Below, piece by piece: positions 1 to 36,040 of a stretch of DNA of 36,040 nucleotides (position 1 is its first letter; every line of letters starts with the position of its first letter). The translations under genes and the position numbers were made by a program. The notes below the pieces were generated by a model that ran no database searches, was not told the DNA's origin, and worked only from the letters and a program-made list of their open reading frames with translations. This DNA is from an uncultured Lachnospiraceae bacterium (lineage in GTDB: Bacteria > Bacillota > Clostridia > Lachnospirales > Lachnospiraceae), in assembly GCA_947652925.1 (NCBI GenBank), contig CANTEW010000027.1:1-36040 (forward strand), written 5' to 3'.

Positions 1-2
1 CT

Positions 3-1061
3 GTAAAAATTGCCAAAATGTTAAATGAGAATGAAGAATACCGGCAGCTTGCTCCTGATAAAAAGAACTGGAAAGGGGAAACCATTACAAGTATTTTGAC
101 AAATCCGATTTATTCTGGACGTACTGCATACAAACGCAGAGAAAAAATCAATGGAAAATACCGGACTCTGGACAGCAAAGACTGGATTATAGCGAATGAA
201 CCGAATGAAGAAATCAGGATTATTGATGATGATACATGGAACCGGGTACAGGATAAACGGGCATTGCGTGCCAGCAAGTATACAAAGAAACTCGAAAATC
301 AGAATGTAACCGTAATCAGCAGAAATGATGGTATGCTTCCTTTGATTGATATCTTGCATTGCGGCTATTGCGGTGGTAAAATGGTAAATGGAAGTAAGTA
401 CAATTACTGGACAATTAAAAGTACAGGCGAAAGACGCACAAGCAAAATTCCTATCTATAAGTGCAATCAGGCATGGCAGGGTGTTCCTCATGATAAGACA
501 AAACAATTCAGAGCTGATGAGGTTGACGGGATTGTGTTTGAAGTTTTATCTGACTATATCGAAAAGCTACAGGAAAAAGAGGATATTTTTCAGTTAATCA
601 ATCAAAAGCAAAGTGAAGAAAAAAGGAAAAAAGAATCGGAATTAGCAAAAGAGAAAAAGGAACTTGAAAAAATCAGGAATGAACTTGATTTCATGAACTG
701 TAAAATACCAGAAGCTATGACTGGCAGCTATGCTATGAGCCTGGAAAAATTGATGTCAGTAATCGAAGAACATGAAATGCGGGAACAGGCACAAAACGAT
801 AAAGTAAACCAGATAAAGGCAGAAATAGAACAATCCTCTGTATCTGCAAAGGAATGGGAGGAAATCCATAGGAAACTTCCCACATGGAAAGAAATCTTCC
901 AAAACGCTGATGTTTCCAGGAAGAGGGTTCTGGTAAACAAGCTGATTGAACGCATTGATATTAGAAAAGACAATATAAACATCCGTTTCAAAATTAATCT
1001 GGATGAATTTCTTCAATCCCGAATGAGTATGGATTATGGGGTACCGGAACAAAGGCTATGA
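3..1061 (+). CDS. Large serine recombinase, C-terminal part (5' end outside window)
   Basis: The frame is open from the first bases, so the gene starts upstream. About 352 residues are visible; large serine recombinases are usually 500-560, so the catalytic resolvase domain with its serine is probably off the edge. The visible part opens with the recombinase DNA-binding domain (KNWKGETITSILTNPIYSGR). A zinc-ribbon region follows, with CGYC near residue 120 and a further Cys in YKCNQAW; the fourth ligand is not an obvious Cys. Next comes a long charged coiled coil (about residues 195-285) and the usual hydrophobic C-terminal end INIRFKINLDEFL. These enzymes integrate and excise phages, ICEs and transposons. 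The coding sequence is AT-rich and lacks GATC sites, unlike the DNA after ~1.1 kb. The stop lies inside the neighbouring host fragment, so the gene is at the very end of the element. Confidence 0.93.
   Translation, partial: VKIAKMLNENEEYRQLAPDKKNWKGETITSILTNPIYSGRTAYKRREKINGKYRTLDSKDWIIANEPNEEIRIIDDDTWNRVQDKRALRASKYTKKLENQNVTVISRNDGMLPLIDILHCGYCGGKMVNGSKYNYWTIKSTGERRTSKIPIYKCNQAWQGVPHDKTKQFRADEVDGIVFEVLSDYIEKLQEKEDIFQLINQKQSEEKRKKESELAKEKKELEKIRNELDFMNCKIPEAMTGSYAMSLEKLMSVIEEHEMREQAQNDKVNQIKAEIEQSSVSAKEWEEIHRKLPTWKEIFQNADVSRKRVLVNKLIERIDIRKDNINIRFKINLDEFLQSRMSMDYGVPEQRL
1015..1045. other. Candidate right attachment junction (attR-like) of the integrated element
   Basis: Here the recombinase reading frame runs off its conserved end and into a different-frame host fragment starting GYRNKGYDF. 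Base composition changes within a few tens of bases, and the first GATC of the window appears at 1101. The crossover is inferred to lie between the end of the conserved recombinase domain (~1017) and the first conserved host codon (~1039). The core dinucleotide cannot be fixed without the other end of the element. Confidence 0.55.
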
Positions 1062-1626
1062 TTTCACCATCACATCTTCTACGGCATTCGACCACAAATG
1101 GATCCCGGACAGGAATATCTTTGCCAGCATCTCACAGATCGTGGATGAATTATTTTCAGATTACTTATCCCGCCCCAATGTCCGTCAGCCGATCCTGACC
1201 CAGTATTGCGACGGTGAACGGGTGACCTGCCCAAACTGGATGAGCCAGTGGGGGTCCAAATATCTGGGTGACCAGAACTATTCGGCCATCGAGATCTTAC
1301 GCTATTATTATGGGGATTCCATGTACATCAACACAGCGGAGGAGATCTCAGGGATCCCGGCTTCCTGGCCTAGGTACGATCTGGATATCGGCGCTTCCGG
1401 GCAGAAAGTGACCCAGATGCAGGAGCAGCTGAACACCATCGCGCAGGTATACTCGGCGATCCCAAAAGAACCGGTGACCGGATATTACGATGAGGCGACC
1501 AAAGAGGCAGTCCGGGCTTTTCAGCGTGTATTCAAACTTCCCCAGACTGGGATCGTGGATTACAGTACTTGGTATAAGATCCAGGAGATCTATGTGGGTG
1601 TCACGAGGATCGCAGAATTGACTTGA
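1036..1626 (+). pseudogene. 3' fragment of SleC/SpoIID-like cortex-lytic protein with peptidoglycan-binding domain
   Basis: The 196 codons encode the end of a SpoIID-like hydrolase domain (roughly residues 1-105; motifs GYDFTITSSTAFD, ISQIVDELF, YCDGERVTCPNWMSQWGS, ILRYYYG). A PG_binding_1 domain follows (roughly 112-190; LDIGASGQKVTQMQEQLN, GYYDEATKEAVRAFQ, TGIVDYSTWYKIQ). This is the architecture of clostridial SleC-type spore cortex-lytic proteins. The first half of the lytic domain is missing and replaced by the recombinase gene. The ATG at 1036 has no ribosome site and is probably an internal codon of the original gene. The N-terminal half is expected at the far end of the element, so this is either a disrupted gene or one rebuilt on excision. 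The family call is from motifs; the exact subfamily is uncertain. Confidence 0.8.
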
Positions 1627-1652
1627 TCAAAGTAGAAAGGTTGTAAAAAAGA

Positions 1653-3056
1653 GTGTTTTTTCAAAAGAAAAGAGCGGCTGTCGTGCTTGTATCTTTTCTG
1701 GCGCTGGCATTCTGTATACTTGGCCACAGACAGTATACAGAAGAGCGGAAGATCCGGCAGGAGCGGATATCGGCGGCGGAGAAAGAGGCGGATGACAGGC
1801 GCAGCGAAGAAAGAGAACAGGAATTGCGCATGCAGAGACAGGAAGAGATGACTGTCCGGGCACAGCAGATCGCTCAGACGCTTGAAGAGGCAGGTTCGGA
1901 AGAGGCGGTCATGTCAGGCTTGAGCTTTGCGGGAGAGGCGGCCCGGCAGGCGCAGACAGATATAGAAGATCTGAAAGAAATCTATGAGGGGGAAGAGGAG
2001 GACGTTGTCGGAGAGGCATCGCACATTTTGGAAGAGACTCTGGAAATAGCAGAAGCTATCTTACAAATGGAAAAAGTGGAGGATATGCTCGCACAGCTCT
2101 ATCTGGAGGACGGCGGGGTCGTTATGGATACACCCAAAAATAATAGGATATTCCGGGATGTGCAGGGGCTGATCTGGCAGATCCCGGAAAAGTATGCCAA
2201 GAAACTGGAGGAGTATCAGGCAGTGATCAGTCAGGTCTCTGAAGCATGGGACTATGCGAATGATCAGTGGCATTATGAGACGGGTACTCTGAAGGTGAGT
2301 GTGGAGGAGAAGGAGACATCCTACACCCGCTACTGGGTCTGTCATGTACAGACGTTCAGCCCCGCACAGCTCTGCTCAGCCCTGTGCGGCGGCACATATG
2401 GGGAGCCCCGCGCCACTGTCTCAGAGGAATTGGCTGTGCATAATGGTGTGATCGGGATCAATGGCAGCGGGTTTTCTTATAGCTCAGGGAAGCCTGCTCC
2501 AGGTAAGACCATGATCAAAGATGGAGAGATCTATGAGGATGTGTATTCTAACGGCAATATCATGTGCGTCACCGGGGACGGCGGCATGTTCACAGCGGCT
2601 GCCGGGCTGACGGCAGAGAGATTGTTAAAGAGGAATGTGAAGGATACATATTGTTTTGGCCCTACATTGATAGAAAACGGACAGAAATACCCTATAGCCA
2701 GATCCGGAGATTTCCGGCAGACATACAGGTATCAGCGGACCGCTGTGGGGATGGTCAGCCCCGGGGAATATTATCTGGTCGTAGTCCAGGGAGACGGCGC
2801 CGGAGGTTCCCAGGGCATGACCTATGGAGAACTCCAGCGGGTATTCCTGGATCTGGGGTGCAGTTATGCATATAATCTGGACGGAGGAGGTTCGACCACA
2901 CTGGTGTTCAAAGGCCGTGTGGTGAATGTCCTGACGGATGCGTCGGGAGAGAGGCCCTGCGGGGATATCCTGTATTTTATCGATGCGGGGGATGGGGGAG
3001 AAGGGGAGGATATCATCATCTATGAGGAGGAGGCGATGCTGCTGCCGCCTTCGTGA
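1653..3056 (+). CDS. Phosphodiester glycosidase (NAGPA) domain protein, membrane-anchored
   Basis: The 467-aa protein has a short basic N-terminus and one hydrophobic segment (about residues 7-24), then a long Glu/Arg/Gln-rich coiled coil (about 26-155). The C-terminal half matches the phosphodiester glycosidase/NAGPA fold: GVIGINGSGF, a central VGMVSPGEYYLVVVQG, and the characteristic YNLDGGGSTTLVFKG near residue 407. Family members cleave or bind GlcNAc phosphodiesters of the cell envelope and act outside the membrane. The start is GTG at 1653, with AGAAAGG about 12 bases upstream; no better ATG gives the signal anchor. It lies 26 bp after the SleC-like fragment, which suggests an ancestral wall- or spore-related transcription unit. 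The substrate is unknown. Confidence 0.82.
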   Translation: MFFQKKRAAVVLVSFLALAFCILGHRQYTEERKIRQERISAAEKEADDRRSEEREQELRMQRQEEMTVRAQQIAQTLEEAGSEEAVMSGLSFAGEAARQAQTDIEDLKEIYEGEEEDVVGEASHILEETLEIAEAILQMEKVEDMLAQLYLEDGGVVMDTPKNNRIFRDVQGLIWQIPEKYAKKLEEYQAVISQVSEAWDYANDQWHYETGTLKVSVEEKETSYTRYWVCHVQTFSPAQLCSALCGGTYGEPRATVSEELAVHNGVIGINGSGFSYSSGKPAPGKTMIKDGEIYEDVYSNGNIMCVTGDGGMFTAAAGLTAERLLKRNVKDTYCFGPTLIENGQKYPIARSGDFRQTYRYQRTAVGMVSPGEYYLVVVQGDGAGGSQGMTYGELQRVFLDLGCSYAYNLDGGGSTTLVFKGRVVNVLTDASGERPCGDILYFIDAGDGGEGEDIIIYEEEAMLLPPS

Positions 3057-3097
3057 TGAGATATGGAAAGAGCGATGAGATATAATGGGAGGATCCA

Positions 3098-3126
3098 TTG
3101 CTTTTTCTGTTTCTTTCTATTATAAT
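3098..3126 (+). promoter_or_regulatory. Sigma-A promoter for the xpaC-telA unit
   Basis: TTGCTT at 3098-3103 and TATAAT at 3121-3126 are separated by 17 bp, about 60 bp before the xpaC start. An AGGAGG ribosome site lies just before the ATG at 3187. A second TATAAT at 3081-3086 lacks a convincing -35. Confidence 0.7.
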
Positions 3127-3186
3127 GTCTATTAAAGAGATAGATGAGATCGGTTTTGGATCAATACAGGACTTCAGGAGGATAGC

Positions 3187-4515
3187 ATGGGGAATCAGGA
3201 TTGGAACCAATTAGGCAATGACATTAAGGATATGGTGCAGGATGCCATCAATTCCCAGGATTTCAGCAAGCTGAACCAGGGCATCAACCATGCCATAAAT
3301 GGGGCGGTGGACGGGCTGGGCAGCCTTTTGGGGAGCAAGCCGCAGGGAGGATATTGGGAGATCCGCGATGATGGACAGCCCCGGCAGGAGCAGCAGCCCT
3401 CCCAAAGATGGCAGCCGGGAGACAACAGAAGGAAAAGAGGATATGATCTGAGGAAAGAACAGAGCTGGGCACAGCAGGGTGCCCGGTTCAATGACCAGAG
3501 GGTGAACCAGGCGGCAGACCGGGGTAAGAAGCTCCCTCCGGGACCGTACAGGAACCCTTCCGGCATGTCGGCGGCAGGATATGCCATGGCGATCATAGGG
3601 GGGATCATAGCATCCGGGACAGGTGTGGCGCTGGTCATCTGCCTGATCGTGGCATTGATGAGCACTTCTCTCACGAGTGGTGCGGAGATGGGATTGACCA
3701 TCGCCAACAGCATTTTATTTTTCATAACGATCTTATTCGGGGCTGTCTGCTGGGGCGGGGCTAAGAAGGTCGGGCTTGCAAAACGGTTCCGGCGTTACGT
3801 CAGCTGTATCTGTGGGAGAGGGTACTGCCAGTTGGAGGAACTGTCCAGGAGTACCGGCAGACCGGAAACTTTTATCAGAAAAGACGTGAAGAAGATGCTG
3901 AACAAAGGGATGTTCCTGGAAGGGCATCTGGACAAGCAGGAGACCTGCCTGATCACCACAGACCAGGCGTTCGCCCAGTATAAGACCGCCCAGAAACAAT
4001 TGGAAGAGCAGCAGATGCAGGAAAGGGCGGCCAGACAGACAGCAAAAGAAGAACCCAGGAAAGAGCCGGAAGCCCCTTCGGAGGTGCAGAGCGTACTGGA
4101 TGAAGGGAATGCCTATCTGGAGCGCATCCGAAAATGCAACGATCTGATCGCCGGGCGGGAGATCTCAGATAAGATCTCCAAGATGGAGCTGATCGTACAG
4201 AATATCTTCAAGCGTGTACAGACCCATCCGGAGGTGGTGCCAGATCTGAAGAAGATGATGGATTATTATCTGCCCACCACTGTGAAATTATTAGATGCCT
4301 ATGCAGAGCTGGACGCCCAGTCTGTACAGGGCGAGAATATCACCAATTCCAAGCGGGAGATCGAACAGACGCTGGATACATTGAACCAGGCATTTGAGAA
4401 ACTGCTGGATTCGATCTTCAAGGATACGGCGTGGGATGTGTCCACAGATATCTCTGTACTGCAGACTCTGCTGGCACAGGAAGGGCTCATCGGGGATGGA
4501 TTACAGATAAAGTAA
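3187..4515 (+). CDS. xpaC: XpaC-like membrane protein (5-bromo-4-chloroindolyl phosphate hydrolysis family)
   Basis: The 442-aa protein has a Gly/Gln/Arg-rich N-terminal segment (1-125), then two predicted transmembrane helices at about 128-152 (MAIIGGIIASGTGVALVICL) and 160-182. A compact region at about 195-255 resembles a winged helix (CQLEELSRSTGRPETFIRKD). The C-terminal half is a long helical domain typical of the XpaC family (VLDEGNAYLERIRKCNDLI, YYLPTTVKLLDAYAELD). XpaC proteins are paired with TelA in many Firmicutes, as here, 16 bp upstream of telA. Their biochemical role is not established; a link to membrane or envelope stress has been suggested. The start has a strong AGGAGG site seven bases upstream. 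The family assignment rests on the C-terminal motifs plus the telA neighbour. Confidence 0.82.
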   Translation: MGNQDWNQLGNDIKDMVQDAINSQDFSKLNQGINHAINGAVDGLGSLLGSKPQGGYWEIRDDGQPRQEQQPSQRWQPGDNRRKRGYDLRKEQSWAQQGARFNDQRVNQAADRGKKLPPGPYRNPSGMSAAGYAMAIIGGIIASGTGVALVICLIVALMSTSLTSGAEMGLTIANSILFFITILFGAVCWGGAKKVGLAKRFRRYVSCICGRGYCQLEELSRSTGRPETFIRKDVKKMLNKGMFLEGHLDKQETCLITTDQAFAQYKTAQKQLEEQQMQERAARQTAKEEPRKEPEAPSEVQSVLDEGNAYLERIRKCNDLIAGREISDKISKMELIVQNIFKRVQTHPEVVPDLKKMMDYYLPTTVKLLDAYAELDAQSVQGENITNSKREIEQTLDTLNQAFEKLLDSIFKDTAWDVSTDISVLQTLLAQEGLIGDGLQIK

Positions 4516-4518
4516 AAT

Positions 4519-4525
4519 GGAGGAG
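4519..4525 (+). promoter_or_regulatory. Ribosome binding site fixing the telA start
   Basis: GGAGGAG lies six bases before the ATG at 4532. It overlaps the alternative in-frame ATG at 4517, which has no upstream Shine-Dalgarno. This favours 4532 as the start. Confidence 0.75.
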
Positions 4526-4531
4526 AGATCA

Positions 4532-5692
4532 ATGAGTGGAGAGATGAACGGGCTGGAGGCATTTGCAGATGAGATGCCGACGCCGACTTTGACGTTGGAG
4601 CCGATGATACAGGAAGAAAGACCAGTGGTGGAGGCTGTGCAGGAGAGACCGGAGCCGAAAGTGGAAGAGCCGAAGCTGACGCCCCAGGAACAGAAGATGG
4701 TGGACGATCTTGCCCAGCAGATCGATCTGACGAACAGCAATCTGATCTTGCAGTATGGGGCGGGTACGCAGAAAAAGATGGCAGATTTCTCCGAGGCAGC
4801 GCTGGCAAATGTGCAGACCCAGGATCTGGGAGAGGCTGGAGAGCTGATCACTGAACTGGTCAAAGAGTTAAAAGGCTTTGACGAGCAGGAAGAGGAGAAG
4901 GGTCTGTTTGGTTTCTTTAAGAAAAACGCCAATAAGATCAGCGCTATGAAGGCAAAGTATGATAAGGCGGAGGTCAATGTCAATAAGATCATGGATTCCC
5001 TCCAGCAGCATCAGGTACGGCTGATGAAAGATACAGCTACACTTGATAAGATGTATGCCTTGAACCTGAATTATTTCAAAGAACTTTCCATGTATATCCT
5101 GGCTGGTAAGAAGAAACTGGAGGTAGTCCGCGATACCCAGCTCAAAGAGCTGATGGACAAGGCCCAGGCCAGCGGGCTTCCGGAAGACGCCCAGGCGGCT
5201 AAGGACCTGGACAGTATGTGTAACCGGTTTGAGAAGAAACTCCACGATCTGGATCTGACCCGTATGATATCCATCCAGACGGCGCCCCAGATCCGTCTGG
5301 TCCAGAACAACGATACCACCATGGTGGAGAAGATACAGTCTACACTGGTCAACACGATCCCTCTGTGGAAGAGCCAGATGGTACTCGCCCTTGGTATCGC
5401 CCACTCCACGGAAGCGGCCAGAGCGCAGCGGGCGGTAACAGATATGACCAACGAACTGCTGAGGAAGAACGCGGATACTCTGAAGATGGCCACAGTGGAG
5501 ACTGCCAAGGAAGCGGAGCGGGGCATTGTGGATATGGAGACACTGAAACATACCAACGAATCCCTGATCCAGACTCTGGATGAAGTGCTGAAGATCCAGA
5601 AAGAGGGGCATCTGAAACGCGTGGAAGCAGAGACACAGATCCAGAAGATGGAAGCAGAGCTGAAAAACAAACTCCTGGAGATCCAAAAATAG
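4532..5692 (+). CDS. telA: TelA-family toxic anion resistance protein
   Basis: The 386-aa protein is soluble, acidic at the N-terminus and almost entirely helical after residue 45. Family-typical segments include LTPQEQKMVDDLAQQIDL, GLFGFFKKNANKISAMKAKY, VNVNKIMDSLQQHQ, LDKMYALNLNYFKELSMYIL and IPLWKSQMVLALGIAHSTEA. TelA (KlaB/YaaN relatives) is associated with tellurite and other toxic-anion or antimicrobial tolerance, but the mechanism is unknown. It is encoded directly behind xpaC, a recurrent pairing, and 39 bp before ispG, so all could share the promoter near 3100. The stop codon overlaps a perfect 16-bp palindrome. Confidence 0.9.
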   Translation: MSGEMNGLEAFADEMPTPTLTLEPMIQEERPVVEAVQERPEPKVEEPKLTPQEQKMVDDLAQQIDLTNSNLILQYGAGTQKKMADFSEAALANVQTQDLGEAGELITELVKELKGFDEQEEEKGLFGFFKKNANKISAMKAKYDKAEVNVNKIMDSLQQHQVRLMKDTATLDKMYALNLNYFKELSMYILAGKKKLEVVRDTQLKELMDKAQASGLPEDAQAAKDLDSMCNRFEKKLHDLDLTRMISIQTAPQIRLVQNNDTTMVEKIQSTLVNTIPLWKSQMVLALGIAHSTEAARAQRAVTDMTNELLRKNADTLKMATVETAKEAERGIVDMETLKHTNESLIQTLDEVLKIQKEGHLKRVEAETQIQKMEAELKNKLLEIQK

Positions 5693-5706
5693 ATCATATA
5701 TGATCT
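5691..5706. repeat. Perfect 16-bp palindrome between telA and ispG
   Basis: AGATCATATATGATCT is exactly self-complementary and starts inside the telA stop codon. It lies 25 bp before the ispG start. It could be an operator or a small RNA hairpin; there is no T-run to make it a terminator. Confidence 0.6.
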
Positions 5707-5731
5707 TCTGATGGAAAGGGGGCAGACTATC

Positions 5732-6802
5732 ATGCACCGGGAGCATACGAAAGTGGTGCGGATCGGGGATCGTAAGATCGGAGGCGGGAATCCAATCCTG
5801 ATCCAGTCCATGACAAATACAAAGACAGAGGATGTGCAGGCCACGGTCAGACAGATCCTGGAGTTGGAGGAGGCAGGCTGTGAGATCATCCGCTGCACAG
5901 TCCCCACCCAGGAAGCGGCTCTTGCATTGAGAAAGATCAGGGAGCAGATACACATCCCGCTGGTGGCTGACATCCATTTTGACTACCGTATGGCCATCGC
6001 CGCCATGGAGAACGGGGCGGATAAGATCCGGATCAATCCTGGCAATATCGGAGGGGCTGAGCGGATCAGAGCGGTGGTAGAGACTGCCAGGGAGCGCTCC
6101 ATCCCCATAAGGGTGGGGGTGAACAGCGGATCTTTGGAAAAAGAGCTGATCCAGAAGTACCAGGGTGTGACGGCCGAAGGGCTGGTGGAGAGCGCCCTGG
6201 ATAAAGTGCGCATGATCGAGGCGTTTGACTATCCCCAGCTGGTGATCAGCATCAAATCCTCTGATGTGATGATGTGCGCAAAAGCCCATGAGCTTCTGGC
6301 AGAGCGGACGGACTATCCCATCCATGTGGGGATCACGGAGGCGGGGACGCTCTATGCGGGCAATATCAAGTCCGCCGTGGGCCTGGGCATCATCTTATAT
6401 CAGGGTATCGGGGATACCATCCGGGTGTCGCTGACCGGCCCGCCGCTGGAGGAGATCCGGTCTGCGAAAACGATCCTGAGGAGCCTCGGTCTGCGAAAAA
6501 AGGGTGTGGAGGTGGTCTCCTGTCCCACTTGCGGGCGCACCGAGATCGATCTGATCGGACTGGCGGGCCAGGTGGAACAGATGACGGAGAGATTTGCGGC
6601 AAAAAACCCGTCTGTCCATCTGAAAGTAGCCGTCATGGGCTGTCCGGTGAACGGGCCTGGAGAGGCGCGGGAAGCGGATCTGGGGATCGCCGGGGGAAAA
6701 GGCGTGGGGATCTTATTCCGGCAGGGAGAGATCATAAAGAAAGTGCCGGAGGCGGAACTGCTGCATTGTCTCTGGGAAGAATTGCAGCGCTGGGAGCAGT
6801 AG
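5732..6802 (+). CDS. ispG: 4-hydroxy-3-methylbut-2-enyl diphosphate synthase (flavodoxin)
   Basis: IspG (GcpE) converts methylerythritol cyclodiphosphate to HMBPP, the penultimate step of the MEP isoprenoid pathway, in the cytoplasm. The 356-aa protein opens with REHTKVVRIGDRKIGGGNPI and carries IQSMTNTKTEDV. The TIM-barrel motifs PLVADIHFDYRMA, KIRINPGNIG and VGVNSGSLEK follow. The 4Fe-4S ligands are visible as Cys264 and Cys267 (CPTCGR), Cys304 and Glu311 (GCPVNGPGEA). The length matches the short bacterial form. The start at 5732 follows GAAAGGGGG; the in-frame ATG at 5711 lies upstream of that site. It sits 22 bp before polC, a conserved clostridial order in which dxr and rseP usually come first; here xpaC-telA come first. 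Confidence 0.97.
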   Translation: MHREHTKVVRIGDRKIGGGNPILIQSMTNTKTEDVQATVRQILELEEAGCEIIRCTVPTQEAALALRKIREQIHIPLVADIHFDYRMAIAAMENGADKIRINPGNIGGAERIRAVVETARERSIPIRVGVNSGSLEKELIQKYQGVTAEGLVESALDKVRMIEAFDYPQLVISIKSSDVMMCAKAHELLAERTDYPIHVGITEAGTLYAGNIKSAVGLGIILYQGIGDTIRVSLTGPPLEEIRSAKTILRSLGLRKKGVEVVSCPTCGRTEIDLIGLAGQVEQMTERFAAKNPSVHLKVAVMGCPVNGPGEAREADLGIAGGKGVGILFRQGEIIKKVPEAELLHCLWEELQRWEQ

Positions 6803-6824
6803 AGTATAGAGGGTCAGGGTAAAT

Positions 6825-9800
6825 ATGGAAAAAAGGTTTTTCGATGTGTTCCCGAATCTGCAGGCGGATGCCCAGATCAGGGAATGGCTTGACGAAGCTG
6901 TTGTCACCCGGGTGACCTGCAGCCAGGACCGGACGATGCTCCGTATCTATCTGTCCTGTGACCGATGGATACACAAGAAATATATCTTCCATCTGGAAGA
7001 GGAGATACGCTGTCAGTTTTTTGGGCAGACCAGTGTGAAAGTGAAGATCATCGAGCGGTTTCTTTTGTCCAGGCAGTATACTCCGGAAAATTTCATGGAA
7101 CTCTATAGACCGAGTATGCTGACAGAGTTAAAAGCATATGACCAGTTGGAACATAACCTGTTCCAGAGCGCTCAGATGGAATTTCCCCAGACACACAGTC
7201 TGCGGCTTTTGATCCCAGATTCTATGATCGCCCGGGAGAGAGGGGACGTGCTGGTGGAGTATCTGGAAAAAGTATTCTGCGAGCGGTGCGGCATGGATCT
7301 GAAAGTGGAGCATGCATTTGTGGCCCACCAGGAGAGCAAGTACCGGAAAAACGCTGAAAAGAAGCTGGAGCAGGAAGTGGAGCAGGTCTTACAGCATGCA
7401 TCCCTGGACAGCAGAGCAGGCCAGGAGACACAAGAAAAGAAGACACAGGGGCCAAAAGCGTCGGCATCCGGCAAGAGCGCATCCTACACGTCGAAACGTT
7501 CGGGAGATCCTGACATGGTCTATGGACGGGACTTTGACGGAGAGACTGTCCCGTTGGAGACGATCACAGGAGAGATGGGGGAAGTGGTGATCCGGGGCAA
7601 GGTGATCTCCCTGGACGAGCGGGAGATCCGGAATGAGAAGACGATCTTGATCTTTGCCGTCACGGATCTGACGGACAGCATCGTGGTGAAGATGTTCCTG
7701 GAAAATGCCCAGATGCCAAAGATCAAGGAGTCTGTGAAAAAGGGGGCTTTTCTGAAGATCAAAGGCGTGACCACCATCGACCGTTTTGACGGGGAGCTGA
7801 CCATCGGCTCTGTGCGGGGTATCCGCAAGATCGGGGATTTTACTTCCAAGAGGATGGATACGAGCCCGGAAAAACGGGTAGAACTGCACTGTCATACGAA
7901 GATGAGCGATATGGACGGGGTGACGGACGCACAGGATCTGGTGAAACGGGCTTATGAATGGGGACACAGAGCCATCGCCATCACAGACCACGGCGTGGTG
8001 CAGTCCTTTCCGGAAGCTTACCACTGTTTTGACGCCTGGGGCGGCTGTGTGCCGCCGGAAGCGGATTTCAAGGTACTCTACGGCATGGAAGCTTATCTGG
8101 TGGACGATACGAAGGGGATGGTGCAGAATGGGCGGAAACAGAGTCTGTCCGGACGTTTTGTGGTCTTTGACCTGGAGACGACCGGATTCAGCCCTATCGC
8201 GAACAGGATCATTGAGATTGGGGCAGTGCTGGTAGAAGACGGGGCGATCACAGACCGTTTTTCCACGTTTGTCAACCCGGAGACGCCGATCCCTTACCGG
8301 ATCCAGGAGCTGACGGGGATCGATGACTCGATGGTCATAGATGCGCCTGTGATCGGGCAGGTGCTGCCTGACTTTCTGGATTTCTGTAAAGATGCGGTGC
8401 TGGTGGCCCACAATGCGCCTTTTGACGTGGGATTTGTGGAGAGGAACTGCCAGCAGCTGGGACTGCCTTTTGACTTTACCTCCGTAGATACGGTGGGGAT
8501 GGCCCGTTTCCTGCTCCCGGCCCTGAACCGTTTTAAACTGGATACAGTGGCGAAAGCTCTGCAGATCCCCTTATATAACCATCACAGGGCGGTGGACGAC
8601 GCGGGCTGTACGGCGGAGATCTTCGTGAGGTTTGTGGAGATGTGCGCAGAGAGAGGGATCTATGACCTGGAGGAGCTGGATATCCAGGGGAGTGTGTCTG
8701 AAGACCAGATAAAAAAACTGCCCACATACCATGCCATCATCCTGGCTACATGTGAGACGGGCAGGATCAATCTGTATAAACTGGTATCCCTGTCCCATCT
8801 GCGGTATTATCACCGCAGCCCCCGGGTGCCGAAGAGTGTGTTCTTAAAGCACAGGGAGGGACTGATCATAGGCAGCGCCTGTGAGGCCGGGGAGCTTTAT
8901 CAGGCTGTCCTGAACGACGCCCCGGCGCCGGAGATCGCCAGATTAGTCTCTTTTTATGATTATCTGGAGATCCAGCCTCTGGGGAATAATAAATTTATGA
9001 TCGCCAGCGATAAGACGGAAGTCAGTTCCATGGAAGATCTGATGGAGATCAATCGGAAGATCGTGAAGCTGGGCGAGCAGTTTGACAAGCCTGTGGCGGC
9101 TACCTGCGACGTGCATTTCATGGATCCGGAGGACGAGGTCTATCGGAGGATCATCATGGCGGGAAAAGGGTTCACCGATGCGGACGACCAGGCGCCGCTG
9201 TATCTGCGCACCACAGAGGAGATGCTGGATGAGTTCCGCTATCTGGGTGACGAGAAAGCGGAGGAAGTGGTGATCACCAATCCCAATAAGATCGCGGACA
9301 TGTGTGAAAAGATCTCTCCGATCCATCCGGATAAATTCCCTCCGGTGATCGAAGATTCGGATAAGAACCTGCGGGAGATCTGTTTACATAAAGCCCATGA
9401 GATCTACGGGGATCCTCTGCCCCAGATCGTGGAGGAACGCCTGGAGAAGGAACTCCATTCGATCATATCCAACGGTTATGCAGTGATGTATATCATTGCC
9501 CAGAAACTGGTGTGGAAGTCCAATGAGGACGGCTATCTGGTAGGTTCCCGGGGATCGGTGGGGTCTTCTCTGGCCGCGACTATGGCGGGGATCACAGAGG
9601 TCAACCCGCTGCCGCCCCATTATTACTGCAAGAAATGCCATTACAATGATTTTGACTCTCCGGAGGTGAAAGCCTATGTGGGAAAGGTGGGGTGTGATAT
9701 GCCGGATAAGATCTGCCCGAACTGCGGAGAGCCTTTGAAAAAAGAAGGGTTTGACATCCCCTTTGAGACATTCCTTGGGTTCAAAGGGGACAAAGAACCG

Positions 9801-11237
9801 GATATCGACCTGAATTTTTCAGGGGAATACCAGGCGGTGGCCCATCGTTATACGGAGGAGATCTTCGGGAAAGGGCAGACGTTCAAAGCCGGGACCATCG
9901 GCACGCTGGCTGAGAAGACAGCTTTCGGCTACGTGAAGAATTATTTTGAGGAAAAGGGCATGCGCAAGCGCAACTGCGAGATCAGCCGCATCGTCCAGGG
10001 ATGCACGGGGATCCGCAGGACCACGGGGCAGCACCCGGGCGGGATCATCGTCCTGCCCCTGGGAGAGGAGATCGAGAAATTCACCCCTGTCCAGCGTCCG
10101 GCAAATGACGTAAATTCAGATATCACCACCACCCATTTTGACTATCATTCCATTGACGGCAATCTGCTGAAATTGGATATACTGGGGCACGACGATCCCA
10201 CCATGATCCGTATGCTGGAGGATCTGACGGGGACGGATGCCAAGGAGATCCCGCTGGACCAGCCGGATGTGATGTCCCTGTTCGCCAGTACTGAGGCTCT
10301 GGGCATCCAGCCGGAGGATATCGGGGGCTGTAAGCTGGGGGCTTTGGGCATCCCGGAGTTTGGTACAGAGTTCGTGATCCAGATGCTGCTGGATACCAAG
10401 CCGACCTGTTTTTCCGATCTGATCCGGATCTCCGGATTGTCCCATGGCACGAATGTGTGGCTGGGCAACGCCCAGGTGCTGATCCAGGATGGGAAGGCCA
10501 CGATCTCCACGGCCATCTGCACCCGGGACGATATCATGACCTATCTGATCAATCAGGGGGTGGAGAGCAGCCAGGCATTTACGATCATGGAGAGTGTGCG
10601 TAAAGGAAAGGGACTGAAAGACGAATGGAAAACGATCATGAAAGAGAATGATGTGCCGGATTGGTACATCTGGTCCTGTGAACAGATCTCCTATATGTTC
10701 CCCAAAGCCCATGCGGCTGCCTATGTGATGATGGCGTACCGGATCGCCTGGTATAAGATCTTCCATCCGCTGGCTTACTACGCGGCTTTTTTCAGCATCC
10801 GCGCCACGTCTTTTTCCTATGAGCTGATGTGCCAGGGGAAGGAGAAACTGGAATACCATATGCAGGAGTTTAAGAGCCGGGGGGACGCCCTTTCGAAGAA
10901 AGAGCAGGATACCATGAAGGATATGCGGATCGTGCAGGAGATGTATGCCCGCGGGTTCACGTTCCTGCCGATCGATCTCTATGCAGCGCAGGCGCATCGG
11001 TTCCAGATCATGGATGGAAAGCTGATGCCGTCTTTGGACTGTATCGAGGGTCTGGGGGATAAGGCGGCGGACGCAGTGGTGGAGGCGGCGAGAGATGGGA
11101 AGTTCCTCTCCATCGATGATTTCCGCCAGCGCACGAAGGTGAGCAAATCAGTCATCGATCTGATGGAGAGTATGCATTTATTTGGGGACATCCCCCAGTC
11201 GAACCAGTTCTCACTGTTCGACATGGGTTTCTCTTAA
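6825..11237 (+). CDS. polC: DNA polymerase III alpha subunit, PolC type
   Basis: This is the replicative polymerase of low-GC Gram-positives, 1470 aa and full length. Domains in order: an N-terminal PolC-specific region (1-215); an OB-fold (about 250-330, VVIRGKVISLD); a PHP domain beginning at about 352 (ELHCHTKMSDMDGV); and a DEDD 3'-5' proofreading exonuclease inserted in it (FDLETTGF ~447, HNAPFDVGF ~529, HRAVDDAG ~587). The polymerase core follows, with GSRGSVGSSLAATMAGITEV ~907, a CxxC/CPNC zinc-binding loop ~935-970, the catalytic aspartate motif PDIDLNFSGEYQ ~991, and C-terminal HhH-type sequence. No frameshift or missing catalytic residue is seen. It lies 22 bp after ispG and 10 bp before fbp. 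Confidence 0.98.
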   Translation: MEKRFFDVFPNLQADAQIREWLDEAVVTRVTCSQDRTMLRIYLSCDRWIHKKYIFHLEEEIRCQFFGQTSVKVKIIERFLLSRQYTPENFMELYRPSMLTELKAYDQLEHNLFQSAQMEFPQTHSLRLLIPDSMIARERGDVLVEYLEKVFCERCGMDLKVEHAFVAHQESKYRKNAEKKLEQEVEQVLQHASLDSRAGQETQEKKTQGPKASASGKSASYTSKRSGDPDMVYGRDFDGETVPLETITGEMGEVVIRGKVISLDEREIRNEKTILIFAVTDLTDSIVVKMFLENAQMPKIKESVKKGAFLKIKGVTTIDRFDGELTIGSVRGIRKIGDFTSKRMDTSPEKRVELHCHTKMSDMDGVTDAQDLVKRAYEWGHRAIAITDHGVVQSFPEAYHCFDAWGGCVPPEADFKVLYGMEAYLVDDTKGMVQNGRKQSLSGRFVVFDLETTGFSPIANRIIEIGAVLVEDGAITDRFSTFVNPETPIPYRIQELTGIDDSMVIDAPVIGQVLPDFLDFCKDAVLVAHNAPFDVGFVERNCQQLGLPFDFTSVDTVGMARFLLPALNRFKLDTVAKALQIPLYNHHRAVDDAGCTAEIFVRFVEMCAERGIYDLEELDIQGSVSEDQIKKLPTYHAIILATCETGRINLYKLVSLSHLRYYHRSPRVPKSVFLKHREGLIIGSACEAGELYQAVLNDAPAPEIARLVSFYDYLEIQPLGNNKFMIASDKTEVSSMEDLMEINRKIVKLGEQFDKPVAATCDVHFMDPEDEVYRRIIMAGKGFTDADDQAPLYLRTTEEMLDEFRYLGDEKAEEVVITNPNKIADMCEKISPIHPDKFPPVIEDSDKNLREICLHKAHEIYGDPLPQIVEERLEKELHSIISNGYAVMYIIAQKLVWKSNEDGYLVGSRGSVGSSLAATMAGITEVNPLPPHYYCKKCHYNDFDSPEVKAYVGKVGCDMPDKICPNCGEPLKKEGFDIPFETFLGFKGDKEPDIDLNFSGEYQAVAHRYTEEIFGKGQTFKAGTIGTLAEKTAFGYVKNYFEEKGMRKRNCEISRIVQGCTGIRRTTGQHPGGIIVLPLGEEIEKFTPVQRPANDVNSDITTTHFDYHSIDGNLLKLDILGHDDPTMIRMLEDLTGTDAKEIPLDQPDVMSLFASTEALGIQPEDIGGCKLGALGIPEFGTEFVIQMLLDTKPTCFSDLIRISGLSHGTNVWLGNAQVLIQDGKATISTAICTRDDIMTYLINQGVESSQAFTIMESVRKGKGLKDEWKTIMKENDVPDWYIWSCEQISYMFPKAHAAAYVMMAYRIAWYKIFHPLAYYAAFFSIRATSFSYELMCQGKEKLEYHMQEFKSRGDALSKKEQDTMKDMRIVQEMYARGFTFLPIDLYAAQAHRFQIMDGKLMPSLDCIEGLGDKAADAVVEAARDGKFLSIDDFRQRTKVSKSVIDLMESMHLFGDIPQSNQFSLFDMGFS

Positions 11238-11247
11238 AGGAGGTAGC

Positions 11248-13200
11248 ATGAAGAAAGAAGAATTAAAATATCTGCAGCGTCTGGCAGAACTTTACCCGAC
11301 GATCGCCCAGACAGCCACAGAGATCATCAATCTGCAGTCGATCTTAAACCTGCCCAAAGGGACGGAGCATTTTCTCACGGATCTTCATGGGGAATACGAG
11401 GCGTTTTCCCATGTGCTCCGCAACGGATCCGGGGCGATCCGCAGGAAGATCGACGATGTATTCGGCCATACATTAGGGACGGCGGATAAGAAAGCCATCG
11501 CCACACTGATCTATTATCCCAGGGAGAAGATGGAACTGGTGAAAAAGGAAGAGGAGGATATGGAGAACTGGTATAAGATCACCCTCTACCGTCTCATAGA
11601 GATATGCAAGACCGTGGCTTCCAAGTATACCCGCTCCAAAGTCCGCAAAGCCCTTCCTGACCAGTTTGCATATGTGATCGAGGAGCTGATCACGGAGAAG
11701 AAAGAAGTGCTGGATAAAGAAGATTACTATGATTCTATCGTGACCACGATCATTGATATCCGCAAGGCTGAAGACTTTATCATCGCCATGGCGGAACTGA
11801 TCCAGCGTCTTGTCATCGACCATCTCCATGTGCTGGGGGATATCTATGACCGGGGGCCGGCGCCTCATTTTATCATGGATAAGCTGATGGGGTACCACTC
11901 TCTGGACATCCAGTGGGGGAACCATGATATCGTATGGATGGGGGCGGCCGCCGGGCAGCGCTCCTGCATCGCCAATATCGTGCGCATCAGCGCCCGGTAT
12001 GGGAATCTGGATATCCTGGAGGATGGCTACGGGATCAATCTGCTGCCGCTGGCCACGTTCTCCATGGTCACATACCGGGACGATCCCTGTGCCTGCTTTA
12101 AGATCAAAGGAGCCGGGACGGAGAGCCAGGAGGAGACGAAGCTGAATATGCAGATGCATAAGGCTATCTCTATCATCCAGTTCAAGCTGGAAGGGCAGCT
12201 CATCGCCAGAAGGCCTTCTTTCCAGATGGGAGACCGGCGTCTCCTGCATAGGATCGACTATGAGAAAGGTACGATCACTCTGCGGGGAAAAGAATATCCT
12301 TTATTAGATACTCATTTCCCTACGATCGATCCAAAAGATCCGTATGCCCTGTCGCCGGAAGAGGAAGAGGTGATGGAACGTCTCCAGTCCGCTTTCATAA
12401 AATGTGAGAAGATGCAGCACCACATGATGCTGCTCCTCAAAAAAGGCAGCCTGTACAAAGTCTTTAACGGGAATCTGATGTATCACGGCTGCGTCCCCTT
12501 AAATGAGAGCGGGAGCCTGAAAGAAGTGAAAGTCTACGACCGGACATATAAAGGCAAGGCGTTGTACGATGCCCTGGAAGTCTATGTGCGCAAGGCCTTT
12601 TTTGCCCAGGATCCGGAGGAGAAGAAAAAGGGCGAGGATATCATGTGGTATATCTGGTGCGGTCCTGATTCTCCTCTGTTCGGCAAAGATAAGATGGCCA
12701 CGTTGGAGCGGTATCTCCTGGCGGAGAAAGAGACACATAAGGAGACGAAAAATCCTTATTACCGTTTGCTGGAGGACGAGACAGTGATGGATGGGATCTT
12801 GGAGGAGTTCGGCCTGCAGGGGGAAGATGTGCATATCATCAACGGCCATGTGCCGGTCCATCATACTTCGGGGGAGAGTCCTGTAAAATGCGGCGGAAAA
12901 GTACTGGTCATCGACGGCGGGTTTTCCAAAGCTTATCAGAAAGAGACAGGGATCGCCGGGTATACGTTGATCTATAATTCTTATGGTCTGATGCTGTCCG
13001 CCCATGAGCCTTTCACCACAACGGAGGCGGCTGTCCGCGATGAGGCGGATATCATCTCCAACCGTGTAGCCGTCAAGCTGACCCACAAAAGGAAGCTTGT
13101 GGGGGATACGGACACAGGGAATGTGCTGAGGGAGCGCATTGAGGAACTCGACCGTCTCCTGCAGGCTTACAGGGACGGCGTGATCATTGAACAGTTTTAA
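11248..13200 (+). CDS. fbp: Fructose-1,6-bisphosphatase, class III
   Basis: The enzyme hydrolyses fructose 1,6-bisphosphate to fructose 6-phosphate in gluconeogenesis. The 650-aa protein belongs to the Firmicute-specific class III, whose metallophosphoesterase core is visible: DLHGEYEAF near residue 48, GDIYDRGPAPH ~196, WGNHDIVWMGAAAG ~221, and INGHVPVHHTSGESP ~531 before VIDGGFSKAYQ. Length is close to B. subtilis Fbp. The start at 11248 has AAAGGAGG seven bases upstream; the same frame is open upstream to 11182 but that only overlaps the polC end. It lies 10 bp after polC, so it is probably co-transcribed with ispG-polC. Confidence 0.97.
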   Translation: MKKEELKYLQRLAELYPTIAQTATEIINLQSILNLPKGTEHFLTDLHGEYEAFSHVLRNGSGAIRRKIDDVFGHTLGTADKKAIATLIYYPREKMELVKKEEEDMENWYKITLYRLIEICKTVASKYTRSKVRKALPDQFAYVIEELITEKKEVLDKEDYYDSIVTTIIDIRKAEDFIIAMAELIQRLVIDHLHVLGDIYDRGPAPHFIMDKLMGYHSLDIQWGNHDIVWMGAAAGQRSCIANIVRISARYGNLDILEDGYGINLLPLATFSMVTYRDDPCACFKIKGAGTESQEETKLNMQMHKAISIIQFKLEGQLIARRPSFQMGDRRLLHRIDYEKGTITLRGKEYPLLDTHFPTIDPKDPYALSPEEEEVMERLQSAFIKCEKMQHHMMLLLKKGSLYKVFNGNLMYHGCVPLNESGSLKEVKVYDRTYKGKALYDALEVYVRKAFFAQDPEEKKKGEDIMWYIWCGPDSPLFGKDKMATLERYLLAEKETHKETKNPYYRLLEDETVMDGILEEFGLQGEDVHIINGHVPVHHTSGESPVKCGGKVLVIDGGFSKAYQKETGIAGYTLIYNSYGLMLSAHEPFTTTEAAVRDEADIISNRVAVKLTHKRKLVGDTDTGNVLRERIEELDRLLQAYRDGVIIEQF

Positions 13201-13226
13201 ATGATATCTGAGGAGGGAAAAAAGAT

Positions 13227-13544
13227 ATGCTGCTTGTCACAAAAGACCAGATCGGGGACAGGAAACTGGAAGAATTGGGGATCGCCAAGGGCAGTACGGT
13301 GCAGAGCGTCCATTTCGGGAAGGATTTTATGTCCGGATTGAAGACGCTGGTGGGCGGAGAGCTGACTTCTTATAATGAGATGATGACGGACGCCCGGGCG
13401 ATCGCCACCCAGCGTATGGAGGCAGATGCGGCCGCTATGGGGGCGGACGCGGTGGTCTGCGTCCGTTATGTTTCGGCTGAAGTGGCCCAGGGAGCGGCTG
13501 AGATCATGTGCTATGGAACGGCTGTGAGATATCTGGATCAGTGA
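13227..13544 (+). CDS. YbjQ/UPF0145 family protein (putative heavy-metal-binding domain)
   Basis: The 105-aa protein has the compact family signature: SVHFGKDFMSGLKTLVGGEL, YNEMMTDARAIATQRM, MGADAVVCVRY and a closing AEIMCYGTAV. Members form beta-rich oligomers. The name comes from a proposed metal-binding motif; the actual function is not established. It has an AGGAGG ribosome site and lies 26 bp after fbp with no terminator between, so it is probably the last gene of the ispG-polC-fbp transcript. A hairpin with a T-run begins right after the stop. Confidence 0.87.
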   Translation: MLLVTKDQIGDRKLEELGIAKGSTVQSVHFGKDFMSGLKTLVGGELTSYNEMMTDARAIATQRMEADAAAMGADAVVCVRYVSAEVAQGAAEIMCYGTAVRYLDQ

Positions 13545-13547
13545 TGG

Positions 13548-13575
13548 GAGGGGGCTTTTCGGAGTCCCCTTTTTT
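13548..13575 (+). terminator. Intrinsic terminator after the UPF0145 gene
   Basis: GGGG at 13551-13554 pairs with CCCC ending at 13569, with a mismatch or bulge near the loop, and T7 follows. It separates this operon from the kinase promoter about 25 bp downstream. The stem is short. Confidence 0.6.
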
Positions 13576-13596
13576 GTCCCCTTTTTGTGAAAGAAA

Positions 13597-13625
13597 ATGA
13601 CTTTTTTAGGGGCATATGGTATAAT
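13597..13625 (+). promoter_or_regulatory. Sigma-A extended -10 promoter for the hybrid kinase gene
   Basis: ATGACT at 13597-13602, a 17-bp spacer and TATAAT at 13620-13625, preceded by TG in the extended -10 position (TGGTATAAT). Transcription would begin near 13632. This excludes the upstream in-frame GTG at 13587 and supports the ATG at 13659. Confidence 0.75.
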
Positions 13626-13658
13626 TGTCTCATCAATCGAGAAGAGGTTAGTGGTTTA

Positions 13659-16268
13659 ATGAAAAAAAAGAAGGAAAAGGGTATGAGAGTCCAAGGGGTC
13701 TCTTTTATTATCCTGATCGTGTTGGTTTTTTGTATTTTAGGCGGCGTGGTGTTTTCTATCGCGAGAAAGATATCTGTAGAGATGTCTGAGTCCGCAGTGA
13801 GCAATCTGGCAGAGAGTCTGGATCTGATCCAAGGGACTGTGGAAGTGATCTTGAGCAAAGAGGCAGAATTTCAGAAGCTGATGGCAGAAGAGATCGCGGA
13901 CATGGATGATCCTGAACGATCTATCCAGTCTTACAGCAGGGAGGGGACGATCATCATGATATCTATGATCCCTGCAGGGAAAAAAGAAGGCTTTTCCAAT
14001 ACAGGGGGGATATTTACGGCGGAGGAGCTGGATTTTTCGTCAGGGCGCACTGTGGATGGACTGCCAGTCTCCGGATCTTATCTCAACCATCTGGGGACCT
14101 GGGCGTATACGATGAAATGCCCGGTGGTCAGGGATGGGCGAGAGATCGCTACGCTCTATGTGGAATATATCTATGATTCTTTTGAGGAGACATTACCGAA
14201 CAGGTTTTACAATGAACAGGCCACGATCTATATGATGGACGCCCATAGTGAGCGGTTTGTGTTAAAGCCAAAAGGAGCTGGGGAGCGGGATGCGGGCCAT
14301 CTCGATTTAGATGATTTTTACTGGGCGAACAGGATCTTGGAGCCGGAGATCCAGGAGCAGGTGGCCGACGGGATCCAAGCCGGCCAGGATCTGATGTTCT
14401 ATCATGATATCCGGGACAGAGAAGCCCTGGTCTATATGTGGGCGGTCAATGATGGTGCGGTCTATCTGGCCGGTTATGTGCCGATCGATGCCATCCAGCA
14501 GGAGAGTAAGGCGGTCAATCAGAATATCTTTGCGGTGGTGATCGTCATGCTGGTGGCATTCATGAGCTGCTGCGGGCTGTATTTCTTCAATGCGAGACAG
14601 CAGGAAAAGATCCGGGCGGAACAGGAGACGATCCGGGCGGAGCAGGAGAAAGAGAGAGAGATACATAACGCGCAGCTGGTGGAGGCGCTGAAGGCAGCGC
14701 AGATCGCCAGCAAGTCCAAGACTACATTCCTTTCTAACATGTCGCACGATATCCGTACCCCGATGAACGCGATCCTCGGTTTTACCACATTGCTGGCCAA
14801 GGATGCGGATAATCCGGTCAAAGTCAGGGAATACACGAAGAAGATCACTTCTTCCGGCCAGCATCTGCTCAGCCTGATCAATGACGTCCTGGATGTGTCT
14901 AAGATCGAGAGCGGGAAAGTCGTGCTCACCATGGCAGAATTCAACTTAAATGATATGGTGTCTTCTGTAGATGCGATCATCCGTCCGGCGGCGAAGGCGA
15001 AAGGACAGGATCTTCAGGTCTCGGTGACAGGGATCAAGCATGAACGGTTTATCGGCGATGAGACGAGACTGGATCAGATCTTGATCAATCTCCTCTCCAA
15101 CGCCGTAAAATATACGCAGGAGGGCGGCCATCTGTATTTTCGTATGATCGGGCTGGATCAGCGTACCAGTCAGTATGAGCACATCCAGATCGAGGTGGAA
15201 GACGATGGATATGGGATGGCTCCTGAATATCTGGAAGTCCTTTTTGACGCGTTTACAAGGGCGGAGAACAGCACAACGAATAAAGTGCAGGGCACCGGGC
15301 TCGGTATGGCGATCACGAAGAATATCGTGGAACTGATGGGCGGCACGATCGATGTCCTCAGTGAAGTGGGCAGGGGGAGTCTCTTCACGGTGGATCTGGA
15401 ACTGCGCATACCGGACAGTGAAGTGGATGAGCATTTTTGGAAGAAAAACGGCGTTTCCCGGCTCTTGGTCGTGGATGATGATGCGGATATCTGTAAAAAT
15501 ATCCAGATGCTGATGGAAGACACGGGTGTATCAGTGGATACATCGCTGAGCGGTGAAGGAGCGGTCCGTATCGTCCAGGATGCCTGCGGGCATGGAGATT
15601 ATTACGATGTGATCCTCCTGGATTGGCAGATGCCTGGTATGGATGGTCTGGAGGCAGCTAAGCAGATCCGTGGGATCATACCGGATCATATCCCGATCTT
15701 CTTCCTTACCGCATATGATTGGGATGAGATAGAAGATGAAGCGCTCGATATAGGGATCGATGGATTTCTCGCCAAGCCATTTTTCGTATCTGCGTTTAAA
15801 GAAAAGCTTGTTGAGATCCAGACAGAACACATTGGAGGGCTCCCGGACCTGGATGAAGCGGAAGCGCATGCGTTGGAAGGACGTCATTTCCTGGTGGCGG
15901 AAGATAATGAGATCAATGCGGAGATCCTGGAAGAACTCCTGGATGTGGAAGGGGCGACCTGCGAGATCGCTGAAAACGGGCAGGCGGCTGTGGAGCGTTT
16001 CAGTAAGGCAGAGCAGGGAGAGTTTGATGCGATCTTTATGGATGTACAGATGCCGGTGATGAATGGATATGAGGCAACGAAAAAGATCCGGGCTATGGAC
16101 AGGGAGGATGCGGACAGCATCCCGATCATCGCCATGACTGCGAATGCATTTGCAGAGGATGTGAAAGATGCCATAGATGCGGGGATGACTGCGCATATTG
16201 CCAAGCCAGTGGATATGGGATTATTAAAGAAGACTGTTAATTTATATCTTTTGAAGAAAGGGACCTGA
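13659..16268 (+). CDS. Hybrid sensor histidine kinase with two C-terminal receiver domains
   Basis: The 869-aa protein has a membrane helix at about 14-35, an extracytoplasmic sensor region (about 36-286, Cache-like in size but not securely assigned), and a second helix at about 288-308. A short coiled coil (ARQQEKIRAEQETIRAEQ) follows. Next come HisKA with the phosphoacceptor His in NMSHDIRTPMNAILG (~363) and HATPase_c (DQILINLLSNAVKYT ~471, DDGYGM, GTGLGMAI). Two receivers follow: REC1 (LLVVDDDADI ~602, ILLDWQMPGMDG) and REC2 (FLVAEDNEIN ~744, IFMDVQMPVMNGYEA, IAKPVD). No output DNA-binding domain is fused, so the phosphorelay target lies elsewhere. The start is fixed by the promoter just upstream. 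Its stop abuts the solute-binding protein gene, suggesting a joint sensing module. Confidence 0.93.
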   Translation: MKKKKEKGMRVQGVSFIILIVLVFCILGGVVFSIARKISVEMSESAVSNLAESLDLIQGTVEVILSKEAEFQKLMAEEIADMDDPERSIQSYSREGTIIMISMIPAGKKEGFSNTGGIFTAEELDFSSGRTVDGLPVSGSYLNHLGTWAYTMKCPVVRDGREIATLYVEYIYDSFEETLPNRFYNEQATIYMMDAHSERFVLKPKGAGERDAGHLDLDDFYWANRILEPEIQEQVADGIQAGQDLMFYHDIRDREALVYMWAVNDGAVYLAGYVPIDAIQQESKAVNQNIFAVVIVMLVAFMSCCGLYFFNARQQEKIRAEQETIRAEQEKEREIHNAQLVEALKAAQIASKSKTTFLSNMSHDIRTPMNAILGFTTLLAKDADNPVKVREYTKKITSSGQHLLSLINDVLDVSKIESGKVVLTMAEFNLNDMVSSVDAIIRPAAKAKGQDLQVSVTGIKHERFIGDETRLDQILINLLSNAVKYTQEGGHLYFRMIGLDQRTSQYEHIQIEVEDDGYGMAPEYLEVLFDAFTRAENSTTNKVQGTGLGMAITKNIVELMGGTIDVLSEVGRGSLFTVDLELRIPDSEVDEHFWKKNGVSRLLVVDDDADICKNIQMLMEDTGVSVDTSLSGEGAVRIVQDACGHGDYYDVILLDWQMPGMDGLEAAKQIRGIIPDHIPIFFLTAYDWDEIEDEALDIGIDGFLAKPFFVSAFKEKLVEIQTEHIGGLPDLDEAEAHALEGRHFLVAEDNEINAEILEELLDVEGATCEIAENGQAAVERFSKAEQGEFDAIFMDVQMPVMNGYEATKKIRAMDREDADSIPIIAMTANAFAEDVKDAIDAGMTAHIAKPVDMGLLKKTVNLYLLKKGT

Positions 16269-17570
16269 ATGATGTTCAAGAAAATGATGGCGGTAATGTT
16301 GGCTGGGATCATGTCTCTATCAGTATCCGCCTGTAGTCAGAAAAGCCCACTCAATGAGAACCTGGCAGACAATACAAAGGAAAATGAGAAAGTTGTCAAT
16401 CTGTTCGGACCTATGGAAAAATCAGATCCTGATGCAGGCAACACTGCAAGGACAGCCCAGGAGCAGACAGTCCGCATGGCGGAGGAGGAATTGGGCGTAT
16501 ACATGGAATACCGGACGTACACGGCGGCGGACTACCAGGATAAGACCTACGATGAAGTGACGCTGGACCGGGCGCGCAACAATATGGATGATCTGTATCT
16601 GTTAAATCCGGATACGATCCAGATACTGGGCAGGGAGGGAAAGCTGGCGGATCTGTCCGGTCTGGAAAGTGCGAAAGATCTGCGGGAAGTCGTGAGGACG
16701 GCCAACACGGTAGATGGAAAGCTGGTGGCCATCCCGCAGGAAGTGGTCGCTTATGGTCTCTTTGTAAATAAAGAGATGTTCGACCGATATAGATTGGATC
16801 TGCCGGATACGCCGGAAGAGTTTTTGGAGTGCTGCAAGGTATTTAAGGAAAAGGGGATCGAGACGCCCGTTGGTGCAAACCGCTGGTGGCTGGAGTGTTT
16901 TGTCCTCGCGCAGGCATATGCGGATATGTACAATGGAGATACCACAGAAGAAGAGGTGGCAGCGCTCAACAGCGGAGAGGCAAAACTGAGCGACTATATG
17001 CGTCCAGGTTTTGAGTTTCTAAAGGAGCTGATGGATCAGGGGTATATCGATGCAGAGAGAGCGTATGTCTCCGAAGCGATAGAAGGGGAAAAAGAAGATT
17101 TCTTGGAGCAGAAAACACCCATCGTCATGGCGTATTGGGGTGCGGCGAATACAGATACGGCCTATGGGGATCCGGATTTTGATATGCAGGTGATCGGATT
17201 TCCCAGCAGCCGGGGACAGATGCCTGTGATCTCGATGTCGGGATATGGTGTCAGTGCTGAGGCAGAGAACTATGGAGATGCCATGGATACGCTGGATATC
17301 ATGCTCTCGGATGAGGCGCTCCAGGTGTATTCGGAGGTCAACCAGGTGATCTCACCCTCCAAGAATGTCCAGGTGGATCATAAGGATGCGCTGAGACCGC
17401 TCAACGACCGGATCGATGAAGGCGTCTATGTACTCGGATCCAATGCGGGTATGAACGTTGAGCAGTGGGGGAATATCTGCCTGATCGTGCGGGAGTTGTT
17501 AAATGGCTCCTCTGTGGATGCATGTATGGAGCAGTTTGATAGACTGCAGGAAGAGGCTTTAGATCAGTAA
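16269..17570 (+). CDS. Extracellular solute-binding lipoprotein (family 1, sugar type), no transporter nearby
   Basis: The 433-aa protein begins with a lipoprotein signal peptide: a hydrophobic stretch to residue 21, then lipobox Cys22 (SVSAC). The mature part has family 1 binding-protein features: LYLLNPDTIQILGREGKLADLSGL, KLVAIPQEVVAYGLFVNKEMF, DTPEEFLECCKVFKEKG, PIVMAYWGAAN. The ATG follows the kinase stop with no gap, preceded by AAAGGGA, so translation is probably coupled. An adjacent ATG at 16272 is equally possible. No ABC permease or ATPase of the sugar class lies nearby. The protein may therefore present a ligand to the kinase sensor rather than, or as well as, feeding an unlinked transporter (inference). 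It ends at a strong terminator. Confidence 0.88.
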   Translation: MMFKKMMAVMLAGIMSLSVSACSQKSPLNENLADNTKENEKVVNLFGPMEKSDPDAGNTARTAQEQTVRMAEEELGVYMEYRTYTAADYQDKTYDEVTLDRARNNMDDLYLLNPDTIQILGREGKLADLSGLESAKDLREVVRTANTVDGKLVAIPQEVVAYGLFVNKEMFDRYRLDLPDTPEEFLECCKVFKEKGIETPVGANRWWLECFVLAQAYADMYNGDTTEEEVAALNSGEAKLSDYMRPGFEFLKELMDQGYIDAERAYVSEAIEGEKEDFLEQKTPIVMAYWGAANTDTAYGDPDFDMQVIGFPSSRGQMPVISMSGYGVSAEAENYGDAMDTLDIMLSDEALQVYSEVNQVISPSKNVQVDHKDALRPLNDRIDEGVYVLGSNAGMNVEQWGNICLIVRELLNGSSVDACMEQFDRLQEEALDQ

Positions 17571-17579
17571 AAAACAAAA

Positions 17580-17622
17580 AGAAAGCGTCTGGCTGGAAAA
17601 TGGCCAAACGCTTTCTTTTTTT
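17580..17622. terminator. Bidirectional intrinsic terminator between convergent genes
   Basis: The arms AGAAAGCGT (17580-17588) and ACGCTTTCT (17608-17616) pair perfectly. A further TGGC/GCCA pairing lies inside, and a T-run follows to 17622. The A-rich left flank gives the T-run for the opposite strand, so it can stop both the binding-protein and vanW transcripts. Confidence 0.9.
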
Positions 17623-19054
17623 ATTGAGCGATGTATATACTGTCCGCGACTTTTTCCATATCGACCTGGCTCCCGTCTGCATGAGAGACGCGCCGATATG
17701 TTTCCACTGCCAGCGTGCCAGGGGCGGGGTCATCGATGGTCCTTGTCTCGATCTCCACAGGCGCTTCTTCTGTCTTCGTCCCCCAGATATCCACCGTCAG
17801 ATCCCCGTTTGTAAAGGATACGTCTATGCGAATCGGATAGCTCTTATCATTGGCGATCTGCAGGTCATAGAAACCCCATGCGACAGCGGCATCCACTCCG
17901 GCGGGGATGTAGCTGGAGACATAGTCGTGGTTCCACCGCTCCACGATCTTCAGATCAGCGAAGAGTGCGGCGGCAAAGATCGTGGAAGAGACCTGGCAGA
18001 TGCCCCCGCCGTATGCCTGGACGATCTGTCCGTCCAGGATGGCGTTGTCCAGTTTGAAACCGGTGGCCTCCGTCTGTTCCCCCACCATGTTGTTGAAGGA
18101 GAACACGCCGCCGCTGACCAGGATCGAGCCATTGCATTTTTCGGTGGCCAGGGCGATATTGGTGAGGCGGTTGGATGTGCCGCCGACTTGGGTGGTAAAT
18201 GTACTCAGTTTATCTGCAAAGAGACGGTCTTTTAGATCTTGGGCGTGGATCTCTGGCTCTGTGTACACCAGATCCACAGCCACAGTGCTGCCCTCCTCGG
18301 CTGCGTCCAGGGCGAGCCGGGCGCTCTCTTTATCGAATCCTACACCGGGGATCCCTTCTACGATACCATAGCCGTTCTCCGGATCCAGCGTGGCGTTTGC
18401 CGGCTCTGTGTGGATCTCCTCATAGACCTGGTCCAGATCTACGGCGTTTACATTTCCCAGTGTATCCGGACAGGCGATCACATTTTCAAAGTCATCTGCC
18501 TGTACAGCTGCGATGATCTTTTTCGTGAGCGCGTCCTCGTCCACGATCTGTCCGGCTGTGCCCACAGTGAAGAGCAGCTGATCCTCTTCGATCTTATAGG
18601 AGGTCTGTGTGGTGCTGTCGGCGTCCAGGAGGCCGCTGTCGGCGATGGATCGCTGCAAGGCTTTGATATCTCTTACAGTGGACAGGGTAGTGCTGTGGTC
18701 TCCCAGGAGGAGAGCCTTCAACAAGGCCAGGCCCCGGGCAGAGAATCTTTTCTGGCTTTTCTGGAGAGCTTTTTCAGCGGCGGCTTTGGGATCGGATCCC
18801 AGTGCGTCCCCCACGGGGACCTGATAGCTCTTTCCTTCAAAAGCGACCGTTAGGCTGGCGTTCTTGCGGTATCTCTGTTCGTTCTCTTCTAAGGTCTCTG
18901 TCGCCTCTTCCAGTGTCATGCCCCCGAGGGGGAGATCATTTATCGTGGTCCGGGGCAGCATACGCTCTGTATCGGGCAGAGCGCAGAGGAGGATATACAC
19001 GCCGGCCAGCAGTGATGATATGCCGGCTGCGATCATGGGTGCGGTACGTTTCAT
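17621..19054 (-). CDS. VanW family protein with peptidoglycan-binding-4 region
   Basis: The 477-aa protein has one N-terminal membrane segment (about residues 7-27). A PG_binding_4-like region follows (LPLGGMTLEEATETLEENEQ and repeats, about 40-260). The VanW domain is at about 280-420: FTTQVGGTSNRLTNIALATE, GSILVSGGVFSFNNMVGEQT, GFKLDNAILDG, YGGGICQVSSTIFAAALF and ERWNHDYVSSYIPAGVDA. Members are exported envelope proteins of unclear function, first seen in vancomycin-resistance clusters but widespread in clostridia; no other van genes are present here. A short C-terminal beta tail replaces the G5 domain of some relatives. The start has AAAGGAG 12 bases upstream and its own promoter, divergent from the ABC transporter operon. 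Confidence 0.92.
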   Translation of the reverse strand: MKRTAPMIAAGISSLLAGVYILLCALPDTERMLPRTTINDLPLGGMTLEEATETLEENEQRYRKNASLTVAFEGKSYQVPVGDALGSDPKAAAEKALQKSQKRFSARGLALLKALLLGDHSTTLSTVRDIKALQRSIADSGLLDADSTTQTSYKIEEDQLLFTVGTAGQIVDEDALTKKIIAAVQADDFENVIACPDTLGNVNAVDLDQVYEEIHTEPANATLDPENGYGIVEGIPGVGFDKESARLALDAAEEGSTVAVDLVYTEPEIHAQDLKDRLFADKLSTFTTQVGGTSNRLTNIALATEKCNGSILVSGGVFSFNNMVGEQTEATGFKLDNAILDGQIVQAYGGGICQVSSTIFAAALFADLKIVERWNHDYVSSYIPAGVDAAVAWGFYDLQIANDKSYPIRIDVSFTNGDLTVDIWGTKTEEAPVEIETRTIDDPAPGTLAVETYRRVSHADGSQVDMEKVADSIYIAQ

Positions 19055-19114
19055 GTTCAGGGTCCACTCCTTTATCTGGGAAAGATCTTATCTTGCATCA
19101 TTTTGTTATTTCCG

Positions 19115-19143
19115 ATGATATCATGTATGGTCCGATTTTTCAA
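19115..19143 (-). promoter_or_regulatory. Extended -10 promoter for the vanW-family gene
   Basis: On the minus strand TTGAAA (19138-19143) and TATCAT (19115-19120) are separated by 17 bp, with TG in the extended -10 position. The gene start is 60 bp downstream. Confidence 0.65.
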
Positions 19144-19163
19144 GCGCGGCGGGAGATCCGGTA

Positions 19164-19193
19164 TTGACAAAGCTCGTACGGGGAGCGTATGCT
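19164..19193 (+). promoter_or_regulatory. Upstream candidate promoter of the amino acid transporter operon
   Basis: TTGACA at 19164-19169, an 18-bp spacer and TATGCT at 19188-19193. It lies 51 bp upstream of a second, better-placed promoter with an identical -35. Confidence 0.5.
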
Positions 19194-19214
19194 ATTTTGC
19201 GGCGCCCAATATGC

Positions 19215-19243
19215 TTGACAAATTGCGCGTTCTCATGTATGAT
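19215..19243 (+). promoter_or_regulatory. Main sigma-A promoter of the amino acid transporter operon
   Basis: A consensus TTGACA at 19215-19220, a 17-bp spacer and TATGAT at 19238-19243. The predicted start near 19250 gives a ~37-nt leader, too short for a riboswitch or T-box. Confidence 0.8.
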
Positions 19244-19286
19244 CTTACACAGAGAAATGAATTCTACTATTTTTGGGAGGGAAGTT

Positions 19287-20492
19287 ATGATGAAAATGAG
19301 AAAAGCATTATCTGCCATGCTGGTGGCAGCTATGACCATGTCTCTGATGGCGGGCTGTGGTTCCGGATCTTCAGATACAGGTTCCAGTTCCGGTACAAGC
19401 AGTGCCAAAGAGGAGAGCAGCGACGAGGCTGTCTTTAAGATCGGCGGCATCGGGCCGGTGACCGGCGGTGCGGCGGTCTATGGGGAAGCGGTGAAGAACG
19501 GCTCTGAGCTTGCGGTAAAAGAGATCAATGAGGCAGGCGGTATCAACGGCGTGCAGATCGAGATGGATTACCAGGATGACGAGCATGACGCAGAGAAAGC
19601 GGTCAATGCTTATAATTCATTAAAGGACTGGGGGATGCATGCGCTCCTGGGTACTGTGACATCTGCTCCCTGTGTGGCTGTGGGTGAGGTATCCAAGGAC
19701 GACAATATCTTCATGCTGACACCCTCCGGTACAGCTGTAGAATGTGTACAGTATGACAATGCTTTCCGCGTATGTTTCTCCGACCCGATGCAGGGTCTGG
19801 AATCTGCGAAATATATTGGTGAAAAAGGGCTGGCAAAGAAAGTCGCAGCGATCTATGACAGTTCAGACGTATATTCCACAGGTATCTACGAAGCGTTTGT
19901 GAAAGAGGCGGAAAACCAGGATTTTGAAGTTGTGGCAGCGGAAGCGTTCACCGCAGAGGCGAAGACGGATTTCTCCGTGCAGCTCCAGAAAGCAAAAGAT
20001 GCGGGCGCAGAGCTGGTATTCCTGCCATTTTATTATACAGAGGCTTCCCTGGTGCTGAAACAGGCGGCTGGGATGGATTATGCCCCGATCTTCTTCGGAT
20101 GCGACGGTATGGACGGTATCCTTGCAGTGGAAGGGTTTGACGTGGATCTGGCCAATAACCTGATGTTCATGAGCCCATTTACCCCAACTTCCGAGGATGA
20201 GGCGATCCAGAAGTTCGTAAAAGATTATGAAGAGGCATATGGGAGTACCCCCAACCAGTTCGCGGCGGACGCTTATGATGGGATCTATGCCATCAAAGCG
20301 GCGATGGAAGAGAAGGATATCACACCGGACATGTCTCCATCGGATATCTGCGATGCGATGAAAGAAGCAATGGTCAATATCACCATCGACGGCGTGACAG
20401 CTAAAGGCCTGACCTGGGAAGCCAGCGGAGAACCCAGCAAAGAGCCGATGGTAGTCAAGATCGAGGATGGAGATTATGCAGTTGTAGAATAA
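19287..20492 (+). CDS. Branched-chain amino acid type ABC transporter substrate-binding lipoprotein
   Basis: The 401-aa protein has a lipoprotein signal peptide ending at Cys24 (LMAGC), a Ser/Gly-rich linker, then a Peripla_BP_6 (LivJ/LivK) domain. Motifs include IGGIGPVTGGAAVYGEAVKNG, AVKEINEAGGINGVQIEM, DYQDDEHDAEKAVNAYN and FAADAYDGIYAIKAAME. It captures the substrate at the membrane surface for the LivHMGF complex encoded downstream. True specificity (Leu/Ile/Val, another amino acid or an amide) cannot be read from sequence. The start at 19287 follows GGGAGG by six bases; the frame is open further upstream, but that part crosses the promoter. A hairpin separates it from the permease genes. 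Confidence 0.93.
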   Translation: MMKMRKALSAMLVAAMTMSLMAGCGSGSSDTGSSSGTSSAKEESSDEAVFKIGGIGPVTGGAAVYGEAVKNGSELAVKEINEAGGINGVQIEMDYQDDEHDAEKAVNAYNSLKDWGMHALLGTVTSAPCVAVGEVSKDDNIFMLTPSGTAVECVQYDNAFRVCFSDPMQGLESAKYIGEKGLAKKVAAIYDSSDVYSTGIYEAFVKEAENQDFEVVAAEAFTAEAKTDFSVQLQKAKDAGAELVFLPFYYTEASLVLKQAAGMDYAPIFFGCDGMDGILAVEGFDVDLANNLMFMSPFTPTSEDEAIQKFVKDYEEAYGSTPNQFAADAYDGIYAIKAAMEEKDITPDMSPSDICDAMKEAMVNITIDGVTAKGLTWEASGEPSKEPMVVKIEDGDYAVVE

Positions 20493-20508
20493 AGACCAGA
20501 AGATAGAG

Positions 20509-20540
20509 GGTTATCTTTGTTAAGATAACCTTCTTTTATT
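20509..20540 (+). terminator. Intercistronic hairpin (partial terminator or stabiliser) between binding protein and permeases
   Basis: GGTTATCTT (20509-20517) pairs perfectly with AAGATAACC (20522-20530) across a 4-nt loop, and TTCTTTTATT follows. It would let part of the transcript end here or protect the first message, giving more binding protein than permease. Confidence 0.75.
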
Positions 20541-20565
20541 ACAGTACGCCAGAGGGGGGATTTGT

Positions 20566-21450
20566 ATGAGTTTTATATCTTATTTGATCAATGGCATCAG
20601 TCTTGGGAGTGTGTATGCGATCATCGCCCTTGGCTATACCATGGTATATGGGATCGCCAAGATGCTGAACTTTGCGCACGGTGATGTCATTATGATCGGT
20701 GCGTATGTGGTCATGACAGCGATCGCCAGCGCCGGTCTCTCGCCATTGGCCGCAGTGCTCTTGGCGATCGTTTTCTGCACGGTCCTGGGTGTTTTGATCG
20801 AGAGTGTGGCGTATCGGCCTTTATTGAACGCGTCGTCTTCGCTGGCCGTCCTGATCACGGCTATCGGCGTCAGTTATCTGCTGCAGAATGTGGCGCTCCT
20901 GATCTTCGGCGCAAATACAAAATCTTTTTCATCGGTGGTCCCGGTACCTGCGTTGGTGCTGGCCGGGGGGAAACTGACAATAGCGGGGGAGACGATCGCC
21001 ACGATCATCTCATGTGTCATCATCATGGTGGTCCTCACCCTGTTCATCAAGAAGTCAAAGGCTGGACAGGCGATGCTGGCAGTCTCTGAGGATAAAGGTG
21101 CGGCACAGCTCATGGGGATCAATGTAAATGGGACGATCGCCCTCACATTCGCGATCGGGTCTGCGCTGGCCGCGGTAGCGGGTGTGCTGCTGTGTTCGGC
21201 GTATCCATCCCTGACTCCCTATACAGGGGCTATGCCGGGCATCAAGGCATTCGTGGCCGCTGTGTTCGGCGGTATCGGGTCGATCCCGGGCGCTCTGATC
21301 GGGGGGATCTTGCTGGGTGTGATCGAGATATTTGGAAAAGCCTATATCTCATCCCAGATGGCGGATGCGATCGTGTTCGGCGTGCTGATCATCGTACTGA
21401 TCGTGAAGCCTACAGGCATCCTCGGCAAAAATATCCAGGAGAAAGTGTAG
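20566..21450 (+). CDS. livH: Branched-chain amino acid ABC transporter permease LivH
   Basis: This 294-aa integral membrane protein is one of the two permease halves of the LIV-type importer. It begins ISYLINGISLGSVYAIIALG, the hallmark of LivH, with YTMVYGIAKMLNFAHGDVIM next. About eight hydrophobic segments follow. The cytoplasmic ATPase-contact loop reads SEDKGAAQLMGINVNGTIALTF-like around residues 175-200, and the late motif GIKAFVAAVFGGIGSIPGAL is intact. The start at 20566 has AGAGGGGGGA upstream. The gene ends immediately before livM. Confidence 0.95.
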   Translation: MSFISYLINGISLGSVYAIIALGYTMVYGIAKMLNFAHGDVIMIGAYVVMTAIASAGLSPLAAVLLAIVFCTVLGVLIESVAYRPLLNASSSLAVLITAIGVSYLLQNVALLIFGANTKSFSSVVPVPALVLAGGKLTIAGETIATIISCVIIMVVLTLFIKKSKAGQAMLAVSEDKGAAQLMGINVNGTIALTFAIGSALAAVAGVLLCSAYPSLTPYTGAMPGIKAFVAAVFGGIGSIPGALIGGILLGVIEIFGKAYISSQMADAIVFGVLIIVLIVKPTGILGKNIQEKV

Positions 21451-21456
21451 GTGGAC

Positions 21457-22530
21457 ATGATGAAGAAAATGAATAAGACAACAAAGAGCAATATGGTCAC
21501 ATATCTTATGGTGATCGTGATATTTATCGCTGTGCAGGCCATGGTCGCTACTGGGAATGTCTCCAGTCTCCTACAGGGGCTCCTGGTGCCCTTATGCGCC
21601 TATGTGATCCTGGCGGTCTCGCTGAATCTGACCGTAGGTATACTGGGTGAGCTGAGTCTGGGGCATGCCGGGTTTATGTGTGTGGGTGCTTTTACCAGTG
21701 CCTTTTTTTCCAAATGCGCGGTGGAGGCCATCCCGGCGGCAGGTGTACGTTATCTGATCGCGCTTTTGATCGGTGCGGCGGCGGCGGGCATCTGCGGGAT
21801 CGTGATCGGGATCCCGGTCCTGCGTCTGAAAGGGGATTATCTTGCCATTGTCACACTGGCTTTTGGCGAGATCATCAAGAATATCGTGAATATCCTGTTC
21901 ATAGGTAAAGACAGCAAAGGGTTTCATTTTTCCACAAAGGACTCTATGTCCCTGGGACTGGAGGACGGGGGGACAGTGATCGTCAACGGCCCTCAGGGGA
22001 TCACGGGGACACCCAAGGATTCTACTTTTGTGATCGGGGTGGTGCTGATCCTGGTCACGCTGTTCATCGTCTTGAACCTGATGCATTCCAGGAGCGGGCG
22101 GGCGATCATGGCGATCCGCGATAACCGCATCGCTGCTGAGTCCGTGGGCATCAATATCACCAAATACAAATTGATGGCGTTTTCCGTCTCAGCGGCCCTG
22201 GCGGGCGTGGCGGGCGTGATCTATGCACATAACCTGGCGACCCTGACGGCCCAGCCAAAGAATTTCGGCTACAATATGTCCATCATGATCCTTGTCTTTG
22301 TCGTGCTGGGCGGGATCGGGAATATGAGGGGATCCATCATCGCGGCGATCATACTCACACTGCTGCCTGAACTGCTCAGGGGCTTGAGCGATTACCGGAT
22401 GCTGATCTATGCAGTGGTGCTGATCGTCATGATGCTGTTCAACTGGAGTCCCAAAGCCATCGAGTGGAGAGAGAGATACCTCTCCAGGTTCAGGAGAAAA
22501 AATAATAAGAGTACTAAGGAGGCTGCATAA
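21457..22530 (+). CDS. livM: Branched-chain amino acid ABC transporter permease LivM
   Basis: This 357-aa integral membrane protein is the second permease half. It contains NLTVGILGELSLGHAGFMCV and GDYLAIVTLAFGEIIKNIVN, both diagnostic for LivM. The coupling-loop sequence SGRAIMAIRDNRIAAESVGI and the late motif FVVLGGIGNMRGSIIAAIIL are also present. The start is ambiguous: GTG 21451 directly follows the livH stop, and ATG codons lie at 21457 and 21460. TAGGTGG fits 21460 best by spacing, and 21457 is taken as a compromise. Translation is probably coupled to livH. Confidence 0.94.
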   Translation: MMKKMNKTTKSNMVTYLMVIVIFIAVQAMVATGNVSSLLQGLLVPLCAYVILAVSLNLTVGILGELSLGHAGFMCVGAFTSAFFSKCAVEAIPAAGVRYLIALLIGAAAAGICGIVIGIPVLRLKGDYLAIVTLAFGEIIKNIVNILFIGKDSKGFHFSTKDSMSLGLEDGGTVIVNGPQGITGTPKDSTFVIGVVLILVTLFIVLNLMHSRSGRAIMAIRDNRIAAESVGINITKYKLMAFSVSAALAGVAGVIYAHNLATLTAQPKNFGYNMSIMILVFVVLGGIGNMRGSIIAAIILTLLPELLRGLSDYRMLIYAVVLIVMMLFNWSPKAIEWRERYLSRFRRKNNKSTKEAA

Positions 22531-22532
22531 AT

Positions 22533-23291
22533 ATGGCATTATTGAAAGTAGATAATCTGGGTATCTCCTTTGGCGGCCTGCGCGCGGTAAATGAATTCCA
22601 TCTGAAGATCGAGAAGGGATGCCTGTACGGGCTGATCGGGCCCAACGGCGCGGGGAAGACCACGGTCTTTAACCTGTTGACGGGTGTGTACAAGCCGGAT
22701 GAGGGGGTGATACTCCTGGACGGTGAGAACATCGTGGGCAGGAAGACGATCGATATCAATAAGGCAGGGGTGGCCCGGACCTTCCAGAATATCCGTCTCT
22801 TTAAGGATCTCTCGGTGCTTGACAATGTGAAAGTGGGCCTCCATAACCATTATAAATATTCCACGCTGGAAGGGATCTTCAGGCTGCCCAAGTATTTTAA
22901 AGTGGAAAAGGCGATGGATGAGCGGGCGATGGAACTTTTGGCTGTGTTCGGCCTGGATAAGGAAGCGGATACCCTGGCGGCGAACCTGCCGTATGGCAAG
23001 CAGCGTGAGCTGGAGATCACGAGGGCGCTGGCCACAGAGCCGAAGCTGCTCCTTCTGGATGAGCCTGCCGCGGGGATGAACCCCAATGAGACAAAGGGAT
23101 TGATGGAGACGATCCGTTTTGTGAGGGATGAGTTCCAAATGACGATCCTTTTGATCGAACACGATATGAAATTGGTATCCGGGATCTGTGAGGAACTGAC
23201 GGTCCTTAATTTTGGCCAGGTACTCGCAGAAGGGAAGACCGGCGATGTGCTCAATGATCCGGAAGTCATCAAAGCGTATCTGGGTGAATAA
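22533..23291 (+). CDS. livG: Branched-chain amino acid ABC transporter ATP-binding protein LivG
   Basis: The 252-aa ATPase subunit has Walker A GPNGAGKTT (~residue 36), Q-loop region ARTFQNIRLFKDLSVLDNV, a signature variant LPYGKQRELEITRAL instead of LSGGQ (usual for LivG), Walker B LLLLDEPAAGMNPNE and the switch histidine in LLIEHDMKLV. It pairs with LivF to energise import through LivH/LivM. AAGGAGG lies upstream of the ATG and livM ends 2 bp before. Confidence 0.96.
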   Translation: MALLKVDNLGISFGGLRAVNEFHLKIEKGCLYGLIGPNGAGKTTVFNLLTGVYKPDEGVILLDGENIVGRKTIDINKAGVARTFQNIRLFKDLSVLDNVKVGLHNHYKYSTLEGIFRLPKYFKVEKAMDERAMELLAVFGLDKEADTLAANLPYGKQRELEITRALATEPKLLLLDEPAAGMNPNETKGLMETIRFVRDEFQMTILLIEHDMKLVSGICEELTVLNFGQVLAEGKTGDVLNDPEVIKAYLGE

Positions 23292-23306
23292 GGGGGGATG
23301 GCGAAA

Positions 23307-24017
23307 ATGGCGATGCTTGAGATAAAAGACATTGAAGTATATTATGGTATGATCCAGGCGATCAAAGGGATCTCTTTTGAAGTCAACGAGGGGGAGGTCA
23401 TCGCTCTGATCGGAGCCAACGGCGCCGGAAAGACCACGATCCTCCATACGATCACCGGACTGCTCTCGCCGAAGAAAGGTTCCGTGGTCTTCGAGGGGAA
23501 AGACATCACGAAGATCCCTGCCCATAAGATCGTATCCCTGGGGATGGCCCATGTGCCGGAAGGGCGGAGGGTCTTTGCGGAGCTGTCTGTATATGAGAAT
23601 CTGAAGATGGGCGCATATACAAGGAAGGACAAAAATGAGGTCGGGGAGACTCTGAAGATGGTCTATGAGCGTTTTCCACGGCTCCAGGAGCGGAAGAACC
23701 AGCTCGCCGGGACTTTGAGCGGCGGTGAGCAGCAGATGCTGGCCATGGGGCGGGCGCTCATGTCCCATCCGAAGATCATCGTGATGGACGAGCCCTCCAT
23801 GGGTCTCTCCCCGATCCTGGTCAATGAGATCTTCGATATCATCCAGGAAGTGAGCGCAGGCGGCACGACAGTCCTCCTGGTGGAGCAGAATGCCAAGAAG
23901 GCGCTCTCCATCGCGGACAGGGCCTATGTCCTGGAGACAGGGAACATCGTCCTGGAAGGGAAGGCTGAGGAGCTGATGAATGACGATTCGATCAAAAAAG
24001 CCTATCTAGGGGAATAG
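23307..24017 (+). CDS. livF: Branched-chain amino acid ABC transporter ATP-binding protein LivF
   Basis: The 236-aa second ATPase of the importer has Walker A GANGAGKTT, signature LSGGEQQMLAMGRAL, Walker B IIVMDEPSMGLSPILV and LLVEQNAKKAL with the LivF-typical Q in place of H at the switch position. The start is set at ATG 23307 because AGGGGGG abuts the earlier ATG at 23298 with no spacer, whereas 23307 has normal spacing. The gene lies 15 bp after livG. Confidence 0.95.
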   Translation: MAMLEIKDIEVYYGMIQAIKGISFEVNEGEVIALIGANGAGKTTILHTITGLLSPKKGSVVFEGKDITKIPAHKIVSLGMAHVPEGRRVFAELSVYENLKMGAYTRKDKNEVGETLKMVYERFPRLQERKNQLAGTLSGGEQQMLAMGRALMSHPKIIVMDEPSMGLSPILVNEIFDIIQEVSAGGTTVLLVEQNAKKALSIADRAYVLETGNIVLEGKAEELMNDDSIKKAYLGE

Positions 24018-24029
24018 GAGGAAGTGTGT

Positions 24030-24647
24030 ATGGATAACGTGGTGATCACCATTGCAAGGCAGTATGGGAGCGGTGGGAAGACCGTAGGGAAGATGCTGGC
24101 AGAGAAGATGGGTATCCCCTGGTACAGCAGGGATATCCTTAAGATGGCGTCGGAAGAGAGCGGCATCAATGAACAACTGTTCATGCAGTCCGATGAGAGA
24201 TTAAAAAATGGTCTGTTCAAGCGGATAGCTCCGGATATCTATACAGGCGAGCTGATCCCTCCGGAGAGCAGTGATTTTGTGTCGGCGAAAAACCTGTTCA
24301 ATTATCAGGCGGAAGTGATCAAGCGTCTGGCGAAGACCCAGAGCTGTATCATCATCGGGCGTGCGGCGGATTTTGTCCTGAAAGACTATCCCAACGTGGT
24401 CAGCGTATTCGTCCATGGGTCGGAGGCGTTCAATCTGGCCAGGGCCATGGAACAGAACAGTATGACGGAGGAGGAGATGAAGAAGTTCATCGCCAAGACG
24501 GATAAGTACCGGGCAGAATTCTATAAGCATTATACTGGACGGGAGTGGACAGACGCCAGGAATTATGACCTGTGCCTGAACAGCAGTAAATTGGGATTTG
24601 AAAAGTGTGTGGAGGAGATCCAGGCTTATATCAAGGTAAGGTTTTGA
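24030..24647 (+). CDS. Cytidylate kinase-like family protein
   Basis: The 205-aa protein belongs to the cytidylate kinase-like P-loop family (PF13189 type). The glycine-rich nucleotide loop is ARQYGSGGKTVGKMLAEKMG, followed by IPWYSRDILKMASEESGI. The central segment SCIIIGRAADFVLKDYPNVV and a C-terminal helical lid region are also present. The family is distinct from canonical Cmk and its substrates are mostly untested. The start at 24030 follows TAGGAGGAAG; a GTG at 24024 is less well placed. It is 12 bp after livF with no terminator, so it shares the transporter transcript. Confidence 0.85.
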   Translation: MDNVVITIARQYGSGGKTVGKMLAEKMGIPWYSRDILKMASEESGINEQLFMQSDERLKNGLFKRIAPDIYTGELIPPESSDFVSAKNLFNYQAEVIKRLAKTQSCIIIGRAADFVLKDYPNVVSVFVHGSEAFNLARAMEQNSMTEEEMKKFIAKTDKYRAEFYKHYTGREWTDARNYDLCLNSSKLGFEKCVEEIQAYIKVRF

Positions 24648-24671
24648 CGGATGCGATAGGATACAGATATA

Positions 24672-24707
24672 GATATGCCCCCTGCAGGAAGATGCAGGGG
24701 GCATATC
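24672..24707. terminator. Perfect 15-bp hairpin between convergent genes (probable bidirectional terminator)
   Basis: GATATGCCCCCTGCA (24672-24686) pairs perfectly with the complement at 24693-24707 across a 6-nt loop. It sits 24 bp after the kinase-like stop and 10 bp before the end of the minus-strand cyclase gene. Neither side carries a clear T-run, so termination is inferred from position and stem strength. Confidence 0.6.
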
Positions 24708-24717
24708 GTGTCTCTAT

Positions 24718-25638
24718 CTATCTGCGCTCTCTCAATTGTGCTTTTTTTTCATCTATCCATATGACCTGGTTCCTTCCCAGGCGTTTGGCGTCGTATAGCA
24801 TGGCGTCTGCGAACTTCAAGTATGTATCGTATTTATCGTTTGTTTTTGGGAAGACTGTGATCCCTCCCATGCTGATGGTGACCCATGGAGAGACAGGAGA
24901 CTTGTGCTCGATGTGGAGGTCTTCTACGGCCTGGCGGATCTTTTTAAAATGGGCAAAGGTCTCCTGTGCGCCGCTGCCCATGACGATGGCCACGAATTCC
25001 TCTCCCCCATAGCGGGCCAGGAAATCGGTGCTGCGCCGCAGGAGGGAGGCAGCAGTCTGGGCCACGGCGGCGATGACCCGGTCGCCTGCGGGATGGCCGT
25101 ATGTGTCGTTGTACATCTTGAAACTGTCGATATCAAATATACAGACGGAAAAAGGGATCTTCAACCGGACTGCCTGCTGCCATTGGCGGATGATGTATCG
25201 GTCATACTGCCTCCGGTTCGCTATCTGGGTCAGTTCATCCACCATGGCCTGCCGTTCGATCTGTGTCCTGTACCGGTATAATTTGATATGGGTATTGACC
25301 CGGGCTTTGACGATCATAGGATTAAAAGGTTTGACGATATAATCTACAGCGCCCAGGATCAGTCCCTGTTCTTCGTGCTGTGCATCTGAGAGACCGGTGA
25401 TCAAGATCACTGGGATATGTTTTGTGACCAGCTCTTCCTGTAATTTTTTTAACAGCATGAAACCATCCATCTCCGGCATGACCACATCCAGCAGGAGGAG
25501 GGAATACTCGCCGGTCTTTGCATACGACAGGCCGCTATCCGCCGTATGCGCCAGGGTGATCTCATAGTCGTCTTCCAAGATATTTTCCAGATATCGTGCC
25601 TGTACGACGCTGTCATCAATGATCAATATTTTTTCCAT
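24718..25638 (-). CDS. Response regulator with receiver and GGDEF (diguanylate cyclase) domains
   Basis: The 306-aa protein has a receiver domain at 1-120 (acidic pocket IIDDS, phosphoacceptor Asp51 in LLLLDVVMPEMDG, Lys103 in VKPF). A GGDEF domain follows at about 130-300 (DELTQIANRRQYD, FDIDSFKMYNDTYGHPAGD). The catalytic loop GGEEF at 211-215 is intact. An RxxD inhibitory site (RSTD, 202-205) lies five residues upstream, so product feedback by c-di-GMP is expected. This is a PleD/WspR-like phosphorylation-controlled c-di-GMP synthase. No partner kinase is adjacent on this strand. It starts within the last 23 bp of the aminotransferase gene, with AAGGAG upstream, and is therefore co-transcribed with it. 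Confidence 0.95.
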   Translation of the reverse strand: MEKILIIDDSVVQARYLENILEDDYEITLAHTADSGLSYAKTGEYSLLLLDVVMPEMDGFMLLKKLQEELVTKHIPVILITGLSDAQHEEQGLILGAVDYIVKPFNPMIVKARVNTHIKLYRYRTQIERQAMVDELTQIANRRQYDRYIIRQWQQAVRLKIPFSVCIFDIDSFKMYNDTYGHPAGDRVIAAVAQTAASLLRRSTDFLARYGGEEFVAIVMGSGAQETFAHFKKIRQAVEDLHIEHKSPVSPWVTISMGGITVFPKTNDKYDTYLKFADAMLYDAKRLGRNQVIWIDEKKAQLRERR

Positions 25639-26731
25639 ACATACACTCCTTCAAAGTGTCTATCAGCATATCATTTTGTGCGGGCAGCATGATGCAGAAG
25701 CGGACATAACGGGGATCCAGGAATGGGAATGTGGAGCAGTCGCGGATCATCAGCCCTTTTTGGATACAGTGCCGGAAGAGTACCGGTGCGTCTATACCCT
25801 CTTTCAGGACGCGCATCAGCATAAAATTCCCCTGAGGAGGATATACCTTGACAGTATCCCAGTCTGTCAGGATCTGGAAGATCCGTTCCCGTTCGGTGCT
25901 GATCAGATCCTTGGTCTCCTGGATATATCCCTGGTCCTGGAACATGATCTGTCCGGCGATCTCTGCCAGGCTGTTGATGGTCCAGGGGTCTTTGCGCAGG
26001 TTGATCTTGGCGATCAGGTCGGGATTTCCTGTTATGGCGTAGCCCAGGCGTAGGCCGGGGGCGGCAAAAAATTTGGAGGTCCCCCGCAGGATGATCAGGT
26101 TTGTGTAATGATCCGTGAGTTTTACGGAAGTGATCTGCGACTCGTTGGGGGCGAATTCCACATATGTCTCATCCACCATCACGAAGATGCCGTACTGGAG
26201 GCAGGTGTCCAAGATCCGGCGCATCTGGGTATTTGTGATGGCTGTGGAGGTGGGGTTGTTGGGGTTGCACAGGACGAGCAGGTCCAGGCCGTCATGCAGT
26301 TTCCGGCACAGGTCGTCCACGTCCGTCTGGAAGTCCTGCTGTTCTTTCAGTGGGTAATACATACAGCTGCCCCCGCCCAGATTGATGTCCCGTTCGTATT
26401 CTGAGTATGTGGGGCCTAGGATCATGGCTTTTTTTGGGCGGGCCACCTGGATGAACAGAGAGATCAGTTCTGTGGAGCCGTTGCCCATGATGATATTTTC
26501 CGTGTGGGCGCCTGTATAAGCGGAGATACATTGGCGCAGCTTTGTATATTCCCGGTCCGGGTAGCGGGTGATCGCATCCAGCTGTCCTGCGAGCGCTGTG
26601 CGCAGACGGGTAGAGATACCCAGGGGGTTTACGTTCGCGCTGAAACTGATGATCTTCTCTTTTTTTATGCCGAAGCATTTCTCTATCTCTTCCAGGTCAC
26701 TGCCATGGAAGTGGTCTTTGTGTTTGATCAT
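25616..26731 (-). CDS. PLP-dependent class I/II aminotransferase (HisC/CobD-like)
   Basis: The 371-aa protein is a fold-type I aminotransferase. ISFSANVNPLG (~28-38) and RYPDREYTKL are typical of threonine-phosphate decarboxylase and histidinol-phosphate aminotransferase relatives. Visible PLP contacts are Asn157 (NPNNP), Asp187 (VDETY), the Schiff-base Lys220 (RGTSKFFAAPG) and Arg228 in GLRLGY. No his or cob genes are nearby, so the substrate is not known; a CobD-like decarboxylase or an HisC-like enzyme are both possible. The start is set at 26731 by the GAAAGG upstream and by the promoter at 26789-26818; the longer open frame would begin at or above the -10. Confidence 0.88.
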   Translation of the reverse strand: MIKHKDHFHGSDLEEIEKCFGIKKEKIISFSANVNPLGISTRLRTALAGQLDAITRYPDREYTKLRQCISAYTGAHTENIIMGNGSTELISLFIQVARPKKAMILGPTYSEYERDINLGGGSCMYYPLKEQQDFQTDVDDLCRKLHDGLDLLVLCNPNNPTSTAITNTQMRRILDTCLQYGIFVMVDETYVEFAPNESQITSVKLTDHYTNLIILRGTSKFFAAPGLRLGYAITGNPDLIAKINLRKDPWTINSLAEIAGQIMFQDQGYIQETKDLISTERERIFQILTDWDTVKVYPPQGNFMLMRVLKEGIDAPVLFRHCIQKGLMIRDCSTFPFLDPRYVRFCIMLPAQNDMLIDTLKECMYGKNIDH

Positions 26732-26788
26732 GATCCGTATACCTTTCTTTTTTATAATTGCGAACCTTTTCCATGTGGTGTATAATCC

Positions 26789-26818
26789 ATTATAGTAAGA
26801 CAGAAGATAAAAAGTCAA
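26789..26818 (-). promoter_or_regulatory. Sigma-A promoter for the aminotransferase-cyclase operon
   Basis: On the minus strand TTGACT (26813-26818), an 18-bp spacer and TATAAT (26789-26794). The leader to the ATG at 26731 is about 50 nt. The MITE-like element ends only 8 bp upstream of the -35. Confidence 0.7.
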
Positions 26819-26825
26819 GTCAGAG

Positions 26826-27027
26826 TGTGTCTGAAAAATGTTTTATGTCAACTGTATGTCATGATCTGTGGGGTATCTGATCCAAAGGAGGGCGGCGTAG
26901 CGGGCTACGCCAACTGAAAGCGGGGCAGATCGGCCGCAAAATGGGGCTTGCAGATGGCGTAAATGATCTTTAAGACACGCGTTCGCGCTCCATCCGGACA
27001 ATTGACAGGAAATACTTTTCAGACACA
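26826..27027. mobile_element. MITE-like element, ~202 bp, with terminal inverted repeats
   Basis: The ends TGTGTCTGAAAA (26826-26837) and TTTTCAGACACA (27016-27027) are perfect 12-bp inverted repeats. The similarity continues inward to ~33 bp with about six mismatches, including TGTCAAYTGT on both arms. The interior holds a perfect 8-bp-arm hairpin and no convincing gene; a 61-codon minus-strand frame across it has no ribosome site. No target-site duplication is visible in the flanks. The structure fits a non-autonomous transposon remnant mobilised in trans. Confidence 0.7.
26894..26911. repeat. Perfect hairpin inside the MITE-like element
   Basis: GGCGTAGC (26894-26901) and GCTACGCC (26904-26911) form an 8-bp stem with a 2-base centre. 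No T-run follows, so it is read as a structural part of the element rather than a terminator. Confidence 0.65.
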
Positions 27028-27061
27028 TTTAATATTTGCTATGTTGATATAGGAGACACTT

Positions 27062-30000
27062 GTGAAGATACGGATAGATCGATTACTCGGTGATAAATTT
27101 GAATATGATATGCCAGAGCTGATATTTTCCCAAAAAGAGATACGCATAACGATCCCGCCGGGGGTCAATGAGCAGGGGGTCCTCCATGTGGGGACGCAGG
27201 AGGATCGGAAGATCCGCGGGTTCGTCGTCTCCTCCCATCGTCGTTTTGTGCCGGGGGTGGAATATTTTTCCGGCACGGCTGTCCAGATACCCTATGGGAT
27301 CGATGTGGGGGGACTCTGCCCCGGCGACAGCTGTCAGGGAGAGATGGTCTTATTAACGGATCTGGGAGAGTGCCATATCCCCTTTTATATCCAGATCGAG
27401 GAGAGACAGCCCCAGTCTTCCGTGGGGCGTATCCGGGGCAGGGAGGACTTTGTGCGATTGGCCCGCAATAGTTTTCGGGAGGCGTTCCGCCTGTTCACAG
27501 ATCCGTCTTTTCCGGAGATAGCCGATATCCAGGAGGGTAAGGCACGCACGCTGTATGAGGGGATGTCCCAGAATCCAGTGACATATCAGCACATGGAAGA
27601 ATTTCTGATCGGGATCGGGGAGAAAGACCCGGTCTATATCTCCCTGGGCGAGGAGCAGGCTGAACATTATCAATTGACAGAAACGGTGCAGGAGACCCTG
27701 TTGATAAAGAGGAGCGGATGGGGGCATCTGCGGCTGGAGATCGAAGTGATCGGCGATCTTATCCAGGTGGATAAACGGGTGGTCACAGACGAGGATTTTA
27801 TCGGCAGTTCTTTTTATCTTGAATACCGGATCGAGGGTGATGATCTGGGAAAGGGAAAGAGGTTCGGAAAGATCCGGGTGAGGGATGCTTATGAATGTCT
27901 GGACTATCAGGTCACAGCCTCCCAGAACCCCAAGATCCAGGTGGATATAGATCTCTATGAGAAAAAACAGAAACTGGTCTTGTATAAGAGCTATCTGAGA
28001 TTTCGTCTCCATCAGCAGGATTATAAAGTGTGGGTGGGTGAGAGCATAAAGGCCCTGGAGCAGATGGAGGAAGCGGGATGTGATTATCCGGTGTATCAAG
28101 TCTATAAAGCTTATGTATACTATATGGATGATCAGCAGGGACTGGCGAGGGAGATCTTACTGAAATATCAGGATAAGAACTTTACGGCAGACGATCTGGA
28201 ACTGGCGGGCGTCTACCTCTATGTCTGCCATCTTGTGGATCTTCTGAAGGACCGGGGGAAAGTGGTCCAGAAGCTGCGGGCATTGTACAGGCAGAAGCCG
28301 AACAGTTTCCTTCTGTTCTGGGTCCTTGTACAGCTGGATGACGATCTGCTCCTGTCCACGGCAAAGACTCTGTACATGATGGAGGAGCAGTTTGATTACG
28401 GCAACCGCAGCCCCCTGCTCTATCTGGAAGCGTTCACCATGATAGAGAAGGATATCAGCCTGCTCCCCCATCTGAACGGATTTTGGATCCAGGTACTCCT
28501 GTTTGCAGGGCGCAATAGGAAGATCGGGGAAGAGATGGCGGTGCGGATCGCCTATCTGAGCAGTTACCAGAAGAATTTTGATCCCTGTCTTTACAAACTC
28601 TTGATATGTCTTTATGAAAAGTACCCGAAGAGAGATATCCTGGAGGCTATCTGTAAATCCATCATGAAGGGCAGTCCCAGGGAGAAGCAGTTTTTCCCCT
28701 GGTTTTCCAGAGCAGTGGAGGAAAACCTGCGGATCACCAGCCTGTTTGAATACTATATGGACACGATCGATATGGACGATCAGCGGATGCTGCCGAAAAA
28801 CCTGCGGATCTATTTTCTATACAACAACACGCTGAGCGATAACAAAAAGGCGCTGGTCTATGCGAACATCGTCCGGCACAAAGAGGAAGATCTCCATTCC
28901 TATGAGGATTATCGGAAGATCATAGAGGGATTCAGCAAGAGGAAGTTGAAGAGCGGGGCGATGGATGAGAATTACGCAGTCTTGTACCATGACTGTATGG
29001 ATGTGCTGGAGGCAGAAGATCTGCAGAAGATCGTGTTCACCCATCGGCTGTACTGCGACAGGCCGGATATCCGCTATGTGATCGTCCGCCATGAGCCGCT
29101 GCAGGACGAGGAGGTATATCCCTGTGTCAACGGGCTGTCTTATCCCCAGATCTACAGCGAGGACGCAGTGATCATCTTCCAGGATGACAAAAAACGTCGA
29201 TATGAGGCGACGATCGACTATAACCTGCGCAAACTCTTTGATAAAGAGATGCTGGAGATGTGCCGTCAGGAAGGTTGTACCCATCCGGGGTTTTTGCTGG
29301 AACAGTGCGGGGGTCCGGGAGGGATGGAAGGGAAAGACCTGGATCTTTTTTTCCAGATCACCCAGTCGGGGGCATTCACTCCAGGATACCGGGATAAAGT
29401 GCGCAAAGATCTGCTGGATCACTATCAGTCCCTGGGAGATGGGGGGCAGATAGAGGCTTTTTTATCTTCCATCGATGTGGAGGAGTATGTGGCTGTGGAT
29501 AAAGTGCAGCTGGCAGAGCTTCTGATCGAGTACGGATCCTATGAGAAAGCCTGTCAGATCTACTGCAGATACGGGCTGGAAGGGGTGCGGCTGGAGTTAT
29601 CGGTCAGATTATGCAGCCGATGGATCTTGAGCCGGGAGTTTGGAGAGGATGAGGAGATCGAAGCACTGGCGCTCTACGTCTTCCAGCATAAAAAGTATGA
29701 CGAGGTGATCTTGCAGTATCTGATGATGCACTATCTGGGGCCTGTGGCGGAACTCTACCGGTTGTGGGTGAGCGCCAGGGACTTTCAGATGGATACCTAT
29801 CAGCTGGAAGAGAAGATCCTGGCGGTCAGTGTGTTTGTGGGGGACTATTTCTGGGAAGGCAGCCAGGTGCTGGAACATTATGTAAAGAATAAGGGGCGTG
29901 AGCAGGTCATCCGGGAGTATCTGACCTTTTGGTCCTATGGATATTTTGTCCGTCAAAAGACCATGCCGGAACTTGTGGCCCAGTATCTGGAGACTGCGTA

Positions 30001-30595
30001 TGAGAGAGAATGGCATCTGGAGCTGGTGTGCCGTCTGGCGCTGCTCGCGTATTATTGTGATAAAAGGAAGTTGACGGAGGCCCAGTCCCAGCAGGTCAGG
30101 AGCCTGCTGGAAGAATGTTATCGCAAGAACCTTACTTTTGCTTTTTTCCGGAAACTGCCCAGGAATCTGCTGGGGGCGTATCAGCTGGACGATAAGGTCT
30201 TTGTAGAGTATGTCACCAGTCCCCGTGCAGAGGTCACGATCCACTATGCTCTGGATACAGGGATCGGGGAGGGGCGGGAATATCGCCAGGAGCCTCTGCC
30301 GGATCTGTTTGAGGGGATCCATGGACGGACCTTCACACTTTTTTACGGTGAGTCTATCCACTATTATTTTACAGTGGAGCTGGATGGCGAGATCAAGAAG
30401 ACAAATGAGAAGACCCTCACCAAATCCATGGCCCATCAGCCCCAGGAGACAAAGTACCAGCTGATCAATGAGATACTGGCGGCAAAAAAACTGGGCAAGT
30501 CAGATGCGGTAAAAGAGAAGATGACACAATATCTGGAACAGGAAAAATTCGTGGAGAGTATGTTCCCCATTGAAGAAGGAACGGTTTATGAATGA
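27062..30595 (+). CDS. DUF5717 family protein, large putative scaffold (beta ends, helical-repeat middle)
   Basis: This 1177-aa protein has no signal peptide or membrane segment, so it is probably cytoplasmic. The N-terminal ~300 residues look beta-rich (FSQKEIRITIPPGVNEQGVL, VEYFSGTAVQIPYGIDVGGL). Residues ~310-800 are dominated by amphipathic helices resembling TPR-like repeats (CDYPVYQVYKAYVYYMDDQQ, AREILLKYQ, KARALYRQKP-type units). A second helical block and a beta-rich C-terminal domain follow (LFEGIHGRTFTLFYGESIHY). I recognise it as the Lachnospiraceae DUF5717 family from its pairing with a DUF5716-like gene; no function is known. The start is GTG 27062 with AGGAGA six bases upstream. 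It overlaps the next gene by 8 bp. A MITE-like element ends 35 bp before the start. Confidence 0.75.
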   Translation: MKIRIDRLLGDKFEYDMPELIFSQKEIRITIPPGVNEQGVLHVGTQEDRKIRGFVVSSHRRFVPGVEYFSGTAVQIPYGIDVGGLCPGDSCQGEMVLLTDLGECHIPFYIQIEERQPQSSVGRIRGREDFVRLARNSFREAFRLFTDPSFPEIADIQEGKARTLYEGMSQNPVTYQHMEEFLIGIGEKDPVYISLGEEQAEHYQLTETVQETLLIKRSGWGHLRLEIEVIGDLIQVDKRVVTDEDFIGSSFYLEYRIEGDDLGKGKRFGKIRVRDAYECLDYQVTASQNPKIQVDIDLYEKKQKLVLYKSYLRFRLHQQDYKVWVGESIKALEQMEEAGCDYPVYQVYKAYVYYMDDQQGLAREILLKYQDKNFTADDLELAGVYLYVCHLVDLLKDRGKVVQKLRALYRQKPNSFLLFWVLVQLDDDLLLSTAKTLYMMEEQFDYGNRSPLLYLEAFTMIEKDISLLPHLNGFWIQVLLFAGRNRKIGEEMAVRIAYLSSYQKNFDPCLYKLLICLYEKYPKRDILEAICKSIMKGSPREKQFFPWFSRAVEENLRITSLFEYYMDTIDMDDQRMLPKNLRIYFLYNNTLSDNKKALVYANIVRHKEEDLHSYEDYRKIIEGFSKRKLKSGAMDENYAVLYHDCMDVLEAEDLQKIVFTHRLYCDRPDIRYVIVRHEPLQDEEVYPCVNGLSYPQIYSEDAVIIFQDDKKRRYEATIDYNLRKLFDKEMLEMCRQEGCTHPGFLLEQCGGPGGMEGKDLDLFFQITQSGAFTPGYRDKVRKDLLDHYQSLGDGGQIEAFLSSIDVEEYVAVDKVQLAELLIEYGSYEKACQIYCRYGLEGVRLELSVRLCSRWILSREFGEDEEIEALALYVFQHKKYDEVILQYLMMHYLGPVAELYRLWVSARDFQMDTYQLEEKILAVSVFVGDYFWEGSQVLEHYVKNKGREQVIREYLTFWSYGYFVRQKTMPELVAQYLETAYEREWHLELVCRLALLAYYCDKRKLTEAQSQQVRSLLEECYRKNLTFAFFRKLPRNLLGAYQLDDKVFVEYVTSPRAEVTIHYALDTGIGEGREYRQEPLPDLFEGIHGRTFTLFYGESIHYYFTVELDGEIKKTNEKTLTKSMAHQPQETKYQLINEILAAKKLGKSDAVKEKMTQYLEQEKFVESMFPIEEGTVYE

Positions 30596-31835
30596 GATTA
30601 GAGATATTCTGATAGGGATCGATTTTGGAAAAACGGAGTCACAGCTCTGCTATTATGACAGAAAAGCGAGGGAACCTGTGTCTTTGTCCATGAAAGTGGG
30701 GAGCAGCCAGTATGAATTCCCTACCTGTGTGTGTAAGAACATGGATCAGGATGTCTGGTATTTTGGACGGGAAGCCGTTTACAATGCAAAGGAACAGGGC
30801 GGCATCCTGGTAGAGGGACTCTATGAGATCTGTAAGGATACGCAAGCCGTCCAGGTAGGCGGTGAGGAGAAGAGGCCATGGGAATTGATGGGGATCTTCC
30901 TGGGAAAGATCCTGAAGGCTCTGGGCACGGTAGAACCGGTAAAGCATACCAAGTGTCTTGTGATCACGGTAGAGAGGCTGACGAAGGTCATGGTGGAGAA
31001 CCTTCAGAAGGCCTGTGAGGATATCGGGTTTTCTCGAGACAGCTATATGCTGCAGGATCACTCAGAGAGCTTTTATTATTATACTTTATGCCAGAAACCG
31101 GAGTACTGGAGCCGCAGTGTGGGGTGGTATGCCTTCGACCAGGATCTGGTGAGCTTCCGCAGACTCTCTATGACCAGCAATACAAAGCCCATACTGGTGA
31201 CGCTGGAAAAGCCGGTGTCTGTCACACTCCCCCAGGAGGCAAAGGAGCGGGATGGGGATTTCTGCAGATTTATCCAGGAGTCGCTGGGAGGGGGGATGTA
31301 TTCCAGTATCCTGCTCACTGGGAATGGTTTCCACCAGGAGTGGGCTGTCAAGTCGGTAGGACTCTTGTGCAAACAGCAGAGGAAGGTCTTTTACGGCAAT
31401 AATCTATTTGCAAAAGGGGCATGTTATACAGCGAAGGAAAAATTAGAAGACAAGGAACTCCGGAGATATCTTTATCTGAGCGATGCTCTGGTAAAATATA
31501 ATATAGGCATGGATATGATGATCATGGGTTCCCCGGCGTATTATCCGATCATCCAGGCGGGGAAGAACTGGTACGAATGCCGGACGGTCTTCGACCTGAT
31601 CTTGGATGATACCGGGCAGCTGATCTTTTATATCAGTCAGATGCAGTCAAATGATAAGCAAAAAGTTTCCATGTCCCTGCCGGGACTCCCGCCCAGGCCC
31701 AACCGGACAACACGCCTGCGGGTGTGCCTGGAGTGTCAGTCGGAAACAGTCTGTAAGATCACAGTGAAAGATATGGGCTTCGGGGAGATGTATCCCTCCA
31801 GCAAAAAGATATGGACAGAGACGATCCAAGCGTAA
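30588..31835 (+). CDS. DUF5716 family protein, actin/Hsp70-like ATPase fold
   Basis: The 415-aa protein begins with a phosphate-1-like loop, DILIGIDFGKTESQLCYYD, as in actin/Hsp70 ATPases. A later segment, SSILLTGNGFHQEW, resembles the adenosine motif. WYAFDQDLVSFRRL lies where the phosphate-2 loop is expected but lacks its glycines, so catalysis is uncertain. An ILDDTGQLIFYI-like beta end follows. No membrane segment is present. The ATG at 30588 overlaps the DUF5717 stop and has GAAGGAAC upstream, so translation is coupled. I assign DUF5716 from this arrangement. Together with the next gene it suggests an ATPase plus two helical-repeat partners acting as one complex (inference). Confidence 0.75.
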   Translation: MNEIRDILIGIDFGKTESQLCYYDRKAREPVSLSMKVGSSQYEFPTCVCKNMDQDVWYFGREAVYNAKEQGGILVEGLYEICKDTQAVQVGGEEKRPWELMGIFLGKILKALGTVEPVKHTKCLVITVERLTKVMVENLQKACEDIGFSRDSYMLQDHSESFYYYTLCQKPEYWSRSVGWYAFDQDLVSFRRLSMTSNTKPILVTLEKPVSVTLPQEAKERDGDFCRFIQESLGGGMYSSILLTGNGFHQEWAVKSVGLLCKQQRKVFYGNNLFAKGACYTAKEKLEDKELRRYLYLSDALVKYNIGMDMMIMGSPAYYPIIQAGKNWYECRTVFDLILDDTGQLIFYISQMQSNDKQKVSMSLPGLPPRPNRTTRLRVCLECQSETVCKITVKDMGFGEMYPSSKKIWTETIQA

Positions 31836-31845
31836 GGAGGTATCC

Positions 31846-32631
31846 ATGAGCGGTTATATTTTATGTAAAGCATCGATGGCATCGGTCCCCTATTATATCC
31901 AAAATATCGGCACAAATATCTACTCCATTGAGGAATTATGCTATTATCTCCACCGGGATCTGTATCTGGTGGACGCCAGCCTGATGAATGCGGGACTGTG
32001 CAGATGGATCAGCCAGGAGCTGGGTATGAAAGAACTGGCCAGGCGCTTGCTGATGCTGATAGAACACGGCACGGTCCCACTGGAGGATTTTGTCTGCGAG
32101 ATCTTGCGCTCGATCAATTATCTCCCCCAGGACGAGCTGCGGTCGTACCGGAATAAGATCTCGGCTCTGGAGAAACAGTCAGTCCCTGTACGGGAAAAAC
32201 TGAAAGGGGACTGCCTGATGGAAAACCGGAAATATGTCAACGCCATACGGGTATACCGCACAGTCCTGGAACAGGTAGCCGACCGCCCCAGCTCGCCCCG
32301 CTTTTCCGGGAGTATCTACCATAACTTGGGATGTGCGTACAGCCGCCTTTTCCAGAAAGAAGAAGCCCTTGAGTGTTTTGAGAGGGCATATGAGTGCCTG
32401 CACACAAGGGATTCCCTCAAACATTATCTTCTGGCCTACAGCAATGCGAAAACGCCGATCGAATATGAGAGCCGGATGGCAGAGATGAAAGTGGATGAAC
32501 AGACCAGAAAAGAGATCCAGGATGCGATCTCGGAATTCTACAGCAGTACGGATATCTATGTGCAGGAGCACAGCGTGGAAGAACTCCTGGGGCAGATGAC
32601 GAAAGAATATCACCACAATACAGGGTCGTGA
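31846..32631 (+). CDS. TPR-repeat protein, third gene of the DUF5717-DUF5716 operon
   Basis: The 261-aa protein is mainly helical. Its first part (1-100) reads LCKASMASVPYYIQNIGTNI and YSIEELCYYLHRDLYLVDAS, with no family I can name. Residues ~125-205 contain recognisable TPR-like helices (GDCLMENRKYVNAIRVYRTV; SIYHNLGCAYSRLFQKEEAL ECFERAYE). A charged C-terminal tail follows. It starts 10 bp after the DUF5716 stop with AAGGAGG upstream, so it belongs to the same transcript. It probably mediates protein contacts in the same assembly; no enzymatic motif is seen. Confidence 0.75.
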   Translation: MSGYILCKASMASVPYYIQNIGTNIYSIEELCYYLHRDLYLVDASLMNAGLCRWISQELGMKELARRLLMLIEHGTVPLEDFVCEILRSINYLPQDELRSYRNKISALEKQSVPVREKLKGDCLMENRKYVNAIRVYRTVLEQVADRPSSPRFSGSIYHNLGCAYSRLFQKEEALECFERAYECLHTRDSLKHYLLAYSNAKTPIEYESRMAEMKVDEQTRKEIQDAISEFYSSTDIYVQEHSVEELLGQMTKEYHHNTGS

Positions 32632-32654
32632 TCCTTATCATGAGAGGGAGGTAT

Positions 32655-33676
32655 ATGGCAAAGAAGTGTCGAAAGAGTCTATCTTTTCGGATCTGAATAA
32701 TCTGGAAGTGGTGACGGCCACATCGGATAAATATGGGGATGCCTTTGGATTTACGGAGGAGGAAGTATTTGCGGCCATGGATGCTTTTGGACTGGAAGAT
32801 AAGCAGGGAGTCAAGGAATGGTATAATGGCTTTATCTTCGGAAAGGCGAAGGATATCTACAATCCCTGGTCTGTCTTAAATTATCTGGATAAAAAGAAAG
32901 TGGATATCTACTGGGCAGATACAAGTTCTAATAGTCTGGTCGGCAAGCTGATCCGGGAAGGGGATGAGGGTCTTAGATCATCTTTTGGGATATTGCTGGC
33001 GGGAGGACGTCTGGTGACCGCTATGGACGAGCAGATCATCTATGACCAGCTGGACGGCAGCGAAGAGGCTATATGGAGTTTGCTGGTGGCCGGTGGATAT
33101 CTGAAAGTGGTGGAGCATGAGGAGTACAGGACCGGATATGTGACGGCGCCCAAGTACGGATTGGAACTGACAGACCTGGAAGTAATAGTCATGTTCCAGA
33201 AAATGGTCCGGGGTTGGTTTTCCAGTGTGAGACGGGAGTATAATGGTTTTATCAAGGCGTTGCTCCTGGATGATCTGGATGGGATGAACGCATATATGGA
33301 GCGTGTGGCCCGACAGACGTTCAGCTTCTTTGATACGGGGAGATATGTGCAGCCGGAACGCTTTTACCATGGCTTTGTGCTGGGGCTGATGGTGGAACTG
33401 CAGGATAGGTATCGGATCACGTCCAACCGTGAGAGCGGCCTCGGCAGATATGATATCATGTTGGAACCTTTATCTCTGGAAGATCCCGGCGTAGTCATTG
33501 GATTTAAAGTCTTTGACCCGAAAAAAGAAAAAGATCTGAAAGAGACGGTGGAAAATGCATTGGCGCAGATCAGAGAAAAACGGTATGAGACAGGACTGCA
33601 GATGAGAGGGATCCCTGCCGAGAGGATCAGGAGGTATGGCTTCGCTTTTGCAGGCAAGGCAGTCCTGATCGGATGA
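32655..33676 (+). pseudogene. Decayed AAA-like/PD-(D/E)XK nuclease protein (N-terminal deletion, frameshift)
   Basis: The long frame from 32651 to 33676 encodes the middle and end of the AAA-ATPase-like plus DUF1703 nuclease family: KESIFSDLNNLEVVT, DAFGFTEEEVFAAMDAFG, VKEWYNGFIFG, NPWSVLNYLDKKK, YWADTSSNSLVGKLIREG, then the nuclease part with RYDIMLEP. The ~200-residue N-terminal domain with its P-loop is missing. A Shine-Dalgarno (GGGAGG, 32646-32651) and ATG 32655 remain, reading MAKK, but in another frame that stops after 13 codons. This suggests an internal deletion of about 0.6 kb between codons of the start and the middle. The E-x-K catalytic Glu also appears to be Gly (VIGFKVF). A leaky GTG start at 32666 could yield a 336-aa fragment. 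Confidence 0.78.
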
Positions 33677-33688
33677 ATGGTTTTACTA

Positions 33689-33717
33689 TTGTATTTTAGT
33701 GAGCCATGCTTTATAAT
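33689..33717 (+). promoter_or_regulatory. Sigma-A promoter of the purine genes
   Basis: TTGTAT at 33689-33694, a 17-bp spacer and TATAAT at 33712-33717. The ~50-nt leader to purC shows no purine riboswitch core. Confidence 0.7.
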
Positions 33718-33773
33718 TTTTATATCCACGATACTTTTATAAATACGACTTTGACGGAAAAAGGATGGAAAAA

Positions 33774-34481
33774 ATGGAAAAAAAAGAACTACTATATGAA
33801 GGTAAAGCGAAGAAAGTATATGCAACAGAAGACCCGGATGTGGTGATCGTGGACTATAAAGACGACGCCACCGCATTTAACGGGGAGAAGAAAGGCACGA
33901 TCGTGGGCAAAGGCGCGATCAACAACCGGATGACCAACCATGTGTTCAAGCTGATCGGGGAAAAAGGCATCCCCACCCATCTGGTGGAAGAACTGAGCGA
34001 CAGGGAGACGGCTGTGAAGAAAGTGGAGATCGTACCCCTGGAAGTGATCGTGCGCAACGTGGCTGCGGGGAGTTTTTCCAAGCGTATGGGCGTGGAGGAA
34101 GGCCGTGAGCTATTGTGCCCGATCCTGGAATTCAGTTATAAGAACGATGATCTGGGAGATCCCTTCATCAATGACGACTATGCGCTGGCTTTAGGACTGG
34201 CCACGCAGGAAGAGATCGATAAGATCAAGAGCTATACCAGGACGATCGACCAGGTGATGAAAGAGTATTTCTTATCCCTGGGGTTAAGACTCATTGACTT
34301 TAAGATCGAGTTCGGGCGTTTCCACGGGGAGATCCTGCTGGCTGACGAGGTATCCCCGGATACCTGCCGTCTGTGGGATGTAGAGACCAATGAAAAATTG
34401 GATAAAGACCGCTTCCGCCGGGATCTTGGCAATGTAGAAGAGGCTTACGAGGAAGTTTTCAAACGTCTGGGTATCCAGTAA
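33774..34481 (+). CDS. purC: Phosphoribosylaminoimidazole-succinocarboxamide synthase
   Basis: SAICAR synthetase joins CAIR and aspartate with ATP in de novo purine synthesis. The 235-aa protein starts [15 protein letters not shown] and carries [57 protein letters not shown] and [14 protein letters not shown], the standard family motifs. The start at 33774 fits the AAGGA site; a second ATG at 33765 is nine bases earlier and overlaps it. It is followed by purF after 23 bp and purB after that, so these form one operon. Confidence 0.97.
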
Positions 34482-34504
34482 AAGAAGAGCGGGAGAGAGT
34501 CCAC

Positions 34505-35941
34505 ATGGAGAGAGAGCAGGAGTTTGACAGCAGATTAAAGGAAGCATGCGGGGTCTTTGGGATCTATGACCTGGACGGGCATGATGTGGCATCGACGATC
34601 TATTATGGACTGTTCGCCCTCCAGCACCGGGGGCAGGAGAGCTGTGGGATCGCCGTCAGCGATACAGGCGGGCCGAAGAGGAGTGTGTCTTCCCATAAGG
34701 GGATGGGGCTGGTCAATGAAGTCTTTACCGCAGAGATCTTGGAAGACCTCCACGGCGATATCGGCGTGGGCCATGTGCGTTATTCCACAGCGGGAGCCAG
34801 CACCCGGGAGAATGCCCAGCCCCTGGTACTCAATTATATAAAGGGGACGCTGGGCGTGGCCCATAACGGGAATCTGATCAACGCCAATGAGCTGCGCCGG
34901 GAATTGGAATACGGAGGCGCGATCTTCCAGACTACGATCGATTCGGAGGTGATCGCTTACCATATCGCCCGGGAGCGGGTACACACGAAGTCAGTGGAGG
35001 AGGCGGTGGCGAATGCCATGGGTAAGATCAAGGGGTCTTATTCTCTGCTCGTCATGTCTCCCCGGAAGCTGATCGCCGCCAGGGATCCCTATGGATTCAA
35101 ACCTCTCTGTATCGGGAAGCGGGGGAACGCGTATATCGCCGCTTCGGAAACCTGCGCCCTGGACACGGTGGGGGCGGCGTATGTGCGCGATGTGGAGCCG
35201 GGTGAGATCGTGACCATCACAGGGGAGGGGAAGATCCTCTCGGACAAACGCATGTGTCTGCAGCCCCAGGAACAGGCCCGGTGTATTTTCGAATATATCT
35301 ATTTCGCCAGGCCGGACAGCGTGATCGACGGGGCAGGTGTGTATGCGTCCCGGATACAGGCGGGACGGTTCCTGGCTATGGACCACCCTGTGGAGGCGGA
35401 CGTGGTGGTGGGGGTTCCGGATTCGGGGAACGCGGCGGCTCTGGGATATGCCATGGAGTCGGGTATCCCTTACGGCACGGCCTTTGTGAAAAACAGTTAT
35501 GTGGGCAGGACGTTCATCAAGCCTAGGCAGAGCAGCCGGGAGTCCAGTGTCCAGGTAAAACTGAATGTGTTAAAAGGAGCAGTGGCGGGAAAACGGGTGA
35601 TCATGATCGATGATTCCATCGTACGGGGGACCACCAGCGGCCGGATCGTGTACATGCTGCGGGATGCGGGAGCAAAAGAAGTGCATATGCGTGTCAGTTC
35701 CCCGCCCTTTTTGTGGCCCTGTTATTTTGGCACGGATGTTCCGGCACAAGATCAGCTGATCGCATATAACAGGACGGTGGAAGAGATCTGCCAGATCATC
35801 GGGGCGGACAGCCTGGCCTATCTGCGTCTGGAGAGACTGCCGGATCTTGCGCCGGGGATATCCATGTGCAACGGCTGTTTTACAGGGAGATATCCCATGA
35901 CCCCGCCTGCGGAGGACATCCGGGGGGAATTTGAAGAGTAA
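34505..35941 (+). CDS. purF: Amidophosphoribosyltransferase
   Basis: PurF converts PRPP and glutamine to phosphoribosylamine, the first committed purine step. The 478-aa protein has a 14-residue propeptide before catalytic Cys15 (KEACGVFGIY). The Ntn glutaminase region follows (LQHRGQESCGIAVS, GHVRYSTAG, GVAHNGNLINANELR). The PRPP-binding motif is VIMIDDSIVRGTTSGR. Cys residues in QARCIFEY, FLWPCYFG and MCNGCFTGRYP match the 4Fe-4S ligands of the B. subtilis-type enzyme, so it is probably oxygen-sensitive. The start ATG has GGGAGAGAG upstream. Confidence 0.97.
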   Translation: MEREQEFDSRLKEACGVFGIYDLDGHDVASTIYYGLFALQHRGQESCGIAVSDTGGPKRSVSSHKGMGLVNEVFTAEILEDLHGDIGVGHVRYSTAGASTRENAQPLVLNYIKGTLGVAHNGNLINANELRRELEYGGAIFQTTIDSEVIAYHIARERVHTKSVEEAVANAMGKIKGSYSLLVMSPRKLIAARDPYGFKPLCIGKRGNAYIAASETCALDTVGAAYVRDVEPGEIVTITGEGKILSDKRMCLQPQEQARCIFEYIYFARPDSVIDGAGVYASRIQAGRFLAMDHPVEADVVVGVPDSGNAAALGYAMESGIPYGTAFVKNSYVGRTFIKPRQSSRESSVQVKLNVLKGAVAGKRVIMIDDSIVRGTTSGRIVYMLRDAGAKEVHMRVSSPPFLWPCYFGTDVPAQDQLIAYNRTVEEICQIIGADSLAYLRLERLPDLAPGISMCNGCFTGRYPMTPPAEDIRGEFEE

Positions 35942-35953
35942 AAGGAGATACAG

Positions 35954-36040
35954 ATGAATACAGATATATATCAGAGTCCTTTGTCAGAACGGTATGCGAG
36001 TAAGGAAATGCAGTATATCTTCTCGCCTTCCATGAAATTT
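35954..36040 (+). CDS. purB: Adenylosuccinate lyase, N-terminal fragment (3' end outside window)
   Basis: Only 29 codons are visible: MNTDIYQSPLSERYASKEM, then YIFSPSMKF. The opening Y-x-SPLSERYAS-x-EM is the usual start of PurB in Firmicutes. PurB acts in both IMP and AMP synthesis. AAAGGAG lies upstream of ATG 35954, and purF ends 12 bp before. The reading frame runs off the end of the window. Confidence 0.92.
   Translation, partial: MNTDIYQSPLSERYASKEMQYIFSPSMKF

Follow-up and report, generated by a model that had tools for sequence, protein, structure and literature searches.

What does a compact three-gene operon encoding two proteins of uncharacterised families and a TPR protein do in the Lachnospiraceae, and from what was it derived? 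The question is raised by a 36,040-nucleotide stretch of DNA from an uncultured member of that family (hereafter the window), in which a sequence-only reading had proposed that an actin/Hsp70-like protein, a large helical-repeat partner and a small TPR protein, encoded by tightly coupled genes, form one complex. Inspection of the ORFs bears out the coupling: genes for DUF5717, DUF5716 and the TPR protein follow one another on the forward strand across 27062-32631, the first two frames sharing 8 bp and the last two being spaced by 10 bp (Table 1). The ORF list also gives an alternative TTG start for DUF5716 at 30570. In Pfam, PF18984 (DUF5717_N, E=7e-237) covers residues 1-860 of DUF5717 and PF18983 (C-terminal, 5.3e-98) residues 863-1168, with DUF5716_C (E=9.8e-105) and TPR_2 (2.7e-9) matching the downstream proteins; the DUF5717 and DUF5716 matches lie above the gathering cut-off, and NCBIfam has no family matching either protein at E<=1. 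All three genes are under strong purifying selection: compared with two close relatives, whose DUF5716 is 86-87% identical, they have dN/dS of 0.03-0.11, at dS values of 0.98-2.2, which are near saturation. Saturation in a third comparison (L080) left no ratio to report.

Table 1. Features of the operon, in window coordinates
Feature	Position	Strand	Remarks
DUF5717	27062..30595	+	1177 aa; GTG start, AGGAG ahead of start
DUF5717 N-terminal region	27062..27952	+	Homologous to separate DUF5717-N gene; residues 9-297, E=3.6e-35 (profile of separate gene)
DUF5716	30588..31835	+	415 aa counted from the ATG giving the 8-bp overlap
NBD-like part (~residues 1-295) and SBD-beta (~296-415)	within 30588..31835	+	Limits by alignment
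Phosphate-1 loop remnant GIDFGKTE	30615..30638	+	Canonical GIDLGTTN
Phosphate-2 loop position, AFDQDLVS	31131..31154	+	Replaces D-L/F-GGGT-F/L-D
Short connector at subdomain IIB position	31155..31310	+	53 residues by alignment
Adenosine-motif remnant LLTGNGFHQEW	31311..31343	+	Opens the best conserved part of DUF5716
TPR protein	31846..32631	+	261 aa; family-specific N-terminal domain and TPR-like repeats

The unit is conserved well beyond the window. Of 578 confirmed relatives, the best 80 were mapped as named loci; DUF5717 lies upstream in 78 of these and a TPR gene downstream in 79, all on the same strand as DUF5716. The misses comprise two contig ends (L131, L120) and one locus (L085) in which no DUF5717 frame is intact. 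The co-occurrence proposed as a check also holds: among 196 genomes sampled from the order, DUF5716 or its counterpart Hsp70-B (see below) is present in 89, DUF5717 in 93, both in 88 and only one in 6, with the two sometimes on different contigs. Specificity to the family is likewise supported, as the system is near-universal in the Lachnospiraceae and its three-gene form is almost confined to them. A single match per genome was found in 193 of 195 positive Lachnospiraceae genomes (G377 and G385 have two), while DUF5716 and DUF5717 are both missing from two of 200, so either the complex is dispensable somewhere or these are assembly gaps. One genome with another family code (G603) has a Lachnospiraceae-type copy, reflecting misbinning or transfer.

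Other families of the order show a larger operon, encoding DUF5717-N, DUF5717, Hsp70-A, a GrpE-like (GrpE-fused) subunit, Hsp70-B, Hsp70-C, Hsp70-D fused to a VWA domain, and a TPR protein of ~385 aa homologous to that of the window. The Lachnospiraceae locus retains DUF5717, Hsp70-B (= DUF5716) and the TPR protein. In the order sample, the VWA-Hsp70 occurs in 68 genomes and the GrpE-like subunit in 69, each in none of the 22 from Lachnospiraceae; the four markers (DUF5716/B, DUF5717, VWA-Hsp70 and GrpE-like) are found together in 63 of the 174 remaining genomes, 102 have none and nine have only some. Hsp70-A and Hsp70-C are missing from the Lachnospiraceae locus and, in the window's genome, where this was checked, from elsewhere too. 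A class-wide search of 291 genomes with the VWA part returned matches in 5, none of which belongs to the order; at 25-37% identity, these were taken as unrelated VWA proteins. A second such locus, in a genome of family f123 (G460), has only DUF5717-N, DUF5717 and B, and neither a VWA-Hsp70 nor a GrpE-like subunit was found in that genome. Its B protein groups (95/95) with that of G497, which shares its family code and still has Hsp70-A and the GrpE-like gene. By gene content and tree position, G460 shows a second, independent reduction that again kept DUF5717 and Hsp70-B. These comparisons identify the three-gene unit as the residue of a larger four-Hsp70 operon, with DUF5717 and B/DUF5716 as its constant core. 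Thus, of the suggestion that the locus is a new system, the conserved unit stands but the stand-alone invention does not, since the larger operon exists in other families.

The affinity of DUF5716 emerges from profiles and phylogeny. A 64-sequence DUF5716 profile run against the PDB retrieved four distinct sequences at E<=10, all of them DnaK (best 0.0067), in two collinear stretches, the NBD and SBD-beta, each weak alone; no MreB, ParM or FtsA chain was found at the same threshold. In hhalign comparisons DUF5716 aligned with Hsp70-B at 1e-51 across 414 columns and with Hsp70-D at 3.6e-6 across 183 columns of the NBD, and Hsp70-B in turn matched DnaK over its full length (2.9e-20). The Pfam HSP70 model does not match DUF5716, whose link to Hsp70 runs through Hsp70-B and the weak direct DnaK matches; the collinear NBD and SBD-beta homology makes it a member of the Hsp70 (DnaK) family by descent. 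In a tree containing Hsp70s only, the DUF5716 clade (100/99) is joined by L037_B (100/99) and then by all B proteins (100/100), which are sister to C (100/98); long branches are present (L173_Bred at 2.0, L046_B, L052_B, L053, L054), and the placements of L046_B/L052_B and L176_Bshort are unsure. At the level of sequence, this establishes DUF5716 as a degenerate Hsp70, an orthologue of Hsp70-B nested within B among the four paralogues. The earlier label "actin/Hsp70-like" was therefore right as to superfamily, but the generic actin-like ATPase gives way to an Hsp70 by descent. Hsp70-B evolves far faster than its neighbours, with a mean pairwise identity of 33% versus 72, 67 and 72% for A, C and D from the same 13 loci. 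Fast evolution is likewise reported for atypical yeast Hsp70s in an excerpt of PMC3879978.

The Lachnospiraceae DUF5717, for which 62 sequences were aligned, corresponds to two genes elsewhere in the order, DUF5717-N (~390 aa) and DUF5717 (~900 aa), and its profile matches the DUF5717 of other families at E=1.5e-77 in hhalign. Among the 18 loci mapped in these families, at least 8 have DUF5717-N as a gene of its own; in L039 the DUF5717_N Pfam model is split across a 388-aa and a 900-aa gene. The fusion is not unique to Lachnospiraceae, because in family f129 (L046, L052) DUF5717 is joined to two of the N-terminal Ig-like regions, the first and the third, and in L049 the DUF5717 region is one 1326-aa frame. 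A 386-aa ORF preceding DUF5717 in L053 (G445) was considered as a split DUF5717-N and dropped, having no similarity to it. By eye, the N-terminal region looks like tandem Ig-type beta domains. The Lachnospiraceae profile gave nothing significant against the PDB; that from other families matched designed TPR proteins (1.4e-11). The best reading is that DUF5717 would be the scaffold partner of DUF5716.

Which parts of Hsp70 survive in DUF5716 bears directly on its mode of action. The phosphate-2 motif GGGT is present in none of 75 DUF5716 rows (74 distinct) and none of ten Hsp70-B proteins; it occurs in 10/10 A, 10/10 C and 9/10 D, the tenth D being a broken frame. Thus, the motif, retained in A, C and D, was already missing from Hsp70-B. 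The distance from the phosphate-2 to the adenosine position is 49-68 residues in DUF5716 (median 53), as against 119-180 in the two Hsp70s of the window's own genome and in A, C and D, and ~80 residues of Hsp70-B stay unaligned to DUF5716 at the IIB position. By sequence, DUF5716 accordingly lacks the subdomain IIB region. It also stops directly after the SBD-beta match, so the SBD-alpha lid is missing. Like DnaK and HscA, it has an NBD and SBD-beta in full-length collinear homology (through Hsp70-B); unlike these functional chaperones, it is without GGGT, IIB and lid, and no CIRCE was found at its operon. Subdomain IIB makes half of the adenine pocket and is also where GrpE makes contact. With both it and the phosphate-2 motif lost, the description of DUF5716 as an ATPase is unlikely to hold: it is predicted not to hydrolyse ATP, and probably does not bind it either. 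Residual nucleotide binding is possible, since the protein still has the GIDFG stretch, which resembles phosphate-1, and an adenosine-like motif that is conserved.

We propose, with a probability of roughly 55%, that the products of the operon form a scaffold complex in the cytosol that works independently of ATP and descends from a dedicated Hsp70 chaperone machine. Built on a frozen Hsp70 clamp, it would be comparable to yeast Ssz1. Hydropathy analysis found no TM segment in DUF5717, DUF5716 or the TPR protein. The NBD remnant of DUF5716 would serve as a rigid docking lobe gripped by DUF5717, while its lid-less SBD-beta would clasp, with no nucleotide cycle, a fixed peptide belonging either to a client or to a partner, for instance the TPR protein. 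The backbone would be DUF5717, with its Ig-like domains and TPR-like solenoid, and the TPR protein would serve as adaptor. A further gene, for a membrane coiled-coil protein, adjoins the operon in about half of the Lachnospiraceae, though not in the window's genome, and might tether the complex to the membrane. In the ancestral form, clients may have reached the three active Hsp70s by way of the B/DUF5717 core, a presenting role that atypical Hsp70s play in yeast.

Alternatively, the complex might be a co-chaperone that collects a special client class for the general DnaK/DnaJ/GrpE machinery, DUF5716 being a regulatory pseudo-Hsp70 that touches DnaK. The window's genome retains dnaK with a dnaJ-type gene and, near them, an exact CIRCE 1.8 kb upstream of dnaK, and TPR proteins often bind chaperones. 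A precedent is offered by atypical yeast Hsp70s, which serve canonical Hsp70s as co-chaperones according to an excerpt of PMC3879978. However, neither the three window proteins nor the eight proteins of the L039 operon match a J-domain family at a curated cut-off (DUF5717 has one DNAJ_related match at E=0.55), and none of the 26 window proteins scanned matches a J-domain or GrpE at such a cut-off. Neither CIRCE (<=4 mismatches) nor CtsR (<=2) was found at the operon in 41 loci, some of which begin inside it and so omit the upstream region, and CtsR was scanned without a positive control; the sole matches were CIRCE-like with 4 mismatches, away from the operon, in L049 and L057. With no CIRCE found at the operon, there is no sign of shared heat-shock control. 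Moreover, the IIB region missing from DUF5716 is the contact site of Hsp110-type partners on Hsp70 NBDs. Hsp110/Sse and Lhs1 are degenerate Hsp70s too, and modulate other Hsp70s as exchange factors, but Hsp110 and Lhs1 bind ATP and work via complete NBDs; in DUF5716 the IIB region is missing. Sse, too, binds ATP and works via a complete NBD according to an excerpt of PMC8476630. A co-chaperone of DnaK is thus an unlikely reading, albeit one to be kept in view.

An improbable variant would have DUF5716 act as an Ssz1-like protein, binding ATP without hydrolysis and frozen, as part of a stable complex, in a docked state like that with ATP. Yeast Ssz1, which forms the ribosome-associated complex with the J-protein Zuo1 and the canonical Hsp70 Ssb, shares the plan of an NBD and divergent SBD-beta without SBD-alpha lid, as far as the excerpt of PMC8476630 describes it, and DUF5716 partly retains the phosphate-1 and adenosine-like motifs. 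The two would also have in common the want of a catalytic cycle and an obligate scaffold partner, and they share fast evolution beside slow canonical Hsp70s. The bacterial protein departs from Ssz1 in having lost the phosphate-2 loop in every row and the IIB region, in the J-domain partner not being found among the window and L039 operon proteins, and in persisting in Lachnospiraceae without a dedicated canonical Hsp70 at the locus; the motif loss suggests that ATP binding has gone as well.

There is very little chance that the operon is a defence or conflict system akin to the GAP1-N2 GTPase systems. An excerpt of the eLife 2020 account (PMC7159879) describes these as linking HSP70(s), GrpE and TPR/FNIII-type scaffolds, a subset with a second HSP70 truncated of its peptide-binding domain, which parallels the larger operon; Hsp70-D, with its VWA domain, also matches the candidate-defence model PDC-M61B in PADLOC over part of its Hsp70 region (2e-7). 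Yet those systems are defined by a GTPase with zinc ribbons and GAP1, and Pfam gave no GTPase match in the window's three proteins or those of the L039 operon; the larger operon also differs in its four Hsp70 paralogues, GrpE-fused subunit and VWA fusion. The Lachnospiraceae form, an ATPase-less core, is near-universal in one family rather than patchy. In PADLOC, DUF5717, DUF5716, DUF5717-N and the membrane coiled-coil protein drew no match at E<=0.01, while those of the TPR (0.0086) and GrpE-like (0.0014) proteins were marginal. PHROGs gave one TPR-type match (7.4e-6). The suggested cytoskeletal filament is rejected as very improbable: Hsp70 and actin do share the NBD fold and a large helical partner is at hand, but at E<=10 the profile reaches only DnaK and none of MreB, ParM or FtsA, SBD-beta is present, which disfavours a filament-forming actin, IIB is missing, and the tree, albeit of Hsp70s only, puts DUF5716 deep among them.

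The scaffold reading can be carried further, though as something short of an even bet. The Lachnospiraceae may depend on a "fossil chaperone" for a core process shared by the whole family. This Hsp70 clamp, without nucleotide machinery, would have turned into a lasting structural hub together with DUF5717 once the dedicated four-Hsp70/GrpE/VWA machine had lost its ATPases, an event that would have happened independently in two lineages or more. If so, the scaffold rather than the ATP cycle would be the irreducible function of that machine. The series from the larger operon through the G460 form to the three-gene form offers a natural experiment on the indispensable part of a chaperone machine. 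Our literature searches found no paper describing DUF5716 or DUF5717, nor a description of the parent operon with its four Hsp70 paralogues, GrpE-like subunit and Hsp70-VWA fusion. With these comparisons, two Pfam families of unknown function, present in nearly all genomes sampled from a dominant family of the gut, gain an origin. The adjacency of valS, purC-purF and cobD to the operon looks like inherited synteny.

Profile comparisons and phylogeny indicate that DUF5716 is a degenerate Hsp70 descended from Hsp70-B, one of four Hsp70 paralogs (A to D) of a larger operon, here called the parent operon, in other families of the order. A PDB search with a profile built from 64 DUF5716 sequences retrieved only DnaK at E<=10, represented by four sequences, the best of which (0.0067) aligns in two collinear but individually weak stretches, in the nucleotide-binding domain (NBD) and the β substrate-binding domain (SBD-beta); the Pfam HSP70 model does not match DUF5716. 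Profile comparison with Hsp70-B reached 1e-51 over 414 columns, leaving about 80 residues of B unaligned, and that with Hsp70-D 3.6e-6, confined to the initial portion of the NBD; Hsp70-B itself aligns with DnaK over its full length (2.9e-20). In a maximum-likelihood tree of 54 proteins, rooted on DnaK of the window's genome, DUF5716 forms a single clade (100/99) within B, adjoining B of genome G449 (100/99), and B plus DUF5716 (100/100) is sister to C (100/98). The direction of change is loss, since DUF5716 lacks a block common to the other Hsp70s in the tree.

An ORF check of the window bore out the arrangement described in the sequence-only reading: three genes with an 8-bp overlap and a 10-bp gap. 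DUF5717 has a GTG start with AGGAG ahead, Pfam matches of the operon proteins are overwhelming, and comparison with two relatives (86-87% identical in DUF5716) points to purifying selection (dN/dS 0.03-0.11, dS near saturation). Among the named loci examined, which are the best 80 of 578 confirmed relatives, DUF5717 lies upstream in 78 and the TPR gene downstream in 79, on a single strand; their titles name Blautia, Butyrivibrio, Kineothrix, Fusicatenibacter and uncultured Lachnospiraceae, some merely 'Clostridia' or 'Eubacteriales'. The PDDEXK_9 protein that follows in the window matches Pfam solely in its C-terminal nuclease-type domain (residues 230-335) and may be a truncated remnant of a longer protein, presumably of AAA/PDDEXK architecture.

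Genes of the window operon, the parent operon and associated loci
Feature	Location	Strand	Length or remark
DUF5717	window 27062-30595	+	ORF and Pfam match
DUF5716	window 30588-31835, counted from ATG	+	8-bp overlap with DUF5717
TPR protein	window 31846-32631	+	10-bp gap after DUF5716
PDDEXK_9 protein	window 32666-33676		directly after TPR gene, before purC
DUF5717-N, parent operon			~390 aa
DUF5717, parent operon			~900 aa
Hsp70-A, parent operon			554-603 aa
GrpE-like subunit, parent operon			546-645 aa, GrpE domain at end
Hsp70-B, parent operon			456-542 aa
Hsp70-C, parent operon			539-586 aa
Hsp70-D, parent operon	L039:6790-8862		689-727 aa, C-terminal VWA
TPR, parent operon			382-413 aa
Short Hsp70-B	L176:7604-8842		412 aa
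Second Hsp70 of window's genome	G000:C56:1486-2595 (L159)		in 944-aa frame
Coiled-coil membrane protein	L037:4102-5238; L057:7940-9130		examples

Read across all loci outside Lachnospiraceae, the order of the parent operon is DUF5717-N, DUF5717, Hsp70-A, a GrpE-ended protein, Hsp70-B, Hsp70-C, Hsp70-D-VWA and TPR. The order A-GrpE-B-C-D holds in 13 of the 18 mapped loci and all eight genes are present in six; L041, L048, L050 and L051 show a partial operon owing to splitting or a contig end, and L037 has four Hsp70s and a short 279-aa GrpE-like gene, the D and TPR frames being broken in this MAG. At locus L039 the Pfam DUF5717_N model is covered in successive parts by the first two proteins. 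A, C and D all hit HSP70 with E-values no higher than 1.6e-63, and for B the HSP70 match is weak (1.8e-14) and that to DUF5716_C strong (2.2e-33). In the order sample (196 genomes: 22 Lachnospiraceae, 174 others), the VWA part of Hsp70-D occurs in 68 and the GrpE-like subunit in 69, and searches for each found none in the 22 Lachnospiraceae; among the 174, the four markers DUF5716/B, DUF5717, D and GrpE-like are all present in 63, all absent in 102 and partly present in nine. A class sample yielded no close relative of the VWA part outside the order (5/291 genomes matched, at 25-37% identity). The Hsp70-VWA fusion, present at L039 and in the other 67 of the 68 positive genomes, is a strongly conserved chaperone fusion (mean 72% identity across 13 loci) that the samples searched show only within a portion of a single order. 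Its VWA domain carries a MIDAS-like DTTGS. No description of the parent operon was found in the literature searched.

A (10/10), C (10/10) and D (9/10, the tenth being a broken frame) retain an intact GGGT phosphate-2 loop, which is absent from all 10 Hsp70-B and all 75 DUF5716 rows (74 distinct). The segment from this loop to the adenosine motif spans 53 residues (49-68) in DUF5716, compared with 122-142 in B and 119-180 in A, C, D and the two Hsp70s of the window's genome. It houses subdomain IIB of Hsp70, the part that makes contact with GrpE and forms the closure of the adenine pocket; thus, one and the same lineage, the Lachnospiraceae, lacks both the region for GrpE binding and the gene for the GrpE-like subunit. 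Hsp70-B diverges much faster than its neighbors, with mean pairwise identity at the same 13 loci of 33% against 72% (A), 67% (C) and 72% (D), a pattern also reported for atypical yeast Hsp70s (PMC3879978).

Co-occurrence, which the sequence-only reading had proposed to map, was examined for DUF5716 and DUF5717: in the order sample DUF5716_C was found in 89 genomes, DUF5717 in 93, both in 88 and just one in six, all 22 Lachnospiraceae being positive. In a larger set PF18980 (DUF5716_C) occurs in 195 of 200 Lachnospiraceae; of the remaining five, three keep DUF5717 (two of these genomes are incomplete, and in the third the gene sits where a contig ends) and two (G277, G339) lack both. A phylum-wide draw gave DUF5716_C in 4/249 genomes, all Lachnospiraceae, and DUF5717 in 5/249, four of them Lachnospiraceae and one below the curated cut-off. 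Since the two genes lie on separate contigs in some draft assemblies (G471, G450, G483), their joint retention seems more than linkage. The locus of genome G460 (family f123, 96% complete) has DUF5717-N, DUF5717 and a B-type Hsp70 only, the next gene being unlike the TPR gene; whole-genome searches found neither VWA Hsp70 nor GrpE-like subunit, and Hsp70-A and -C are not at the locus, where alone they were sought. As its B groups (95/95) with that of G497, of the same family, whose contig retains Hsp70-A and the GrpE-like gene, DUF5717 and B appear to have outlasted a second, independent loss. The short B of L176 (G568, family f129), beside which A, GrpE-like, C and D are present, is possibly a parallel reduction, its tree placement being unsure. 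In G603 (family f116, L174) a Lachnospiraceae-type DUF5717-DUF5716-TPR copy groups inside Lachnospiraceae (98/95), so transfer or a misbinned contig is likelier.

The best-supported reading is that the three proteins would form an ATP-independent scaffold: DUF5717, with a predicted layout of Ig-like regions, TPR-like solenoid and C-terminal beta region (fold assigned partly by eye), would carry DUF5716 as a frozen Hsp70 lobe, predicted not to bind ATP, whose SBD-beta may hold a fixed peptide, and the TPR protein would act as adaptor. Homology, the losses of genes and motifs, and joint retention are shown by the data, and the absence of ATP binding, the complex itself, peptide binding and membrane tethering are inferred. 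One rival makes the complex a co-chaperone serving the housekeeping DnaK. In the window's genome dnaK has an exact CIRCE 1.8 kb upstream, and a scan of 41 loci, some lacking the upstream region, detected neither CIRCE nor CtsR sites at the operon. Apart from DnaK, the HSP70 model matches in that genome a 337-aa frame, which we take to be MreB, and a single large Hsp70 that is unrelated; hence this search found no dedicated Hsp70-A, -C or -D. A second Hsp70-type system of this genome is found at L159, where, next to a 363-aa gene, lies an Hsp70 whose GGGT loop is intact and whose C-terminus is greatly extended. Another rival is an ATP-binding state like that of Ssz1, an atypical yeast Hsp70 without lid, with divergent SBD-beta and no hydrolysis (PMC8476630). 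For the scaffold reading, too, Ssz1 is the closest working analog; it is not a family assignment, since a search of the locus revealed no partner with a J-domain. Further rivals are a filament and a conflict system. The nearest printed relative found, the GAP1-N2 systems (PMC7159879), shares the HSP70/GrpE theme but centers on GTPases, whereas the operon here has no GTPase match. The one literature mention of DUF5716/DUF5717 found was taken as incidental, and no description of the system was found under related themes; atypical Hsp70 scaffolds are a known kind, of which DUF5717-DUF5716-TPR would be a variant that we did not find described.

Returning to the scaffold, the coiled-coil product of a fourth gene has a hydrophobic region in which two or three TM windows are predicted; one member scanned had no Pfam or NCBIfam match above cut-off, and the window's genome has no match to it. 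Of the named loci (best 80 of 578), 79 have the TPR gene, and in 29 of these, all among L123-L156, the coiled-coil gene comes next; it also ends the operon at L037, L046 and L052, outside Lachnospiraceae, and at L176. In the set of 200 Lachnospiraceae, 91 genomes encode it. Where both places are known (68 genomes) it is nearly always located one gene from DUF5716: the distance is 0.7-1.25 kb in 66, the exceptions being G340 (another contig) and G261 (a weak partial match). This suggests that it may tether the complex to the membrane in species having it.
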